Shown: positions 1 through 64,000 of the stretch, one piece after another
How positions within the stretch are numbered: the first letter of the stretch is position 1
How the letters are laid out: every line of letters starts with the position of its first letter
Assembly: GCF_000758885.1 (NCBI RefSeq)
Contig: NZ_JRNB01000001.1
Span: 1-64,000, forward strand
Source of the DNA: Peptostreptococcus sp. MV1
GTDB lineage: Bacteria; Bacillota; Clostridia; Peptostreptococcales; Peptostreptococcaceae
Direction of reading: 5' to 3'
DNA: 64,000 nucleotides
Program-made: the position numbers and the translations under genes
The notes under the pieces: model-generated
The model's input: the letters and a program-made list of their open reading frames with translations, nothing else
Told to the model about the DNA's origin: nothing
Databases searched by the model: none

Positions 1-78
1 GCTAAGCCTAGTCTTGACATATATTTCAGGTCAAGTTCTGATATTTTGGCAGGAATGACAAAAAAGTCTACAAATTGA
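1..78 (+). CDS. C-terminal end of an unidentified gene, cut by the window edge
   Basis: Frame 1 is open from the first base and ends at TGA 76-78, giving about 25 residues (starting AKPSLDIYFRSS). I do not recognise the protein. The stop lies inside the left copy of the 24-bp direct repeat, so the repeat overlaps the 3' end of this putative gene. That is the layout expected if the island to the right was inserted at a gene end. With so few codons, this could also be a chance open frame. Confidence 0.3.
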   Translation, partial: AKPSLDIYFRSSSDILAGMTKKSTN

Positions 79-92
79 TATTGCAATTTTGG
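69..92 (+). repeat. Left copy of a perfect 24-bp direct repeat bounding the RiPP island
   Basis: The sequence starts TACAAATTGATATTG and ends CAATTTTGG. It recurs without mismatch at 4825-4848. It contains a short inverted repeat (AAATTG and CAATTT with a 6-nt spacer). A 24-nt exact match is far beyond chance even in AT-rich DNA. It could be an attachment-site core, a target duplication or a deletion-junction scar. The sequence alone does not say which. Confidence 0.8.
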
Positions 93-496
93 GTGAAAAA
101 AATAAAAGTTTTTTTCAAAATATAGGCAATGATGATTTTTTCGTGCCAAACTACTATTTTAAAAAGAATTGGAACGAATTTTTTGTTTCTAACTGTTCTG
201 CAGGAAAAAATGAGTTTTTTATAAAGAATAATGCTGATATTTATCCATGTCCTAATCTTTCAGACAGATCATTTTTACTAGGGAATATCTTAATAGATAA
301 ATTAAGTTCTATTGAATTTAATTTAGATTCAATAGATGATGTCTGTGCAATAAATAACAACAACTACTTCGATAGTTGTAAGTCTTGTCCTGTTAAAGAA
401 TTTTGTTGGACTTGTCCTGCATCTAAGTTAGAAATAAAAAGTACAAATACATTTGATGGTTTGTGTTCAAAAGTTAAGCCATTCTTAGTTAATTAA
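89..496 (+). pseudogene. C-terminal SPASM-domain remnant of a radical-SAM peptide maturase
   Basis: The open frame encodes about 135 residues with no good start: the track start is a TTG inside the 24-bp repeat, with no Shine-Dalgarno. Its C-terminus has the SPASM-type cysteine spacing C-x2-C-x5-C-x2-C (within SCKSCPVKEFCWTC) plus an upstream CPN and a final CSKVKPF cysteine. These cysteines normally bind auxiliary 4Fe-4S clusters in maturases that crosslink RiPP precursor peptides. The radical-SAM CxxxCxxC core is missing, and an in-frame stop at 56-58 shows nothing in the window supplies it. The fragment begins essentially at the repeat, so the gene looks cut there. Neighbouring subtilase and exporter remnants support a RiPP origin. 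The exact RiPP class is not determinable. Confidence 0.65.
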
Positions 497-510
497 ATTT
501 GGAGGTAGGT

Positions 511-2958
511 ATGAAATCTTTAAATAAATTATTATACAACCGAATTAAAAACAATAAAGTTTCATTAATTTGCTTATCAGTACTGTTTTTAACATTTTTT
601 ACTATTCTATTATTTAAATTTTCAATATTAGAAACACAGATAAATGATGTGATTCGTTTTAGGGGAAAAAGTAACTTTATACTATTGAATGTTGATAAAA
701 GTACAATCAATAAACTTGAAAAGTCTAAAGATATCAAAAATATTTATTGTGAGAATATAGAAAAAGTTATCAAATATAACGAAAAAAATATTCAACTAAA
801 TTCATCAACAAAGAATATTTTAGATTTGTATAATTCTAGTATTTTAGAGGGTCATTTATATAATAAAGAGAATGAATTTGTTGCTGAAAAATGGGTCTGT
901 GATTCTCTTGGTCTAAAAATTAATAATCACTATATTTTTAGAGATATCATTAATAACTTAAATATCGATATGAAATTAGTCGGTATATCAAGTAATATCA
1001 CAGCCAATAAATTAAGAAATAACTATTTGTTTTATACAAAATCCAATAAAAATATTAATTGTTATAATTATATTCATTTGATTACATATAAATACAACTA
1101 TTCATATTCTAATTTCTTGAACAAAACCTATGAATTAGAAAAGGATGCTGTAAAGATTAATTACGAGCTGAATGATCTTCTCACAAATAAATATCATTTG
1201 ACTTTTTTAGATTTAAAATATTTATTAGTATTGGGTATATTTTTAACTATATTATTAGTTATACTTTATTTCATATACTATAATGATGATAAAAATTTCT
1301 TTTCAATTGCATATTTATTGGGGTGTAGTAAAAGAAAAATTGCAAGCATAATTTTATGTGAAAATATTATCATGATGGCGACTTCTTTAACTATAGGATA
1401 TTTATCTTCATGTATACTTTTTTTCTTGATTAAAAATAAACTTTATATTTTTAATCAAGAACTTCTGAATAAAAATATAAGCCCTACTTATTGGAGTTAT
1501 AAATTTATTTTACCTATTATCTTTTCTTTAATTATAGCTATTATCATATCATCATATAAATATTTTAAAATAAAACTGGGTGAAGATCATTCACTGAATA
1601 GAAAAGAAAAATATAGGAAACCTAAAACCTATACTTTGAATACGAATAAACCTGCATTACGTGAAGTTATATCCCTATATATAAAGAGTGATAAATTTAT
1701 GTATATATTATTTGCATTTTTACAAATTATTTCTTCTATTGTTTTGATATCATTTTTGTATTATTCGAATTTGATGCAGTATCACAATAAAGAGTTAATT
1801 TCATCTTTTGAAGAAGGTTATAACTATGATGTAGCTATAGAACCAGTGGATATTAACTCTACTGGAATAAGCGAAATCGATTTGAAAAGAATACAAAACC
1901 TTAGAGACAGCAATAATAAATTAGTTTTTAAAGAAGTACTGGCCTCTGCTCAATTAATGGGACGTATTGAAATATCAAACACAAACTTAGATAATTTTAC
2001 GATAAACCAATTAAATGGTAACTATAAAAATAGTTTAAGGGGTGCTGTTATTAAAGATGGAAATTCACTATATATTAAATCTTCGGTTTATGCATTTAAT
2101 GATGAAATAATTAAAAATAATTATTCGAAGATAAAAGCGAAAAATGCTGCGCTACTATATTTGCCAGAAAGATTTAATGATTTGAAAAATAAAAAAAACA
2201 TAACTTTTTTATATAATCAAGTTAAAGAACCCTATTCCGAAAACTATATATATGGTACTGAAAAACCAACAAAGCAACTGGATTTTGACGTGATACATCA
2301 TACAAATAATTTAATGTATACTGGAAATTTTTACACTAAAAATGATTGCCCACAGATAATTTTAAATATACATGCATACAAAAAAATTTTTGGAGATATA
2401 AAATTTAACTCAATAAATTTAAATATTAACCCTCAATGCAATATAAATCAGGCTGTAGAAGACTTAAACACTATATTATCAAAATATAACTTCAATATAG
2501 TTAATAAATATGATGAAAGAGCGTTGATGTTGGATAGTTCAGAAATACACGAAAAGATCAATATATTTATTTCTATATGCATATATTTAATATTATTTAT
2601 TATAGGTCTATCACTATACTTAAAGATATATAGAAAAATATATAGAAACTTGCAAATAGTGGAGTACCTTGGAATATCAAAAACAGCTATAAGAAGAATA
2701 TTTATTGAAAAAACAATAACGTTATTAATGCTAATGACATTAATAATAGTATTATTTTCTCTACCAACAGAATGGTATATATATGAATATTTCAAGGCGA
2801 ATGATTTCTACACCAAATATTTTGCATTTAATTTAAAGTATATTTGTTTTACGATAATATTAAATTATATTTTATGGTTAGTCGGATATTTATTATTTCT
2901 TCATTTTAATAAAGGAGTGAGATATGAAAATAGCGATTATAGATTCTGGAATTATTAA
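511..2958 (+). CDS. FtsX/MacB-like ABC transporter permease
   Basis: This is an 815-residue integral membrane protein. The start is ATG 511, because GGAGGT at 501-506 sits just before it; the upstream TTG at 499 is part of that site. The layout is that of a duplicated FtsX-like permease: a first TM near residues 18-38, a ~190-residue extracytoplasmic domain, three TMs around 240-350, then a second half with a TM near 400, another large external domain, and three C-terminal TMs. Such permeases pair with an ATPase like that at 3464-4141 and commonly serve peptide export, sensing or self-immunity. The sequence is very AT-rich and Asn/Lys/Ile-rich, unlike the core genes further right. It appears full length although three neighbours are broken. 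A RiPP-immunity role is inferred from context only. Confidence 0.75.
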   Translation: MKSLNKLLYNRIKNNKVSLICLSVLFLTFFTILLFKFSILETQINDVIRFRGKSNFILLNVDKSTINKLEKSKDIKNIYCENIEKVIKYNEKNIQLNSSTKNILDLYNSSILEGHLYNKENEFVAEKWVCDSLGLKINNHYIFRDIINNLNIDMKLVGISSNITANKLRNNYLFYTKSNKNINCYNYIHLITYKYNYSYSNFLNKTYELEKDAVKINYELNDLLTNKYHLTFLDLKYLLVLGIFLTILLVILYFIYYNDDKNFFSIAYLLGCSKRKIASIILCENIIMMATSLTIGYLSSCILFFLIKNKLYIFNQELLNKNISPTYWSYKFILPIIFSLIIAIIISSYKYFKIKLGEDHSLNRKEKYRKPKTYTLNTNKPALREVISLYIKSDKFMYILFAFLQIISSIVLISFLYYSNLMQYHNKELISSFEEGYNYDVAIEPVDINSTGISEIDLKRIQNLRDSNNKLVFKEVLASAQLMGRIEISNTNLDNFTINQLNGNYKNSLRGAVIKDGNSLYIKSSVYAFNDEIIKNNYSKIKAKNAALLYLPERFNDLKNKKNITFLYNQVKEPYSENYIYGTEKPTKQLDFDVIHHTNNLMYTGNFYTKNDCPQIILNIHAYKKIFGDIKFNSINLNINPQCNINQAVEDLNTILSKYNFNIVNKYDERALMLDSSEIHEKINIFISICIYLILFIIGLSLYLKIYRKIYRNLQIVEYLGISKTAIRRIFIEKTITLLMLMTLIIVLFSLPTEWYIYEYFKANDFYTKYFAFNLKYICFTIILNYILWLVGYLLFLHFNKGVRYENSDYRFWNY

Positions 2959-3446
2959 AAACCATGTATTTGAAAAGTCTATAAACAATTTTTGCCATTT
3001 ATATATCAAGGACAACTATATATTTGAATCTAATGAAATTATAGATGATAATGGTCATGGTACGTTGTGTGCTTCAACTATATTGAAATATTGTCCTGAT
3101 TCAATTTTTGACATTTATAAAATCTCTGATAAAGAGGGTAATTCTCACATTGAACAGCTAATATTAGCTTTGGAAAAAATACTTGAACAAAAAAAACCAA
3201 ACTGATTAATATTAGCATGCCTTTTAAAAAGACAAAATTTCCATAAATGATTTTGAGTATATTCAATCTTTATTAAAAAATATAAAAAACAGAGGAACCA
3301 TAATAATATCTTCAGTAGATAATGATTCATGGTCATCTTATCCTTCGTTGTTTAGCAATGTAGTTGGTGTTTATGGGAAAAGAAATATATTAAATGTAAA
3401 TCGTTTTTTTACGTTGATTGTAATATTGAAACGTAATAGAGAATAA
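2924..3446 (+). pseudogene. Frameshifted and truncated subtilisin-like (S8) peptidase
   Basis: The start is ATG 2924 behind AAAGGAGTG, overlapping the permease 3' end by 35 bases, so it was once translationally coupled. The first frame encodes the catalytic Asp region (IIDSGI, Asp7) and catalytic His region (DNGHGT, His45), then stops at 3203-3205. Similarity continues in a second frame (KLINISMPF) and, after another shift, a third frame (GTIIISSVDND, YPSLFSNVVGVYG), ending at TAA 3444-3446. These are characteristic subtilase core segments. The C-terminal portion with the catalytic Ser (GTSxA) is absent, so it cannot be an active protease. In intact RiPP clusters this peptidase class removes the leader peptide. 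Two frameshifts plus a 3' truncation indicate an old pseudogene. Confidence 0.8.
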
Positions 3447-3463
3447 TTTAGGAGGTTATTTTT

Positions 3464-4141
3464 ATGAAAACACTAAAGATCAAGGATATAAAGAAGTATT
3501 ATGGTAAAAATGACAATCTTGTAAAAGCTGTAGATGGTATATCAATAGATATAGAAAGTTCAAAGTTTACTGCAGTTATAGGGGCTAGTGGATCAGGTAA
3601 ATCTACACTTTTGCATTGTATAGCAGGTCTAGATAGGCCTACCAGTGGCAATGTATTTTTAGACGATATAGACATTTATACTTTAAGTGATGTATACCTA
3701 TCTAGGATAAGAAGAGAAGAGTTTGGATTTATTTTTCAGAGTTTTAACTTGATACCGGTTTTAAATGTATATGATAATATAATTCTACCAGTATCATTAG
3801 ATGGGAAAAAGCCTGATGAAGAGTACATAAATAGGATTATAGAGAAGGTTGGCTTAGAAAGTCAATTAAAGAAGTTTCCTAATGAATTATCCGGTGGACA
3901 GCAACAGAGGGTTGCAATAGCACGTGCATTATCAAACAAGCCATCTGTGATATTTGCAGATGAGCCTACTGGAAATTTGGATAGTAAGACTACGCTTGAG
4001 GTTATGGACTTATTGAAATCTACTGTAAGAGACTTTAATAAGACACTTGTTATGATTACGCATAACAATGATATAGCCAATGAAGCTGATCGAGTAATTA
4101 CTATTTGTGATGGTAAGGTAGTAGATGATGTCAAAAAATAA
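3464..4141 (+). CDS. ABC transporter ATP-binding protein, MacB/LolD/SalX type
   Basis: This is a complete 225-residue ATPase. GGAGGT lies upstream of ATG 3464. It has Walker A GASGSGKS (residues 40-47), Q-loop FQSF, signature LSGGQQQR, Walker B with DEPTGNLD, and the switch His in MITHN. The DEPTGNLD form is typical of ATPases that partner FtsX/MacB-like permeases, so the natural partner is the permease at 511-2958, with the broken subtilase between them. It energises peptide or lipid-linked substrate movement across the membrane. Its 3' end overlaps the start of the broken exporter (4125) by 17 bases. The reading frame is intact. The substrate is unknown, and immunity or antimicrobial-peptide efflux is an inference. 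Confidence 0.85.
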   Translation: MKTLKIKDIKKYYGKNDNLVKAVDGISIDIESSKFTAVIGASGSGKSTLLHCIAGLDRPTSGNVFLDDIDIYTLSDVYLSRIRREEFGFIFQSFNLIPVLNVYDNIILPVSLDGKKPDEEYINRIIEKVGLESQLKKFPNELSGGQQQRVAIARALSNKPSVIFADEPTGNLDSKTTLEVMDLLKSTVRDFNKTLVMITHNNDIANEADRVITICDGKVVDDVKK

Positions 4142-4633
4142 TTTAAATAGATTTATAAGTTTTGTATATAAAAATAATAGAAAAAAATTTCTTCTATCTA
4201 TTTTACTTGTTTTTATAGTTACCATAACAGATTTGGTTTTGCCATTGTTCGCTAAGAATATAATAGATAATGGAATAATAGGAAAAAATATTGAAGGTTT
4301 GTTTTTATTTTTATCTATGTTTATAATATTTTCAGCCGTATCTATACTTGTGGATATATGCTTGAAATATTTGTATTCTTTTATGAGGAACAATGTAGGT
4401 ATAAAACTCAGATTACGAATTTTAAATCATATAATATATTTAGTCGTCTTAGTAAATATTTAGATAATAAGATTGTCATCATGATAGCTCATAGATTATC
4501 TACAATTAAAGATGCAGATGAAATATACGTTATGAATGAAGGTAAGATAGTTGAATATGGTAGTCATGATGAGTTGATTAATATAAATGGATTGTATAGG
4601 AAAATGTATGAAGAAAATTCGAATAATAGTTGA
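4125..4633 (+). pseudogene. Type-1 ABC exporter with a large internal deletion
   Basis: The first open frame (4125-4463) encodes the N-terminus of an MsbA/LagD-like exporter: a basic start, a TM (LLSILLVFIVTITDLVLPLF), the usual IIDNGI loop and a second TM. It then runs out of frame. The second frame (about 4440-4633) encodes only the extreme C-terminus of an ABC exporter ATPase: the H-loop IAHRLSTI, the D[19 protein letters not shown] segment and a terminal helix. Roughly 400 residues, including most TMs, Walker A, signature and Walker B, are missing, and the two parts are in different frames. It is a dead gene. Its position after the subtilase and ATPase fits the export step of a former RiPP cluster. 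Confidence 0.85.
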
Positions 4634-4659
4634 AAATAAATTGTATTAGTTGAGCTGCA

Positions 4660-4826
4660 AAGCGTGCGAAACAATAATCCACCCGCTATGCGGGTGCGCG
4701 ACAGATGTTATACAAAAAAATCACCATTCCGTAGTATAATTGAATTGTTCAAGCTCAATAATACGAATAGAAAGTTGATTTTATGGCTAACAAAGCGAAC
4801 AGCTTATCTCACACAAAATGGATGTA
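4660..4826 (+). mobile_element. IS200/IS605-family left-end remnant with the first ~14 codons of tnpA
   Basis: A perfect hairpin (CACCCGC-TAT-GCGGGTG, 4680-4696) resembles the subterminal hairpins of IS200/IS605 elements. About 90 bases later ATG 4783 begins a reading frame MANKANSLSHTKWM, the recognisable N-terminus of IS200-type Y1 transposase TnpA. Similarity stops after about codon 14, exactly where the right copy of the 24-bp repeat begins. No catalytic HUH or Tyr region and no right end remain. The GCG/AAC/AGC codon choice differs from the AT-rich island. The outer limit at 4660 is approximate. Confidence 0.65.
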
Positions 4827-4848
4827 CAAATTGATATTGCAATTTTGG
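4825..4848 (+). repeat. Right copy of the 24-bp direct repeat
   Basis: Identical to 69-92. Here it lies between the IS200 remnant and the promoter region of the gene at 4941. If the DNA between the two copies (93-4824) plus one copy is removed, the left gene end is joined to this promoter region, which gives a plausible empty site. Only the exact repeat is observed; the insertion history is inferred. Confidence 0.8.
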
Positions 4849-4940
4849 AATTTTTATAAAATATTTACACAAATAGGTTTATTTATTCTAAAATTTGTCT
4901 ATATACATATGTTGAATTACAAGAAAATCAGGAGGAAGAG

Positions 4941-5735
4941 ATGAAAAAGGTAAATACAATAGAAATAAATATTGATGTTAAGAAAAATATATTTGAGGTA
5001 GATGAAAAGCATGAAACAGGTCCTATTGACTTGATAAGGATTTTGTCTATAATAGTGAGTGAGTATAACCTTATGTTGATGAATGATACAGATGAGATGG
5101 AAGCAGTTGATGTATTGGCAGGAAGATTTGACAAGGTTTTGGATAGGGTTACAGACCTAGGTAGGGTCAATCTAAAAATAGAAGCCTATCAGCCTAATAC
5201 ATTTATGACTGGTAAACAGATAATTTATGAAGTAGCATACAACAAAAATTTGAGTGGAGTAGATATGGTAAGCACTTTGATGGTAGTATTAGAATTCGTC
5301 AAGAATTCATTACTAGATTCTTTTGCCCTAAACTCAGACATTGATATGAAATCTAGGGCCAAGGGAGTAGCAGAACTAAACCAGTTTAGAAAGTCTTTAG
5401 AATATATCGAGGGCTTATCTGGCATACTTAGTTTAGCTGGATATGTTTACAAAAAAAGCAGGGAAGTTGATTCAAAATTCTCAGAAATGCTGGCAAATGA
5501 TATAGACAAGTTATCTCATATAAGTGTAGAAATGCTAGATGATCTTTTAGAAAAGTCAAAAAATGTAAGTGATATAGATGAGAAGGAAGAGAATAGGTAT
5601 GATGCCTTGATTGAATTTAAAAAGTCTCAGAATCAGGGCAGATTACATGTTTTAAATAAGGGTCATTCTCATGGACAAGGTTCTTGTTCTTGCGGTCACC
5701 ATCATGATCACGACAACCATAGTCATAATAACTAA
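4941..5735 (+). CDS. Uncharacterised protein with a His/Cys-rich metal-binding tail
   Basis: The product is 264 residues and starts at ATG 4941 behind AGGAGGAAG. I do not recognise a family. Residues 1-240 are soluble and acidic, mixed alpha/beta to helical, with no signal peptide or TM. The last ~25 residues form a run rich in His and Cys (GHSHG, SCSCG, HHHDHD, HSH), like the nickel- or zinc-sequestering tails of HypB, SlyD or UreE. Metal binding by the tail is very likely; the role of the body is unknown. It is the first core-genome-like gene right of the repeat-bounded island and is followed by a terminator at 5775, so it is probably monocistronic. No metal enzyme lies next to it to suggest a client. 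Confidence 0.8.
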   Translation: MKKVNTIEINIDVKKNIFEVDEKHETGPIDLIRILSIIVSEYNLMLMNDTDEMEAVDVLAGRFDKVLDRVTDLGRVNLKIEAYQPNTFMTGKQIIYEVAYNKNLSGVDMVSTLMVVLEFVKNSLLDSFALNSDIDMKSRAKGVAELNQFRKSLEYIEGLSGILSLAGYVYKKSREVDSKFSEMLANDIDKLSHISVEMLDDLLEKSKNVSDIDEKEENRYDALIEFKKSQNQGRLHVLNKGHSHGQGSCSCGHHHDHDNHSHNN

Positions 5736-5774
5736 TATTAAGGTCTATTTGGCCTAATAAAAGAATATATGAGA

Positions 5775-5814
5775 GGTAACAGGTATAACTAAAATGTGAC
5801 CTGTTGCCTTTTTT
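5775..5814 (+). terminator. Rho-independent terminator after the His-tail gene
   Basis: A 10-bp stem GGTAACAGGT (5775-5784) pairs with ACCTGTTGCC (5799-5808) with one G-T wobble and is followed by six T (5809-5814). Confidence 0.85.
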
Positions 5815-5912
5815 CTATTTTTACATATTCTCCTAGTAAAAAATTAAACCACATTTTAATAGAGGACCGCCCAATATGCTTATTGGCAAGTATGGCTATG
5901 ATTTGGGGTCTG

Positions 5913-5921
5913 TGGTATAAT
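5913..5921 (+). promoter_or_regulatory. Extended -10 promoter for the MBL-fold gene and polC
   Basis: TGGTATAAT is a perfect extended -10 (TGnTATAAT). No good -35 lies at 17 bp; TTGGCA at 5883-5888 is too far. The start codon of the next gene is 30 bases downstream. Confidence 0.55.
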
Positions 5922-5950
5922 TATGTTTATATAATCAAGGAGGATAAATT

Positions 5951-6649
5951 ATGAATTTAAAATATATATACCATAGTGGCTTCTTATTGGAGTTAGATAG
6001 TGCCTATATGCTCTTTGACTACTACATGGGTCAATTACCTGATATGGATAAGGATAAAAAATTATACGTCTTTGTTAGTCATAGTCATGGTGACCACTTC
6101 AATGAAGATATATTCCAACTATTTGAAGACCATAAGGATGTAGAATATATACTGTCAAGCGATGTGGTTCCCAAAAGACAGGAAGATGCCGATAGGTCCT
6201 ATTCACTAGAGGCCAATATGGAGTACTATTTTGATGAATTGGGAGTTCAGACATACATGAGTACTGACCTAGGTTTGGCCTATATGATTTCCTACAAGGG
6301 AATGACTATCTACCATGCAGGAGACCTAAACTGGTGGACCTGGGTAGGTTTTGAGACAGAAGAAGAATTTGAAGAATTGACAAGAAACTTCAAAAAGGAA
6401 ATAGACAAGATGGCTGGCATGGAAATTGACCTTGCCATGGTACCACTAGACCCTAGACAGGCAGAACGATTTGACTGGGGCATGAAGTACTTTATAGAAA
6501 AGACTAAACCTAGACACCTAGTTCCTATGCACTGTTGGAACAAGTTTGAGGTTATAGACAAGTTTAGAAATAAGCACAGTCAACTACTTACTGCTATCAA
6601 CCTAGTGGATACGGACAAGATACCTATGGAGGGGATAGCCTTAGATTAA
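5951..6649 (+). CDS. MBL-fold metal-dependent hydrolase (UlaG-like)
   Basis: This is a 232-residue cytoplasmic metallo-beta-lactamase-fold protein. AAGGAGG precedes ATG 5951. The metal site motif H-x-H-x-D-H is present as SHSHGDHF (His44, His46, Asp48, His49). A later YHAGDLNWW supplies the bridging Asp, and MHCWNKF near the C-terminus the last His. The short, compact form resembles UlaG-like and related hydrolases of unknown substrate rather than true beta-lactamases. It sits only 17 bases before polC, probably in the same transcript. Substrate and physiological role cannot be assigned. Confidence 0.85.
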   Translation: MNLKYIYHSGFLLELDSAYMLFDYYMGQLPDMDKDKKLYVFVSHSHGDHFNEDIFQLFEDHKDVEYILSSDVVPKRQEDADRSYSLEANMEYYFDELGVQTYMSTDLGLAYMISYKGMTIYHAGDLNWWTWVGFETEEEFEELTRNFKKEIDKMAGMEIDLAMVPLDPRQAERFDWGMKYFIEKTKPRHLVPMHCWNKFEVIDKFRNKHSQLLTAINLVDTDKIPMEGIALD

Positions 6650-6666
6650 TTAAGAAAGGAGCATAT

Positions 6667-9600
6667 ATGAAGCTTTGTGATTTTTTAGTGAATATTGGTC
6701 TGGACAACAAGAATATCTTGGAAGAATTTGACAAAACTGAAATAGAAAAATCTATACTAGATAAAGAAAGCCAAACCTGCCATATTTATCTGACTTCAGA
6801 TGAAATCATACTAGAGGATAGGCTTGCCAGGTTGGAAAATAAGGTGAAAAACAAACTTTGCCCACCCTTAAATTCTGTAAAACTTGAATGTAGATTTACA
6901 GGTCTAGAAAAAAAATCCTTAAAAGATATAATGAAACGTTATTGGCCAAATATCAAAGAATTGATATATTCATGCATACCGCTTTTATTTGTACATGATG
7001 ATTTAGAACATATGACCAGTGGAAATATTTTAAAAATTAAGGCTCCGGATGAATATATTCTTACTAGGCTGGTCGACAAGGAAATAGACAAAAAAATATG
7101 TGCTATTGTAAAAAGGCAGCTAAATAGAGATATAGAGGTTCTTTTTGAAGTAGCTAAAAAAAATCTTAACATAGACAAACTAGGTCACATAGAAAAAATA
7201 ATTGATTCTAGGGATAGGGAAGTGGAGGACTATGTATCTAGGCTCCAAGTAGATAATTTTCCAGAACCGGAAAAAGAAGAAAAATACAAGTTAGACAGGG
7301 ACTATATAGACCCCAATATGGTATATGGAGAAAATGTCATGGCAGACCTCGTCAAGATATACAGATTAAATGAGAACTCTCGTACTGTATGTATAGAGGG
7401 AGAGGTATTTAATACTGAAGAGGTGAGCTTGAGAAGTGGCAAAATTATGTATTCTATTTTTGTCACTGATACCACAGATGCCCTACTTTGTAAGCTACAA
7501 CTAAACGATACCAACAAGGACCGTGTCATGGGGGCTACAAAGGTAGGATCATATATCAGGTTAAAGGGAGACATTATAATTAGTTCCTACACTGATGAAA
7601 TAGAGATGACGGTAACAGGCATAAGGAGTCAGGAAAAAAAGCCTAGACTTGACGAGGCACCGGTTAAGAGGGTAGAACTACATGCCCATACCAAGATGTC
7701 CTCTATGGACTCAGTTGTACCAGTAAAAAAACTAATTGCCAGGGCCCTAGACTGGGGTCACAAGGCTATAGCAATTACAGACCATGGTATAGTTCAGGCC
7801 TTTCCAGATGCCATGAATGCATCAAAGGGCAAGGATATCAAGGTAATATACGGGGTTGAGGCCTATGTGGTTGATGACGACCTCGATATAGTTCAAAATC
7901 CAAATGACAGGGGCTTTGACCAGAGATTTGTAGTTTTTGATATAGAGACAACGGGATTTTCGGTTACAGGCGATAATATTACAGAAATAGGTGCAGTTTT
8001 ATTAGAGGGTGGCAAGATAAAGGAGAGGTTTTCGACCTTTGTCAATCCAAGGATGGATATACCCTACCTTATACAGGAGCTAACAGGCATCACAAATGAG
8101 ATGGTAGAAGATGCACCCTATATTGAGGAAGCTCTCAAAAAATTTATGGATTTTGCCAAGGATTCAATACTTGTAGCCCACAATGCTGACTTCGATACAG
8201 GCTTTATAGCCCAGAAGTGCAGTGAAGTTGGCCTGGACTACCAGCACGAAAAATTGGATACCCTGCTACTAGCCAGGGTCTTGATGACACATATGAAGAG
8301 GTTTACCCTTGATAGGTTGGCCAAGGACCTAGGGGTCAACCTAAGTGGCCACCATAGGGCAGTAAATGATGCCGAGGCAACTGCCCAGATATTCCTGAGA
8401 TTTATCAGTATGATGAAGAAGGACGGGGTTGAAAAATTATCAGACATAAATAGGGTCTACGGTAAGATTGACCATACAAAGTTGAGGCCTAGCCATGCCA
8501 CTATATACGCCAAGGACTATCAGGGATTAAGAAATCTCTATGAGCTTATTAGTGACTCTCATATAAACCATTTTTATAGGCAACCCCTTATGCTCAAGAG
8601 TATCATCAAGGAAAAGAGAGATGGCCTAATAATTGGAAGTGCCTGTTCAAGCGGAGAACTATTCAGTGCAGTTCAGAGGAACAAGAGCAGGCAGGAAATA
8701 GAAAAAATCCTAGAATTTTATGATTTTATAGAGATTATGCCCCTTGACAATATCAAGTACCTTGTAGAGTCAGGAGAAGTGAAAACCTACGAAGAGTTGA
8801 GAGATATAAACAAGAAGTTAGTGGACCTAGGTGACCAATCGGGCAAACCGGTAGTTGCCACTGGGGATGTACATACCCTAGAAGCATACGAAAGGGTCTA
8901 TAGGAGTGTACTCAAGTATTCTCAAATTCCCAAATACAAGAAGGACATAGAATCTCTTCACTTTAGAACTACAGATGAAATGTTGGAGGAGTTCCAATAC
9001 CTAGGGCCAGAGACTGCCTACAGGGTGGTAGTGGAGAATTCAAATTTAATAGCTGACATGATAGAGGATATAATTCCAATACCAGAAGAGACCTATCCAC
9101 CTAGGATAGAGGGGTCAGAGGAAGAACTGAGGCAAATGTGCTTTGACAAGGCCAGAAAGATATATGGTGACCCCCTGCCAGAGATAGTGGAAAAGAGGTT
9201 AAATAGGGAGCTAAACTCAATCATCGGTAATGGATATGCCGTTATGTATATAATCGCCAATAAGCTGGTTGCCAAGTCCTTATCAGATGGATATTTGGTT
9301 GGTTCAAGAGGGTCTGTTGGTTCCTCATTTGCAGCTACTATGAGCGATATAACTGAGGTAAACCCCCTACCAGCCCACTATATTTGTCCAAATGAAGAAT
9401 GTAAGCATTCAGAGTTTTTTGCCATAGGTGAGTACGGCTCTGGTATAGACCTACCAGATAAGAAATGCCCAATTTGTGGTAGCCAGATGATCAAGGAAGG
9501 TCAAGACATACCATTTGAAGTTTTCCTAGGCTTTGAAGGTGACAAGGAACCTGATATAGACCTTAACTTCTCAGGTACCTACCAGCCTGTCATACATAAG

Positions 9601-10977
9601 TACACAGAAGAGCTCTTCGGAGAGGGCTATACCTACAGGGCAGGTACGATTGGTACGGTCCAGGAAAAGACTGCCTTTGGTTATGTAAAGAACTTTTCTA
9701 GGGAAAACCACCTAGATCTTACAAATGCTGAAATGACTTGGTTGACCAAAGGATGTACAGAGGTAAAGAGGACATCGGGCCAGCACCCAGGAGGTGTAAT
9801 GGTAATACCTGATTACAAGAACGTTCATGACTTTACGCCAGTACAGTATCCTGCCAATGACAAGTCATCAGGGGTAATTACGACCCACTTTGACTACCAC
9901 TCAATCAGTGGTAGAATATTAAAGCTAGATATACTTGGACACGACGGTCCGACCATCATCAGGATGCTAGAGGATATGACTGGTATAAAGATAACTGATA
10001 TACCACTTGATGATCCAGAGACAATGTCCCTATTTACATCTACCAAGGCCCTAGGCATTGAGCCAGAAGATATAGATGGGACTACAGTGGGCTCTATGGC
10101 CATACCAGAATTTGGTACCAAGTTTACCAGACAGATGTTGGTAGATACCAAGCCTACTACCTTTGCCGAATTAGTCAGGATAGCCGGTCTTTCACATGGC
10201 ACCGATGTATGGTTGAACAATGCCCAGGACCTAGTCAGGGCCAATGTAGTTGGTCTAAAGGAGGTAATCTCTACACGTGATGACATTATGAACTATTTGA
10301 TATTCAAGGGTCTAAAGCCTAAGATGGCCTTTACAATCATGGAGAGTGTAAGAAAGGGAAAGGGCCTAAAGCCAGAGCATGAGGCCGCCATGATAGAAAA
10401 TGAGGTTCCTGACTGGTATATATCATCATGTAAGAAAATAAAATATATGTTTCCAAAGGCCCACGCAGTAGCCTATGTAATGACATCCTTTAGGATAGCC
10501 TACTGCAAGGTCAACTACCCTGAAGCCTTCTATGCAACCTATTTTACTACCAAGGTTGACGATTTTGATATCGAACTTATTACATCAGGTATTGACAAGG
10601 TCAAGGCTAGGCTAGAAGAAATAAAAGAATTGGGAACCAAGGCTACTACCAAAGAAAATTCCCAGTATACTATATTAGAGGTTGTAGTAGAAATGTATGC
10701 CAGAGGTCTGGAATTTATGCATATAGACATATATGAGTCGGATGCCAAGGAATTCAAGATATATGCACCAAAGAAAATACTTCCACCTATGGTATCTTTG
10801 CAGGGCATGGGGGAAAATGCGGCACTCAGTGTAGTTGAGGCCAGAAAGGACGGTAGCTTCCTGTCAAAGGAAGACCTGATAAAGAGGACAAAGCTGTCTA
10901 AAACAGTTGTTGAAAAGTTATCAGAACATGGTTCTCTCGATGGCATGAGTGAAAAAAATCAGTTATCATTCTTTTAA
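6667..10977 (+). CDS. polC: DNA polymerase III alpha subunit, PolC type
   Basis: This is the 1436-residue replicative polymerase of low-GC Gram-positives. AAAGGAG precedes ATG 6667. In order: N-terminal tau-binding region; OB-fold; PHP domain beginning near residue 335 (ELHAHTKMSSMDS), split by an inserted DEDDh 3'-5' exonuclease (FDIETTGFS near 423, HNADFDTGF near 507, HHRAVNDAEAT near 560); the rest of PHP; a four-Cys zinc motif (CPNEEC and CPICGS); then the polymerase core with the catalytic DIDLNFSG near 965; and C-terminal helix-hairpin-helix segments. The nested exonuclease distinguishes PolC from DnaE, so proofreading is built in. Length is normal. It extends DNA at the fork together with the beta clamp. 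Confidence 0.98.
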   Translation: MKLCDFLVNIGLDNKNILEEFDKTEIEKSILDKESQTCHIYLTSDEIILEDRLARLENKVKNKLCPPLNSVKLECRFTGLEKKSLKDIMKRYWPNIKELIYSCIPLLFVHDDLEHMTSGNILKIKAPDEYILTRLVDKEIDKKICAIVKRQLNRDIEVLFEVAKKNLNIDKLGHIEKIIDSRDREVEDYVSRLQVDNFPEPEKEEKYKLDRDYIDPNMVYGENVMADLVKIYRLNENSRTVCIEGEVFNTEEVSLRSGKIMYSIFVTDTTDALLCKLQLNDTNKDRVMGATKVGSYIRLKGDIIISSYTDEIEMTVTGIRSQEKKPRLDEAPVKRVELHAHTKMSSMDSVVPVKKLIARALDWGHKAIAITDHGIVQAFPDAMNASKGKDIKVIYGVEAYVVDDDLDIVQNPNDRGFDQRFVVFDIETTGFSVTGDNITEIGAVLLEGGKIKERFSTFVNPRMDIPYLIQELTGITNEMVEDAPYIEEALKKFMDFAKDSILVAHNADFDTGFIAQKCSEVGLDYQHEKLDTLLLARVLMTHMKRFTLDRLAKDLGVNLSGHHRAVNDAEATAQIFLRFISMMKKDGVEKLSDINRVYGKIDHTKLRPSHATIYAKDYQGLRNLYELISDSHINHFYRQPLMLKSIIKEKRDGLIIGSACSSGELFSAVQRNKSRQEIEKILEFYDFIEIMPLDNIKYLVESGEVKTYEELRDINKKLVDLGDQSGKPVVATGDVHTLEAYERVYRSVLKYSQIPKYKKDIESLHFRTTDEMLEEFQYLGPETAYRVVVENSNLIADMIEDIIPIPEETYPPRIEGSEEELRQMCFDKARKIYGDPLPEIVEKRLNRELNSIIGNGYAVMYIIANKLVAKSLSDGYLVGSRGSVGSSFAATMSDITEVNPLPAHYICPNEECKHSEFFAIGEYGSGIDLPDKKCPICGSQMIKEGQDIPFEVFLGFEGDKEPDIDLNFSGTYQPVIHKYTEELFGEGYTYRAGTIGTVQEKTAFGYVKNFSRENHLDLTNAEMTWLTKGCTEVKRTSGQHPGGVMVIPDYKNVHDFTPVQYPANDKSSGVITTHFDYHSISGRILKLDILGHDGPTIIRMLEDMTGIKITDIPLDDPETMSLFTSTKALGIEPEDIDGTTVGSMAIPEFGTKFTRQMLVDTKPTTFAELVRIAGLSHGTDVWLNNAQDLVRANVVGLKEVISTRDDIMNYLIFKGLKPKMAFTIMESVRKGKGLKPEHEAAMIENEVPDWYISSCKKIKYMFPKAHAVAYVMTSFRIAYCKVNYPEAFYATYFTTKVDDFDIELITSGIDKVKARLEEIKELGTKATTKENSQYTILEVVVEMYARGLEFMHIDIYESDAKEFKIYAPKKILPPMVSLQGMGENAALSVVEARKDGSFLSKEDLIKRTKLSKTVVEKLSEHGSLDGMSEKNQLSFF

Positions 10978-11052
10978 CCTTTGTATACTCTTGAAAATAG
11001 TGTTACAATCAAAAAAGAGGGTGAGTATATAAGGAAGAGAGGTTAGGTAGTT

Positions 11053-11937
11053 ATGAATAAAAAATTAAAGGTCAACCTTTTGGGACTGGCAACCATATCA
11101 TTTTGGGCCCTAGCATTCCCATTTTCCAAGGTTGCGATGCAACATTTCACACCCTATTCCCTAGGATTTTTAAGGGTTTGTATAGCATCTATTGTCCTAC
11201 TTATAATTGGTGTATTTACCAATATAAGGATGCCCAAGGTCAAGGACATAGGCTGGTTGCTATTGTCAGCAGCTTGTGGCTTTGGTGTCTATTTATTTGT
11301 ATTTAACAAGGGGATACAGACCATTACATCTGCATCCTCAAGTATTATAATTGCCCTAACTCCAATACTGACAGCAATTGAATCGAGCAAGATATACGGA
11401 GAAAAGATTAATAAGATTGGTTGGATATCCATGATTACAGCCTTTGGAGGAGTCCTGATTATGATGCTGTGGGATGGAGTCCTATCAGTTAATACAGGTA
11501 TGATATGGACCCTGTGTGCATCAGTCCTATTTTCAATCTACAACAACCTAAACAGGAAGCTGTCAATGGACGGTTATAGGGGTATAGAGATAGTTACCTA
11601 CAGTATGGTGTTTTCTATACTAATTCTATCACCATTTTCAATGCAGGGTAAGGCTGAATTAATGGCTGCATCAGGCAAGTATATATTGGTATTACTTGTA
11701 CTAAGTGTATTTTCTAGTGCCATAGCCTATTTCTTGTGGAGTATAGCCCTATCCATAGCAGACAAGACCAGCGAGGTTGCAAATTTTAGTTTCTTGACAC
11801 CATTTTTTGCAACAGTATTGGGCTCACTAGTATTGGGAGAGGTTCCAAACATGGGTACAGTAATTGGTGGTATAATCATCATATCTAGTATGGTTGTATT
11901 TTCTAAGAGAAACACCCTTTATAGGGCAAAAAAATAA
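11053..11937 (+). CDS. EamA-family (DMT superfamily) transporter
   Basis: This 294-residue protein has about ten hydrophobic helices arranged as two EamA repeats: N-terminal FWALAFPFSKVAMQHFTPY and second-half LCASVLFSIYNNLNRK. Members of this drug/metabolite transporter superfamily export or import small metabolites such as amino acids and nucleobases; the substrate is not visible from sequence. It is preceded by GAGAGG and separated from polC by about 75 bases with a possible promoter. It converges on the YihY-like gene, and its stop codon lies inside the shared terminator stem. Confidence 0.9.
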   Translation: MNKKLKVNLLGLATISFWALAFPFSKVAMQHFTPYSLGFLRVCIASIVLLIIGVFTNIRMPKVKDIGWLLLSAACGFGVYLFVFNKGIQTITSASSSIIIALTPILTAIESSKIYGEKINKIGWISMITAFGGVLIMMLWDGVLSVNTGMIWTLCASVLFSIYNNLNRKLSMDGYRGIEIVTYSMVFSILILSPFSMQGKAELMAASGKYILVLLVLSVFSSAIAYFLWSIALSIADKTSEVANFSFLTPFFATVLGSLVLGEVPNMGTVIGGIIIISSMVVFSKRNTLYRAKK

Positions 11938-12012
11938 GGAGATTGACCTAAAATCCTCAGTAGTCAGCATATAACTAGCTACTGAGGGTCTTGGGTTCAA
12001 GCTCCTTATTTT
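11931..12012. terminator. Nested bidirectional terminator between convergent genes
   Basis: The outer 11-bp perfect stem pairs AAAATAAGGAG (11931-11941) with CTCCTTATTTT (12002-12012). The inner 9-bp perfect stem pairs CCTCAGTAG (11955-11963) with CTACTGAGG (11979-11987). The stop codon of the EamA gene lies in the left arm and the stop of the minus-strand YihY gene in the right arm. A-rich and T-rich ends permit function in both directions. Confidence 0.75.
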
Positions 12013-12857
12013 AGTTTTCTCCCATTTTTCAAATGGTCTTTCCAATAGTTTAGGGCATTGATCTTGTAGCCAATGGTGATAGATATGCTGCATAGGTATA
12101 TCCAGGTCATCAGTACTATTATGGTTGATATATTCCCATATATTTCCTTATAATCACTAAATCTGTCTATATAAAAAGAATATCCTATTGAAAGTGCAAC
12201 CCATAAAATAGTTGTAAGGCAGGCACCTGGTAGGGCCTGTCTAATTTTTATAGGCTTGCATGGTCCAAATACATAAAAATTCAAAAAAATCAGTAGTATA
12301 AATATAATAGGCACCACGAATCTTATAAAGTTATATATAAGGCTCAGTAGGTAAAATTCATCGAGGCTATCCCTGATTATATCAGCTAGTTTGCCTCCGT
12401 ATACTAAAAAGACTACTGCCAGTATAACTGCCAAGAAAAAAGCAATGGCATATAGGAAGGCATACAGATTTAACCTTATAAATGACCTAGTCTCCTCAAA
12501 ATTATAGGCAACATTTTGACCTGTAATAAGAGACTTGACGGCCTTAGAAAATGTCCATACGGCAATTAAAAAGGTTATAATCAGGAGTCTAATGCTCCTA
12601 TTTTTTATGGCAGAATCTACAATAGCCAAAAGTATATTAGATGCACCAGTTGGTACATTATACTGAATAGAAGTCTCTACAAAATCGCCAACTACAGCTG
12701 GCATATAGGCAAAGGCACACATCAAAAACATTAGTGATGGAAATATAGACAGGGTCAAATAATAGGCAGCCTCTGCCGCTCTTGAATACATATCTGCTAT
12801 ATTAAACTGGTTTACCAAGGGTCTGACTTTTTCATTATATATTTTAATAAGTTTCAT
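12006..12857 (-). CDS. YihY/UPF0761-family inner-membrane protein (BrkB-like)
   Basis: The product is 283 residues. The start is ATG at 12857-12855, chosen because AGGAGGT lies just upstream on the minus strand; a longer frame begins 21 bases earlier without a ribosome site. Early residues include the family-typical AAEAAYYLTLSIFPSLMFL, followed by five or six TM helices. The family was once called ribonuclease BN by mistake and is now regarded as a membrane protein of uncertain function. The gene is divergent from the exonuclease gene at 12968 and convergent with the EamA gene. Confidence 0.9.
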   Translation of the reverse strand: MKLIKIYNEKVRPLVNQFNIADMYSRAAEAAYYLTLSIFPSLMFLMCAFAYMPAVVGDFVETSIQYNVPTGASNILLAIVDSAIKNRSIRLLIITFLIAVWTFSKAVKSLITGQNVAYNFEETRSFIRLNLYAFLYAIAFFLAVILAVVFLVYGGKLADIIRDSLDEFYLLSLIYNFIRFVVPIIFILLIFLNFYVFGPCKPIKIRQALPGACLTTILWVALSIGYSFYIDRFSDYKEIYGNISTIIVLMTWIYLCSISITIGYKINALNYWKDHLKNGRKLK

Positions 12858-12922
12858 TTGACCTCCTATAAATATCACTTTTATTATATTTTACCATATT
12901 ACAATCTAAAAAACCTAATATA

Positions 12923-12931
12923 TGATATAAT
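12923..12931 (+). promoter_or_regulatory. Extended -10 promoter for the exonuclease/CWB2 gene pair
   Basis: TGATATAAT fits TGnTATAAT. Transcription would begin near 12938, which makes the in-frame ATG at 12941 virtually leaderless and supports use of the downstream TTG at 12968 instead. Confidence 0.5.
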
Positions 12932-12967
12932 AATATTTAAATGGAGAAGTTTTCTAGGAGGAATATT

Positions 12968-14353
12968 TTGACGAGTAAATGCAATAAATATAATCACGAT
13001 TTAGAGACTCTTCCCAACACATATGTAGCGATTGATTTGGAATTGACTGGAAATGATTCTCTCAAGTACATAATTGAAGCATCTGCTATAAAAGTGGTGG
13101 ATGGTCAAGTAGTAGATGAGTTTTCAAGCCTGGTAAAACCACCAGAGTACAATATATTGGACAATAGCAAAATAGTCTATAGAAATAATAAACATAAAAA
13201 AATCAAATCTACAGTAAAAGTTGACGGTGAAGAGATTTATTATATAGATGAATTCATAGAGGAATTGACAGGTATATCTAACAAGATGATCCACGATGCT
13301 GAAGATGAATACTCAGTAATAGGAAAATTTTACGATTTTATAGGTGACCACCTTGTAGTAGGTCACGGAATGGCAAATGATATACTTCAGATTAAGGATG
13401 CCTTTGATAGGGTTTTAGATATAGATTTTAATAATCCATGCATAGATACTTTTGACCTTGCTGAATTTGCATACGATGACAAGTTTTCGCTGGTTAGACT
13501 GTGTGAATATTTAGGAATAGAAAACATAGATGCTCATAGGGCTAGATCTGATGCATATAGGACTCACCTTTCCTACCAAAGACTAGGTGACCATTTGAAA
13601 GAAAAGCATGGAGTAGAGGCTTATGGACAAGAGTTTTTTAAGTGGATGGAAAAGGCCCTACTAAAGCAAAATAGGATACTTAAAAATAGGGCTATGAATA
13701 ATATAAATGCAAAAAATTGGAATAAAAAGAGGCAATCATATATAGACGACCATAGGCTGGATTTAGACCTTTTTAATGCAAAAATATGTCTATCAAACAG
13801 AATAAAATTAAAAAATATGCCTGATTTCAAGAGATTAGCAAATGAGTACAAACTCAAATTAACCACTTCTTTAGATCTTGAATCTGACTACTATATTGTT
13901 AAAAATCCTGTCTATGATACAAATGACCTGGATAAGCAATTTATAAAAAAAGTTGTAGACATAAATAAATTAGGAAAATCTATAAGAATTATGTCCATAA
14001 ATGAACTAGCGTCAATACTGGAAAATTTTGTATCCATAGATGATGGAGAAACAGATGAAAATTCTTGCACCTTGGATTTCAAGGATAAGAATGTATATCT
14101 TTATAATGACTTTAACTACGAACCCAAGGAGAACATTGGTAAAATAGTTGAAGGTATAGGAGGTATACTAGTTGATGAAATAAACAATCAGACTGACTGG
14201 ATTATCGTAGGTGAGGGCTTTGACAAACCAATTTTTTATGACTCAAAAGAGTATGAGCTAGTATTGGCCTATCTAGCACTTGGGCACAATATAAAATTAG
14301 TCAATGAAAAGAAGTTTTGGGAATTTATAGCGATAAATGAGGGGGAAGTATGA
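12968..14353 (+). CDS. DEDDh 3'-5' exonuclease with a BRCT-like C-terminal domain
   Basis: This is a 461-residue protein. I choose TTG 12968 because AGGAGG at 12956-12961 stands six bases upstream; ATG 12941 has no ribosome site. The exonuclease domain (residues ~17-215) has all four catalytic acids and the general base: Asp23 and Glu25 (AIDLELTG), Asp138 (HGMANDI), and His190/Asp195 (HRARSD). It carries an insert between motifs I and II. The tail at ~372-457 (GKIVEGIGGILVDE, TDWIIVGEG) reads like a BRCT domain. DnaQ-type exonucleases with BRCT tails occur in Firmicutes and presumably act in DNA repair or proofreading; the exact role is unknown. Its stop overlaps the next start (ATGA), so it is translationally coupled to a cell-wall protein, an odd pairing. 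Confidence 0.8.
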   Translation: MTSKCNKYNHDLETLPNTYVAIDLELTGNDSLKYIIEASAIKVVDGQVVDEFSSLVKPPEYNILDNSKIVYRNNKHKKIKSTVKVDGEEIYYIDEFIEELTGISNKMIHDAEDEYSVIGKFYDFIGDHLVVGHGMANDILQIKDAFDRVLDIDFNNPCIDTFDLAEFAYDDKFSLVRLCEYLGIENIDAHRARSDAYRTHLSYQRLGDHLKEKHGVEAYGQEFFKWMEKALLKQNRILKNRAMNNINAKNWNKKRQSYIDDHRLDLDLFNAKICLSNRIKLKNMPDFKRLANEYKLKLTTSLDLESDYYIVKNPVYDTNDLDKQFIKKVVDINKLGKSIRIMSINELASILENFVSIDDGETDENSCTLDFKDKNVYLYNDFNYEPKENIGKIVEGIGGILVDEINNQTDWIIVGEGFDKPIFYDSKEYELVLAYLALGHNIKLVNEKKFWEFIAINEGEV

Positions 14354-15507
14354 AGTTAAATAAAAATATTTTGGTAAAAATGGCACTATATTCACTTGTT
14401 GGTATGCTATCTACAGGACTATTTCTAGTTAAATCAGACGCCGCATCTATTAGGAGAATAGAGGGAGTGGACAGGTACCAGACTTCTATAAATGTAGCTG
14501 ACCATCATAGGTCAGACACTGCTATAGTAGTAAATGGTAAGGATTTTCCAGATGCTCTTTCAGCTGTTAGTCTAGCTAATAAGTTCAAGGCAAATATAAT
14601 ATTGACAAGACCAACATCAGACGACTTTCAATATAAGAAATTTACGGCTGACTTGATAAATAGAAACATAGAAAATGTAATTATAATTGGTGGAGAAAAT
14701 TCAGTAGATAAGGGTTATGAAATTGAATTATCCAAATTTTTCAAAGTTGAAAGAATACAGGGTAATGACAGGTATGAAACAAGCATGAAGGTTGTAGAAA
14801 GATCCGGAATAAAAAAACTCTGTATCACAGATGGCAGAAATTTTCCTGATGCCCTATCTACAAGTGCCCTAGTTGCAAAAACTAATAGTGCCTTGCTCTT
14901 AATCGACGGTAGAAAAAAGCTTGACCTAGATAAGGACTATAGAGTTCTCTATACAGTAGGAGGAACAAATTCAATCCAAAATACATATGGCAAGAGGATA
15001 GCTGGACCTGATAGATACCAGACTTGTAACCAAATACTTGACTTGATGAATGCTAAAAACATACTTATAGCTAGTGGAAGAGACTTCCCAGATGCTCTCT
15101 CTGCAGCATCCATGGCTAGCATGATTGATACTGGCCTTCTTTTATGCTCACATAGGGTTGACTCAAATGTAGTTGAGCGCAGTGCTGATAAAGATAGTAT
15201 TGTTGTAGTTGGTGGTATAAATTCTGTAAGTGGCCTAACAGTTAATTCTATAATGGACAAGTATCACTATTCATACTCATCTTCTGAAGATGTAGGATTT
15301 GATTCAGCCAGCCAAACTTATAGATTTTCTGATGGACGACTATTTAAGGGATGGTTATACCAACCAAGTAGGTCATTGTATGGCTATGATAAATACTACT
15401 ATAATGAGGAAGGAATTTTAGAAAGAGACAAGGTAATTGCTGGCGTAAGATTAGACACTGATGGTAAGGCCATCATCGATAATGACGGAAAAACAATCAC
15501 TAATTAA
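14350..15507 (+). CDS. Cell-wall-binding repeat 2 (CWB2) surface protein
   Basis: This 385-residue secreted protein starts at ATG 14350 behind a G-rich ribosome site and overlaps the upstream stop by 4 bases. A signal peptide (basic N-terminus, hydrophobic core ~10-29, cleavage near DAA at 33) is followed by three tandem CWB2 repeats, each with DRYxTS/C and a later DFPDALSA-type or FPDALST motif: residues ~35-130, ~131-215 and ~216-310. Such triplets bind anionic cell-wall polymer in Clostridioides difficile and relatives, holding the protein at the surface. The C-terminal ~70 residues (DGRLFKGWLY, YYYNEEG) resemble a single choline-binding/glucan-binding-type repeat. No enzymatic domain is visible, so it may be structural or an adhesion module. 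Confidence 0.92.
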   Translation: MKLNKNILVKMALYSLVGMLSTGLFLVKSDAASIRRIEGVDRYQTSINVADHHRSDTAIVVNGKDFPDALSAVSLANKFKANIILTRPTSDDFQYKKFTADLINRNIENVIIIGGENSVDKGYEIELSKFFKVERIQGNDRYETSMKVVERSGIKKLCITDGRNFPDALSTSALVAKTNSALLLIDGRKKLDLDKDYRVLYTVGGTNSIQNTYGKRIAGPDRYQTCNQILDLMNAKNILIASGRDFPDALSAASMASMIDTGLLLCSHRVDSNVVERSADKDSIVVVGGINSVSGLTVNSIMDKYHYSYSSSEDVGFDSASQTYRFSDGRLFKGWLYQPSRSLYGYDKYYYNEEGILERDKVIAGVRLDTDGKAIIDNDGKTITN

Positions 15508-15606
15508 AATATATGAATAAAAAGTTTCAAAACGCTTTACATTTGCTGAGAATAGGGGTATTATTATGTGAGAAGGCATAAAAGATAAGTGTGGAGGAAT
15601 TGGAAT

Positions 15607-16347
15607 ATGAAGGTTGAAACGTTTGGTGATCCTGAAAAACCTGTAGCACTTTTAGTGCACAGCATTTTTTATCCAGGAATTACCAGCTATAGAACAATTT
15701 TACCTTTGCTTACGAAGGATTACTACGTTGTTGTACCAAACTTGGAAGGGCTTGACTACCCTCATTCAGAATTTGTATCTGCTAGATGTCAATCTGACAA
15801 GATACTTGAATGGTTGGAAGAACACAATATAGATAGGATAGCTTTCTTACTAGGCTCGTCTTATGGAGCGTCTGTAGCTTTTGAGATATTAAAAGATATT
15901 AATCTCAAGATAGATAAGGCTGCTCTGGATGCACCAGCTATGAAATGTAGTCGTTTACATGGTTTAAAACTTTATCTGGAGATGAAAAAGACATCTAATG
16001 GATTTAAAAAACATCCAGATAAATTTTTTAGTAAAACTGAAAAATACAAGTATTTAAAAGATGAAGATGAAAAACATTGTATAGATGTTTACAAAGGAAT
16101 AGACAAGGACTGTCTTAAGAAAATTGCCTTTTCTTGCTATGACTATACCTTGCCATCAAGACTTTACAGGGAGGGAACAAAGATTGTATTCCTCTTTGGA
16201 GAAAAGGACAAGGCCAAAATAAATCTTCCAGAAATAAAATCACTAGGAGCTGGTGATATTAAGATAATTGATGGTATGAGCCATATGCAGTACATGTTTG
16301 AAGAGCCAAAGCAGTTTTTAAAAGAGTGCGGTTTAGCAATATCCTAG
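15607..16347 (+). CDS. Alpha/beta-hydrolase family protein
   Basis: The product is 246 residues. ATG 15607 is chosen because GGAGGA stands at 15593-15598; the longer frame from GTG 15589 would include that site. The fold is shown by the N-terminal VALLVHS oxyanion region, the nucleophile elbow GSSYGAS near residue 93, and a C-terminal GMSHMQYMFEEP supplying the catalytic His. A lid segment lies around 125-175. Small hydrolases of this type cleave esters or act on acyl groups, but no substrate can be named. It stands alone, with about 100 bases on each side. Confidence 0.85.
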   Translation: MKVETFGDPEKPVALLVHSIFYPGITSYRTILPLLTKDYYVVVPNLEGLDYPHSEFVSARCQSDKILEWLEEHNIDRIAFLLGSSYGASVAFEILKDINLKIDKAALDAPAMKCSRLHGLKLYLEMKKTSNGFKKHPDKFFSKTEKYKYLKDEDEKHCIDVYKGIDKDCLKKIAFSCYDYTLPSRLYREGTKIVFLFGEKDKAKINLPEIKSLGAGDIKIIDGMSHMQYMFEEPKQFLKECGLAIS

Positions 16348-16468
16348 TTTATGTTTTGTTGTAGGCAAAGGTAAGATTTAAGATTAAATGATCTCTATAA
16401 TTTCTGGCGATACTGACTTGAATAGTTGGTTAGAAATTTATAAATTTATGTTGTAATGGAGGTAAATT

Positions 16469-16813
16469 ATGAAAAAAATATTATTTGGAACTGCCATAGG
16501 TGTAGTTGCAGGAGCACTTGGTTACAAAGTTTACAAGGAAAATGAAGTAGAAGTAAATGAATTCCTTCGTGAAAAGCTACACATTGAATGTGATTTTGAA
16601 GATTTTGATGATGAGGATTTTGAACTTGAGGATTTAGAAGCTCTTAGAGAAACTATTGATGACCTAATTGATAGAAAAAATGCACGTGATTTTGATAGCG
16701 ACGATGAAGAAGTGAACGACGACCTTGATAGTTTTGTAGTTTCTATGCAGGACTTTGATAAAGAAGAGCTTAAATTTGATGATGCAGCAATCGTAAAAGA
16801 AGAAGAAAAATAG
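16469..16813 (+). CDS. Small acidic protein with an N-terminal glycine-zipper membrane helix
   Basis: The product is 114 residues; GGAGGT precedes ATG 16469. Residues 4-19 form a short Gly/Ala-rich hydrophobic helix (GTAIGVVAGALGYKVYKE), like the anchor of YtxH-type proteins. The remainder is extremely acidic (strings such as FEDFDDEDFELEDLEAL), predicted helical or disordered, and would face the cytoplasm or surface. There is no recognised family or catalytic motif. A terminator follows, so it is likely monocistronic. It could be a membrane-tethered scaffold or metal-buffering protein, but no function is supported. Confidence 0.75.
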   Translation: MKKILFGTAIGVVAGALGYKVYKENEVEVNEFLREKLHIECDFEDFDDEDFELEDLEALRETIDDLIDRKNARDFDSDDEEVNDDLDSFVVSMQDFDKEELKFDDAAIVKEEEK

Positions 16814-16849
16814 TATAGATAAGATATACATATAAATACTATACAATAA

Positions 16850-16889
16850 AGGGATTATGACGTATAAATACAGGCGTAATCTCTTTTTT
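16850..16889 (+). terminator. Rho-independent terminator after the acidic protein gene
   Basis: AGGGATTA (16850-16857) pairs with TAATCTCT (16877-16884) with one wobble, followed by a T run to 16889. Confidence 0.7.
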
Positions 16890-17040
16890 ATTTGCAATAA
16901 ACTTAAATTAACCTATCTTAACTGATTAGTACAAAATAGGAGAGGCTAAGATATTGGCCATATCATCGGGCTTGTATAAACTCTATGCTTTTGTAGAAAA
17001 AATCTTTTGTAAAAAATCAGAAAAAGTTTTCCTACAAGAC

Positions 17041-17069
17041 TTGCATTATTCGGATAAATAGTATACAAT
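17041..17069 (+). promoter_or_regulatory. Predicted sigma-A promoter of gapA
   Basis: TTGCAT (17041-17046) and TACAAT (17064-17069) are separated by 17 bases. The ~330-base gap before gapA also holds two copies of TTTGTAGAAAA (16990-17000 and 17071-17081) on either side of this promoter and a third near-match close to 17005, which could be regulator sites. Confidence 0.6.
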
Positions 17070-17145
17070 ATTTGTAGAAAAGAGATATACTAATATCTAA
17101 AAGGTTGAAAAAATTGATATATACTATACTATATGGAGGATTATA

Positions 17146-18168
17146 ATGAAGATTAGAGTTGGTTTAAACGGATTTGGAAGAATTGGTAGATCGGTATTAA
17201 GGATTACAGAAGCAGCAGCTGACAAGTATGAATATGAAGTAGTGGCTATAAATGCCAGAGCAAATGCTGAAACACTTGCCCACCTGTTTGAATATGATTC
17301 AAGCTACGGTATATTTGATGGACAGGTAGAAGTTAAGAACAACGATTGTATAAACGTAAACGGAAGAGATATAGCAATCACTAGAGCTGCTACTCCAGCT
17401 GAAATACCTTGGAAAGACCTAGGAGTTGACATAGTTATAGACAATACTGGCAAGTTCAAAACTAGAGAAGATGCTATGGGACATATAAATGCTGGAGCAA
17501 AGAAGGTTGTAATCACTTGCCCTGCAAAGAAGGAAGATATAACTATAGTGCTAGGCGTAAATGATGATAAATACGATCATGAATTACACAATATAATATC
17601 AAATGCATCTTGTACAACAAACTGTTTAGCTCCAGTAGCCAAGGTTATAGATGAAAAGTTTGGAATTGAAAATGGTATGATGACTACAGTTCATGCTTAT
17701 ACAAATGACCAGCAGGTACTAGACAAGACTCATAAGGACCTAAGAAGGGCTAGAGCTTGTGCTGGATCAATAATACCTACAACAACTGGTGCAGCTAAGG
17801 CAGTTTCACTAGTACTACCACAGCTAGAAGGAAAGCTAAACGGATTTTCTCTAAGAGTTCCAACTCAGACTGTATCTGTAGTTGACCTAGTTGTAAACCT
17901 AAAGAAGAAGGACGTAACTGCTGAAGAAATAAATGCAGCCCTAAAGGAAGCTTCTGAAAACGAATTAAAGGGTATATTAGGTTACTGTGACAAGCCACTA
18001 GTATCTGTAGACTTTAAGGGCGACAAGAGGTCTTCAATAGTAGATGCCCTATCAACTATGGTAATGAGCGATGGACTAGTTAAGGTAATATCTTGGTATG
18101 ACAATGAATGGGGTTATGCCGAAAGAACTGCTGACCTAGTTAACATGGTATCAAAAAAATTAAAATAG
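17146..18168 (+). CDS. gapA: Glyceraldehyde-3-phosphate dehydrogenase, type I
   Basis: This 340-residue glycolytic enzyme converts glyceraldehyde-3-phosphate, NAD and phosphate to 1,3-bisphosphoglycerate in the cytoplasm. GGAGG precedes ATG 17146. The NAD-binding GFGRIGR lies at residues 9-15, the catalytic Cys156 in SNASCTTNC, and the base His183 in VHAYTNDQ; the C-terminal WYDNEWGY is intact. The codons are the best adapted in the window, consistent with high expression. Unlike many clostridial loci, no pgk, tpi or cggR follows; a terminator at 18238 makes it monocistronic. Confidence 0.98.
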   Translation: MKIRVGLNGFGRIGRSVLRITEAAADKYEYEVVAINARANAETLAHLFEYDSSYGIFDGQVEVKNNDCINVNGRDIAITRAATPAEIPWKDLGVDIVIDNTGKFKTREDAMGHINAGAKKVVITCPAKKEDITIVLGVNDDKYDHELHNIISNASCTTNCLAPVAKVIDEKFGIENGMMTTVHAYTNDQQVLDKTHKDLRRARACAGSIIPTTTGAAKAVSLVLPQLEGKLNGFSLRVPTQTVSVVDLVVNLKKKDVTAEEINAALKEASENELKGILGYCDKPLVSVDFKGDKRSSIVDALSTMVMSDGLVKVISWYDNEWGYAERTADLVNMVSKKLK

Positions 18169-18237
18169 TAATTTCTTCACTGAAATAAATATAAATTTAT
18201 TTTCTAAGATTTAAACCCAATATAGTTAATTTATTAA

Positions 18238-18268
18238 AGTCACTTATGGTAACATAAGTGGCTTTTTT
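18238..18268 (+). terminator. Rho-independent terminator of gapA
   Basis: AGTCACTTATG (18238-18248) pairs with CATAAGTGGC (18253-18262) around a GTAA loop, followed by six T. Confidence 0.92.
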
Positions 18269-18467
18269 CTGCATATGATGTTTTTTTATCCTCAAGATGA
18301 AGATAATTTCATTTTAGAAAAGTCTAGATGTGGTATAATTAGATGTAATAATATAGGTATTATATATAGTTAATTATACTTAAATATTTATCTATATATA
18401 TGTATTAATTTTAAAAATTCGAGTGATGGGTAGCATATATAGTGTGTTACCGATGAGGAGGTACAAG

Positions 18468-21400
18468 ATGGAGAAGGTCTATAATTTAGGGATAGATATT
18501 GGCTCCACAACAGTTAAAGCAGTTGTATTGTCAGAAGATAATTCAATATTATATAAGGAATATAGAAGGCACTTTTCTGATGTAAAAAAGGCAGTTGGTG
18601 ACCAATTAAGAGATATCTTCAAGAAAATAGGTAATATCAGTGTAAGGTCAGTTATAACAGGATCGGGTGGTATAGGTCTATCAAAGAAGATAGGTATAAA
18701 ATTTGAACAGGAGGTTATCTCCAGTACAAAATCTATAGAACACTATAATCCAGACACAGATGTAGTTATAGAACTTGGTGGAGAAGATGCAAAAGTTACC
18801 TTCCTATCAGGAGGTATTGACCAGAGAATGAATGGTATCTGTGCAGGCGGTACAGGAGCTTTTATTGACCAGATGGCATCTCTGTTAAAGACAGATGCTG
18901 CAGGTCTAAATGAGCTTGCTAAAAATTTCAAGGTAATATATCCTATCGCTTCAAGGTGTGGTGTATTTGCAAAGACAGATATACAACCCCTTATAAATGA
19001 TGGAGCCAGCAAGTCAGACATAGCCATGAGTATATTCAATGCAGTTGTCGTGCAAACAGTCAGCGTTTTGTCCTGTGGTAGAAAAATAGAGGGAAATGTA
19101 GCCTTTTTAGGTGGCCCCCTATACTTTTTGTCAGAGTTGAGAAGGCAGTTTGCAAACGTCTTGAAATTGGAAGATAAAAACATTATTTTCCCTGAAAATG
19201 CCCAACTATATGTGGCAATGGGGGCAGCACTTTTGGCGTCAAATGAAAGAGTATATTCTATCAAAGAATTAATAGATATGGTTGAAGGAGTGGATAGCCT
19301 TGAAGATGCAAATAATGATGAAATAATACCATTATTTGAGGATGACAAGGACTATGATGATTTCAAGGCTAGACATGCCAAGGCCTGTGTAAAAAGAGAT
19401 ACTATAGAAAATTATCAGGGGAACTGTTTCTTTGGTATCGATGCTGGTTCAACTACTACCAAGGCTGTCCTAATAGGTGACCAAGGACAAATACTATATT
19501 CGCATTATGGTAGCAATGAGGGAAGTCCCCTAGATATGAGTATTAAAATACTAAAGGATATATATTCTAAGCTACCACAAGGATGTTCTATCACTAGGGC
19601 TACTGTGACGGGCTATGGTGAAGAGCTGATAAAGAAGGCCCTTAGGATAGATGAAGGTGAAATAGAGACTATTGCCCACTACAAGGCTGCCAAGTTCTTT
19701 GATCCTGAGGTGGATTTTATACTCGATATAGGTGGCCAAGACATGAAGTGCCTAAAGATAAAGGATGGGGTAATTGACCAGATTATCTTAAATGAAGCCT
19801 GTTCTTCCGGCTGTGGTTCCTTCCTTGAGTCATTTTCAAAGTCCCTACATATGGATATAGTTGATTTTTCAAAGGTGGGAGTAGAGTCGGAAAATCCGGT
19901 GGACCTAGGTTCTAGGTGTACTGTATTTATGAATTCCAGGGTCAAGCAGGCCCAAAAGGAAGGGGCGACAGTAGCAGACATATCTGCAGGTTTGGCATAT
20001 TCAGTAGTGAAAAACGCCCTCTTCAAGGTTATCAAACTAAGAGACGTTGAAGAGCTTGGAAAAAATGTCGTAGTCCAGGGTGGAACATTCTACAATGACC
20101 TAGTCTTGAGGTCTTTTGAAATCTTGACAGGTAGGGAGGTTACTAGACCTGATATAGCAGGGCTAATGGGAGCCTTCGGTTGTGCCTTAATATCTAGAGA
20201 AAAATACAGGGGCATCAGGTCTAATATATTGAATATAGACCAGCTAAACGACATCACAGTTGAGTCAAGTGTAACCAGGTGTAAGGGATGCTCAAATAAG
20301 TGCCTGCTGACTATAAACAAGTTTTCTGAGGCAGAAATATTTGTATCAGGCAATAGGTGTGAGGTTGGTGAGGCAATCTATACACATAAGAAAATACAAA
20401 AAGACAAGAAAAACATAAATATATATAAATATAAGTATGATAGGCTGTTTGACTACAAGTCACTAAGTCCACAGGATGCCAAGAGAGGCATAATCGGTGT
20501 CCCAAGAGTACTGAATATGTATGAAAATTATCCATTTTGGCATACATTTTTAACTCAGCTTGGATTTTCAGTAGTTTTATCGTCAAAGTCCAGCAAGGAT
20601 ATATTTGAAAAGGGCATTAGCTCGATTGCTTCAGATACTGTATGTTACCCAGCCAAGTTAGTTCACGGACATATTGAAGACCTAATAGAAAAGGGAGTAA
20701 AGACAATATTCTACCCTTCTGTTACGCATGAATTTAGGGAAGACCCAGAGTCTGACAACCACTTCAACTGTCCGGTGGTGACATCTTATCCGGAAGTTAT
20801 AAAGAGTAATATGGATTCACTTGAAGAAAACAATATAAAGTATATAAATTTCTTCATAACACTAAACAATAAAAATAAGTTGAAAAAGAGAATATATTCT
20901 GCCATGAAGTATCACTACCCTGATATTAGTCAGGAGGAGATAAACAAGGCTATTGATATGGCGACAAGAGAGTATGACCTATTCAAGGCCCAGGTGAGAC
21001 AAAAAGGTGAAGAAGCAGTATCCTATCTAGAGGAAAATAACCTAAAGGGCATAGTCCTAGCAGGCAGACCCTACCATTTGGACCCAGAAATCAACCACGG
21101 TATACCTGAATTGATTAACTCCTTGGGCATGGCAGTCCTATCAGAGGATTCTATTTGTCACCTGGCCCACATTGATAGGCCTCTAAGGGTAGTTGACCAG
21201 TGGGTATATCATTCAAGACTATACAAGGCTGCAGAATTCTGTAAAAACCATGACAACCTAGATATGGTCCAGTTAAACTCTTTTGGATGTGGCTTGGATG
21301 CCGTGACAACTGAACAGGTAGAGGATATACTGAGCGAAAAGTCTAAGATACATACCGTTATCAAGATAGATGAGGGCAACAACCTAGGTGCAGCCAAGAT

Positions 21401-22772
21401 AAGGCTGAGGTCCCTAAAGGCAGCTATCAATGAAAGAGAACAAAGTGGTATAAGGCCATCACAACTAGAAGAAAAGAAGGTCCAATACCAAAAGAATACT
21501 CGCTTGAATACCAAGCATACACTTTTGGCACCACAAATGGCACCAATTCAATTCCAGTTTATTGAGAGGGCCATGCAGGATTCAGGGCTCGATCTAGTAA
21601 TATTAAACAACAATTCATCAGAGATAATAGATGAGGGACTAAGATATGTAAACAATGATGCCTGCTATCCAGCCATAATAGTAATTGGTCAATTGATACA
21701 TGCCCTAAAGTCAGGCAAGTACGACCTGGACAATACTACTGTACTTATGACACAGACAGGTGGTGGATGTAGGGCAACCAACTACATCTCCTTTTTGAGA
21801 AAGGCCCTAAAGTCTGCAGGTTTTCCTAATGTACCAGTAGTATCCATCAGTGCCCAGGGTATAGAAGACAATGGATTTAGAGAACAAATCAACATCAAGG
21901 TTATAAACAAGCTGGTAATGGGGGCAGTATACGGAGACCTTTTGATGAAGGTCCTACTGAGGGTAAGACCCTATGAAAGGATACCAGGTAGTGCCAACCA
22001 ACTATATGAAAAATGGTGTCAAAAATGTAAGGACTCACTAAAGGATGCAAGCATTAGGCAGTTTAAGAGAAATATCAAGGACATAGTTTCAGATTTTGAT
22101 AGGCTAGAAATAAGCAATGAAGTAAAACCAAGGGTAGGCCTAGTAGGAGAAATCCTAGTCAAGTTTAGCCCTATAGCCAATAATGACTTGATAGGCATCT
22201 TAGAAAAAGAAGGGGCAGAAGCTGTTGTTCCAGAGTTAATTAATTTCTTTATGGCATGTGCCTATAATAACATCTATAAGTACAAAAACCTAGAAGGATC
22301 TTGGAAGAGTATGATGGCCAGCAAGGCAGTTGTCAAGGTACTAGAAACATATATGGCTACCTATACATCGGCCCTTAAGGCAAGTAAAAGATTTGAACCT
22401 CCTAAGAAGATAGACGACCTAGCAAACTTTACAAAGTCATTTGTATCCCTGGGTAACCAGACAGGTGAAGGCTGGCTATTGCCAGGAGAAATGCTAGAGC
22501 TACTAGAGTCAGGATGTAACAATATCATATGTATGCAGCCATTTGGTTGCCTTCCTAACCATATTATAGGTAAGGGTGTAATCAAGGGAATAAAGAAGGA
22601 ATTTCCTAAGGCAAATATAATCCCAATAGACTATGACGCATCAGCGACATCGGTCAACCAGCTAAATAGGATTAAACTAATGTTGGCTACAGCCTTTAAA
22701 GAAACTAAAAATGGCCAAGATATTATATATGGTTCAAGGTTTAAACCAATTGATTTAAACCTTCATAGATAG
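18468..22772 (+). CDS. Giant 2-hydroxyacyl-CoA dehydratase activase-related protein (BadF/HgdC plus HgdB-like)
   Basis: This is a 1434-residue cytoplasmic protein. ATG 18468 follows GAGGAGG; the in-frame start at 18423 has no ribosome site. It has two consecutive ASKHA activase modules, each beginning with a phosphate-binding loop (GIDIGSTTVK near 7, GIDAGSTTTK near 325) and each keeping both 4Fe-4S ligand motifs (GICAGGTGAF with SRCGVF; NEACSSGCGSF with SRCTVF). The second half begins with a Cys motif (CKGCSNKC) and continues as DUF2229 and HgdB-like dehydratase domains. Known activases use ATP to inject an electron into 2-hydroxyacyl-CoA dehydratases. This fused form is widespread in anaerobes and its substrate is not established. 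No fermentation genes flank it. Length is normal for the fused family. Confidence 0.9.
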   Translation: MEKVYNLGIDIGSTTVKAVVLSEDNSILYKEYRRHFSDVKKAVGDQLRDIFKKIGNISVRSVITGSGGIGLSKKIGIKFEQEVISSTKSIEHYNPDTDVVIELGGEDAKVTFLSGGIDQRMNGICAGGTGAFIDQMASLLKTDAAGLNELAKNFKVIYPIASRCGVFAKTDIQPLINDGASKSDIAMSIFNAVVVQTVSVLSCGRKIEGNVAFLGGPLYFLSELRRQFANVLKLEDKNIIFPENAQLYVAMGAALLASNERVYSIKELIDMVEGVDSLEDANNDEIIPLFEDDKDYDDFKARHAKACVKRDTIENYQGNCFFGIDAGSTTTKAVLIGDQGQILYSHYGSNEGSPLDMSIKILKDIYSKLPQGCSITRATVTGYGEELIKKALRIDEGEIETIAHYKAAKFFDPEVDFILDIGGQDMKCLKIKDGVIDQIILNEACSSGCGSFLESFSKSLHMDIVDFSKVGVESENPVDLGSRCTVFMNSRVKQAQKEGATVADISAGLAYSVVKNALFKVIKLRDVEELGKNVVVQGGTFYNDLVLRSFEILTGREVTRPDIAGLMGAFGCALISREKYRGIRSNILNIDQLNDITVESSVTRCKGCSNKCLLTINKFSEAEIFVSGNRCEVGEAIYTHKKIQKDKKNINIYKYKYDRLFDYKSLSPQDAKRGIIGVPRVLNMYENYPFWHTFLTQLGFSVVLSSKSSKDIFEKGISSIASDTVCYPAKLVHGHIEDLIEKGVKTIFYPSVTHEFREDPESDNHFNCPVVTSYPEVIKSNMDSLEENNIKYINFFITLNNKNKLKKRIYSAMKYHYPDISQEEINKAIDMATREYDLFKAQVRQKGEEAVSYLEENNLKGIVLAGRPYHLDPEINHGIPELINSLGMAVLSEDSICHLAHIDRPLRVVDQWVYHSRLYKAAEFCKNHDNLDMVQLNSFGCGLDAVTTEQVEDILSEKSKIHTVIKIDEGNNLGAAKIRLRSLKAAINEREQSGIRPSQLEEKKVQYQKNTRLNTKHTLLAPQMAPIQFQFIERAMQDSGLDLVILNNNSSEIIDEGLRYVNNDACYPAIIVIGQLIHALKSGKYDLDNTTVLMTQTGGGCRATNYISFLRKALKSAGFPNVPVVSISAQGIEDNGFREQINIKVINKLVMGAVYGDLLMKVLLRVRPYERIPGSANQLYEKWCQKCKDSLKDASIRQFKRNIKDIVSDFDRLEISNEVKPRVGLVGEILVKFSPIANNDLIGILEKEGAEAVVPELINFFMACAYNNIYKYKNLEGSWKSMMASKAVVKVLETYMATYTSALKASKRFEPPKKIDDLANFTKSFVSLGNQTGEGWLLPGEMLELLESGCNNIICMQPFGCLPNHIIGKGVIKGIKKEFPKANIIPIDYDASATSVNQLNRIKLMLATAFKETKNGQDIIYGSRFKPIDLNLHR

Positions 22773-22778
22773 TATAAT

Positions 22779-22814
22779 ATAAGTACTCTATTATAGATAG
22801 GGTACTTATTTTTT
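22779..22814 (+). terminator. Rho-independent terminator after the activase gene
   Basis: An 11-bp stem pairs ATAAGTACTCT (22779-22789) with AGGGTACTTAT (22799-22809) with one wobble, followed by six T. The next gene's ribosome site begins immediately after it. Confidence 0.85.
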
Positions 22815-22830
22815 GGAAGGAGTTAAAATA

Positions 22831-24156
22831 TTGGATATAAGTAATGAAGCTTTCGTCTCCCTATATGATGATAACTATATAAACGAAGATCTAATAATAT
22901 ACCAAGGTAGGTTTTATATATATGGAACTTATGACATTAAATGTCAGGGTACTATCTATTACAAGATAACCGACCCAGTATCAATAAATTTCAAGGCACG
23001 TGTATATAAATACGATACCATATCAGACTACATAGATGATCTATCCATGGAAGAAATATCCTTGGAAATACCAGGCTACAAGATTATAAACGCCGAGATA
23101 GTACAAACATCAAACGGCGAAATCTATGGCTATGTCAATGACATTATAATCAAGTCAAAGGATACAGATGTAGACTATGCCCAGTTCGATATAATAAATA
23201 TGGATAAGATACCTGGCAAGCTGGCAAAACTAGGTTACTTGGTATATGCTGCTAGGATAGAATTTGAGGTAAATGACTATACAATTGTCATAGATAAAAA
23301 CTATAAGTACAACAAGGAAATGCATAACAACTTGGTGTCAAAAAGTGGTAGCATAATAACACATACAGGTAGGATTTATAAAAAAGATGCTAGTCGGGTC
23401 AAGACAAAAAAGCTAAGGAATATTTTAAACAACCTATCAACGGCCCTATCTTTTTCCTGTGGCAGATATATAAATATAATTAATGCACATGGATATCTAG
23501 ATGGAAAGGAAAGCTACAGGGAATGGTGTAAGAACTATTCATCGGACTACAGGTTTGTATTTAACTGGACATCCACAATATCCAACTACTACAATATAGA
23601 GAAATACCTATCATTGATGTGTAAAAAACTAGAGGATTCATACTATAGTGGGGCTATAACCAATACACTAGACTGGTACCTAGAATCGCTAAATGGAAAC
23701 AATATCGACAATAATATTATTTCTATACAGACAGCGTTAGAAATGTTATCATACGTAGTCTTAGTTGAAATGAAGGAGGTATATTCAAGACAAGAATATG
23801 ATAGTCATCCCGCTAATCAAAATATCAGAAGACTTCTGAAAGAATGTATGTTAGATACTAGCATATCAAAAATAGATCAATTTTCCATGGAACTAAAAAA
23901 CAGTTTTAATGATGGAGTTGACCTGATTACCTACTACAGAAACTCTGTAGTTCACCCTAGCAAGTCAAAACAGGGCAACAAGTTGGTATTTGAAGATATG
24001 TGGAATACAACGCTTCTAGGCATAAACTACATCGAACTGGTAATACTCTACCTGATAAACTACAGGGGTGAATATACAGATAGGTTCAAAGATATTAGTT
24101 TTGGTCAGGTGAACTTGGTACCTTGGGCAAGGAGCCAAACTTCTAAAACAAGATAG
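22831..24156 (+). CDS. Uncharacterised protein with a C-terminal HEPN-type RNxxxH motif
   Basis: The product is 441 residues. TTG 22831 is chosen because AAGGAG at 22817-22822 stands 8 bases upstream; the frame from 22813 would run through that site. Residues 1-200 are beta-rich (YQGRFYIYGTYDIK and similar). Residues ~200-430 are helical and contain RNSVVH (Arg370-His375), which fits the R-x4-6-H signature of HEPN ribonucleases, in the context YYRNSVVHPSKSK. The architecture, a beta N-terminal domain followed by a HEPN helical bundle, resembles ApeA-like HEPN proteins tied to phage defence and other RNA-cutting systems. It has no antitoxin or nuclease partner beside it. RNase activity is an inference from the motif; the family is not certain. 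Confidence 0.7.
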   Translation: MDISNEAFVSLYDDNYINEDLIIYQGRFYIYGTYDIKCQGTIYYKITDPVSINFKARVYKYDTISDYIDDLSMEEISLEIPGYKIINAEIVQTSNGEIYGYVNDIIIKSKDTDVDYAQFDIINMDKIPGKLAKLGYLVYAARIEFEVNDYTIVIDKNYKYNKEMHNNLVSKSGSIITHTGRIYKKDASRVKTKKLRNILNNLSTALSFSCGRYINIINAHGYLDGKESYREWCKNYSSDYRFVFNWTSTISNYYNIEKYLSLMCKKLEDSYYSGAITNTLDWYLESLNGNNIDNNIISIQTALEMLSYVVLVEMKEVYSRQEYDSHPANQNIRRLLKECMLDTSISKIDQFSMELKNSFNDGVDLITYYRNSVVHPSKSKQGNKLVFEDMWNTTLLGINYIELVILYLINYRGEYTDRFKDISFGQVNLVPWARSQTSKTR

Positions 24157-24204
24157 GGCCTAGATTATTATTTGAAGATATATGATATATACTATAAAAT
24201 TAGA

Positions 24205-24249
24205 AGTTTTTTAAAACTTTTAAAAAACTTTTAAAAAACTTTCAAAAGT
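24205..24249 (+). repeat. Short AT-rich tandem repeats upstream of the T-box promoter
   Basis: Three imperfect copies of an 11-base unit (CTTTTAAAAAA) end just before the -35 box. It is too short and AT-rich to be a CRISPR. It may act as an UP element or be slipped-strand sequence. Confidence 0.5.
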
Positions 24250-24251
24250 CC

Positions 24252-24280
24252 TTGACAAATGCTAAACCATGGACTAAAAT
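24252..24280 (+). promoter_or_regulatory. Promoter of the T-box-controlled amino-acid transporter
   Basis: A perfect -35 TTGACA (24252-24257) and TAAAAT (24275-24280) with a 17-base spacer. The expected transcript start is near 24287, at the head of the T-box leader. Confidence 0.8.
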
Positions 24281-24287
24281 GTTTTAT

Positions 24288-24582
24288 AACAAGTAAAGAA
24301 ACCACAAAACTAAAGACTTTGACTAGAAATAGTAGGTATATGAAGTTAATCAGAGAGTTGCTGGTTGGTGAGAAGCACATTACAGATTATATTGAACACA
24401 TCTATGAGTTGGATACCGAAATTAAAGTAGGCTATCACGTGAACACACGTTACAGTGTTAGAGTATTATATAGTACTCGATGAGGTTACTATTGTGAGAT
24501 AGTAACGAATAGAGGTGGGAACACGAAGTATTGGATTTTATACTCTCGTCCTCTGGCAGACGTCAGGGCACGGGAGTTTTTT
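24288..24582 (+). ncRNA. T-box leader (tRNA-sensing riboswitch) for an amino-acid ABC transporter
   Basis: Stem I carries the distal conserved AGAGAG and GGTTGGTGAGAAGC elements (24353-24375). GGTAT and ATACC close the upper helix, followed by GAA and a candidate specifier ATT at 24421-24423, then AAAGTAGG. Stem III is a perfect GTTACTAT/ATAGTAAC hairpin (24485-24492, 24499-24506). The T-box sequence is AGAGGTGGGAACACG (24511-24525). The terminator is at 24542-24582. Uncharged tRNA binding would favour the antiterminator and switch on the genes at 24647-26788. By alignment the specifier reads Ile (AUU), but the variable base after TGG is G, which would pair with C73 (typical of tRNA-His); the amino acid is therefore uncertain. 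Confidence 0.88.
24542..24582 (+). terminator. T-box regulatory terminator
   Basis: ACTCTCGTCCTCTG (24542-24555) pairs with CAGGGCACGGGAGT (24564-24577) with two wobbles and one mismatch, followed by a T run. It competes with the antiterminator formed by the T-box sequence. Confidence 0.88.
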
Positions 24583-24646
24583 GTGTGTATTCTATCCTGG
24601 ACCTGACTAAGGCATATTTAATTATATTTTTTAGGAGGAAAAGAAA

Positions 24647-25450
24647 ATGAAAAAAGGTATTATCAAAAAGACAGTGATGTTGGGCTTAGGACTATTATTA
24701 GCGACTGGTATGGTTGGATGCTCAAATGGTAAGGATGACCAAAAGGCCGCTGATACTGGCAACAAAAAAGAAGTCGTGATTGGACTTGACAACACATTCG
24801 TTCCTATGGGCTTCTTAAATGACAAAAATGAGCTAGAAGGTTTCGACGTAGACCTAGCCAATGAAGCCTTCAAGAGGGCCGGTTATACAGTTAAATTCCA
24901 GAACATAGACTGGTCAATGAAGGAACAATCACTGAACAATGGAAATGTTGACTGTTTATGGAATGGTTATTCTATAACAGAAGAACGTAAGGCAAAGGTA
25001 AACTTCTCAAAGCCATACTTTGACAACAAACAAATAGCAGTTACAATGGCAAAGGAAAGCCCTACAAAGCTAGGAGATCTAAAAGACCAGATTGTTGGTA
25101 CACAGGCAGCATCATCAGCCCTAGAAGCAATTGAAGCAAATAAGGAATTTATAGGTATGATTAAGGACAAGAAGCCTGTTACATACGATACATATGACAA
25201 GGCTCTTAGGGACCTAGAAATAGGCAGGATAAAGGCAGTAGTCGGCGATGAAGTTCTTCTAAAATACTATATTAGCCAGAGGGGTGCAGACAAGTACAAG
25301 GTACTAGAAGGCGACCTAGGTAGTGAAGAATACGGTGTTGGTTTCAGAAAGAAAGACACAGAATTAAGAGACGCACTAGACAAGGCCCTAGATGATATGA
25401 AGGCCGATGGTACATTTGACCAGATAAAGAAGAAATGGTTCAACCAATAA
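24647..25450 (+). CDS. Amino-acid ABC transporter substrate-binding lipoprotein
   Basis: This 267-residue protein of the SBP_bac_3 family is preceded by AGGAGG. A lipoprotein signal ends in GMVGC, so Cys25 is the likely lipidated residue. The mature domain opens with VVIGLDNTFVPMGF, followed by LEGFDVDLANEAFKRAG and DCLWNGYSITEERK, typical polar-amino-acid binding protein segments; YGVGFRKKD and a C-terminal lysine-rich helix complete the fold. It captures an amino acid outside the membrane and hands it to the permease at 25515. The upstream T-box makes it the first gene of an operon sensitive to aminoacyl-tRNA. Substrate (isoleucine versus histidine or other) is unresolved. Confidence 0.93.
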   Translation: MKKGIIKKTVMLGLGLLLATGMVGCSNGKDDQKAADTGNKKEVVIGLDNTFVPMGFLNDKNELEGFDVDLANEAFKRAGYTVKFQNIDWSMKEQSLNNGNVDCLWNGYSITEERKAKVNFSKPYFDNKQIAVTMAKESPTKLGDLKDQIVGTQAASSALEAIEANKEFIGMIKDKKPVTYDTYDKALRDLEIGRIKAVVGDEVLLKYYISQRGADKYKVLEGDLGSEEYGVGFRKKDTELRDALDKALDDMKADGTFDQIKKKWFNQ

Positions 25451-25514
25451 TAAATATACAAAAATAAGCCTACCACATAAGACTAAAAAAGTGACAGGCA
25501 ACAGGAGGAAATAA

Positions 25515-26132
25515 ATGATTGAAGGGGTTAAAATAGTTTTAGAATTGTTCTTTGTAACAACAATATTTTCCATACCCTTGGGTATAGCAGTGGCCTTTGT
25601 AAGGCTATCAAATAATAAAATAGCTAGTTCAGTATCTAGCTTCTATATATGGATAATGAGAGGAAGCCCCCTATTACTACAGATGATGTTTTTCTACTAT
25701 GTACTTCCAATAATCAGTCCAAAGCTAGTATTTGACCAGCTGACAGTGGCCTTTATAGCCTTTGTAATCAACTATGCAGCTTATTATGCAGAGATATTCA
25801 GAGGGGGCCTACTATCAATAGACAAGGGACAGTTTGAAGCAGCCAAGGTACTAGGATTTGATAAAATCACAATGTACAAGAGGATAATTTTACCCCAGTT
25901 GACAAAGAGGGTCTTGCCACCAGTTTCCAATGAACTGATTACCCTAGTAAAGGATACTTCACTAGTATACATCTTGGGACTAAACGACCTATTAAGGGTA
26001 GCGACTGCGGCCAGCAACAGGCAAGCCAGCTTGATGCCTTTCGCCTATGCAGCAGTTATATACTTGGTGATGACAGCCATCCTAACAAAATTGATGGCAC
26101 TCTTAGAGAAGAGATATTCATACTATAGGTAA
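25515..26132 (+). CDS. Amino-acid ABC transporter permease (HisM family)
   Basis: This 205-residue protein is preceded by AGGAGG. It has about five TM helices and the EAA loop (QFEAAKVLGFDKITMYKRIILPQ, around 110-130) that docks on the ATPase. The early IWIMRGSPLLLQMMFFYY segment is typical of polar amino-acid uptake permeases. It probably works as a homodimer with the lipoprotein and the ATPase on either side. Operon spacing is 64 bases from the upstream gene and 11 to the next. Confidence 0.94.
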   Translation: MIEGVKIVLELFFVTTIFSIPLGIAVAFVRLSNNKIASSVSSFYIWIMRGSPLLLQMMFFYYVLPIISPKLVFDQLTVAFIAFVINYAAYYAEIFRGGLLSIDKGQFEAAKVLGFDKITMYKRIILPQLTKRVLPPVSNELITLVKDTSLVYILGLNDLLRVATAASNRQASLMPFAYAAVIYLVMTAILTKLMALLEKRYSYYR

Positions 26133-26143
26133 GGGGTGATAAG

Positions 26144-26788
26144 ATGTTAAAGGTAATAGATCTAAAGAAAAAATTTGGACAGGTAGAAGTACTCAAGGGT
26201 ATTAGTTTTGAAATAAATAATGGAGAAATCGGTGTAGTCCTAGGAAGGTCAGGTGCCGGTAAGACGACGCTGATTAGGTGTATAAACGGGCTAGAGAGCT
26301 TCGATAGCGGTAAGATAGTATTAGACGATATAGAGATTAAGTCAAGCAGTGACATGAAAGAGGTAAGGGGCCAGATTGGTATGGTATTTCAGAATTTCAA
26401 CCTCTTTCCACACCTAAGTGTCATTGAAAATATAATTGAATCTCCTGTAAGGGTATTCGGTAAAAATAAGGACGAGGCAATCAAGGAGGCCTTAGAGCTA
26501 TTGGAAATGGTCGACCTCTTGGACAAGAAGGATCACTATCCCTACCAGCTATCAGGTGGCCAGCAGCAGAGGGTAGCCATAGCTAGGTCATGCGCCCTAA
26601 AGCCAAAGGTATTGTGCTTTGACGAGCCGACATCAGCCCTAGACAAGGAGAATATCCAAAAGGTAGAAGACATCATAGGCAGGTGTAAAGAGAGGGGAAT
26701 GGCAATACTTATAATTACCCATGATACAGTCTTTGCTGAGGAAATAGCAGACAAGACACTAAATATTTCCGACGGCCTATTGCTATAA
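26144..26788 (+). CDS. Amino-acid ABC transporter ATP-binding protein
   Basis: This 214-residue ATPase of the GlnQ/HisP group has Walker A GRSGAGKT near residue 33, Q-loop FQNFNLFPHLS, signature LSGGQQQR, Walker B LCFDEPTSALD, and the switch His in IITHD. It ends slightly short of the ~240-residue family norm, missing the last helix, which is not expected to abolish function. It is the last gene of the T-box operon; a terminator follows at 26874. Confidence 0.94.
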   Translation: MLKVIDLKKKFGQVEVLKGISFEINNGEIGVVLGRSGAGKTTLIRCINGLESFDSGKIVLDDIEIKSSSDMKEVRGQIGMVFQNFNLFPHLSVIENIIESPVRVFGKNKDEAIKEALELLEMVDLLDKKDHYPYQLSGGQQQRVAIARSCALKPKVLCFDEPTSALDKENIQKVEDIIGRCKERGMAILIITHDTVFAEEIADKTLNISDGLLL

Positions 26789-26873
26789 TCCATCTCAATT
26801 TGTATTATATTTTTGATGTATATAATAGGATAAATAAAATAATAAAAGACTATACAACAAAACTAGTCTTATC

Positions 26874-26930
26874 AAAGGGAGTTAGGCATTTTTCAAAATC
26901 TAAATGAATGTTCTAGCTCCCTTTTCTTAT
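26874..26930 (+). terminator. Rho-independent terminator of the amino-acid transporter operon
   Basis: AAAGGGAGTTAG (26874-26885) pairs with CTAGCTCCCTTTT (26913-26925) with one wobble, and a T-rich stretch follows. The rest of the 300-base gap before 27087 holds only an extended -10 (TGGTATAAT near 26970) for the next gene. Confidence 0.85.
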
Positions 26931-27086
26931 ATATTTAAACAAGCAAAATACGAAAAGGTCCAATTCTATGGTATAATCTTATTAGTGATACTTTGGATAT
27001 ATAGGTTTAATTTAAATCCATAAAACCAGAGTCTAAAATATTATAATCAAAAAATAAAAATAAAATTATGGAAATGGTGGACAAGT

Positions 27087-28235
27087 ATGAAGTATAAGTA
27101 TACATTAATATCGCCTTGCTTTTTCGGTATGGAAAAGATGTTGGCAAATGAAATCAAAAATTTAGGATTTGAAATAGAAAAAACGGAGGACGGTAGGGTT
27201 ACCTACAAGACTGACGAATACGGCATAGCCAGGGCAAATATGTGGTTGAGGTGTGCAGAGAGGGTCAGCCTAAAGGTGGCAGAATTTAAGGCTACATCCT
27301 TTGAGGAACTCTATGACAGGACTAGGCAGATTGACTGGTCTAGGTTTATACCTTATGGGGCTGAGTTTCCAGTTGCAAAGGCGTCTTCGATCAAGTCCAA
27401 ACTATATTCAACGCCGGATATACAGTCTATAGTCAAAAAGGCTGTAGTAGATAGCCTAAAGGAAAAATACATGGAGTCTGGTATGCTAAAAGAAGATAAG
27501 GAAAGGTATCCTATCTTTGTATTTATACACAAGGACAAGGTAGTACTTTCTATAGATACAACTGGTCTAGCCCTTCACAAGAGGGGGTACAGGGAGCTAT
27601 CAAACAAGGCTCCTATCAGGGAAACACTAGCAGCAGGGCTAGTATACTTGACACCTTGGAGACCTGGTAGAACCCTAGTCGACCCAATGTGCGGCTCAGG
27701 AACAATATTGATTGAGGCAGCCATGATGGGAATAAATATGGCTCCAGGTATGAATAGGGAGTTTATCTCAGAAAAGTGGAGAACTATAGACAAGAAGATA
27801 TGGTGGGAGGTAAGAAAGGAAGCCTTTGACCTCTTAAACGAAGACCAAGACTTCACTATATACGGATATGACATAGATCCAGAGTCTATAGAGATAGCCA
27901 AGCATAATGCAGAAATAGCTGGAGTTGAAAATTATATAAAATTCGAATGTAAAGACGCTAGAGAATTCAAATCTGATGAAGAATATGGGTTTTTGATTAC
28001 CAACCCACCTTATGGAGAAAGACTGGAGGACCAGGAAAGTGTAAAGCTACTATACAAAGAACTTGGCTATACACTTAGAAGACTTAAAAATTGGTCATAC
28101 TACTTGATTACTTCATATGAAGATTTTGAATATGAGTTTGGTCAGGATGCTATTAGAAAGAGAAAACTGTACAATGGTATGTTAAAGACCTATTACTACC
28201 AGTATCCAGGACCTAAACCACCTAAAAAAGCTTAA
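27087..28235 (+). CDS. THUMP-domain class I rRNA methyltransferase (YpsC/RlmL-like)
   Basis: This 382-residue cytoplasmic enzyme has an N-terminal THUMP RNA-binding region (residues ~1-160; ATSFEELYDRTRQIDW) and then a Rossmann methyltransferase domain: the SAM-site DPMCGSGTILIEAA near 195-208, DIDPESIEIAKHNAE near 262, and the catalytic NPPYGERL near 308. N-P-P-Y marks exocyclic-amine N-methylation, so the expected product is N2-methylguanosine in 23S rRNA, as in RlmL. Length matches the single-domain Gram-positive YpsC. It is followed after 9 bases by a membrane protein gene with which it may be cotranscribed. Confidence 0.92.
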   Translation: MKYKYTLISPCFFGMEKMLANEIKNLGFEIEKTEDGRVTYKTDEYGIARANMWLRCAERVSLKVAEFKATSFEELYDRTRQIDWSRFIPYGAEFPVAKASSIKSKLYSTPDIQSIVKKAVVDSLKEKYMESGMLKEDKERYPIFVFIHKDKVVLSIDTTGLALHKRGYRELSNKAPIRETLAAGLVYLTPWRPGRTLVDPMCGSGTILIEAAMMGINMAPGMNREFISEKWRTIDKKIWWEVRKEAFDLLNEDQDFTIYGYDIDPESIEIAKHNAEIAGVENYIKFECKDAREFKSDEEYGFLITNPPYGERLEDQESVKLLYKELGYTLRRLKNWSYYLITSYEDFEYEFGQDAIRKRKLYNGMLKTYYYQYPGPKPPKKA

Positions 28236-28244
28236 AGGGGTGAT

Positions 28245-29612
28245 ATGTTGAATAAGTTATTTAATAGGAAGATGTGGGGTTTCTTTATAATTTTGTTGAT
28301 TATACTTCCAATACTGATAACGGCAAATTTTAATTCCCTAAAATCACCGGAAAAACTAATAGTAAAGCCTAGTAGCAACGAGGAAAATTTGGAAATATAC
28401 AACTCTATTAGACAATTAACACCAATAGACACTAGCTTTACCCTACCACAAAATTTCAACGAAGTGTCAAGAATAAACAGGGTGGACCTAGATATGAATG
28501 GAAGAAATGAAATAGTTGCTTTTAAGAAAAAAACTAACGAAAATCAAGGAACTAGTAGTATATATATGTACATATTTAATACACGTAATAGACAAATATC
28601 TGAAGAGGACGAAAAAATCGTCAAAATACCAGGAGAGAGTATTAAATATGCTAACTTTATAGATATAGACAATGATGGCAAAAAGGAAATAATCCTACAC
28701 ATCAATAGTATGGGCTTTGAGAATATATATATCTATAACTATGATAATGGTCTTATCAAGAAAACAGCTGAATATAATTCATCTGAAACTTCTATAAAAC
28801 TAAACTTTTTTGATTACAATAGGGATGGAAAGATGGAATGTCTAGCTCTAATACAGAACCAGCAAAATTATGAAGTTAGTATATGTGGTATGAAGCTACT
28901 TAATAACAAAATCCAATTTGATAAATATGAAACTTCATATACTGTGGAATCACTAGACAAGGTGGAAATACTAAACGGTAGAATTTCAGACAATTATTTT
29001 GGTAGTATAATCACCTACCATAGTCTGAGAGGCAGTGCGGTAAATCAATTAGTAATCTATAAGAATTCAAAATTTGAAAAAGTGATAAAAAATGAGTCTA
29101 CTTTGGCTATAAATCCCTACAATCTTAGGCCTGAAGATATAAATGGAGATGGCTTGTTAGACCTACCAAAAGTTGAACAAAAGTTGACAAATGCTAGTTC
29201 AAAGGACAATGTAATTATTACTTGGTATAATTGGAATGGCCAACAAGGTGATAAGGAAGTATTAGCTCCAGTTAGTCAATACTTTTATTCATTTGCCTAC
29301 AACCACAAACTTCATATACCTGACAGGATGCGAGACAAGATATATATAAAGATTGAAAAAAACGATGAAAACTATGACTATTCTATATATTATATTACTA
29401 GCAAATCTAGAATTCACCTGTTAACTTATACCGTCATGTCAAAATCTACGTCTAGTTATGAAAATAAGGACAAAAATGATGCTAAAATTACAACCCTTTT
29501 TGAAACAGATGACTATGTATGTATTCTCAAAAGTTCAAACTCTGCTATGATGAGAAAATACGGTGTTGATATTGATAGGATAAAAAATATATTTGAAATG
29601 ATTAATAATTAA
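28245..29612 (+). CDS. Membrane-anchored VCBS/FG-GAP-like repeat protein
   Basis: This 455-residue protein starts at ATG 28245 behind AAAGGGG. One N-terminal TM (residues ~11-29) anchors a long extracytoplasmic domain. It contains at least four calcium-loop-like motifs of the VCBS/FG-GAP type: DLDMNGRNEI (~residue 81), DIDNDGKKEI (~141), DYNRDGKMEC (~189) and DINGDGLLDL (~297). Such loops usually lie between blades of beta-propellers that bind calcium or ligands. It lies directly upstream of a response regulator and a histidine kinase (gaps of 23 and -1 bases), which suggests it is the ligand-sensing or modulating partner of that system. The ligand is unknown and no enzyme motif is visible. 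Confidence 0.8.
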   Translation: MLNKLFNRKMWGFFIILLIILPILITANFNSLKSPEKLIVKPSSNEENLEIYNSIRQLTPIDTSFTLPQNFNEVSRINRVDLDMNGRNEIVAFKKKTNENQGTSSIYMYIFNTRNRQISEEDEKIVKIPGESIKYANFIDIDNDGKKEIILHINSMGFENIYIYNYDNGLIKKTAEYNSSETSIKLNFFDYNRDGKMECLALIQNQQNYEVSICGMKLLNNKIQFDKYETSYTVESLDKVEILNGRISDNYFGSIITYHSLRGSAVNQLVIYKNSKFEKVIKNESTLAINPYNLRPEDINGDGLLDLPKVEQKLTNASSKDNVIITWYNWNGQQGDKEVLAPVSQYFYSFAYNHKLHIPDRMRDKIYIKIEKNDENYDYSIYYITSKSRIHLLTYTVMSKSTSSYENKDKNDAKITTLFETDDYVCILKSSNSAMMRKYGVDIDRIKNIFEMINN

Positions 29613-29635
29613 TATGTCTGATAGGAGGTAATAAT

Positions 29636-30331
29636 ATGGACAAGATTCTTATTTTGGAAGATGAAATAGGTATCAGAAGTTTCGTAAGCATAAATTTAAA
29701 AAGGGAGGGCTATGAAGTTATAGAGGCAGGAACCGGCAGTGAAGCTATAGAGAAATTAGATAGTGAAACAAATATATCCCTTGCCCTTTTAGATATTATG
29801 CTACCTGATATGAGCGGTATAGATGTATGTAGATACATAAGAGAAAAGTATGAAAATATGGGTGTTATTATGCTGACAGCCAAATCTCAGGAAGATGACA
29901 AGATAGAGGGATTTGTGGCAGGTGCAGATGACTATATTATAAAACCATTCAGTATCAAAGAACTTCTATTTAGGGTGTCTGCCCTAATTAGGAGGGTAAA
30001 AAAAGACAATGATACTAGAAAGAGTAGTATACTTGACATTCCGCCATTCTCACTGGATACCAACAAGAGAAAGCTCTACAAGAACGGTGATGTTGTAGAC
30101 CTTACTCCTACTGAATTTTCTATTGTAAAATTCCTAATGCTAAATGCCAGTGATAGTCTAAGCAGAGACCAGATACTACAGGAAGTTTGGGGATCCACAG
30201 AATTATACGACTATAAAATAGTCGATGTTAATATAAGGCGTATCAGAAATAAGATTGAAGAAGACCCTTCCAAGCCAAAATATATTTTGACTGCCTGGGG
30301 TTATGGTTACACATTTAGGAGAGCAGATTAA
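29636..30331 (+). CDS. OmpR-family response regulator
   Basis: The 231-residue product is preceded by AGGAGG. The receiver domain (1-120) has the acidic pair Glu8/Asp9, phospho-acceptor Asp53 (LLDIMLPD), the T/S in MLTAKSQ and the Lys in YIIKPF. The C-terminal winged helix (~135-231) includes DLTPTEFSIVKFL and a NIRRIRNKIE recognition helix. Its stop overlaps the kinase start by one base. Targets are unknown; they may include the neighbouring VCBS gene. Confidence 0.95.
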   Translation: MDKILILEDEIGIRSFVSINLKREGYEVIEAGTGSEAIEKLDSETNISLALLDIMLPDMSGIDVCRYIREKYENMGVIMLTAKSQEDDKIEGFVAGADDYIIKPFSIKELLFRVSALIRRVKKDNDTRKSSILDIPPFSLDTNKRKLYKNGDVVDLTPTEFSIVKFLMLNASDSLSRDQILQEVWGSTELYDYKIVDVNIRRIRNKIEEDPSKPKYILTAWGYGYTFRRAD

Positions 30332-31767
30332 TGGGTTTACATTTTGGTGGATTAAGAAAAAAAGTTTTAAAAAATTTCATAATCATCATTGTCCTAATAG
30401 TTGTAATATTTGAGGTTTTCTTTGCTATATTTACAACTAGATACTATTATACATCCATAAGACAAACAATGCTTTCACAGATTAGGTATATAGATACTGT
30501 CTACAATGCCAGCAATATGTCAAATATAGACTTTAATGATAGGGTTAGAAGTATACTAGAAAATCAAAATAGTTTTCAAAACACCAATGTTGCTATAAAT
30601 GTAATTGACAGACATGGTAATCTGCTTATAGACCAATATGGCTTCAATAGTAATAAAACTATAAATTATGTAGATGTAAAAAAAGCCCTTAAAAATATAT
30701 ATGGCAGCGAAATGAATACTTACATATATGAAGAAGATTTGACACGTGAGAATGTTATGAGTGCATCCGTACCAATAAGAGTGAACGGTATTACACAGGG
30801 AGTTATTCGCTTTAGTGTATCCCTAAAGTATGTAAATATGGAAATACTAAAAATAATGACTTATCTATTCTTTATGGGGCTTTTGGTAATAGTATTTTCA
30901 ATAACCTTAAGTCTAAAATTTGCAGATTCTATAATAGACCCTCTGCATGAGCTAAAGTTGTTTTCCAATATGTTGGCCAAGGGTAACTACAATATCAAGA
31001 TGAATAAGGGTAGAATATCGGATGATGAAATAGGTGATCTGGCCAATACCTTTGAAAATATGGCTCAAGAAATACAAAAGAGCGAAAAACTCAAGGACGA
31101 ATTCATATCATCTGTATCACATGAACTTAGGACACCACTGACATCTATAAAGGGCTGGAGTGAGACACTTGAACTAGACAACATCAGCAAGGAAGAGCTC
31201 AGCATGGGACTAGGTATAATAAATGATGAAACAGAAAGACTAATAAAACTAGTCGAAGAATTACTAGACTTCTCTAGACTGTCTTCTAACAGAATGAAAT
31301 TAAAAGTTGTTGAAGTAAATATAGAAAACCTAGTTGCCAGTGTAGTTAACCAACTCAGAGCTATGGCTATGAACAAGAATATAAGGCTTAGTTTTGAATT
31401 TTTGAACCAAGATATGAAACTTATTTATGGCGATAAGGATAGGTTGAGGCAGGTACTTATAAACTTAGTTCAAAACTCTATAAAGTTCACACCAGATGGT
31501 GGTGTCATATCGGTCAAGGTAGACCAGACCAGCAATGAAACCTCTATTTGTGTAATAGATAATGGTATAGGAATAGATGAAAAGAATATAGGCAATGTAT
31601 CAAAGAAGTTCTTCCAAGAAGACTTCCATAAGTCGGGTAGTGGTCTAGGCCTAGCCATTAGCGAAGAAATAGTAAAGCTACACGGCGGTTCACTAACTAT
31701 CAATAGTAAGAAAAATGTAGGAACACAGATAACAATTACAATCAGTAATGACAGCAGAAAATCTTAA
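30331..31767 (+). CDS. Sensor histidine kinase
   Basis: The product is 478 residues. TM1 (~13-34) and TM2 (~168-190) flank a 130-residue external domain; then a HAMP linker, HisKA with phosphorylated His264 (SVSHELRTPLTS), and the ATPase with N-box (NLVQNSIKF), DNGIGI, and GSGLGLAI. The start ATG 30331 overlaps the regulator stop. A weak hairpin (31780-31818) follows. Together with the two upstream genes it forms a probable three-component signalling operon. Confidence 0.95.
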   Translation: MGLHFGGLRKKVLKNFIIIIVLIVVIFEVFFAIFTTRYYYTSIRQTMLSQIRYIDTVYNASNMSNIDFNDRVRSILENQNSFQNTNVAINVIDRHGNLLIDQYGFNSNKTINYVDVKKALKNIYGSEMNTYIYEEDLTRENVMSASVPIRVNGITQGVIRFSVSLKYVNMEILKIMTYLFFMGLLVIVFSITLSLKFADSIIDPLHELKLFSNMLAKGNYNIKMNKGRISDDEIGDLANTFENMAQEIQKSEKLKDEFISSVSHELRTPLTSIKGWSETLELDNISKEELSMGLGIINDETERLIKLVEELLDFSRLSSNRMKLKVVEVNIENLVASVVNQLRAMAMNKNIRLSFEFLNQDMKLIYGDKDRLRQVLINLVQNSIKFTPDGGVISVKVDQTSNETSICVIDNGIGIDEKNIGNVSKKFFQEDFHKSGSGLGLAISEEIVKLHGGSLTINSKKNVGTQITITISNDSRKS

Positions 31768-31779
31768 TATTTTGTATAA

Positions 31780-31818
31780 AATAACCTCATGAGGGTATAT
31801 TGCCCATATGGGGTTATT
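31780..31818 (+). terminator. Possible terminator after the histidine kinase gene
   Basis: AATAACCTCAT (31780-31790) pairs with ATGGGGTTATT (31808-31818) with one mismatch or wobble. The following T run is poor, so termination is uncertain. Confidence 0.45.
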
Positions 31819-31859
31819 AATTACATTAAAACTAATTATAAAGCATATAGGAGGTAGTC

Positions 31860-33194
31860 TTGAACAAGGATTTAGCTAATGATAAAATTTCAAAGTTACT
31901 GGTAGAAATGAGTATACCAGCTATTTTGAGTATGCTGGTTGCAGCCATATACAATATAGTAGACAGGATATTTATAGGTAGGACCAATCCTCTAGGACTA
32001 ACTGCAATTGGTATAACCATGCCATTTCAGGTAGTCCAGATGGCTTTTGTCCTACTAATTGGTGTAGGTGCTTCAACCTTAATATCTATCAAATATGGAG
32101 AAAAAGAATACGACTCTGCTGAAAAAATACTCTTTAACGCCTTAATTTTGATTATAATTTCTGAACTTATAATCACCCTAGCATGTCTAGTCTTTATGGA
32201 TCCAATTTTTGACTTGTTGGGAGTTTCTAAAGATGTATACAATTATGCAAGAGAATATATTATAGTGATACTTTTAGGAGGTGTTCCCGGTCTGACTGGC
32301 TACTGCCTAAACAATTGCGTTAGGAGTCTTGGTCATGCCAAGGAATCAATGATGATAGTCCTAATAAGTTCGGTCCTAAATATTGGATTAGACGCCTTAT
32401 TTATATTTGTATTTAAGTGGGGTGTCATGGGGGCAGCAGTAGCAACTGTCATATCTCAGACTCTGGTCACTTTATTTGTCTTGTATTTTTTTATAAATGC
32501 AGCCCATGTACCAATCAAGTTTAGAAAAAAGAACGCATCTTTCGACTGGTCATCCATGCTAGAGATATTTAAAAATGGGCTACCAAATTTCTTTATGAAC
32601 ATATTTGGAACCATTGTCAGTATCATACTAAACAGGTTTATAATCGACTTGGGTAGTGACTACCATTTGGCATCGGTGACAATTATTACCTCAATAAGTA
32701 TGTTTATCACAATGGTAATTTACGGTATAAGTCAGGGAGCCCAGCCATTAATCGGCTATAACTTTGGTGCAAATAAGTACGATAGAATAGTAGAAACCGT
32801 CAAATTAACAACTGGCCTAATCATTGTAATCAGTTCGGTATTTTTAGGAATCATAGAATTATATCCAAATATTTTTGTCTATCTCTTTACATCCGAGACT
32901 AGATTGCTGGATATTACCACTAAAAATATAAAGATATACTTACTAGGAATCACTTTTATAGGTATTCACTCTATAGCGACTACCTATTTTCAATCTATTA
33001 GGAGACCAAAGACCTCTTCCATCCTCTACATACTTAGGTATGGTGGTGTCCTGATACCCCTATTGTATATAGTACCAAATGTGATGGGCATAAGTGGTGT
33101 CTACCTGTCTAATGCCTTAAGTGATATTATATCTGGTGGTATAGCCTTAATCCTATTATATATCGATATACGTTCTTTAAATATTAAAAAATAG
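31860..33194 (+). CDS. MATE-family multidrug/Na+ exporter
   Basis: This 444-residue protein starts at TTG 31860 directly behind AGGAGGT. It has twelve predicted TM helices in two MATE repeats, with the family-typical VEMSIPAILSMLVAAIYNIVDRIFIG at the start and ISQGAQPLIGYNFGA in the second half. MATE proteins expel cationic drugs or other compounds using Na+ or H+ gradients. No regulator is adjacent; the gene is followed by the GntR operon promoter. The true substrate is unknown. Confidence 0.94.
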   Translation: MNKDLANDKISKLLVEMSIPAILSMLVAAIYNIVDRIFIGRTNPLGLTAIGITMPFQVVQMAFVLLIGVGASTLISIKYGEKEYDSAEKILFNALILIIISELIITLACLVFMDPIFDLLGVSKDVYNYAREYIIVILLGGVPGLTGYCLNNCVRSLGHAKESMMIVLISSVLNIGLDALFIFVFKWGVMGAAVATVISQTLVTLFVLYFFINAAHVPIKFRKKNASFDWSSMLEIFKNGLPNFFMNIFGTIVSIILNRFIIDLGSDYHLASVTIITSISMFITMVIYGISQGAQPLIGYNFGANKYDRIVETVKLTTGLIIVISSVFLGIIELYPNIFVYLFTSETRLLDITTKNIKIYLLGITFIGIHSIATTYFQSIRRPKTSSILYILRYGGVLIPLLYIVPNVMGISGVYLSNALSDIISGGIALILLYIDIRSLNIKK

Positions 33195-33196
33195 TC

Positions 33197-33225
33197 TTGC
33201 TCTAAAACTGTACTAGTGATATAAT
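33197..33225 (+). promoter_or_regulatory. Promoter of the GntR/YtrA-type ABC operon
   Basis: TTGCTC (33197-33202) and TATAAT (33220-33225) with a 17-base spacer and an extended TGA before the -10. A TGTACTAG half-site (33209-33216) lies in the spacer. Confidence 0.7.
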
Positions 33226-33235
33226 ACGGTTAAAG

Positions 33236-33255
33236 TGTACTAGATCTATAGTACA
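33236..33255 (+). promoter_or_regulatory. Dyad operator likely bound by the GntR regulator
   Basis: TGTACTA (33236-33242) and TAGTACA (33249-33255) form a perfect 7-bp inverted repeat with a 6-base spacer, just downstream of the -10. A third half-site overlaps the promoter spacer. Position and symmetry fit autorepression by the product of the next gene. Confidence 0.65.
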
Positions 33256-33325
33256 GTAACATAATAGCAAATAGTCTATCTACAGAAATATGTTACAAAT
33301 GTAAAATCAAGAGAGGAGGAGTGAT

Positions 33326-33739
33326 TTGTCCTTGAAGGAGATAAAATTTAACAGCAATTCGCCCATATACCTACAGATAGCAAAATACTTTGAATCTAAG
33401 GTATTCTTAGGTGAGTTAGGTCCTGGTCATGTAATACCATCTAGGAGGGAAGTAGCCGGCCTGTTCGGAGTCAACCTAAATACAGTCCAGAAGGCATATT
33501 CACACATGGATGAAATCGGACTAATAGTGACTGAGAAGAGCAAGGGTAGTATGATTACAAGTGACCTCGAAAAATTGAAGGAACTGAGAGACGATTATAT
33601 CAAGGAGCCACTTATAGATTTCATCACTACAATGAAGTCTATAAATATACCAAAGGAAAAGGTAATTAATTTGGTGGGCCAGTATTATGATGAAATTAAG
33701 GAGGATGTAGAAGATGATAAGAGTTCAGAATCTAACTAA
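33326..33739 (+). CDS. GntR-family regulator, YtrA subfamily
   Basis: This 137-residue protein starts at TTG 33326 behind AGGAGGA. The N-terminal winged helix (residues ~10-75) has the GntR-typical PIYLQIAKYFE, GPGHVIPSRREVAGLFGVNLNTVQKAY and TEKSKGS segments. The short C-terminal helical tail without an effector domain defines the YtrA subfamily, which typically controls an adjacent ABC transporter. The last 26 bases overlap the ATPase gene. The dyad at 33236 is its likely operator. Confidence 0.93.
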   Translation: MSLKEIKFNSNSPIYLQIAKYFESKVFLGELGPGHVIPSRREVAGLFGVNLNTVQKAYSHMDEIGLIVTEKSKGSMITSDLEKLKELRDDYIKEPLIDFITTMKSINIPKEKVINLVGQYYDEIKEDVEDDKSSESN

Positions 33740-34433
33740 AAAATATAAAAACTTTTCTGATAAGAGGTCTTCTTATGTTAAATATGCCCTAGATAATGTT
33801 AGTCTGGATATTAAAGAAGGCACTATCACAGCAGTCTTAGGGCTAAATGGTTCAGGAAAGACTACCTTACTAAAGTCAATAATGGGGTTTATAAGGCCGA
33901 GTAGGGGGCATATCACTATAGATGACCAGAGGCTTTCCTACAAGCTCTATAATAAGATGATCTATGTGCCAGACTGCCAGACCCATTTTCCTGGCTACAG
34001 CGTCCAGGACATGATTGATTTCTACAAGGATTTTTATCAGACTTGGGACGATGACAAGGCTGATGAAATGCTAGACCTCTTTAAAATAAATAGGACAGAT
34101 GTCATCGACTCCATGTCCAAGGGTAATATTGCCAAGGTCAAGCTAGTAATGGCCTTTTGCCTAAATATGAAGTACATAATCCTAGATGAGCCTTTTGCAG
34201 GTATTGACGTCTTTAAGAGACAGGAATTTGTCAGTGTAATGGCCCAGTATATGACAGGAGACCAGACCCTAATCCTATCTACCCATGAGATAGACGATAT
34301 AGAATCTATAGTCGACTATGTTCATATTTTGAGAGAGGGTAGACTGGTAGCCAGCTTTGATGCTGAGGAGATGAGATTAGAGGAAGGCAAGTCTATTTTA
34401 GAAAAAATAAGAGAGGTGTCTTTGGATGACTAG
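33714..34433 (+). CDS. ABC transporter ATP-binding protein (YtrB-like)
   Basis: The product is 239 residues. Walker A GLNGSGKT (~residue 43), Walker B IILDEPFAGID and the switch His in LSTHEI are normal. The signature is MSKGN rather than LSGGQ, a variation common in YtrB-type ATPases. It overlaps the regulator upstream by 26 bases and the first permease downstream by 8. In related systems the complex exports or removes cell-wall-active compounds; here the substrate is unknown. Confidence 0.9.
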   Translation: MIRVQNLTKKYKNFSDKRSSYVKYALDNVSLDIKEGTITAVLGLNGSGKTTLLKSIMGFIRPSRGHITIDDQRLSYKLYNKMIYVPDCQTHFPGYSVQDMIDFYKDFYQTWDDDKADEMLDLFKINRTDVIDSMSKGNIAKVKLVMAFCLNMKYIILDEPFAGIDVFKRQEFVSVMAQYMTGDQTLILSTHEIDDIESIVDYVHILREGRLVASFDAEEMRLEEGKSILEKIREVSLDD

Positions 34434-35217
34434 CTTGTTTAAATATTTGAAGTTTGACTTAAAGAGGAATATGAAGCTAACGGCAGGATTTTTCCTAGTA
34501 GTTAGTCTTGGATATGCCTTGATTTGCCTAGTAACTAGCAGAATAACAGTGGGACTTTTTGAAGAAGAGGATTTTTCCGGCTATACATATATACATTTGT
34601 ATAGTTATTTGGATAGGATGGAACCAGGTAAAATAGCTAGTCTACTTCTATTGTTATTCGGCTTGATATTGGTGGCGATTATAACAAACCAAAAGGTAAA
34701 TGTTAGTCAGGACTCAACTGCCTACAATATCCTGCAAATACCTTTTTTTAGGCCTATACACCTATTAATGATTTACATAGAGTCTGGATTATTTATACTT
34801 GTAAACTACATAACCATTCTCTTGATTAGCTATATGAGGTCTGCCTACCTATTGTCAGCATTTAGGACCTATAGTCTAGAGCATGGAATAATTATAGGTG
34901 GCAAGATAGGTACAATGGGTTTCTTTAAATATTCCTTACATACAAATAATATTTTCCAGGAATTTGACTTTATCAACATATTTGCTCTATGGTTCTTATT
35001 AATAGGGCTAGCTTGTTTGGCTACAATAATCTTTTCCAGAAGGATAAATATTACGACTTCTCAGGCTTGTCTGCTTATTATAGCCCTATATGGACTAGGC
35101 AATGCAGTCTTGTTCAAGCTTAACTTTTATGATTTTTCAAATCCTGTAGCAAGTATTATAAATGGGCTTTTAGTTCTTTTTATAAATATATTTCTGGTTG
35201 AAAAACTGGATTATTAG
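34426..35217 (+). CDS. ABC-2-type permease subunit 1
   Basis: The 263-residue product has six predicted TM helices (starting near residues 18, 75, 115, 185, 215 and 240) and no catalytic motif. It begins 8 bases before the ATPase stop and is followed after 12 bases by a second permease, so the two likely form a heterodimeric membrane channel. Family placement rests on context and hydropathy. Confidence 0.82.
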   Translation: MTSLFKYLKFDLKRNMKLTAGFFLVVSLGYALICLVTSRITVGLFEEEDFSGYTYIHLYSYLDRMEPGKIASLLLLLFGLILVAIITNQKVNVSQDSTAYNILQIPFFRPIHLLMIYIESGLFILVNYITILLISYMRSAYLLSAFRTYSLEHGIIIGGKIGTMGFFKYSLHTNNIFQEFDFINIFALWFLLIGLACLATIIFSRRINITTSQACLLIIALYGLGNAVLFKLNFYDFSNPVASIINGLLVLFINIFLVEKLDY

Positions 35218-35229
35218 GGGGTGTGATAT

Positions 35230-36132
35230 ATGAAATTCATTAATAATATTTTTAAATTGTACTACCATGAGTTAAAGACAAATAAAAAAATAATTGTATT
35301 ATTGACCGCTTCTGTTCTTATATGGCTCATATTTTGTATAAATGCCCATATTACAGGCAAGTATATAGGGGGTAATTTCAACCAATTTACAGATATATAT
35401 CCAAAAATACTGGCTGGTGCTTCTAATACAGGTGAATCAAAAATATTGGACTCTCTAATAAAAGGTTCCATTAATTTTAAAACATCTATATCTCCTAATA
35501 TATTGATGCTGGGAGCTATATCAGCTATATCAATACTGGTATCTTATATATTGGTTAGCAAGGACTTTAGGAAGAAAAACTCTTCCTTCTACCTACTTTA
35601 CAACCTACCCTATAGGACTATAGAAATAAAATTGTCCAAGATAATGGCAGGTCTTAGTATATATATCTACACAATTTTGATGATTACACTGGCCTTACTG
35701 GCTATGGACCTGGTAAATATTGTACATTTTGGAGGTCTATATAGTCCTGGTATCTGGGCCTTGACATCAGATCTTAAGTTCCTACCATTTAATTTTAGGT
35801 ACAGCTTATTTTATACATTTATGCTAGTTTTACCATCAATAATAGGGCTACAATCATCAGCTAGCCTAATATATGCTGGAAATAACAAGAGAAGGCTCTT
35901 AAAGAGAATTATCTTTTTTATATTGATACTTGTATCGGGTGTCTTAGTAATTTATGTAGGTTTAGATACTAACTTTGGTACTAGTCTCGGTGGAAGTTGT
36001 GGTTGGATAACGACTATACCAAGCTATATCTTTTTGGGTATAGTCTACATGCTAGTTGCTATACTCTTTACTATGGATATGCTGGCTAGTAGCAAGGCTT
36101 TTAGAGGAGGGTTGAGATATGAAGACAAGTAA
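35230..36132 (+). CDS. ABC-2-type permease subunit 2
   Basis: The 300-residue product has six to seven TM helices with a polar amino-terminal stretch. It follows the first permease with a GGGGTG ribosome site, and its end overlaps the next gene by 14 bases. Together with the preceding gene it supplies the membrane part of the YtrB-type transporter. No substrate can be assigned. Confidence 0.82.
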   Translation: MKFINNIFKLYYHELKTNKKIIVLLTASVLIWLIFCINAHITGKYIGGNFNQFTDIYPKILAGASNTGESKILDSLIKGSINFKTSISPNILMLGAISAISILVSYILVSKDFRKKNSSFYLLYNLPYRTIEIKLSKIMAGLSIYIYTILMITLALLAMDLVNIVHFGGLYSPGIWALTSDLKFLPFNFRYSLFYTFMLVLPSIIGLQSSASLIYAGNNKRRLLKRIIFFILILVSGVLVIYVGLDTNFGTSLGGSCGWITTIPSYIFLGIVYMLVAILFTMDMLASSKAFRGGLRYEDK

Positions 36133-37402
36133 AAAAGGTTTCTTGATTTTTATGGGCCTGATACTAGCCCTTCTAGCTAGTATTCACTTTGTAAATACAT
36201 CCTACAAGAAGGCTCAAATCGTAAAGACTGTTAGGGGAAATGATGCCCTACTTAATGAACAAAACTTGTTGATACTAGATAGTAATATACTTTCCTACCC
36301 TGAAGAGGATGAATATATGGACCAGAGGCTTGCAAGTACAAATACCTATCTTTTGTCTACATCAAACAGCACACCTCTAACTCCTAAAAGAGAGAATGGT
36401 AAGCTGGTCTTTGCAGATAAAAAAACGACTTACGAGCCAAAAACTTCCGTGACACTTGGCTTAAAAGTCTACTATAAATATATAAAAAACAGGGGTTTTG
36501 TAAAAATACATTTTCAGGATTACAAGGGTAATAACTATTCTGCTATAAGTGACAATAAGGATATTGTAGCAAGTGCAAAGACCGGAGATCTAAATATTTA
36601 TAGAATTGAAAAGTACAAGGGCCAATACCAGTGTGCCTTTTCCTACTACAATAATGAAAAAAAGTCTTATATGATCGCATTTGCCAGTATAGAGGATGAT
36701 AAATTTACCCTTGTAGGTGAAAGTCAAGACAAGGGTCTGACAATTTTGGGTGAAAATAGAGATTCAATACAATATAGGTGGGCTAGGTATGCTATTGTTG
36801 CCTTTGACAAGATGTTTGTATTTGACTATAGTGACGAGTCTGGAAACTTTAGACCATCAACCTTGTCATTTGACTTCAAAGACCACAAAATATCAAGACA
36901 CTATTTTGAAAAAGATGACCCTCTTTACGATGTATTTAATAGAGACCCAAGGGATAATATAAGAACTGAACTAGGTATATATATAAAATATCTAGAGGAT
37001 AAAAATCAGATAGTCAGAGTTTGTAATCCTACTAATGGTAAGAACTTCCATGCCTATATTATAGAACTCAAGGATGGAAGGCTAGTAGCAAAAGAAGATA
37101 TAGACTTGGGTATAAGAGTTTCACCCTATAGTAAAAAGGTCCAAGACAAGGGTGACCAGTTTGTATTCGACGCTAATTGGGAGGCGAATATATTCTTAAA
37201 TGGAGACAAGTTGATATTTTCAATGTCTAATAATGGTAACTTGATGGACAAAAAACATTACCAATATGGCATGAACTTGAATCCACTTAAAAAAATATAT
37301 ATCTATGGTCTAGATACTAAAAGGATAGACTATGAGGGTATACTGATGGGGGCTGTATCTAATCAGGTAAACGAAATATATGCCACGACTAAATCAAGAT
37401 GA
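36119..37402 (+). CDS. Membrane-anchored extracytoplasmic protein of the ABC operon, unknown function
   Basis: The product is 427 residues, preceded by AGAGGAGGG. A single N-terminal TM (~8-25) is followed by a ~400-residue external domain rich in beta strands, with recurring short strand-turn patterns that suggest a propeller or beta-sandwich. I do not recognise the family. It overlaps the permease gene by 14 bases, so it is probably an accessory subunit or sensor of the transporter. It has an overall plan (one TM plus a large beta domain) like the VCBS protein at 28245, but lacks calcium-loop motifs. Confidence 0.75.
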   Translation: MKTSKKGFLIFMGLILALLASIHFVNTSYKKAQIVKTVRGNDALLNEQNLLILDSNILSYPEEDEYMDQRLASTNTYLLSTSNSTPLTPKRENGKLVFADKKTTYEPKTSVTLGLKVYYKYIKNRGFVKIHFQDYKGNNYSAISDNKDIVASAKTGDLNIYRIEKYKGQYQCAFSYYNNEKKSYMIAFASIEDDKFTLVGESQDKGLTILGENRDSIQYRWARYAIVAFDKMFVFDYSDESGNFRPSTLSFDFKDHKISRHYFEKDDPLYDVFNRDPRDNIRTELGIYIKYLEDKNQIVRVCNPTNGKNFHAYIIELKDGRLVAKEDIDLGIRVSPYSKKVQDKGDQFVFDANWEANIFLNGDKLIFSMSNNGNLMDKKHYQYGMNLNPLKKIYIYGLDTKRIDYEGILMGAVSNQVNEIYATTKSR

Positions 37403-37433
37403 TTTATAATTTGAGCAAATTCCACTCAAAATA

Positions 37434-37442
37434 TGATATAAT
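37434..37442 (+). promoter_or_regulatory. Extended -10 promoter of the DUF3810 gene
   Basis: TGATATAAT fits TGnTATAAT. A TTGAGC at 37411 is 20 bases too far for a good -35. This permits separate expression from the ABC operon. Confidence 0.5.
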
Positions 37443-37467
37443 ATATCATGCTTATGGAGGTGGTTTA

Positions 37468-38568
37468 ATGTTTAAATTTAAGATAGGACCCCTGTTGCTT
37501 TTTGTATTTTCAAGCTTTATACTTGGCTTGGGTGTCAAGTACAAAAAAGCAACTGGGCTAATATATACAAATATTATAAATAAGTTTATAAGAGAAAAGC
37601 TGAGCCTATTATTTGGCAAGGTGGATATACCAGTAGGGGATATCTTGACTATTATATTCATACTATTAATGATATATTTTTTAATAAATTTTATAAGGAG
37701 GCTCTTTAGCCCAACCAAATGGTTGATATATATATACAGGGTATTTTGGGGTGGCGTAAATATTTTTTGCCTAGGATTTTTCATATTTGTTCTTTTCTAT
37801 GGCTTGAACTACCATACCCAACCCTTAGCCAATTCCTTGTTAGACAAATATAATGCCAAGTATTCAACCAATATTGAAGTACATGTAGGTACCAACAAAC
37901 AACTGGAGGTTTTGAAATACTTGGAGGGCAAGGCTATAGACACCAGAAACTTGATAAAACACGACCAAAATTCTAGCCTATCAAATATAAATGACCTGTC
38001 ATTGCAGGCTGAAGAGGGATTTAGGATAGTGTCAGATGCCTTTCCAAGCCTGGCAGGTAAATACTCTAGGGCAAAATTAAGTGTTAAAAGCCCTGTATTT
38101 GATATATTGGGACTAGAGGGAAGGTATTATATACTTACAAACGAAGTCAGTATTAGCAAGGATCTACCAGACATATACAAGCCTTTCTTGGTATCAAAGT
38201 ACCTAGCCTACCAGAGGGGGATAGCTAGGGAAGACGAAGCCATGTTTTTTGCCTATCTAGCAGGTATCAACAATACAAATCCAAGTGTCAAATACTCAGC
38301 CTATATATCTATACTGAGCATGATGACCCAATCTATGATGTTGGACAACAAGGTAGAATATAATTACTTTGTATCAAATATGGACAAGGATATAAGGTCT
38401 GATATGAATTTGATTAGTAAATTTAGGTCAAAAAATAGTCCTGGTAAGAAAATTACAGACAAAGTGAAATATAATTTTAAAAGGTTAAACGGTGATGTTA
38501 GATTTGACAGTCTTGAAAGGGAAATATCGATTTTAATGGCTAGCTATTACTCTTTATTTACCTACTAA
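37468..38568 (+). CDS. DUF3810-family membrane protein lacking the HExxH zinc motif
   Basis: The product is 366 residues. ATG 37468 is chosen because GGAGGTGG precedes it; the frame from 37399 would include an extended -10 box at 37434-37442. Three N-terminal TMs (~7-25, ~50-70, ~85-105) precede a soluble domain. The segment KYLAYQRGIAREDEAMFFAYLAG (shortened here: Lys244-Tyr248, then QRG and AREDEAMF) aligns with the DUF3810 peptidase motif HELAHQRGFAREDEA. The two His and the Glu are replaced by Lys, Tyr and Tyr, so a zinc-peptidase reaction is unlikely. It may be a pseudoenzyme partner of the ABC operon just upstream. A terminator follows at 38581. Confidence 0.8.
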   Translation: MFKFKIGPLLLFVFSSFILGLGVKYKKATGLIYTNIINKFIREKLSLLFGKVDIPVGDILTIIFILLMIYFLINFIRRLFSPTKWLIYIYRVFWGGVNIFCLGFFIFVLFYGLNYHTQPLANSLLDKYNAKYSTNIEVHVGTNKQLEVLKYLEGKAIDTRNLIKHDQNSSLSNINDLSLQAEEGFRIVSDAFPSLAGKYSRAKLSVKSPVFDILGLEGRYYILTNEVSISKDLPDIYKPFLVSKYLAYQRGIAREDEAMFFAYLAGINNTNPSVKYSAYISILSMMTQSMMLDNKVEYNYFVSNMDKDIRSDMNLISKFRSKNSPGKKITDKVKYNFKRLNGDVRFDSLEREISILMASYYSLFTY

Positions 38569-38580
38569 ACCAATTAATAT

Positions 38581-38654
38581 AAAAGTGACTATATTAGCAT
38601 CTTTTTTAATATCTCGTTATATTGATAGAAAAAAAGTAGCATAGTCACTTTTTT
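38581..38654 (+). terminator. Rho-independent terminator after the DUF3810 gene
   Basis: AAAAGTGACTAT (38581-38592) pairs with ATAGTCACTTTT (38641-38652) around a 48-base partly structured loop, and a T run follows. Confidence 0.8.
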
Positions 38655-38661
38655 ATTTATA

Positions 38662-38690
38662 TTTACTTTACTTTTTAAATACTATATAAT
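38662..38690 (+). promoter_or_regulatory. Promoter of the TPR/Sel1 gene
   Basis: TTTACT (38662-38667) and TATAAT (38685-38690) with a 17-base spacer. Confidence 0.5.
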
Positions 38691-38733
38691 TATAAGTGTA
38701 TAAGTAGGCAAATGAGAGTAAGGGGTGAAAGAA

Positions 38734-40584
38734 ATGTCGCAAAATCCAAAAGTGGACTATTTAAAAGGAAACTTCTATGAAAAAATAGGCAAGTCAGACC
38801 TTGCCGTTGAAAAATTTAAAGAAGCAGCAGAATCTGGATATGAGAGAGCCCAACTTATTCTCGGACAATTGTATGACAGTCAAGGAGAGATAGAAAAGGC
38901 AGAGAACTGGTACAAGTCTGCCTTTAATAATGGTGTCGACTATGCAGCTTTTAACCTGGGAAATATGTACTACAACAATGAAATATACGATACATCCTTA
39001 TATTGGTATGAAAAGGCTGCTGACAAGGGCATACTTGCGGCCAAAAACAATATGGGGGTCATCTATTATATACTTGAAGACTATGAAATGTCTGAAAAAA
39101 TTTTAAAAGAGACGGCAGAATCAGGTTTTGCTAAATCATACTTCAACCTTGGCCTACTCAATATTGAGTTGGCTAACAAGGACCTAGCTGAAGAGATGTA
39201 TGAAAAGGGAGCCAGTTTAAATGACGAGGACTCGATATACAACTTGGCAGTTATAGAAATGGATAGGAGTAATTTTACTAGGTCTATAGACCTATACAAA
39301 AAATTGCTTAAAAAGAAACACCTCAAGGCAGCTATGAACCTAGGTGTTCTAAGTGAGTTGTCTGAAAACTTCATTGAAGCTGAAAAAGCCTATTCAATAG
39401 CAGCAGACGAGGGAGATCCTGACGCCCAGTACAGAATGGGCTTTATATTGGACAGGAAGGATAAGTCATCCGATGCCATTCACTATTATGAGTTGGCAAT
39501 TGCTCAAAACCATACTATGGCCAAGTACAGACTGGCAAATCTATACAATAGAAATAATGATACTGACAATGCTAGAATCTACTACAAGATGGCTGCTGAT
39601 GACAATATAAAGGAGGCCAAGAACAACCTAGCTGGAATCTTATTTGAAGACAAGAACTATAAAGAGGCCGGTCTTTACTATAAGGAAGCTATAGCACAGG
39701 GTTGTTATAATTCTGCAGAAAACATGGGTGACCTATGCAGGACCTTAAAAGAATATGAAATAGCTATAGACTATTATAAAATGATACCTGACAACCTGAA
39801 TTGCCAGATAAAGCTAGCTAATATGTATGAAAAAATAAATGACCTCGACAATATGGTTGACTGGTATAAGAGGGCAGCGGACCATGGTGATATAGAATCA
39901 TGCTTCAAACTAGCTAGTATCTATGAAAAGACTGGCAACGAAAAACGAGCCATACGCTACTATCAGATAGCATCAGACCATGGACATCAGATAGCCAAGC
40001 TATACGCAGGCAGATTGTACTTTATGCAGACTAATTATGAAGAAGCCAAAGTATACCTAGAAGAGCCTGCAGACCTAAATAATATATATGCCTTAAATAC
40101 TCTTGCAATAATGTATGACAACTTTTTTAGAGACCCAAAGAAGGCAATAGAGTACTACGAAAAGGCAATAGACCTCAACTGTTCTGAAGCTATGTACAAT
40201 CTAGCCCAATTAATGTTTAGGAGTTTTGAGTACGATAAGGCAGAAAAGTATCTAAAAATGGGGGCTGAAAATGGCAACAAGAGATGTGAATATTTCTTGG
40301 CAGCCTTCTACTATAGGAAGTCAATTGACATGTTTAAATCTCTAGCCAACCTCAATTACGAAAACGCCAATGAACTTTTAAATGATGTAAGGCATATGGA
40401 CTTTATAGATGACCATCTTTTAATGACTGATTTTTCTATATACCCACTTGAATATGAGGGTATTAAGGAGGATGTAGAACCACTTTATATTATAGATATA
40501 GATGAAGATATTACTAGTCTACTTAGTCAGGGAGATGTAAGAATGGCTGTAGACCAGGGTCAAGTTGAAAATATAGATATCTAA
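38734..40584 (+). CDS. TPR/Sel1-like repeat protein
   Basis: The product is 616 residues. ATG 38734 has AAGGGGTG upstream; the GTG at 38725 overlaps that site. About fifteen tandem ~34-36-residue repeats cover residues 10-545, each with the helix-turn-helix pattern A-x-x-x-L-G-x-x-Y...A-x-x-Y-Y-x-x-A-A (for example AAFNLGNMYYNN, DAQYRMGFILDR). They fold as a superhelical scaffold for protein contacts. The C-terminal ~70 residues are acidic and unique. It lacks a signal peptide, so it acts in the cytoplasm. The partner is unknown. It may be cotranscribed with nothing else; a possible separate promoter precedes corA. Confidence 0.88.
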   Translation: MSQNPKVDYLKGNFYEKIGKSDLAVEKFKEAAESGYERAQLILGQLYDSQGEIEKAENWYKSAFNNGVDYAAFNLGNMYYNNEIYDTSLYWYEKAADKGILAAKNNMGVIYYILEDYEMSEKILKETAESGFAKSYFNLGLLNIELANKDLAEEMYEKGASLNDEDSIYNLAVIEMDRSNFTRSIDLYKKLLKKKHLKAAMNLGVLSELSENFIEAEKAYSIAADEGDPDAQYRMGFILDRKDKSSDAIHYYELAIAQNHTMAKYRLANLYNRNNDTDNARIYYKMAADDNIKEAKNNLAGILFEDKNYKEAGLYYKEAIAQGCYNSAENMGDLCRTLKEYEIAIDYYKMIPDNLNCQIKLANMYEKINDLDNMVDWYKRAADHGDIESCFKLASIYEKTGNEKRAIRYYQIASDHGHQIAKLYAGRLYFMQTNYEEAKVYLEEPADLNNIYALNTLAIMYDNFFRDPKKAIEYYEKAIDLNCSEAMYNLAQLMFRSFEYDKAEKYLKMGAENGNKRCEYFLAAFYYRKSIDMFKSLANLNYENANELLNDVRHMDFIDDHLLMTDFSIYPLEYEGIKEDVEPLYIIDIDEDITSLLSQGDVRMAVDQGQVENIDI

Positions 40585-40683
40585 TCTATACTATAGGTAT
40601 AGTCAACATATAAAGGGTATTCCTATTTATATAAAACTTATTTTTAATAATAAATATAATAAAATTTAGAAAGGGGTGAGCTT

Positions 40684-41619
40684 ATGATAAGATACTACAA
40701 GACAATTAATGGAAACCTAGAAAGATTGGATGAATTCGAACCAAGTTGTTGGATAAATCTTACAGAGCCAACCTCAAATGAAATAGACGATATAAGCCAG
40801 CTATTGGAAATTGATGCAGATATTGTGGGTGCAGCCCTGGATAATGAAGAAAGTTCTAGAATAGAGTATGATGAAGATTACACCCTAATATTGATAGATA
40901 TACCATTCGATATGTCAGACTCAAAATCTTCAAACTACGTAACAGTTCCAATCGGAATAATACTTGCAAAAGACTGTATCATTACCATTTGCTCCAAACA
41001 GTCAAGAATTATTAATGACTTTATAGTAGGTCATGTAAAGGACTTCTACACATATATGAAGACTAGGTTTATTCTGCAAATACTGTACAGGAATGCTACC
41101 TTCTACTTGCTATATCTTAGAAGGATTAACAATACTACCAACCTTATAGAGCAGGAAATCCACAATTCCATGAAAAATAAGGAGCTACTACAGTTATTGC
41201 AACTAGAGAAATCTCTCGTATACTTCTCAACATCACTTACTGCCAATGAAGCAACTTTGGATAGACTATTAAAGCTAAATGTAATAAAGCATTATGAAGA
41301 AGATGATGACCTTTTAGAGGACGTAATAATTGAAAATAAACAGGCTCTACAAATGTCAAAAATGTATGGAGATATACTTAGCAGAATTATGGATGCATTT
41401 AGTGCCATCATCAGCAACAACCAGAATAATGTAATGACCTACCTGACTGTAGTAACTATAGTTATGGCAATTCCAACTATTATTTCTGGTCTATTTGGTA
41501 TGAATGTTGGTGGTATACCACTTGCACAACACCCATTTGGCTTTTGGATTGTAAATATAGTAACTATACTTATCTGTGTCCTATCAACTGCCTACTTGAT
41601 AAAGAAAAGAATATTATAG
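40684..41619 (+). CDS. CorA-family magnesium/divalent cation transporter
   Basis: This 311-residue protein has a soluble N-terminal alpha/beta domain, a long helix, and two C-terminal TMs (~255-275, ~285-305). The signature GMN is present in FGMNVGG at the end of TM1, forming the selectivity mouth of the pentamer. AAAGGGGTGAG precedes ATG 40684. It mediates Mg2+ (or Co2+/Ni2+) flux driven by membrane potential. The following methyltransferase gene begins 12 bases later, so the two may be one transcript. Confidence 0.93.
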   Translation: MIRYYKTINGNLERLDEFEPSCWINLTEPTSNEIDDISQLLEIDADIVGAALDNEESSRIEYDEDYTLILIDIPFDMSDSKSSNYVTVPIGIILAKDCIITICSKQSRIINDFIVGHVKDFYTYMKTRFILQILYRNATFYLLYLRRINNTTNLIEQEIHNSMKNKELLQLLQLEKSLVYFSTSLTANEATLDRLLKLNVIKHYEEDDDLLEDVIIENKQALQMSKMYGDILSRIMDAFSAIISNNQNNVMTYLTVVTIVMAIPTIISGLFGMNVGGIPLAQHPFGFWIVNIVTILICVLSTAYLIKKRIL

Positions 41620-41631
41620 GTTGGTGATATA

Positions 41632-42336
41632 ATGCATGAACAAAATTATGAGAAATTATTACATATAAATACAACAAAGATCGAAACCAGGATGGATAAG
41701 AAAAAGCTATACAATAGATATGAACCAACGCCATATGAGGCTCTTATTAGTTTGTTTGATGAATATAGGGCAAATAATGATGATCACTTTGTAGATTTTG
41801 GTTCTGGCAAGGCTAGATTTGCTTTTCTGGTAAATTTTTTATTTAATTCATATTGTACCAGTGTAGAAATCAGCGAGGACTTCCACAAGATGGCTCTTAG
41901 CAACAAGAAAAACTACAGGCCTAGAAATATCTCTTCCAAGGACAAGTTATTTTTTGTGAATGGACCAGCAGAGAAGTACCAAATAAGCAGTTTTGAAAAT
42001 AAGTTTTATTTTTTTAATCCCTTTGCCCTAAGTATATTTATCAGTGTTATCAATAATATATATAGGTCACTTGAAGATCAGCCCAGGGAAGTGGATATTA
42101 TTCTTTATTATCCCTCATATGAGTATATCGATTACCTAGAAAATAGGACTAATTTCAAACTATACAAGGAAATATTTTTAGATAAGGCAAAAGATGACCC
42201 TAGAGAGAGGTTTGTCGTATACAGGTTGGGGGAGACCAAGTCAATTTACGATGATTGTTTTACAAATATATCTATCAAGTCTGTTTATTATAGAAACCTG
42301 ACGCTTTTCAAAGATGACAAAAAAAGGTCACTGTAA
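41632..42336 (+). CDS. Class I SAM-dependent methyltransferase
   Basis: The 234-residue product has the SAM-binding motif DHFVDFGSGKARFAF (~residues 44-58) with VEISEDFHKMA (motif II) and FYFFNPFAL (motif IV). The N-terminal ~40 residues (Y-x-PTPYEAL) are a family-specific cap. It probably methylates a small molecule or protein rather than RNA; no target is visible. It ends within the left arm of the terminator it shares with typA. Confidence 0.8.
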   Translation: MHEQNYEKLLHINTTKIETRMDKKKLYNRYEPTPYEALISLFDEYRANNDDHFVDFGSGKARFAFLVNFLFNSYCTSVEISEDFHKMALSNKKNYRPRNISSKDKLFFVNGPAEKYQISSFENKFYFFNPFALSIFISVINNIYRSLEDQPREVDIILYYPSYEYIDYLENRTNFKLYKEIFLDKAKDDPRERFVVYRLGETKSIYDDCFTNISIKSVYYRNLTLFKDDKKRSL

Positions 42337-42367
42337 TTGGTGTTTTATACCAAAGACAGTGACCTTT
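42323..42367. terminator. Bidirectional terminator between the methyltransferase gene and typA
   Basis: AAAGGTCACTGT (42323-42334) and ACAGTGACCTTT (42356-42367) form a perfect 12-bp stem with A and T tracts on both sides; it can serve both convergent genes. Confidence 0.9.
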
Positions 42368-42393
42368 ACATTTAGTAGGTATATTTCTTTATC

Positions 42394-44232
42394 TTAGTCT
42401 ATTACCTTGTTTTGTAGTGACCTGTTGTACTTAACCCTGTCCTGCTCGTTAAGAATCTTCTTTCTTAGTCTTATTGAGTCAGGTGTTACTTCTACTAGTT
42501 CATCATCATCTATAAATTCTAATGATTCTTCTAATGTAAATATCTTAGGTGGAGATAGCTTGATAGCATCATCTGAACCTGAAGCTCTGACATTTGACAT
42601 CTTCTTGTTCTTACATGGATTTACTACCATGTCTTCCTTTCTAGAGTTCATACCTATAATCATACCTTCATATACATCGACAGCTGGATCTACAAATAGT
42701 ATACCCCTTGATGATAGGGCATTTAAGGCGTAACCCATAGTCTTGCCGGCAGACTGAGATATTAGCACACCGTTTAGTCTTGATGGTATTTCACCCTTGT
42801 AATCATCAAACTTTTCGAATGATGAAAGTAGGGTACCTTCACCCCTAGTAGCATTTATAAATTCACTCCTATATCCAAGTAGACCTCTTGTAGGCACCAA
42901 GAATTCTATCTTGACATAGTTGCCATCTAGGATTTCCATTGATTCCATTAGACCCTTTCTAAGGTTTAATTCGTTGATTACCGTACCTGAGTATGTTTCT
43001 GGACAAGAAACTATAACTCTTTCTATCGGTTCTACAAGGTTGCCTTCTGGATCTCTATGCATCAATACCTGTGGCTTTGATACTCCTAGTTCATATCCTT
43101 CTCTTCTCATATTTTCTATCAATATTGAAAGGTGAAGCTCACCACGTCCGCTAACCCTGTATCCGTCTGTAGTTTCAAGTGGTTCTACCTTTAAACCTAC
43201 ATTTACTTCTAGCTCTTTTTCTAGTCTTTCCTTTATATGTCTAGTAGTTACGAACTTACCACTTCTACCTACGAATGGTGAATCATTAACCATAAAGTTC
43301 ATAGATAGGGTAGGTTCCTCAATCAGGATAGCTCCCATAGGCATTGGCTTGTCGGAAGCACAGATAGTTTCACCTATAGCTATATCAGGTATGCCTGCTA
43401 TAACTACCATTTCACCACTCATGGCCTCACTAGTTTCAACCTGCTTTAAACCTTCATATACAGATAACTTTGAAATCTTGCCCCTTCTTGGATCATGACC
43501 CTCAGAGCATATGCAAATCTGGTCTGCTGAGTTCAACTTACCCTTGAATACACGACCTATACCCAATCTACCTATATAGTCATCATAGGCTAGGGCAGAT
43601 ATCTGAACCTGTAAGTCTTCATCATCATAATCAGGGTAGGCATCTACATGGTTAATAATAGTTTCAAATAGAGGAGATAGGTCCTTGCCTTCATCTTCTA
43701 ATTCCTTCAATGCAATTCCCTGCTTGGCTATACCGTATACGATAGGGAAGTCACACTGCTCGTCTGTAGCATTTAATTCTACAAATAGGTCAAATACTTC
43801 ATTTACAACCTCTTCAGCCCTCTGGTCCTTCTTGTCTATCTTATTTATAAATAGGATAGGCCTTAGGCCCTGTTCCAATGACTTCTGTAGAACGAATCTA
43901 GTCTGAGGCATTGGTCCCTCTGTAGCATCTACAAGTAGGATAACTGTATCTACAGTCTTTAGTACACGTTCAACCTCAGAAGAGAAGTCACTATGGCCTG
44001 GTGTATCTACTATATTTATCTTGTATTCACCATGCCTGATTGAACAGTTCTTTGAGTAGATAGTGATACCCCTCTCCTGTTCTAGGTCGTTGCTGTCCAT
44101 TACACAGTCCTTTACAACCTCATTATCTCTAAATACGCCACTCTGATTTAGGAAGGCATCTACTAGGGTAGACTTTCCGGCATCGACGTGGGCTATTACT
44201 GCTATATTAATTATATTATGCTTAATACTCAC
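42394..44232 (-). CDS. typA: TypA/BipA ribosome-associated GTPase
   Basis: This 612-residue translational GTPase reads leftward. The start is GTG 44232 (GTGAGTATTAAG) behind AAAGGAG. G1 AHVDAGKST (~residues 14-22), G2 RGIT (~54), G3 DTPGH (~76) and G4 NKID (~130) are intact. Domains II and III, the C-terminal domain III/V region and the BipA-specific C-terminus (GVLISQSAGKTMGYALNAL) follow. It binds the 70S ribosome and supports growth and 50S assembly under stress or cold. Length is normal. Confidence 0.97.
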   Translation of the reverse strand: MSIKHNIINIAVIAHVDAGKSTLVDAFLNQSGVFRDNEVVKDCVMDSNDLEQERGITIYSKNCSIRHGEYKINIVDTPGHSDFSSEVERVLKTVDTVILLVDATEGPMPQTRFVLQKSLEQGLRPILFINKIDKKDQRAEEVVNEVFDLFVELNATDEQCDFPIVYGIAKQGIALKELEDEGKDLSPLFETIINHVDAYPDYDDEDLQVQISALAYDDYIGRLGIGRVFKGKLNSADQICICSEGHDPRRGKISKLSVYEGLKQVETSEAMSGEMVVIAGIPDIAIGETICASDKPMPMGAILIEEPTLSMNFMVNDSPFVGRSGKFVTTRHIKERLEKELEVNVGLKVEPLETTDGYRVSGRGELHLSILIENMRREGYELGVSKPQVLMHRDPEGNLVEPIERVIVSCPETYSGTVINELNLRKGLMESMEILDGNYVKIEFLVPTRGLLGYRSEFINATRGEGTLLSSFEKFDDYKGEIPSRLNGVLISQSAGKTMGYALNALSSRGILFVDPAVDVYEGMIIGMNSRKEDMVVNPCKNKKMSNVRASGSDDAIKLSPPKIFTLEESLEFIDDDELVEVTPDSIRLRKKILNEQDRVKYNRSLQNKVID

Positions 44233-44324
44233 TAAAAAACGCTCCTTTTTAAATCTATATTCATTTTTAATCCAACTTTAATATTATACCAAATAAAAAT
44301 AACTCTGTATAGAAGATTCTAAAT

Positions 44325-44362
44325 AAAAAACCCTGATTTTCACATTTTAGCAAAGATCAGGG
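44325..44362 (-). terminator. Terminator of the small membrane protein gene (minus strand)
   Basis: On the minus strand, CCCTGAT (44362-44356) pairs with ATCAGGG (44337-44331) around an 18-base loop and is followed by T6 (44330-44325). Confidence 0.8.
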
Positions 44363-44390
44363 TAAAATCATCCTTATTTTTAGATAATTA

Positions 44391-44591
44391 CTACTTTTTA
44401 GGCATAAAGTCATCATCCTTATTATATGATGTTACTAGATAGGTAAGTACAAAACCACATATCAAACCACCTATTATTGGAAACATTGGCATATCTGCAC
44501 CCAGTATAAATTTGTAGATTAACCCACTCACTGAAGAAAAAACAGAAAATAGGGCTACAAATAACAATAAATTTCTCGTTGACTTGCTCAT
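44391..44591 (-). CDS. Small two-TM membrane protein of unknown function
   Basis: A 66-residue product read leftward from ATG 44591, with GGAGGGA 7 bases upstream. It has two hydrophobic helices (LLLFVALFSVFSSVSGLIYKF and FPIIGGLICGFVLTYLVT) separated by a short loop, and a charged tail (YNKDDDFMPKK). It resembles the small accessory membrane proteins often seen next to ATP synthase or TypA genes, but no family can be named. A terminator lies just downstream, so it is likely a real independent gene, not a shadow. Confidence 0.7.
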   Translation of the reverse strand: MSKSTRNLLLFVALFSVFSSVSGLIYKFILGADMPMFPIIGGLICGFVLTYLVTSYNKDDDFMPKK

Positions 44592-44693
44592 AAAGAATCC
44601 CTCCGTTTATTTAAAGATAAATGGATGGCCATAAGCATCCACATATATATTATAAGATAAATAGTCAAAAAATTCCATATTTATTTTTGCGTC

Positions 44694-44723
44694 TTGATTT
44701 AATATACCTTATAGGGGTATAAT
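44694..44723 (+). promoter_or_regulatory. copA promoter with an overlapping CsoR-like operator
   Basis: -35 TTGATT (44694-44699) and -10 TATAAT (44718-44723), 18-base spacer. An inverted repeat ATACC (44704-44708) / GGTAT (44716-44720), with GGGG before TAT, sits in the spacer and overlaps the -10. It resembles the ATACCC/GGGTAT-type copper-repressor (CsoR) operators. No csoR gene is in the window. Confidence 0.6.
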
Positions 44724-44787
44724 AGATATATAAATAAAAATAATTATGAATAGAGATTATGAATCTATTAGATATAGGAGGTAGACT

Positions 44788-47058
44788 ATGATAGAACAAA
44801 ATACAAATATAGAAAAGATAGATTTTACGGTTCTGGGTATGTCTTGTGCAGCCTGCTCAAAGTCTGCAGAGAGATCATTGAAAAAGACTGCCGGAGTCTC
44901 ATCTGCTCTTGTAAATATAGCTACAGAAAAGGCCAGCGTTGAATACGATCCTCAAGTATGTAGTATAGATAATCTAAGGGCTGCCATAGAGAAGGCAGGC
45001 TTTAGGATGGAATTAGAAGACAAGGCTAGCGAGGAAGATGACGATACAAGCAGCTTTAAAAGGTTCTTGGTAGCTATAGTATTTGCTGCAATATTGTTTA
45101 CCATTTCAATGGGGCCTATGGTTGGAATTAAGCTACCTAGTCTAATTTCGCCCCATGACAATCCATTAAATCATGCTTTGGTACAGGCTGTCCTAGCTCT
45201 AGTGGTCATGGTAGCTGGCAAGAAATTCTATATAAACGGATTCAAGTCCCTATACCACCTAGGTCCAAATATGGATTCTCTCGTAGCAGTATCCACATCT
45301 GCTGCCTTTATATACAGTATTATAAATACCTTTAAAATTGCCTATGAGCCTGGATTTGTAGAAACTATATTAGCTAGCGGCCACCACCTACCCCTATATT
45401 TTGAATCATGTGCTATGATTGTAGCCCTGATAATGCTTGGCAAGCACCTAGAAACTAGGAGCAAGTCTAAGACATCTGAAGCAATTAAATCCTTACTAGA
45501 ACTTCAGGCCAAAACAGCTATAATAGAAGTTGACGGCATCGAAAAGGAGGTAGAAATAGACAGGGTAAGAGTAGGTGATATAGTAATCGTAAAACCAGGA
45601 CAAAAGATACCCGTAGATGGTACTATTGTATATGGTTCAACTGCTATAGATGAATCAATGCTAACTGGTGAAAGTATTCCTGTTGAAAAAAATATTGGTG
45701 ACATGGTTACTGGAGCCAGTATAAATAAAAATGGATATATAAAGTTTAGGGTAGAAAAGGTAGGTAAGGATACGACCCTTTCTCAAATCATCAAGCTAGT
45801 AGAAGATGCCCAAAATAGGAAGGCACCAATTGCCAAACTTGCTGATATAATTTCGGGATATTTTGTGCCAACGGTTATAGGAATAGCCCTTGCATCTGGT
45901 CTACTATGGCTACTAGTTGGTAGGTCCGGCTTTCAATTCGCCTTTACCATATTTATATCAGTCCTAGTGATTGCTTGCCCATGTGCCCTAGGTTTAGCTA
46001 CACCAACTGCCATAATGGTAGGAACAGGTAGGGGGGCCGAAAATGGTATCCTTATAAAGGGTGGAGATTCGCTTGAATTAGCCCATAAAATAAGTACTGT
46101 AGCCTTTGATAAAACAGGTACTATCACAAATGGAAAACCAAAAGTAACTGCTGTAAAAATAATAGATAAAGGTATGAGCGATAAGGAAGTTATGGCATAT
46201 GCAGGGTCAATTGAATCAAATTCTGAACACCCTCTAGCAGAGGCTATTGTAGAATATGCCCAAAAAATTGGTTCAAATACATACAACGTCAAAGATTTCA
46301 CTAGCATAACCGGAATGGGAGTAGAAGCTCTTATAAATGGCCACAGAATTCATCTTGGTAACATAAAACTTATAAATAGTTACGGTTTTAATAAAGATTA
46401 TTCTAGTATAGAATCAATGATAGATGACTATGCAAATAGAGGTAAAACACCAATTCTCTTGGCTATAGACGGTAACATTAAGGCCATAATAGCCGTTGCT
46501 GATACAATTAAGGAAGACAGTATAGAAACCATAGAAAAGCTCCACCAGATGGGTATAAAGGTTGCAATGATCACTGGTGACAACGAAAAAACTGCTCTTT
46601 CAATAGCTAATCAAGTTGGAATAGACATAGTCAGGGCGGATGTTCTACCATCAGAAAAATCACAGGTCATCAAAGAACTTCAGGCTAAGGGTGAATTTGT
46701 AGCTATGGTCGGTGACGGTATAAATGATGCTCCAGCCCTAGCCCAGGCAGATGTAGGTATAGCTATAGGTAATGGTACAGATGTTGCCATAGAATCAGCA
46801 GATATAGTATTGATGAAAAATAAATTGATGGATGTTCCTAACTCAATCAAACTGAGTAAAGAGACTATTAAAAATATTAAGCAAAATTTAGGTTGGGCCT
46901 TTGGTTATAATATAATAGGCATACCCTTTGCAGCGGGACTTGTTTATTTATTCGGAGGTCCTCTCCTAAACCCTATGATAGCAGCTGCAGCAATGAGTAT
47001 GTCATCAGTCAGTGTAGTATCTAATGCTCTTAGACTAAGGAATTTTAAGACCTTTTAA
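44788..47058 (+). CDS. copA: Copper-translocating P1B-type ATPase
   Basis: This 756-residue ATPase is preceded by AGGAGG. One N-terminal HMA domain carries the metal-binding GMSCAAC (Cys20, Cys23). Eight TM helices follow with the membrane Cu site CPC (397-399) in CPCALGLATPTA; the phosphorylation site is DKTGT (Asp441), the N-domain HP dipeptide is in SEHPLAEA, and GDGIND is in the P-domain. It exports Cu+ from the cytoplasm using ATP. No chaperone gene (copZ) or csoR is adjacent. A long terminator follows. Confidence 0.96.
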   Translation: MIEQNTNIEKIDFTVLGMSCAACSKSAERSLKKTAGVSSALVNIATEKASVEYDPQVCSIDNLRAAIEKAGFRMELEDKASEEDDDTSSFKRFLVAIVFAAILFTISMGPMVGIKLPSLISPHDNPLNHALVQAVLALVVMVAGKKFYINGFKSLYHLGPNMDSLVAVSTSAAFIYSIINTFKIAYEPGFVETILASGHHLPLYFESCAMIVALIMLGKHLETRSKSKTSEAIKSLLELQAKTAIIEVDGIEKEVEIDRVRVGDIVIVKPGQKIPVDGTIVYGSTAIDESMLTGESIPVEKNIGDMVTGASINKNGYIKFRVEKVGKDTTLSQIIKLVEDAQNRKAPIAKLADIISGYFVPTVIGIALASGLLWLLVGRSGFQFAFTIFISVLVIACPCALGLATPTAIMVGTGRGAENGILIKGGDSLELAHKISTVAFDKTGTITNGKPKVTAVKIIDKGMSDKEVMAYAGSIESNSEHPLAEAIVEYAQKIGSNTYNVKDFTSITGMGVEALINGHRIHLGNIKLINSYGFNKDYSSIESMIDDYANRGKTPILLAIDGNIKAIIAVADTIKEDSIETIEKLHQMGIKVAMITGDNEKTALSIANQVGIDIVRADVLPSEKSQVIKELQAKGEFVAMVGDGINDAPALAQADVGIAIGNGTDVAIESADIVLMKNKLMDVPNSIKLSKETIKNIKQNLGWAFGYNIIGIPFAAGLVYLFGGPLLNPMIAAAAMSMSSVSVVSNALRLRNFKTF

Positions 47059-47063
47059 TAAAT

Positions 47064-47157
47064 AGAGGCCAGGCATTCTAGTGATGTGACCCCAAATGTT
47101 AGATTTTTAAGTCCAATTTTTGGGAGTCGGTAAAAATGAATGCCTGACCTCTTTTTT
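47064..47157 (+). terminator. Long two-tier hairpin terminator after copA
   Basis: The basal stem pairs AGAGGCCAGGCATTC (47064-47078) with GAATGCCTGACCTCT (47138-47152) with one mismatch; an inner stem pairs GACCCCAAA (~47088-47096) with TTTGGGAGTC (~47119-47128); a T run follows. Two perfect copies of a 14-base AT-rich unit (47152-47165, 47166-47179) continue downstream. Confidence 0.7.
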
Positions 47158-47230
47158 ATATGCTCTTTTTTATATGCTCTTTTTAATTAAACCGACCTCG
47201 ACTTCTATATCTCAATCTTAATCTTAATAC

Positions 47231-47524
47231 TTAGTGTATATCTATTACAGATTTATCCTTTAAGCCTAAAGACTTTAATTTTGCCAAAACCTCCTGATGA
47301 TCTGGATGGTTTATATATGCTGGCAGTGCCTCAGATGAAGCCAAATCCACAAAAAGGATTATATCCATATTGTTTTCCTTGTCTTCTAAACAATTTATAG
47401 AAAACTTATAGCCTTCTATAACCTTGTGTGTATTTTCTAATTTTTCGTATGTTTCTTCCAATAACCTATCTACTTTGTCTAGGCAATCCCTATCCTCAAA
47501 TTTGAACAGTACTATGTGCTTCAT
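47231..47524 (-). CDS. Dabb (stress-responsive A/B barrel) domain protein
   Basis: This 97-residue protein reads leftward. The start is ATG 47524 because GAGGAGG precedes it; the open frame extends 38 codons further upstream without a site. It opens with MKHIVLFKFEDRD and has the later EGYKFSINCLEDKENNMDIILFVDL, a dimeric alpha+beta-barrel fold with VLFKF as its first strand. Members act as stress proteins or small-molecule-binding enzymes. No substrate can be named. Confidence 0.88.
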   Translation of the reverse strand: MKHIVLFKFEDRDCLDKVDRLLEETYEKLENTHKVIEGYKFSINCLEDKENNMDIILFVDLASSEALPAYINHPDHQEVLAKLKSLGLKDKSVIDIH

Positions 47525-47795
47525 GATGAACCTCCTCTTGAATTCTCTATTTACCTTGATTATATAATAAAGTTCTATTATTTCCAATACTTTTTGTAAT
47601 ATAAGACTATATACAGACATTCCTTTACTAATATTCATATTATAACGAACTTTATTACTTGAATATTGACATAAAATTTGATATAATTATTTCATAGAAT
47701 GCATGGAAAGATGCTATGTCTATTTAGTAAATTGATTCATATATCATTATATGATATAATACTATGATAAATGAGCTTGGGGAAGGGATAGAGAT

Positions 47796-48470
47796 ATGAA
47801 TAGACAAAAAATTCTAATTGTAGAGGACGATAAAGACATATTGGAGTTAATGGCTGAATTTTTACAAGCTAAAAACTACATAGTTGATACTGCCACTAAT
47901 GGTGTTGAATGCATTAAAAAGTTTAAAGAATCTGAGTACGATATGATTATCTTGGATGTAATGATGCCTAATTTAGATGGATATACTACTTGCAAGATAA
48001 TTAGAAATACTTCCAATATTCCTATAATATTCCTAACTGCTTTGACTGATGAATCCGACCAAATAAAGGGTTTTGAACTTGGATGTGATGATTATATCAC
48101 CAAGCCATTTTCATTTAACTTACTAGTAAAGAGGGTAGAGGCCGTTCTTAAAAGGAGTCAAAACGAAAATAAAAATACTTCTCTTGACTTTGAAGATATG
48201 TCTCTTGACTTGAACACCTATACTATAAAAGTTCAAGACAGGGTAGTTGAGTTGACCTTGAAAGAGTTTAATATACTTAAGGAACTAATAGAAAAATACC
48301 CACAAGTAATTACTAGAGAAACCCTTTTAGATAGCATATGGGGCTATGATTATTATGGGGACTCAAGAATAGTCGATGCACATATAAAGAATATTAGAAA
48401 GAAAATTGGTCTTCCATACATAAAGACTGTGAAAGGCATAGGTTATACACTTGAAAAACTTGAAAACTAG
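47796..48470 (+). CDS. OmpR-family response regulator
   Basis: The product is 224 residues. The receiver domain has Asp11/Asp12, the phospho-acceptor Asp54 (ILDVMMPN), the T in FLTALTD and the Lys in YITKPF; the winged-helix output domain covers ~130-224 (ELTLKEFNILKEL and HIKNIRKKIG). AAGGGATAG precedes ATG 47796, downstream of a TATAAT box. Its 3' end overlaps the kinase start by 20 bases. Confidence 0.94.
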   Translation: MNRQKILIVEDDKDILELMAEFLQAKNYIVDTATNGVECIKKFKESEYDMIILDVMMPNLDGYTTCKIIRNTSNIPIIFLTALTDESDQIKGFELGCDDYITKPFSFNLLVKRVEAVLKRSQNENKNTSLDFEDMSLDLNTYTIKVQDRVVELTLKEFNILKELIEKYPQVITRETLLDSIWGYDYYGDSRIVDAHIKNIRKKIGLPYIKTVKGIGYTLEKLEN

Positions 48471-49713
48471 GTTAGAAAAAACTAGCATAAAGACCAAGGT
48501 ATTCTTTACAACATCAATACTGGCCCTAACATTGGCAATATTGATTTTATCCTTAGTCTACTTGCTCTTACCACCTCATTATCAGAGGCAAAAAGAAGAG
48601 AATGCTGCCAAGCTAGTAGATAATATCTGCAGGGATGTCAATAACAAGTCTTTTCAAACTATTAAGAATAGGTTGGACAAGGTATCAAGTAGCAATGTTA
48701 TGTACATAAGTCTTATGTCGCCGGACTCAAAACTCTTGTATGAAAAAAATGAATTCTTGATTCATATGAACAAGTACGAAGAGGTTAATTTTGACTTGGA
48801 CAAGATAACCACTTTTGAAAAAATACGAGTAGCTGATAGAGAGGGTGAACACACTCTGAGGATAACTACCATTTTTTATCCTATGAAAGACACGGCGGAT
48901 GCTATAAGAGGACTGTCACCAATGATTATTATAATAGTAATACTCTTATCATTCTTGGGTTCGTACATTTACTCCGAATTTATAACTAGTCCATTACTAA
49001 AAATTATTGATATGGAGCAGTACCAAATAGCTAAAAGAAAAAAATTTATAGGTGCTATTTCTCATGAGCTAAAGACTCCTATAACCATAATAAGTGGGCA
49101 ATTGGAGGGTATGATCTATAATATAGGTAAATTCAAGGACAGGGATTTGTACCTCAAGAAATGTTATGATACTACCCAAGATCTTAAACTCCTAGTATAC
49201 CAAATGATGGAACTATCTAAGAAGGAAATCTTGGATGCAACCTTGAATAGGTCCTATATATGTCTAGCGGATATAATAGAATCTGTATCAGAGAAACATA
49301 GGTTTTTATACGAAGAAAAGAGCATAAACTTTAGTTTGAATATGAAATCAAAAGGTTATATATACGCCTACAAAGACAGTGTTGTCACTGTCATGAACAA
49401 CCTTATCAGTAATGCTATTAAGTATACGCCTGAGGGTTATTCAGTGATTATAGTTCTTGAAGAACAAAAGAGAAAATTTCAGGAACCTAAAATAATATTT
49501 ACAATAGAAAACACTGGAGTTAGTTTGAGCAAGAAAGAACTCAAAAATGTATTTGAACCTCTATACAGGGTTGAAAGCTCTAGAAATAGGGACACAGGGG
49601 GTAGTGGTCTAGGCCTCTTCTTTGTGGGACAGATACTTTCAACTCAGGGATTTTCTTATGAAATGTTTTCAAGAGAGAATTCTATCGTTTTTAGAATAGA
49701 ATTTAACTCTTAA
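48451..49713 (+). CDS. Sensor histidine kinase
   Basis: The product is up to 420 residues. The start may be TTG 48451 or the in-frame TTG 48460, both weak, overlapping the regulator gene. TM1 (~18-40), an external loop of ~110 residues, and TM2 (~155-173) precede a short linker, HisKA with His205 (AISHELKTPIT), and the catalytic domain (NLISNAIKYT, then DTGGSGLGL with no clear DxGxG box). The G1 box reads IENTGVSLSK, so the ATP lid is atypical. The system probably responds to an envelope signal; the next gene is a purine permease but no regulation can be read from sequence. Confidence 0.9.
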   Translation: MKNLKTRLEKTSIKTKVFFTTSILALTLAILILSLVYLLLPPHYQRQKEENAAKLVDNICRDVNNKSFQTIKNRLDKVSSSNVMYISLMSPDSKLLYEKNEFLIHMNKYEEVNFDLDKITTFEKIRVADREGEHTLRITTIFYPMKDTADAIRGLSPMIIIIVILLSFLGSYIYSEFITSPLLKIIDMEQYQIAKRKKFIGAISHELKTPITIISGQLEGMIYNIGKFKDRDLYLKKCYDTTQDLKLLVYQMMELSKKEILDATLNRSYICLADIIESVSEKHRFLYEEKSINFSLNMKSKGYIYAYKDSVVTVMNNLISNAIKYTPEGYSVIIVLEEQKRKFQEPKIIFTIENTGVSLSKKELKNVFEPLYRVESSRNRDTGGSGLGLFFVGQILSTQGFSYEMFSRENSIVFRIEFNS

Positions 49714-49763
49714 TATATTTTTATTATTTACAAATTATTTATTTTGAATTATGGAGGTACTAA

Positions 49764-51137
49764 ATGAATTCAAACCAGAAAACTGCTAGTAGCCAGGGCT
49801 TGTTCCCTCTACTTTCTGAAAAAAATGTTAATATGAAAAAAGAGATATTGGCAGGTATCACAACATTTTTAACAATGGCTTATATTATAGCTGTTAACCC
49901 TAGTACACTAGCTGCTGCTGGCATGGATGCCGGTGCCCTAGTAACCGCTACATGTTTGGCTGCTGCACTTGGTTGTTTTATCATGGGATTTATGGCCAAC
50001 CTACCATTCGCCCTTGCATCAGGTATGGGCTTGAACGCATTCTTTGCTTACACAGTTGTATTAAAGGGTGGAATTCCATGGGAAACTGCTCTTACTGCAG
50101 TATTTGTTGAAGGTATAATATTTATTTTCTTGACACTATTTAAGGTTAGAGAAGCGGTAGTAAACTCTATACCTCTAAATATGAAGCATGGTGTTACGGC
50201 AGGTATTGGTATATTTATAGCCTTTATAGGTCTAAAGGGATGTGGCCTTATCATTGCAAATGAAGCTACTTTCGTTAGTATGGGACATCTTTCACCAACC
50301 GTTATATTTGCCTTTATAGGTCTATTTGTAATCGGCGTAATGGACAAGAAGAATATGAAGGGATCTATACTGGCTGGTATAGCTGTTTCTTCTATTATGG
50401 CTTGGATATATGCTGCACTTAATCCAGAAATGGCAACTAAGTTGGGAATTTTCCTTCCTGCAGGTATCTTCAAGTTTGAATCAATCGCTCCAATAGCTGG
50501 TAAGGTTGACTTTGGATTCTTCTCACATCCAAAAGACATAGGTAACTTCTTCGTTATAGTTTGTACTTTCTTGTTTGTCGATTTCTTCGATACAGTAGGT
50601 ACATTAGTTGGTGTTTGCTCTAAGGCAAATATGCTTGATGAAGATGGCAAGGTTCCTAATGTAGGTAGAGCCCTACTAGCTGACTCATTGGCTACTACTA
50701 TAGGTGCCCTACTAGGTGTATCAACTGTTACTACATATGTTGAGTCATCTACAGGTGTTCTTGCTGGTGGCAAGACAGGTTATACAGCTATTACTGTAGG
50801 TGTACTATTCCTAATAGCTATGTTCTTCTCACCAATATTTATAGCTATTCCAGCTTGTGCAACTGCACCAGCCCTTATATATGTTGGTTACTTGATGATC
50901 AGTTCTCTACGTGAAGTAGACCTACACAACGTAACTGAAGGTCTTCCAGCCTTTATTACAGTAATCAGTATGGCCCTTACTTACAGTATAGGTGATGGTT
51001 TAACTATAGGTATCCTATCATATGTATTGATAAACTTAATATATAACATATTTGCTAAGCCTGAAGAAAGAGAAAAGATTTCTTTGGTAATGATAATTCT
51101 AGGAATTCTATTCTTGATTAAATTATTATTCTTATAA
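49764..51137 (+). CDS. NCS2-family guanine/hypoxanthine permease (PbuG/AzgA-like)
   Basis: The product is 457 residues with about 12-14 TMs; GGAGGT precedes ATG 49764. The AzgA-subfamily hallmarks MAYIIAVNPSTLAAAGMDAGAL near the start, LASGMGLNAFFAY, FFDTVGTLVGV and ALLGVSTVTTYVESSTGVLAGGKTG are present. It imports purine bases by proton symport. No PurR box or purine riboswitch is seen upstream, so it may be constitutive. Confidence 0.94.
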   Translation: MNSNQKTASSQGLFPLLSEKNVNMKKEILAGITTFLTMAYIIAVNPSTLAAAGMDAGALVTATCLAAALGCFIMGFMANLPFALASGMGLNAFFAYTVVLKGGIPWETALTAVFVEGIIFIFLTLFKVREAVVNSIPLNMKHGVTAGIGIFIAFIGLKGCGLIIANEATFVSMGHLSPTVIFAFIGLFVIGVMDKKNMKGSILAGIAVSSIMAWIYAALNPEMATKLGIFLPAGIFKFESIAPIAGKVDFGFFSHPKDIGNFFVIVCTFLFVDFFDTVGTLVGVCSKANMLDEDGKVPNVGRALLADSLATTIGALLGVSTVTTYVESSTGVLAGGKTGYTAITVGVLFLIAMFFSPIFIAIPACATAPALIYVGYLMISSLREVDLHNVTEGLPAFITVISMALTYSIGDGLTIGILSYVLINLIYNIFAKPEEREKISLVMIILGILFLIKLLFL

Positions 51138-51160
51138 AATTAGTCAGGGATAAATATTAA

Positions 51161-51245
51161 TTGACAAAAAACGTCAAATTGATATAATTAAATATAGATT
51201 AAATATCGAGGACTATTGTATATGTATTTATTCAATAGTCCTTTA
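51161..51245 (+). promoter_or_regulatory. Promoter and downstream hairpin (possible attenuator) before the ABC-F gene
   Basis: TTGACA (51161-51166) and TATAAT (51183-51188), 16-base spacer, with a TTGAC/GTCAA dyad at 51161-51176. About 20 bases past the expected start, AGGACTATTG (51209-51218) pairs perfectly with CAATAGTCCT (51233-51242) and is followed by a short T-rich stretch. The hairpin lies after the promoter, so it could terminate the new transcript early, as in attenuators of antibiotic-resistance ABC-F genes, or terminate the upstream permease transcript. Confidence 0.65.
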
Positions 51246-51287
51246 TCTTGAAAAAAATTATTTGATATAAATACGAGAGGAGATAAT

Positions 51288-52907
51288 ATGTTACAGGTAA
51301 CTGATGTCGGCCTAAGATTTGGCGACAAGGAGCTATACAAGGAAGTAAACCTAAAATTTACAAAGGGTAATTGCTACGGTGTGATAGGAGCAAATGGGGC
51401 AGGAAAGTCCACTTTTCTAAAAATACTATCAGGAGAAATAGAACCCAATACGGGAGTAATATCAATCACAGAAAAGGAAAGAATGTCAGTCCTAAAGCAG
51501 GACCACTTTAAATATGACCAGTCTACTGTTTTGGATACAGTAATAATGGGCCACGAAAGACTTTGGACTATTATGAAGGAGAAGGACGCCCTATATATGA
51601 AGGAAGACTTTTCTGATGAAGATGGTATAAAGGCAGCTGAACTTGAAGGTGAATTTGCAGAACTAGATGGCTGGGATGCTGAGACAAATGCAGAAAAAAT
51701 CTTGATGGGACTAGGTATCGAAAAAGACCTACACTATTCACTTATGTCTGAACTAACAGGAGCTGAAAAGGTCAAGGTCCTACTTGCTCAGGCCCTATTT
51801 GGAAGTCCTGAAATCCTTCTACTGGACGAGCCTACTAACCACTTGGACTATGCCTCTATAAAGTGGCTAAATGAGTTCATAATAGGCCTAGATGAGACAA
51901 TAGTCATAGTTGTATCCCATGATAGACACTTCCTAAATACTATATGTACCCATATAGTAGACGTCGACTTTGGCAAGATTCAGTTGTATACTGGTAACTA
52001 TGACTTCTGGTATGAATCAAGTCAGCTAGCCCTACAATTGATGAAAGACCAGAACAAGAAGGCAGAAGAAAAAATCGCCCAGCTAAAGGAATTTATAGCT
52101 AGATTCTCTTCTAACGCCTCTAAGGCCAAGCAGGCTACATCTAGAAAGAAGCAGCTTGAAAAGTTAAATATAGAGGAAATACAGCCTTCTAGAAGGAAGT
52201 ACCCATACGTTGCCTTCAAACCTGAAAGAGAAATCGGTAATGAGGTCCTAGAGGTCCACAACATCACCAAGGTCATAGATGGAGTAAAGGTTTTGAATGA
52301 TATATCATTTAGACTAGAAAATGACGACAAGGTAGTATTTATGGGGGATGATATGGCTTCTACAGCCCTATTCAATATCCTGTCAGAGAAGGATACTGAC
52401 TTTGAAGGTAGCTTCAAGTGGGGTGTAACTACTTCACAGGACTATATGCCAAAGAACCACAATGAATACTTTGATGGCTGCGACCTATCTCTAGTTGATT
52501 GGTTGAGACAGTACTCTGAGGAAAAGAGTGAGTCATACATTAGAGGTTTCCTTGGTAGGATGCTATTTAGTGGAGATGAGGCCCTCAAGGAAGCCAATGT
52601 ACTAAGTGGAGGAGAGAAGGTTAGGTGTATGCTATCAAAATTGATGCTATCTAATGCCAATGTGCTAATATTGGATGACCCAACCAACCACCTTGACCTT
52701 GAATCTATAACTTCAGTAAATAAGGCTCTAGAAGATTACAAGGGAGTTCTACTATTTACATCGCATGACCACCAGTTTATATCTTCTATAGCTAATAGGA
52801 TCATATTTATCGGTGAGAATGGTATCCTAGACAGGAAGATGGACTTTGAAGACTTTATTGAAAGCGAAGAAATACAAGGCCTATTAAAGAAAATCGTCCA
52901 AGAGTAG
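51288..52907 (+). CDS. ABC-F family ATPase (YkpA/YbiT-like), second nucleotide site degenerate
   Basis: This 539-residue soluble protein has no TMs. NBD1 has Walker A GANGAGKS and Walker B LLLDEPTNHLD but a degenerate signature (LTGAEKVK). A ~75-residue linker rich in Lys/Glu/Ala (residues ~245-310) is the ABC-F arm between NBDs. NBD2 keeps LSGGEKVR and LILDDPTNHLD, but its Walker A is GDDMASTA, lacking the phosphate-binding Lys. ABC-F proteins act on the ribosome; this subfamily has no proven drug specificity. GAGAGGAG precedes ATG 51288. Confidence 0.9.
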   Translation: MLQVTDVGLRFGDKELYKEVNLKFTKGNCYGVIGANGAGKSTFLKILSGEIEPNTGVISITEKERMSVLKQDHFKYDQSTVLDTVIMGHERLWTIMKEKDALYMKEDFSDEDGIKAAELEGEFAELDGWDAETNAEKILMGLGIEKDLHYSLMSELTGAEKVKVLLAQALFGSPEILLLDEPTNHLDYASIKWLNEFIIGLDETIVIVVSHDRHFLNTICTHIVDVDFGKIQLYTGNYDFWYESSQLALQLMKDQNKKAEEKIAQLKEFIARFSSNASKAKQATSRKKQLEKLNIEEIQPSRRKYPYVAFKPEREIGNEVLEVHNITKVIDGVKVLNDISFRLENDDKVVFMGDDMASTALFNILSEKDTDFEGSFKWGVTTSQDYMPKNHNEYFDGCDLSLVDWLRQYSEEKSESYIRGFLGRMLFSGDEALKEANVLSGGEKVRCMLSKLMLSNANVLILDDPTNHLDLESITSVNKALEDYKGVLLFTSHDHQFISSIANRIIFIGENGILDRKMDFEDFIESEEIQGLLKKIVQE

Positions 52908-52913
52908 CATTTC

Positions 52914-52959
52914 CTATAAAAGGTTTAAATCAAAAGCTATAAAAGGTTTAAGTCAAAAG
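52914..52959 (+). repeat. Tandem duplication of a 23-base unit
   Basis: Two adjacent copies (52914-52936, 52937-52959) differ at one base. They lie just after the ABC-F stop. Too few for CRISPR; probably a small tandem duplication. Confidence 0.7.
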
Positions 52960-53020
52960 CGTCATAATTATTCACAAATTTTATGTATATTAAATCCACT
53001 TAATTTTATAAGTATAACTA

Positions 53021-53131
53021 TTGACACTTTTTATGCAAGTTTATATACTAGATTTACGACTTATATTTTAAAAAATCAAATACTTACGACTACAATAAAT
53101 GAACTTTTAATCTAAGTCATTTATTGTAGTC
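53021..53131 (+). ncRNA. Candidate small transcript: strong promoter followed by a perfect 15-bp hairpin
   Basis: The 385-base gap 52908-53292 has no gene. It contains a near-consensus promoter TTGACA (53021-53026) and TATACT (53044-53049) with 17-base spacing, then a perfect 15-bp inverted repeat GACTACAATAAATGA (53088-53102) / 53117-53131 with a 14-base loop. TTACGACT occurs twice (near 53054 and 53084). No T run follows the hairpin. It may be a leader or sRNA for the gene at 53293, or a recombination or binding site. Confidence 0.4.
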
Positions 53132-53194
53132 ATAAATTCTCAATTTTTCATTAGTAATATTCAAAAATATTTTTCAGTTTTTGGATATTATTAA

Positions 53195-53224
53195 TTGTAT
53201 TTTATGGGTAAAATATGTTATAAT
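53195..53224 (+). promoter_or_regulatory. Promoter of the resolvase-like gene
   Basis: TTGTAT (53195-53200) and TATAAT (53219-53224), 18-base spacer, about 70 bases before the start codon. Confidence 0.6.
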
Positions 53225-53292
53225 GATTTCGTTGGGATATGGTATATAAAAATCATAAGTTATGAACATGAATATCAAAGGAGGTGTAGTAC

Positions 53293-53859
53293 TTGATTTA
53301 TGGTTACTGTAGGGCAACTACAAGCAAACAAATAGAACTTGGTTATTTGGAAGAGCAAGAAGATCTTATAAAAGAAAGATATTTTGAGAGTATTGTTTTC
53401 AAAGAAACCTCACTTGATATGAATGTTAAACCTGAATTTGAAAAAGTTATAGATTTATTAGAACCGGAAGATATACTGGTTGTTACACAATTGGATAGGT
53501 TTGCTACTTCAATAGGTGATGCAATTGATATTATAACATCTATTAGGAACAAGCAGGCATCTATTCATATTTTGAATATTGGACTTATAGATTTTTCAAT
53601 TTTAGGAAATATATTATTTGATACCTTATCTGCTGTAAATAATTTTGATAAGGCTCTTTTAGTAGAGAGAATTCAATCCGGCAAGAACAAAGCCAAAAAA
53701 ACGAGTGGCTTTAAAGAAGGAAGACCAAAGAAGTTTACCCAGGAGCAAATACAAGAGGCTCTAGATATGCTTAACTCTTATTCATACAAGAAGGTAGAGG
53801 AATTGACTGGTATATCAAAGAGTACACTTATAAGAGCAAAAAAACAAACTGTAAGGTAA
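53293..53859 (+). CDS. Serine-recombinase-like protein with altered active site
   Basis: The product is 188 residues; TTG 53293 follows AAGGAGGT. The N-terminal resolvase fold (IYGYCRATTSKQ, then VVTQLDRFATS) and C-terminal helix-turn-helix (GRPKKFTQEQIQEALDM, VEELTGISKSTLIRAKK) match the resolvase/invertase family. The catalytic Ser of ARVST is Thr9 here (RATT), and the second conserved Arg of LDRLGRS is Thr72 (LDRFATS). Strand exchange chemistry is therefore doubtful; it may be a DNA-binding protein derived from a recombinase. No mobile element surrounds it. Confidence 0.82.
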   Translation: MIYGYCRATTSKQIELGYLEEQEDLIKERYFESIVFKETSLDMNVKPEFEKVIDLLEPEDILVVTQLDRFATSIGDAIDIITSIRNKQASIHILNIGLIDFSILGNILFDTLSAVNNFDKALLVERIQSGKNKAKKTSGFKEGRPKKFTQEQIQEALDMLNSYSYKKVEELTGISKSTLIRAKKQTVR

Positions 53860-53983
53860 AATCTATGTATCTATATAGAGTATATAGCATATTTAATCCT
53901 GTGTATACGATTTAAAGAACGTGTAATTATACAGTTTAAAATTCAAAAAGTAATTATACTATTAACAGTTAACAGTAATTTTT

Positions 53984-54023
53984 ATGGACTATTTAGGACC
54001 CTGTCTTAATTAGTCCATTTTTT
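53984..54023 (+). terminator. Terminator downstream of the resolvase-like gene
   Basis: ATGGACTA (53984-53991) pairs with TAGTCCAT (54011-54018) and is followed by six T. The gap 53860-54131 holds nothing else recognisable except the operator at 54099. Confidence 0.75.
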
Positions 54024-54098
54024 AGGATATTTATACTTGAAAGGTGTTTTTATAATTGTATAAAATGGGTATATAATGTCTATCATTGAATATATTTT

Positions 54099-54116
54099 CC
54101 TGCTATAATTAGCAGG
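54099..54116 (+). promoter_or_regulatory. Perfect palindrome on the -10 box of the Nudix gene
   Basis: CCTGCTA-TAAT-TAGCAGG is an 18-base palindrome with a 4-base centre. TATAAT (54104-54109) lies inside it, and the ribosome site begins 2 bases after it. It could be a repressor operator, or a hairpin in the 5' leader. Confidence 0.6.
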
Positions 54117-54131
54117 TGAGGAGGAATGGAC

Positions 54132-54734
54132 ATGTTTGATTTAGATAAAATTTTCAAAAATAAAAAACCTGGCTTTATAGGCATGAAAAATACAGTATAT
54201 TCGATTGTAGTACCAGTAATACATATAAATAACGAGCAACACTTGATATTTCAGGTAAGGAATAAAAATCTAAAGGCACAACCTGGTGAAGTTTCTTTTC
54301 CCGGTGGCCAAGTCGAAGATGGTGAATCTCCTCTTGATGCAGCTATTAGAGAATTTTCTGAAGAAATGTGCTGTAGTCCAGACAAACTTCGCATAATTAA
54401 TAAATTAGATACCTATATGGCAGCTGCCAAGGGTATAATCCACTGTTTTTTGGCCGAGGTTGATAAGGACTTCAGGCTTGATATTAAAAATGACGAAGTA
54501 GAGAGACTATTTACAGTACCTATTAGTTATTTTCTAAAAAACGAACCCCTTGTTCTAAACAATAAAATTAATATTAATCCAGGTGATGACTTTCCCTTTG
54601 ACGAAATGAACATTCCCAGATCTTACTATTGGGGTAGTTTCACCTATCCAGTATCTTTTTATAAGATTGGCGAGACAGTTATATGGGGCATTACAGCCAA
54701 TATTGTAAACAGTTTTTCAAAAAAACTAATATAA
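54132..54734 (+). CDS. Nudix hydrolase, CoA pyrophosphatase (NudL/YeaB) type
   Basis: The product is 200 residues. ATG 54132 is chosen because GAGGAGG (54118-54124) is 7 bases upstream; ATG 54126 is too close. The Nudix box G-x5-E-x7-R-E-x2-E-E is complete (GQVEDGESPLDAAIREFSEE), preceded by the UPF0035-like LKAQPGEVSFPGG. This subfamily splits CoA to 4'-phosphopantetheine and 3',5'-ADP, with Mg2+ or Mn2+ in the box. Confidence 0.88.
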   Translation: MFDLDKIFKNKKPGFIGMKNTVYSIVVPVIHINNEQHLIFQVRNKNLKAQPGEVSFPGGQVEDGESPLDAAIREFSEEMCCSPDKLRIINKLDTYMAAAKGIIHCFLAEVDKDFRLDIKNDEVERLFTVPISYFLKNEPLVLNNKININPGDDFPFDEMNIPRSYYWGSFTYPVSFYKIGETVIWGITANIVNSFSKKLI

Positions 54735-54757
54735 CTTATCTTTAATTTGCATATTTG

Positions 54758-54766
54758 TGTTATAAT
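54758..54766 (+). promoter_or_regulatory. Extended -10 promoter of the thiamine-uptake operon
   Basis: TGTTATAAT, matching TGnTATAAT, about 65 bases before the TPP riboswitch core. Confidence 0.5.
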
Positions 54767-54828
54767 TACTTATATATGATTGGAGAGATTAATTTGCAAA
54801 AGTATATTGGTCTCTTCACAGAATAAAA

Positions 54829-54906
54829 CTTAAAAGGGGGAGCTTTTTGCTGAGAGGAATTTTTTCGACCCTTAAACCCATTGGATAATGCCAGTGTTGG
54901 AATTTT
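54829..54906 (+). ncRNA. TPP (THI-box) riboswitch
   Basis: Conserved THI elements are in the right order: AAGGGGGAGC, GCTGAGA (54849-54855), ACCCTTAAACCC (54868-54879), then GGATAATGCCAGTGTTGGAA, matching the P4/P5 and closing segments. Thiamine diphosphate binding would favour the terminator at 54909, turning off the genes at 54958-57709. Confidence 0.92.
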
Positions 54907-54908
54907 TT

Positions 54909-54933
54909 GTCTCACACTAGTGGGACTTTTTTT
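54909..54933 (+). terminator. TPP-riboswitch regulatory terminator
   Basis: GTCTCAC (54909-54915) pairs with GTGGGAC (54920-54926) around a short loop, followed by seven T. Confidence 0.88.
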
Positions 54934-54957
54934 ATTATACAAAAGGAGATGATAGAC

Positions 54958-55248
54958 ATGGTATTAGCAGATATCGCAGTTATGCCCTTGAGACCATATG
55001 GTAATGAGGAAGAAATGTACAAGGTAGTGGATGAGTGTATAGAGCTCATAAAAAAGAGTGGTTTAAAATATGAAATTGGTGCCAATTCTACGACTGTAGA
55101 AGGAGACCTAGATACTGTTTTTGACTTAGGAAAAAGGGTGCACCTTGTTCCATTTGAACTTGGTTGCGAAAGGGTCATCACAATATTTAGGATAGACCAG
55201 AAAAAGGGTGGATTATCTATTGATGAAAAGCTTAAACACCACAGATAG
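54958..55248 (+). CDS. MTH1187/YqgV-family thiamine-binding protein
   Basis: The product is 96 residues. ATG 54958 follows AAAGGAG; the frame from 54907 would run back through the riboswitch terminator. It opens with VLADIAVMPLRPYG and has the later YEIGANSTTVEGDLDTVFDL and KRVHLVPFELGCERVITIFRID segments, the fold of the DUF77/MTH1187 family that binds thiamine or its pyrimidine precursor. It is the first gene of the riboswitch operon, so it probably senses or delivers the substrate. It overlaps the permease start by about 26 bases. Confidence 0.88.
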   Translation: MVLADIAVMPLRPYGNEEEMYKVVDECIELIKKSGLKYEIGANSTTVEGDLDTVFDLGKRVHLVPFELGCERVITIFRIDQKKGGLSIDEKLKHHR

Positions 55249-55984
55249 GATTAAGAATTTTGCCTATCCATTGGCGACATTTATAGGTTTGATAATTTTA
55301 TGGGAAGTGTCTGTAGATAAATTTTCCATACCTTCCTATATACTGCCTAGTCCCCAGGATATTTATACAGAATTCGTCAATGACTGGCAGGTTTTGTCCA
55401 TGCACAGTAGGGTTACTTTATTGGAAACACTTATAGGCTTATCTATTTCCGTAGTTATTTCTCTATTTATTGGTATGATTATGGATTTTGTGCCCCTTAT
55501 CAAGAAGTGTTTCCAACCTATCATGTATGTAACCCAGATGATACCTACAATAACTATAGCACCTCTTTTGGTGATTTGGTTTGGGTTTGGGATCAAGTCC
55601 AAGGTCTTATGTGTTATTTTGACCTGCTTTTTCCCTATGCTGATTAATTTTATGGACGGTATGGATAGTATAGATAGGGACCTTTTAAACCTCTTCAAAA
55701 TCATGAAGGCTGATAGGTTTAAGACCTTTTTTCACCTAAAGTTTCCAATGGCCATGGACAAGTTTTTTACCGGACTAAAGATTTCTTCTACCTATGCCTT
55801 TGTAGCAGCAACCGTTGCAGAATGGCTGGGTGGTAGTGCAGGTTTAGGTGTATATATGGTCAGGGCCAAAAGTTCCTACGCCCTTGACAAGGTATTTGCC
55901 TGCACCATACTAGTTGTAATATTCAGCTTATTGTTTGTAGGACTTATTTCAATATTAAAAAAGATATTTATAAAATGGAGGTAA
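55223..55984 (+). CDS. thiX: ABC permease for thiamine precursor (ThiX-like)
   Basis: The product is 253 residues with 6 TMs. ATG 55223 overlaps the previous gene and may have GGGTGGA about 10 bases upstream; a GTG at 55208 is possible too. The EAA-type loop lies near 160-180 ([21 protein letters not shown]). The SsuC/TauC-like arrangement with an NMT1-type binding protein and the TPP riboswitch indicates hydroxymethylpyrimidine or formylaminopyrimidine uptake (ThiXYZ). Confidence 0.85.
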
Positions 55985-55986
55985 AT

Positions 55987-57009
55987 ATGAAAGTAAAGAA
56001 AATTTTATCATTGGCCTTAGTTGGTATGCTAGCTATAGCTAGTTTGTCTGCTTGTTCAGACGGCAAGGATGCAGGAAAGGGAGGAAATGGTGACAAGCTA
56101 GAAAAGGTAACTCTAATGCTTGACTATACACCTAATACAAACCATACAGGTATATACTTAGCCAAGGAAAAAGGCTACTACAAGGACCTTGGTATAGATT
56201 TAGATATTTTACAGCCATCGGATAGTGACTCAGCAACACTAGTCGCTAGTGAGAAGGCCCAGTTTGGTGTTAGCTACCAGGAGGATGTAACATATGCATT
56301 GACAAGAGAGAAAGACCCTCTTCCAGTTAAAGCCATAGCTACAATTATCCAGCACAATACATCTGGTTTTGCTGCTCCAGCTGACAAGAAAATCAAGACT
56401 GCCAAGGACTTTGAAGGCAAGACATATGGAGGATGGGGTTCTCCATCAGAAGAGGCCATCATCAAACTTGCCATGGAAAAGAAGGGTGCAGACTTTAGCA
56501 AGTTAAATAGGGTAGATATAGGTCAGGATGACTACTTTACTGCTACTAAGAAAAATATAGATTTCGCTTGGATATTCGAGGCATGGACAGGTGTAGAGGC
56601 CAAGCTAAAGAATATGGACCTAGACTATATTCCTATCAAGGACATAGACCCAGCCCTAGACTACTACACACCAATACTAATCACAAACAACAAAACTATA
56701 AAGGAAAACCCAGACCTAGTTAAGAAATTTATGAAGGCAACTAGCAAGGGTTATGAAGAAGCTATCAAGGATCCTGCAGCTGCGGCTGAAATACTTAGCA
56801 AGGCTGTTCCAGAACTTGACAAGAACCTAGTAAAGGCAAGTCAGGACTACTTGGCCAAGCTATACAAGGATGACGCTCCTAGATGGGGTGAAATGAAGGC
56901 TGATGTATGGAAGAACTATGCCAAGTTCATGCAGGATAATGGTCTAATTAAAAAACCTTTAAATGTTGATGAGGCTTTCACAAATGAATTCTTACCAGAA
57001 GCAAAATAA
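55987..57009 (+). CDS. thiY: NMT1/THI5-type substrate-binding lipoprotein (ThiY-like)
   Basis: The product is 340 residues; GGAGGT precedes ATG 55987. A lipoprotein signal ends at LSAC. The mature domain starts [29 protein letters not shown], a hallmark of NMT1/THI5-like binding proteins for pyrimidine precursors. It binds the thiamine precursor outside the cell for the ABC permease. Its stop overlaps the ATPase start. Confidence 0.92.
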
Positions 57010-57709
57010 GATAGTCTTTGAAAATATCAGCAAGTACTATGGTGATACAAAAATTTTGGATGATATCAGCCTCTATATAAATGAGGGTGAACTAGTAGCT
57101 ATAGTAGGCCCAAGTGGTTGTGGTAAGTCTACCATATTCAATATAATGGCAGGACTCAGCCATCAATCTTCGGGGAATTTTACAATTGATGGCAAGCTCA
57201 GCTATATGTATCAGAAGGACCTCTTGCTACCCTACAAAAGCATCCTAGACAATGTTGCCCTGCCAATGATAATAGAAGGCCAGTCAAGAACCAAGGCTAG
57301 AGATCTTGTAAAACCCTACTTCAAGACATTTGAACTAGAGGGCTACGAAAATATGTACCCCCATGAATTGTCAGGTGGTATGAGGCAGAGGGCCAACTTT
57401 ATGAGGACCTACTTTTCATCAAGTGATATCATCCTTTTGGACGAGCCATTTGGAGCCCTCGATTCTATTACCAAGGCCTCTATACAGGACTGGTTTCTAA
57501 AAGTTAGGAAAAAGATGAATTCAACCATCTTCCTCATAACCCACGATATAGATGAGGCCATTCATCTGGCTGACAGGATCTATGTTGTATCAAATAAGCC
57601 AGCCCATATCAAGGAAGAAATTTCCCTTTATCCAGATAATTTTGATAAGGGTGACATGGAAAATGTGGCCAAGCTAAAGGCCCATATAATGGACCTAATC
57701 AGGTCCTAG
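56984..57709 (+). CDS. thiZ: ABC ATP-binding protein of the thiamine-precursor transporter (ThiZ-like)
   Basis: The product is 241 residues. ATG 56984 is inside the end of thiY, with GAGG at 56971 upstream. Walker A GPSGCGKS (~residue 42), Q-loop [13 protein letters not shown], signature LSGGMRQR, Walker [12 protein letters not shown] and the switch His in ITHDIDEA are all intact. It powers uptake through ThiX. A terminator ends the operon at 57781. Confidence 0.9.
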
Positions 57710-57780
57710 TATTCGCTATATCTTGTCTGTATCACTTGGTATAGACGGACATATATAGAAAATTTAATAGTGCTTAAAAG

Positions 57781-57839
57781 ACCAACCTCAAAAGTATGCT
57801 AACTCCCTAAAGTTTATAGCTTTTGCAGGTTGGTTTTTT
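57781..57839 (+). terminator. Terminator of the thiamine-uptake operon
   Basis: ACCAACCT (57781-57788) pairs with AGGTTGGT (57827-57834), with an inner AAAAG/CTTTT extension, and a T run follows. Confidence 0.85.
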
Positions 57840-57897
57840 GTCAAGTCTTATTGAAATATGATATAATTAAATATTGAGAAATAAGACGGAGGTAGTC

Positions 57898-60630
57898 ATG
57901 AATATAGATAGAGAAAAACTTTCACCCATGATGAAAAAATACTTAGAAACAAAGGATGAATATCCTGATTGTATTCTTTTTTATAGATTAGGGGACTTTT
58001 ATGAGATGTTCTTTGATGATGCCCTGCTTGCATCCAAGATATTAGATATTGCTCTTACAGGTAAGGCCTGTGGGCTAGAGGAGAGGGCTCCCATGTGTGG
58101 AGTACCCTATCATTCAGCATCTTCATATCTTAGCAAGCTAGTAGAAGCAGGCTACAAGGTTGCAATTGGCGAGCAGGTTGAAGATCCCGCAACTGCCAAG
58201 GGACTGGTAAAAAGAGCAGTAGTAAAGATCGTTACCCCTGGAACCTTACTAGAGGATGATTCACTAGAGAGGACATCCAACAAATATTTGATGGCCATCT
58301 ACTGTCATGGTCAGGATGCTTCCATCGCCTATGTGGACATCAGTACAGGTGAATTAAACGCTTCATTGATGCCTATTGACAAGGTAAAAAACGAGGTGGC
58401 TAAAATTCTTCCTAGTGAGATAATATCAAATAGTCACGATATTTTGTCCTCTTTGACACCTATATCGGATATGGCCAACATATACCTAAACCAGGACTTT
58501 GATTCGGTCCTACTAGACGATAAGATAGTCGGTGATACCTTTGACCAGGCCTATCTGGACAAGCTGGGTCTAGGGAAAGATAATTTGATAATATATTCTC
58601 TAGCCATTGTCCTAAACTATATCACTAGAACCCAGATGATGAAGGATAGCAATATAAATACAATAAATATCTATCAATCGGGAGACTATATGGTCTTGGA
58701 CCTATTTACCCGTATCAACTTAGAGTTGACTAAAACAATCAGGTCAAACAAGAAAAAGGGGAGCCTACTCCAGGTCCTAGATGCCACATCTACACCAATG
58801 GGGTCTAGAATGCTTAAGAAGCAAATCGAACAACCCCTTATAAACAAGGATATGATAGACCACCGCCTGGATGTCACTCAGGAGATAAAAGACGACTACA
58901 TATTGACAGATGAGCTAAAGACATCCGTATCGTCTATTTTTGACCTAGAGAGAATATGTGCCAAGATAGCCTATGATAGGGTATCTCCCAAGGACCTAGT
59001 CAACCTAAAAAACAGTATTGGAGTCCTTCCGTCCATTATAGAAACCATATCAAATTCTAGTGCCAGTGGTCTAAAATCCTTTATAAGTGGTTTGGACTGC
59101 CTAGACGATATATACGAGCTTGTAAACAAGTCAATTATGGATGCCCCATCACAGGGCATAAAGGATGGAAATGTTATAAAGGCAGGATATTCTGAAGAAC
59201 TGGATCAGCTGAGAGATATCTCTCAAAATGGTGCCTTTATGATAAAGGATATAGAGCAGAGAGAAAGAGAAAAAACAGGAACCAAGTCTCTTAAGATAGG
59301 TTATAACAAGGTCTTTGGCTACTATATAGAAATTACCAAGGCTGCCCTTGTGCAAATGGATATAGACGAGTCCTATATCAGAAAGCAGACCCTGGTAAAT
59401 GCCGAAAGATTTATTACACCTGAGCTAAAAGAAATTGAAGATAAGATATTAAATGCTGAAGACAAGATAAAGACTATGGAATATGAATTCTTCAAGGAAA
59501 TCCGTAACGAAATATATAAAAACATAGAGAGGATACAGATTGTCGCATCAAAGATAGCCCAACTAGACCTCTATTTGTCCAATGCAATAATAGCCAATAG
59601 GTACAAGTATACGAGACCTAGCATAAATCAGGAAGGAATATTATATATAGATGGTGGTAGGCATCCAGTAATTGAACAGATTATCGGAGAAGAGAACTTT
59701 ATAGATAATGATACAAGTATTGGATACGACAATATGATAAATATTATAACAGGCCCAAATATGTCTGGTAAGTCTACCTATATGAGGCAGGTTGCCCTTA
59801 TTACACTCATGGCCCATATCGGTTCATTTGTACCAGCTAGGTCTGCAAATATACCTATAGTAGACCGCATTTTTACAAGGGTTGGGGCAAGTGATGACCT
59901 TGCCCAAGGCCAGTCTACCTTTATGGTTGAAATGGATGAGGTTAGTCAAATCCTATCGAATGCTACTAAAGACAGTTTGATTATCCTAGATGAGATAGGA
60001 AGGGGAACCAGTACCTATGACGGTATCTCCCTAGCCTGGTCAATAGTAGAATATATCCATAAAAATATAGGTGCCAAAACCCTGTTTGCAACCCACTACC
60101 ATGAATTAACTGACCTTGAAGGCAAGTACCCAAGGATTCAAAATCACTCTGTCTCAGTACAGGAAGATGGTGAAGATGTGGTATTCTTGAGAAAGATTGT
60201 CCAGGGGGCTGCCGATAAGAGTTATGGTATATACGTTGCCAAGCTGGCAAAACTCCCTGACCAAGTGATAGAAAGGGCGGACCAGATACTAGCTGAGCTA
60301 GAAAAAAAACATATAGAAAACTCAGCCAGCATAGACCAATCAAACAAAGATGATATACAACTAAGTTTTGATACGCTATTAAATCCCGCTCAAAAATCCC
60401 CAAGTAAAATAAAGGATACAAATCTGCTTAAAGAAACAGACGAAAGAGCAGAATTCCATATTTCTACAATTAAATCAGAGTCATTTGACAATTTAAAGAT
60501 AATTAATGACTCATATAAAGTCTTTATTGAAGAGATATTGGATATAGATATCATGAATTCTACACCTATGGATATCATGAATACTATGTACGAGTTACAG
60601 AAAAAGGCAAAAAAAATAAGTAAGAATTAG
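57898..60630 (+). CDS. mutS: DNA mismatch repair protein MutS
   Basis: This 910-residue protein starts at ATG 57898 behind GGAGGT; the frame from 57874 includes that site. The mismatch-binding Phe-x-Glu is FYEMF (residues ~36-40); clamp and connector domains follow; then the ATPase with Walker A GPNMSGKS (~619-626), Walker B LILDEIGRGTSTYDG (~694) and the His switch (ATHYHEL). The C-terminal ~50 residues are a tetramer-type tail. It recognises mismatches and recruits MutL. Stop and mutL ribosome site overlap. Confidence 0.97.
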   Translation: MNIDREKLSPMMKKYLETKDEYPDCILFYRLGDFYEMFFDDALLASKILDIALTGKACGLEERAPMCGVPYHSASSYLSKLVEAGYKVAIGEQVEDPATAKGLVKRAVVKIVTPGTLLEDDSLERTSNKYLMAIYCHGQDASIAYVDISTGELNASLMPIDKVKNEVAKILPSEIISNSHDILSSLTPISDMANIYLNQDFDSVLLDDKIVGDTFDQAYLDKLGLGKDNLIIYSLAIVLNYITRTQMMKDSNINTINIYQSGDYMVLDLFTRINLELTKTIRSNKKKGSLLQVLDATSTPMGSRMLKKQIEQPLINKDMIDHRLDVTQEIKDDYILTDELKTSVSSIFDLERICAKIAYDRVSPKDLVNLKNSIGVLPSIIETISNSSASGLKSFISGLDCLDDIYELVNKSIMDAPSQGIKDGNVIKAGYSEELDQLRDISQNGAFMIKDIEQREREKTGTKSLKIGYNKVFGYYIEITKAALVQMDIDESYIRKQTLVNAERFITPELKEIEDKILNAEDKIKTMEYEFFKEIRNEIYKNIERIQIVASKIAQLDLYLSNAIIANRYKYTRPSINQEGILYIDGGRHPVIEQIIGEENFIDNDTSIGYDNMINIITGPNMSGKSTYMRQVALITLMAHIGSFVPARSANIPIVDRIFTRVGASDDLAQGQSTFMVEMDEVSQILSNATKDSLIILDEIGRGTSTYDGISLAWSIVEYIHKNIGAKTLFATHYHELTDLEGKYPRIQNHSVSVQEDGEDVVFLRKIVQGAADKSYGIYVAKLAKLPDQVIERADQILAELEKKHIENSASIDQSNKDDIQLSFDTLLNPAQKSPSKIKDTNLLKETDERAEFHISTIKSESFDNLKIINDSYKVFIEEILDIDIMNSTPMDIMNTMYELQKKAKKISKN

Positions 60631-60639
60631 GAGGTGGCC

Positions 60640-62670
60640 ATGGCTAAGATAAATATATTAGACGATTCAACTATAAACAAAATAGCTGCCGGAGAAGTAA
60701 TAGAGAGGCCATCATCTATCATCAAAGAAGTTGTTGAAAACTCTCTTGATGCAGGTGCTAGCAGTATCTCCATTCAGATAGAAAATGCTGGCAAGGACCT
60801 GATTAAGATTATTGACAATGGTTCTGGTATAGAGGCTGACGATATAAACAAGGCATTTTTGAGGCACGCCACTAGCAAGATATCTAGGGCAGAGGACCTG
60901 TCTAGCCTTCATTCACTTGGTTTCAGGGGGGAGGCCCTTGCCTCTATAGCCGCTGTATCCAAGGTAGATATGGTTACTAAGACCAAATATGCCCTTATGG
61001 CTACTCGACTAATTATAAGTGGTGGCAAAGTAGAGTCAAAGAGCCCAACAAGTGCAAAACAAGGTACTCAACTATCAATAAGGGACCTCTTCTACAATGT
61101 GCCTGCCAGGAGAAAATTTTTAAAGTCCAACCATGCGGAGAGTATAAATATTACTGACCTAGTAAATAAGCTGGCTATAGGAAATCCTGGTGTCAGTATT
61201 AAATATACAAACAACGGTAAGACTATATTTGAAACACTTGGAGATGGTAACCTCTACAATACTATCCGTATGATTTATGGGAAGAATGTCAGTGACCACC
61301 TGATAAAAATAGACTACCAGTCCAATTACTACAAAATTTCTGGCTTTATAGCCAACAACAATATATATAGGTCAAATAGGAACAACCAATTGATATTTAT
61401 AAACGGAAGGTATGTAAAGAGCCCTAATATAATGAATGCAATAAATTCTGCCTATAAGGACATCATACCTATAAACAAGTATCCAGTTTATTTTATAAAC
61501 CTTGAAATAGACCCAGCCAAGATAGACGTAAATATTCACCCCAGCAAGCTGGAGGTAAAATTTGATAACGAGGGTCCTATCCTTGAAGACCTTGGCGACT
61601 ATATTAGAGGGAGTCTCCTTAAAAATAGCCTAGTAGGTAGGTATAGGAGTAAAAAGTCTGAAAGGTCAACTTACGAGTCCAACGATACATTTAGGTCATT
61701 TGATTCCTTCTCATATTCGAAAAAAGAGCAGGAAACAAACTTAAATCTAGTAAGGGAAAATGGACAAGAGGCCTTTAGGTCCGGCGAGCCTTCTCAAAAA
61801 GAGGATAAAATATCGCCTCTAGAAGTTTCTGAATCTGTGGAAGTAAGACAATCCTATACAGAGTCCAATGTCAAACCACTTGACCAGGCAATTAACCTAA
61901 AAGATATCAAGTCCCTAGATATGGTAAGGAAAGAAAATCCATCAATCAATATAGATGAAACTAGCGCCAATTCATATAAATCCACTAGAGATATGAATAC
62001 AATAACTGACACTCATATAAGTCCTAGTCAAGAGGGCCAGCTTTCCTTTATGGATGGTCAAGAAGATGAAAGAGATGAATTTAAAGATCTTAACTATATT
62101 GGTATATTATTCAACACATATATCATATTTTCCAAGGGTGAGCAGATGTACCTTATGGACCAACACGCAGCCCATGAAAGAGTCCGCTTTGAAATGTATA
62201 TGAAGAGTTTTAAGTCCGACTCAATCAGGATTCAATACCTACTAGACCCCATAATAATGGATCTTTCACCAGTAGATATGGAGATAGCCAGTCGCAACAT
62301 TGACCTATTCGAAAGATATGGCTTTATTGTAGAGATCTTTGGTCACAAAAATATAAGCGTAAGAGGCCTTCCAAATACATTTGGTAGACCTGAATCTGAA
62401 AAATTCATTTATGAGCTAATAGACAAGTTTTCCGACTTTGCTAAGTCCTCAAAAAAAGACAGTATATATGATAGCAAGTATGATGAAATAGCTGAAATAG
62501 CTTGCAAGTCTGCCATCAAGGCCAATGACAAGCTAGACTATAATGAGGTAATGGCCCTACTCGAATCATTGAAGAAGTGTCAAAACCCCTATACCTGCCC
62601 ACATGGAAGACCTGTAATGGTATCCATCAGCAAGTATGATATAGAAAAGATGTTTAAGAGAAAGATGTAG
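60640..62670 (+). CDS. mutL: DNA mismatch repair endonuclease MutL
   Basis: This 676-residue protein starts at ATG 60640 behind AGGAGGT. The GHKL ATPase has IAAGEVIERP, ENSLDAGAS, DNGSGI and GFRGEALASI. The C-terminal endonuclease has DQHAAHERVRFE (~506), the ACKSAIKAND motif and CPHGRP, so it nicks DNA like other Gram-positive MutL proteins. A variable Ser/Glu-rich linker lies around 335-475. Operon order mutS-mutL-miaA is normal. Confidence 0.97.
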   Translation: MAKINILDDSTINKIAAGEVIERPSSIIKEVVENSLDAGASSISIQIENAGKDLIKIIDNGSGIEADDINKAFLRHATSKISRAEDLSSLHSLGFRGEALASIAAVSKVDMVTKTKYALMATRLIISGGKVESKSPTSAKQGTQLSIRDLFYNVPARRKFLKSNHAESINITDLVNKLAIGNPGVSIKYTNNGKTIFETLGDGNLYNTIRMIYGKNVSDHLIKIDYQSNYYKISGFIANNNIYRSNRNNQLIFINGRYVKSPNIMNAINSAYKDIIPINKYPVYFINLEIDPAKIDVNIHPSKLEVKFDNEGPILEDLGDYIRGSLLKNSLVGRYRSKKSERSTYESNDTFRSFDSFSYSKKEQETNLNLVRENGQEAFRSGEPSQKEDKISPLEVSESVEVRQSYTESNVKPLDQAINLKDIKSLDMVRKENPSINIDETSANSYKSTRDMNTITDTHISPSQEGQLSFMDGQEDERDEFKDLNYIGILFNTYIIFSKGEQMYLMDQHAAHERVRFEMYMKSFKSDSIRIQYLLDPIIMDLSPVDMEIASRNIDLFERYGFIVEIFGHKNISVRGLPNTFGRPESEKFIYELIDKFSDFAKSSKKDSIYDSKYDEIAEIACKSAIKANDKLDYNEVMALLESLKKCQNPYTCPHGRPVMVSISKYDIEKMFKRKM

Positions 62671-62696
62671 TAGGCTAATCCCAGAAAGGAGCTAAT

Positions 62697-63629
62697 ATGG
62701 AAAATAAAATACCAATTCTTATACTGACTGGTCCAACTGCAGTTGGCAAGACAGACCTATCTATCAAGTTGGCAAAAATCCTAAACGCTGAAATCATATC
62801 GGCTGATTCCATGCAAATATATAGGTATATGGACATAGGAAGTGCCAAGGTCAGCCCCCAGGAAATGAATGGAGTAGTCCACCATATGATAGATATCATA
62901 GACCCCGACCAGGATTTTTCAGTATCTGAATTCAAGGACAGGGCAGAAGCCATAATAGAAGATATACATTCCAGGGACAAGCTGGCAATAATAACCGGTG
63001 GTACAGGCCTATACTTAAATTCAATCCTCTTCGATATGGACTTTGGCCAGTCAGAATCAGATCCAAAAATAAGAAAAGAGCTTGAAAATATATTGGAAGA
63101 AAAGGGTATAGACTACCTTCATTCAATTCTTGAAGAAATTTCGCCTAAAACAGCCGAACGAATCCACAAAAATAATACTAAGAGGGTCATCAGGGCCATA
63201 GAAGTATATAGGTCTGGTGGAGAACTAGGTGATTTTTCAAAAGACCTAAGATTAAATGAAAAATACCAGGCCCATACCATTGTATTAAATAGGGATAGGG
63301 TCCACCTCTATGAACGTATTAACTACAGGGTTGACCTTATGTTTGATAATGGCCTCTTAGATGAAGTCCAAGAACTACACAAGAAGGGCTATACAAAGGA
63401 CATGACATCAATGAAGGGTATAGGTTATAAGGAAGTACTAGACTATTTTGATGGGCTGGTGACTCTAGAAGATGCCAAAAACTCGATCAAGCAGTCATCT
63501 AGAAGGTATGCAAAAAGGCAGATAACCTGGTTTAAGAAGTACCCTGACGCCCTTTGGATTGACCTTGATGAGATAAGTGAAATTAACGACCAGATAAGTA
63601 TGATCAAGGATTTTTTAAAAAATAAATAA
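62697..63629 (+). CDS. miaA: tRNA dimethylallyltransferase
   Basis: This 310-residue enzyme is preceded by AAAGGAG. P-loop GPTAVGKT (residues ~11-18), ISADSMQIYRYMDIGSAK, the DPDQDFSVSEF segment and ITGGTGLYLNSI are intact; the C-terminal RRYAKRQITWFK contacts tRNA. It adds a dimethylallyl group to N6 of A37 in tRNAs reading U-starting codons. It is the last complete gene; in many clostridia hfq follows here, but none does. Confidence 0.97.
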   Translation: MENKIPILILTGPTAVGKTDLSIKLAKILNAEIISADSMQIYRYMDIGSAKVSPQEMNGVVHHMIDIIDPDQDFSVSEFKDRAEAIIEDIHSRDKLAIITGGTGLYLNSILFDMDFGQSESDPKIRKELENILEEKGIDYLHSILEEISPKTAERIHKNNTKRVIRAIEVYRSGGELGDFSKDLRLNEKYQAHTIVLNRDRVHLYERINYRVDLMFDNGLLDEVQELHKKGYTKDMTSMKGIGYKEVLDYFDGLVTLEDAKNSIKQSSRRYAKRQITWFKKYPDALWIDLDEISEINDQISMIKDFLKNK

Positions 63630-63720
63630 GCACAAATCCTCTTACTCACTTGCTTCTTATATAGAATCAAGCTTCCATAAGTAGGACTTATAAAAATCAC
63701 GGAAAAAGGAGATAGATATA

Positions 63721-64000
63721 ATGCTAAAAGAAACCGAAGAATTATTACTCAATAAGTATGGTATAGACAAGAAAATATTTAACCTATCCAAAGAGGTAGA
63801 CCAAGAAATACAAGAGCAATTTGATAAATTAAAGGAAATCAGAGAATACAACCAGCTAAAGGTCCTAAATGCAATGCAGGAAGTAAACCTTAGTGACAAC
63901 CACTTCAACTGGACTACTGGCTATGGCTATAACGATATAGGACGTGAAAAGGTAGAAGAAATATATGCCAAAATATTCCATGCAGAGGATGCCCTTGTAA
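63721..64000 (+). CDS. Aluminium-resistance / methionine gamma-lyase-like protein (YnbB), cut by the window edge
   Basis: The frame is open from ATG 63721 (AAAAAGGAG upstream) to the last base, giving 93 residues of a protein normally ~410-430 long. The segment SDNHFNWTTGYGYNDIGREK at residues ~57-76 is characteristic of the YnbB family, PLP-dependent fold-type I proteins related to methionine gamma-lyase. The PLP lysine lies beyond the edge, so activity cannot be judged. Confidence 0.85.
   Translation, partial: MLKETEELLLNKYGIDKKIFNLSKEVDQEIQEQFDKLKEIREYNQLKVLNAMQEVNLSDNHFNWTTGYGYNDIGREKVEEIYAKIFHAEDALV

What the first reader, a model, noticed from the sequence alone, without database searches (positions are those of the whole stretch)
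22831..24156. Orphan HEPN-motif protein: possible new RNase or defence protein
The C-terminal helical region has YRNSVVHPS, which fits the R-x4-6-H catalytic motif of HEPN RNases, behind a beta-rich ~200-residue domain without recognised family. The layout resembles ApeA-like phage-defence proteins but no partner, antitoxin or mobile context is present. It sits behind a terminator of a metabolic gene.
Basis: partly seen in the sequence, partly recalled or inferred. Interest (0 to 1): 0.6.

Follow-up and report, generated by a model that had tools for sequence, protein, structure and literature searches.

The report
Core-genome HEPN ribonuclease of Peptostreptococcaceae
A gene of unknown function encodes a likely RNA-cutting enzyme related to phage-defence proteins that elsewhere ride on plasmids, prophages and restriction islands, but in this bacterial family it was acquired once and has become a permanent, strongly conserved chromosomal gene.

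Summary
ORF 22831-24156 is a real 441-aa gene, and YRNSVVHPS is where stated. The Rx4-6H pattern alone is weak (45% of shuffled copies have one). However, R370, N371, H375 and the acidic E304 are invariant in 53 of 53 orthologues and in seven distant relatives. Twenty of 24 orthologues weakly match Pfam HEPN_Apea, and a predicted model of the C-terminal half finds HEPN structures as its best PDB matches. The protein is a full-length homologue of YopA of Bacillus phage SPbeta (profile E 5e-51). It is a remote sister of ApeA (E 1.5e-7 over residues 169-414) but fails both ApeA Pfam cut-offs. The main new point is context. Distant relatives are rare and lie on prophages, plasmids or restriction-type islands. 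In this family the gene is single-copy in 56 of 71 genomes and 16 of 23 genera, with conserved neighbours, dN/dS about 0.01-0.12, every multi-genome genus monophyletic, and carriers forming one clade on an independent gene. That fits one capture followed by vertical inheritance. Best reading: a YopA/ApeA-type HEPN RNase fixed in the core genome, probably conditionally activated. Whether it still acts against phages is untested. The HEPN call is supported; the defence role is not shown.

The parts
22831..24156 (+). YopA-family HEPN protein gene, 441 aa, TTG start
22831..23568 (+). N-terminal beta-rich region (residues 1-246), proposed sensor or regulatory part; no curated family passes its cut-off
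   Evidence: strands in a low-confidence model; no Pfam match over cut-off
23359..23364 (+). T177-H178 (ITHxG), invariant in orthologues and YopA-like relatives; ITQ in the aligned first member and consensus of the ApeA profile
23569..24063 (+). C-terminal HEPN-like helical domain (about residues 247-411)
23740..23742 (+). E304 (ALE motif), conserved acidic residue in the helix before the motif, as in many HEPN families
   Evidence: PMC3710099
23938..23955 (+). Catalytic-type motif R370-N-S-V-V-H375 at a helix end
22817..22822 (+). Shine-Dalgarno AAGGAG, 8 nt before the TTG start
   Evidence: read directly from the sequence
22779..22809 (+). Intrinsic terminator of the upstream CoA-dehydratase activase gene, directly before the Shine-Dalgarno
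22750..22778 (+). Possible own promoter TTGATT-17-TATAAT (weak; the scan finds as many in shuffled sequence)
18468..22772 (+). Conserved upstream neighbour: BadF/BcrA-type ATPase plus DUF2229 (2-hydroxyacyl-CoA dehydratase activase-like)
24310..24556 (+). T-box leader of the downstream amino-acid ABC transporter; bounds the gene on its 3' side

Best explanation
The gene encodes a metal-independent HEPN endoribonuclease of the YopA group, a sister group of ApeA. Shown by sequence evidence: the family assignment, the invariant R370/N371/H375/E304 set, a HEPN-like C-terminal fold, and a history of one acquisition followed by vertical retention under purifying selection. Inferred: two subunits pair through the C-terminal domains so that the RNxxxH motifs form one RNA-cleaving groove; the beta-rich N-terminal region keeps the enzyme off and responds to a trigger (a phage protein or an internal stress signal); activation cuts host or phage RNA and stops growth. 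The simplest scenario is a former mobile defence effector turned into a permanent, stand-alone chromosomal sentinel in this lineage.
For: HEPN. Relation to YopA. Relation to ApeA: with a reversed-profile control at 0.2-0.8% probability. Mobile or defence-type context of relatives. Fixation. Own extended -10 promoter (TGnTATAAT) upstream in 29 of 53 orthologues against 2% of shuffles. Functional precedent: Tha-1, a single-protein prophage HEPN defence RNase with motif RNSIMH, an N-terminal part of no recognised family, and activation by phage tail protein (PMC11087260); it aligns in register with ours only weakly.
Against: No activity, toxicity or trigger has been shown. Fixation in all well-assembled genomes of the carrier genera, and no defence genes beside it, are unlike typical phage-defence genes, which are patchy. 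Pfam HEPN_Apea stays below its cut-off and Foldseek E-values are above 0.1. The full-length model is poor (pLDDT 45). No dimer could be modelled.
Confidence: 0.6

Rival explanations
1. It is a housekeeping RNase: a captured HEPN enzyme now used for a fixed cellular task (processing or turnover of a specific RNA), no longer for defence.
For: Single copy in 56 of 71 genomes of the family; the two carrier-genus exceptions are a contig break (G016) and a 75%-complete genome. Low dN/dS, conserved locus, own promoter-like sequence in 29 of 53 orthologues.
Against: The N-terminal region evolves about as slowly as the rest (56% against 63% identity), so a simple processing enzyme is not the only fit; no RNA partner or RNA-processing gene is linked; seven genera of the same family lack it, so the task is not universal.
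Confidence: 0.25
2. It is an ordinary phage-defence gene (ApeA-like abortive infection) that happens to be common in this family by repeated horizontal transfer.
For: Remote homology to ApeA; relatives in restriction islands and prophages.
Against: Every genus with more than one genome is one clade, and the 16 label changes on the tree are the least possible; carriers form one clade (support 100) on a neighbouring marker gene that non-carriers also have; distances track that gene (Mantel 1 of 5000).
Confidence: 0.1
3. HEPN-fold protein without catalysis: an RNA-binding or structural protein.
For: Some HEPN families are inactive (PMC3710099); no biochemistry exists here.
Against: R370, N371, H375 and E304 are invariant in 53 of 53 orthologues and in the distant relatives.
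Confidence: 0.05

Closest known systems
YopA of Bacillus phage SPbeta (SPBc2) and 'YopA family protein' in E. coli RefSeq
   Same: Homologous over the full length (26.7% identity, 98% coverage, E 5e-36; profile E 5e-51), same ITH and RNxxVHP motifs
   Different: YopA lies in a prophage beside a helix-turn-helix gene and a RES-domain gene; the E. coli copies lie with tandem recombinases, type I restriction-modification and GmrSD genes. This lineage has neither partners nor mobile context and fixed the gene
ApeA (PF18862 + PF18739; PADLOC Cas13-ApeA / PDC-S58)
   Same: Beta-rich N-terminal region followed by HEPN; remote homology over residues 169-414 with the catalytic motif in register
   Different: No ApeA_NTD1 match; HEPN_Apea below cut-off (16.9-20.2 against 24.4 bits); no PADLOC match
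Tha-1 of Staphylococcus phage 80alpha
   Same: Single-protein HEPN RNase with an RNSxxH motif and an N-terminal part of no recognised family (PMC11087260)
   Different: 301 aa, prophage-borne; only a weak profile match (9.6% probability)
PrrC/RloC and other HEPN proteins linked to restriction-modification
   Same: Restriction-linked HEPN RNases (PMC3710099), like the E. coli and cyanobacterial relatives here
   Different: ABC-ATPase fusions, absent here

Membership tests
HEPN superfamily RNase | Conserved Rx4-6H with a polar residue after R | tested here: met
   RNxxxH in 53 of 53 orthologues and in distant relatives
[quoted passage not shown]
   C-terminal model pLDDT 68, pTM 0.69; motif at the end of the helix at residues 362-374, E304 in the helix at 292-314; best PDB matches are HEPN proteins, though with weak E-values
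HEPN superfamily RNase | Dimer with a shared active site and RNase activity | not testable with these tools
   no complex modelling or biochemistry available
YopA-like group | Full-length homology to SPbeta YopA including the N-terminal region | tested here: met
ApeA | ApeA_NTD1 (PF18862) N-terminal domain | tested here: not met
   no match up to E 10, whereas 9 of 9 plasmid ApeA sequences match
ApeA | HEPN_Apea (PF18739) above its gathering score | tested here: not met
   16.9 bits in the protein, 20.2 in the genome search, cut-off 24.4
ApeA | Homology of the C-terminal half to ApeA | tested here: met
   profile-profile probability 93.9%, E 1.5e-7; reversed control 0.2%
Anti-phage defence gene | Patchy distribution in defence islands or mobile elements | tested here: not met
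   core, syntenic and vertically inherited in this family; met for the distant relatives
HEPN-MNT toxin-antitoxin | Adjacent MNT antitoxin gene | tested here: not met
   neighbours are a CoA-dehydratase activase and a T-box/ABC transporter

The most novel reading that the evidence does not exclude
A mobile phage-defence HEPN RNase was captured once by the ancestor of the crown Peptostreptococcaceae and turned into an indispensable or near-indispensable core RNase with a new regulatory or stress role, a bacterial case of domestication of a defence effector.
Probability: 0.3. Interest if true: 0.7.

Novelty: new variant of a known kind. Interest (0 to 1): 0.45.

Why it matters
Defence RNases are usually gained and lost quickly. 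One kept intact, with its active site invariant, through the crown of a whole bacterial family suggests either permanent innate immunity encoded in the core genome or conversion of a defence enzyme to a cellular job. Both can be tested with a deletion and an H375A mutant. It also gives the uncharacterised YopA family a predicted activity.

Tried and rejected
No relative found in IMG/VR with the family profile. The PRC-barrel and MrkH/YcgR Pfam matches occur in one member each and were treated as chance. Foldseek on the low-confidence full-length model gave EF-Tu and PCNA and a few PilZ-domain alignments; not used, and no RxxxR PilZ motif occurs in residues 1-180. The small helix-turn-helix proteins next to SPbeta yopA and the E. 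coli gene are not alike, so a conserved partner was rejected. Absence in G016 was first read as loss, but its contig ends before the locus. Raw Rx4-6H as proof was rejected. The viral fold search gave no informative named match. The PDB sequence search with the family profile gave nothing. C. difficile AbiF literature was judged unrelated from its title and abstract; not tested by sequence.

Full report
OBSERVATION. The ORF at 22831-24156 (TTG start, Shine-Dalgarno at 22817-22822) is real, 441 aa, with the motif R370-NSVV-H375. A random Rx4-6H is common: 45% of shuffled versions of the protein contain at least one, and 1.6% contain RNx3H. The case therefore rests on conservation.

CONSERVATION AND FOLD. 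In 53 orthologues from 53 genomes, R370, N371, H375, E304, T177, H178, W282 and Y283 never vary, although the three regions of the protein average 56-63% pairwise identity. Pfam HEPN_Apea is hit below its cut-off in the window protein (16.9 of 24.4 bits) and at E up to 1 in 20 of 24 members (best 5e-4). R370 is near the end of one helix and H375 follows it. The best PDB matches are HEPN proteins: 4nqf (probability 0.89), 2hsb (0.66), Csm6' (0.84), Csx1-Crn2 (0.54); none has a strong E-value. The HEPN description in PMC3710099 (motif at the end of helix 3, acidic residue in helix 2) fits. The full-length model is poor (pLDDT 45), so the N-terminal fold is not known.

RELATIVES. tblastn finds YopA of SPBc2 over 98% of the length (E 5e-36) and weaker relatives on plasmids. 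Profile comparison with seven such relatives gives probability 100% and E 5e-51 over 421 columns. A merged profile of both groups matches nine plasmid ApeA proteins at 93.9% probability, E 1.5e-7, over residues 169-414 with the catalytic motif in register; a reversed-profile control gives 0.2% (the planned column-shuffle control in that script failed to run). The family is thus YopA-type and a remote sister of ApeA, not ApeA by curated cut-offs.

CONTEXT OF DISTANT RELATIVES. SPbeta prophage beside a helix-turn-helix gene and a RES-domain gene. E. coli: between tandem recombinases and a type I restriction-modification/GmrSD set at uvrA-ssb, in 19 of 5426 genomes counting partial matches. Nostoc and Planktothrix plasmids: between a type IIG-like methyltransferase and a SNF2 helicase best matching HKD+Snf2, then DrmD. 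Oscillatoria, Crinalium and Methylophaga: plasmids with integrase genes nearby. In the phylum sample only 3 of 397 other genomes match, one of them beside what reads as a tyrosine recombinase. This is a mobile, defence-type pattern.

CONTEXT IN THIS FAMILY. The gene is found in 56 of 71 genomes and 16 of 23 genera of the window's family and in none of the roughly 180 genomes of other families in the order sample. Within carrier genera the only exceptions are G031 (75% complete) and G016, whose contig starts 174 bases before the downstream neighbour and so ends before the locus. In 15 of 22 loci inspected, a gene of the CoA-dehydratase activase cluster lies upstream, and in 11 the amino-acid ABC transporter lies downstream (domains); in the window the latter has a T-box. 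Every genus with more than one genome is monophyletic and the ingroup is separated from the YopA-like sequences with support 99 (the outgroup branches are long). Close pairs show dN/dS 0.01-0.12. On the tree of the neighbouring activase, which some non-carrier genera also have, the carriers sampled form one clade with support 100. Distances of the two genes correlate (r 0.56, Mantel 1 of 5000); the two genes are linked in these loci, so this shows shared inheritance of the locus. An extended -10 promoter (TGnTATAAT) lies upstream in 29 of 53 orthologues against 2% of shuffles. In the window itself a terminator abuts the Shine-Dalgarno and only a weak promoter is visible.

MECHANISM. Shown: family, residues, history. 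Inferred: dimeric RNA cleavage at RNxxxH, held off by the N-terminal region until triggered. Tha-1 is a worked precedent for a lone HEPN protein triggered by phage tail protein (PMC11087260), although its homology to this family is only weak. Fixation and purifying selection leave open a housekeeping role, which I rate at 0.25.

LITERATURE. Searches for YopA of SPbeta, and for 'YopA family protein', found no functional paper in the held library. PMC3710099 lists ApeA as a HEPN family that in epsilonproteobacteria is embedded in restriction-modification operons. NCBI already names some E. coli relatives 'YopA family protein', so the sequence family itself is recognised, while no NCBIfam or Pfam model in the copies used here matches YopA.

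LIMITS. Only four or five sequences were permitted for structure prediction. No dimer could be modelled. The YopA-like comparison set is small (seven), and its contexts come mainly from plasmid and phage collections, which favours mobile settings; the phylum sample is the less biased check.

Noticed in passing
L058:1304-9571 and L059:2301-12174: Cyanobacterial plasmid operons: type IIG-like methyltransferase, small protein, YopA-like HEPN protein, then SNF2 helicase best matching PADLOC HKD+Snf2 and DrmD models; possibly an undescribed restriction or DISARM-like system.
   Followed up: partly
L069, L070 (E. coli chromosomes, uvrA/ssb1 site): Element with tandem recombinases, a YopA-family gene, an HTH-like protein, type I restriction-modification and two DUF262/GmrSD genes; also on an IncY plasmid (L056).
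   Followed up: partly
24310-24556: T-box leader (Rfam RF00230, 113 bits) ahead of an amino-acid ABC transporter.
   Followed up: no
L101 (G054 contig C10): Second copy of the locus with the activase, ABC transporter and HEPN genes broken by frameshifts on a 12-kb contig; probably a poor or contaminant contig.
   Followed up: partly
22750-22831: A 14-bp terminator hairpin abuts the Shine-Dalgarno and overlaps the expected transcript start of the only promoter-like site.
   Followed up: no
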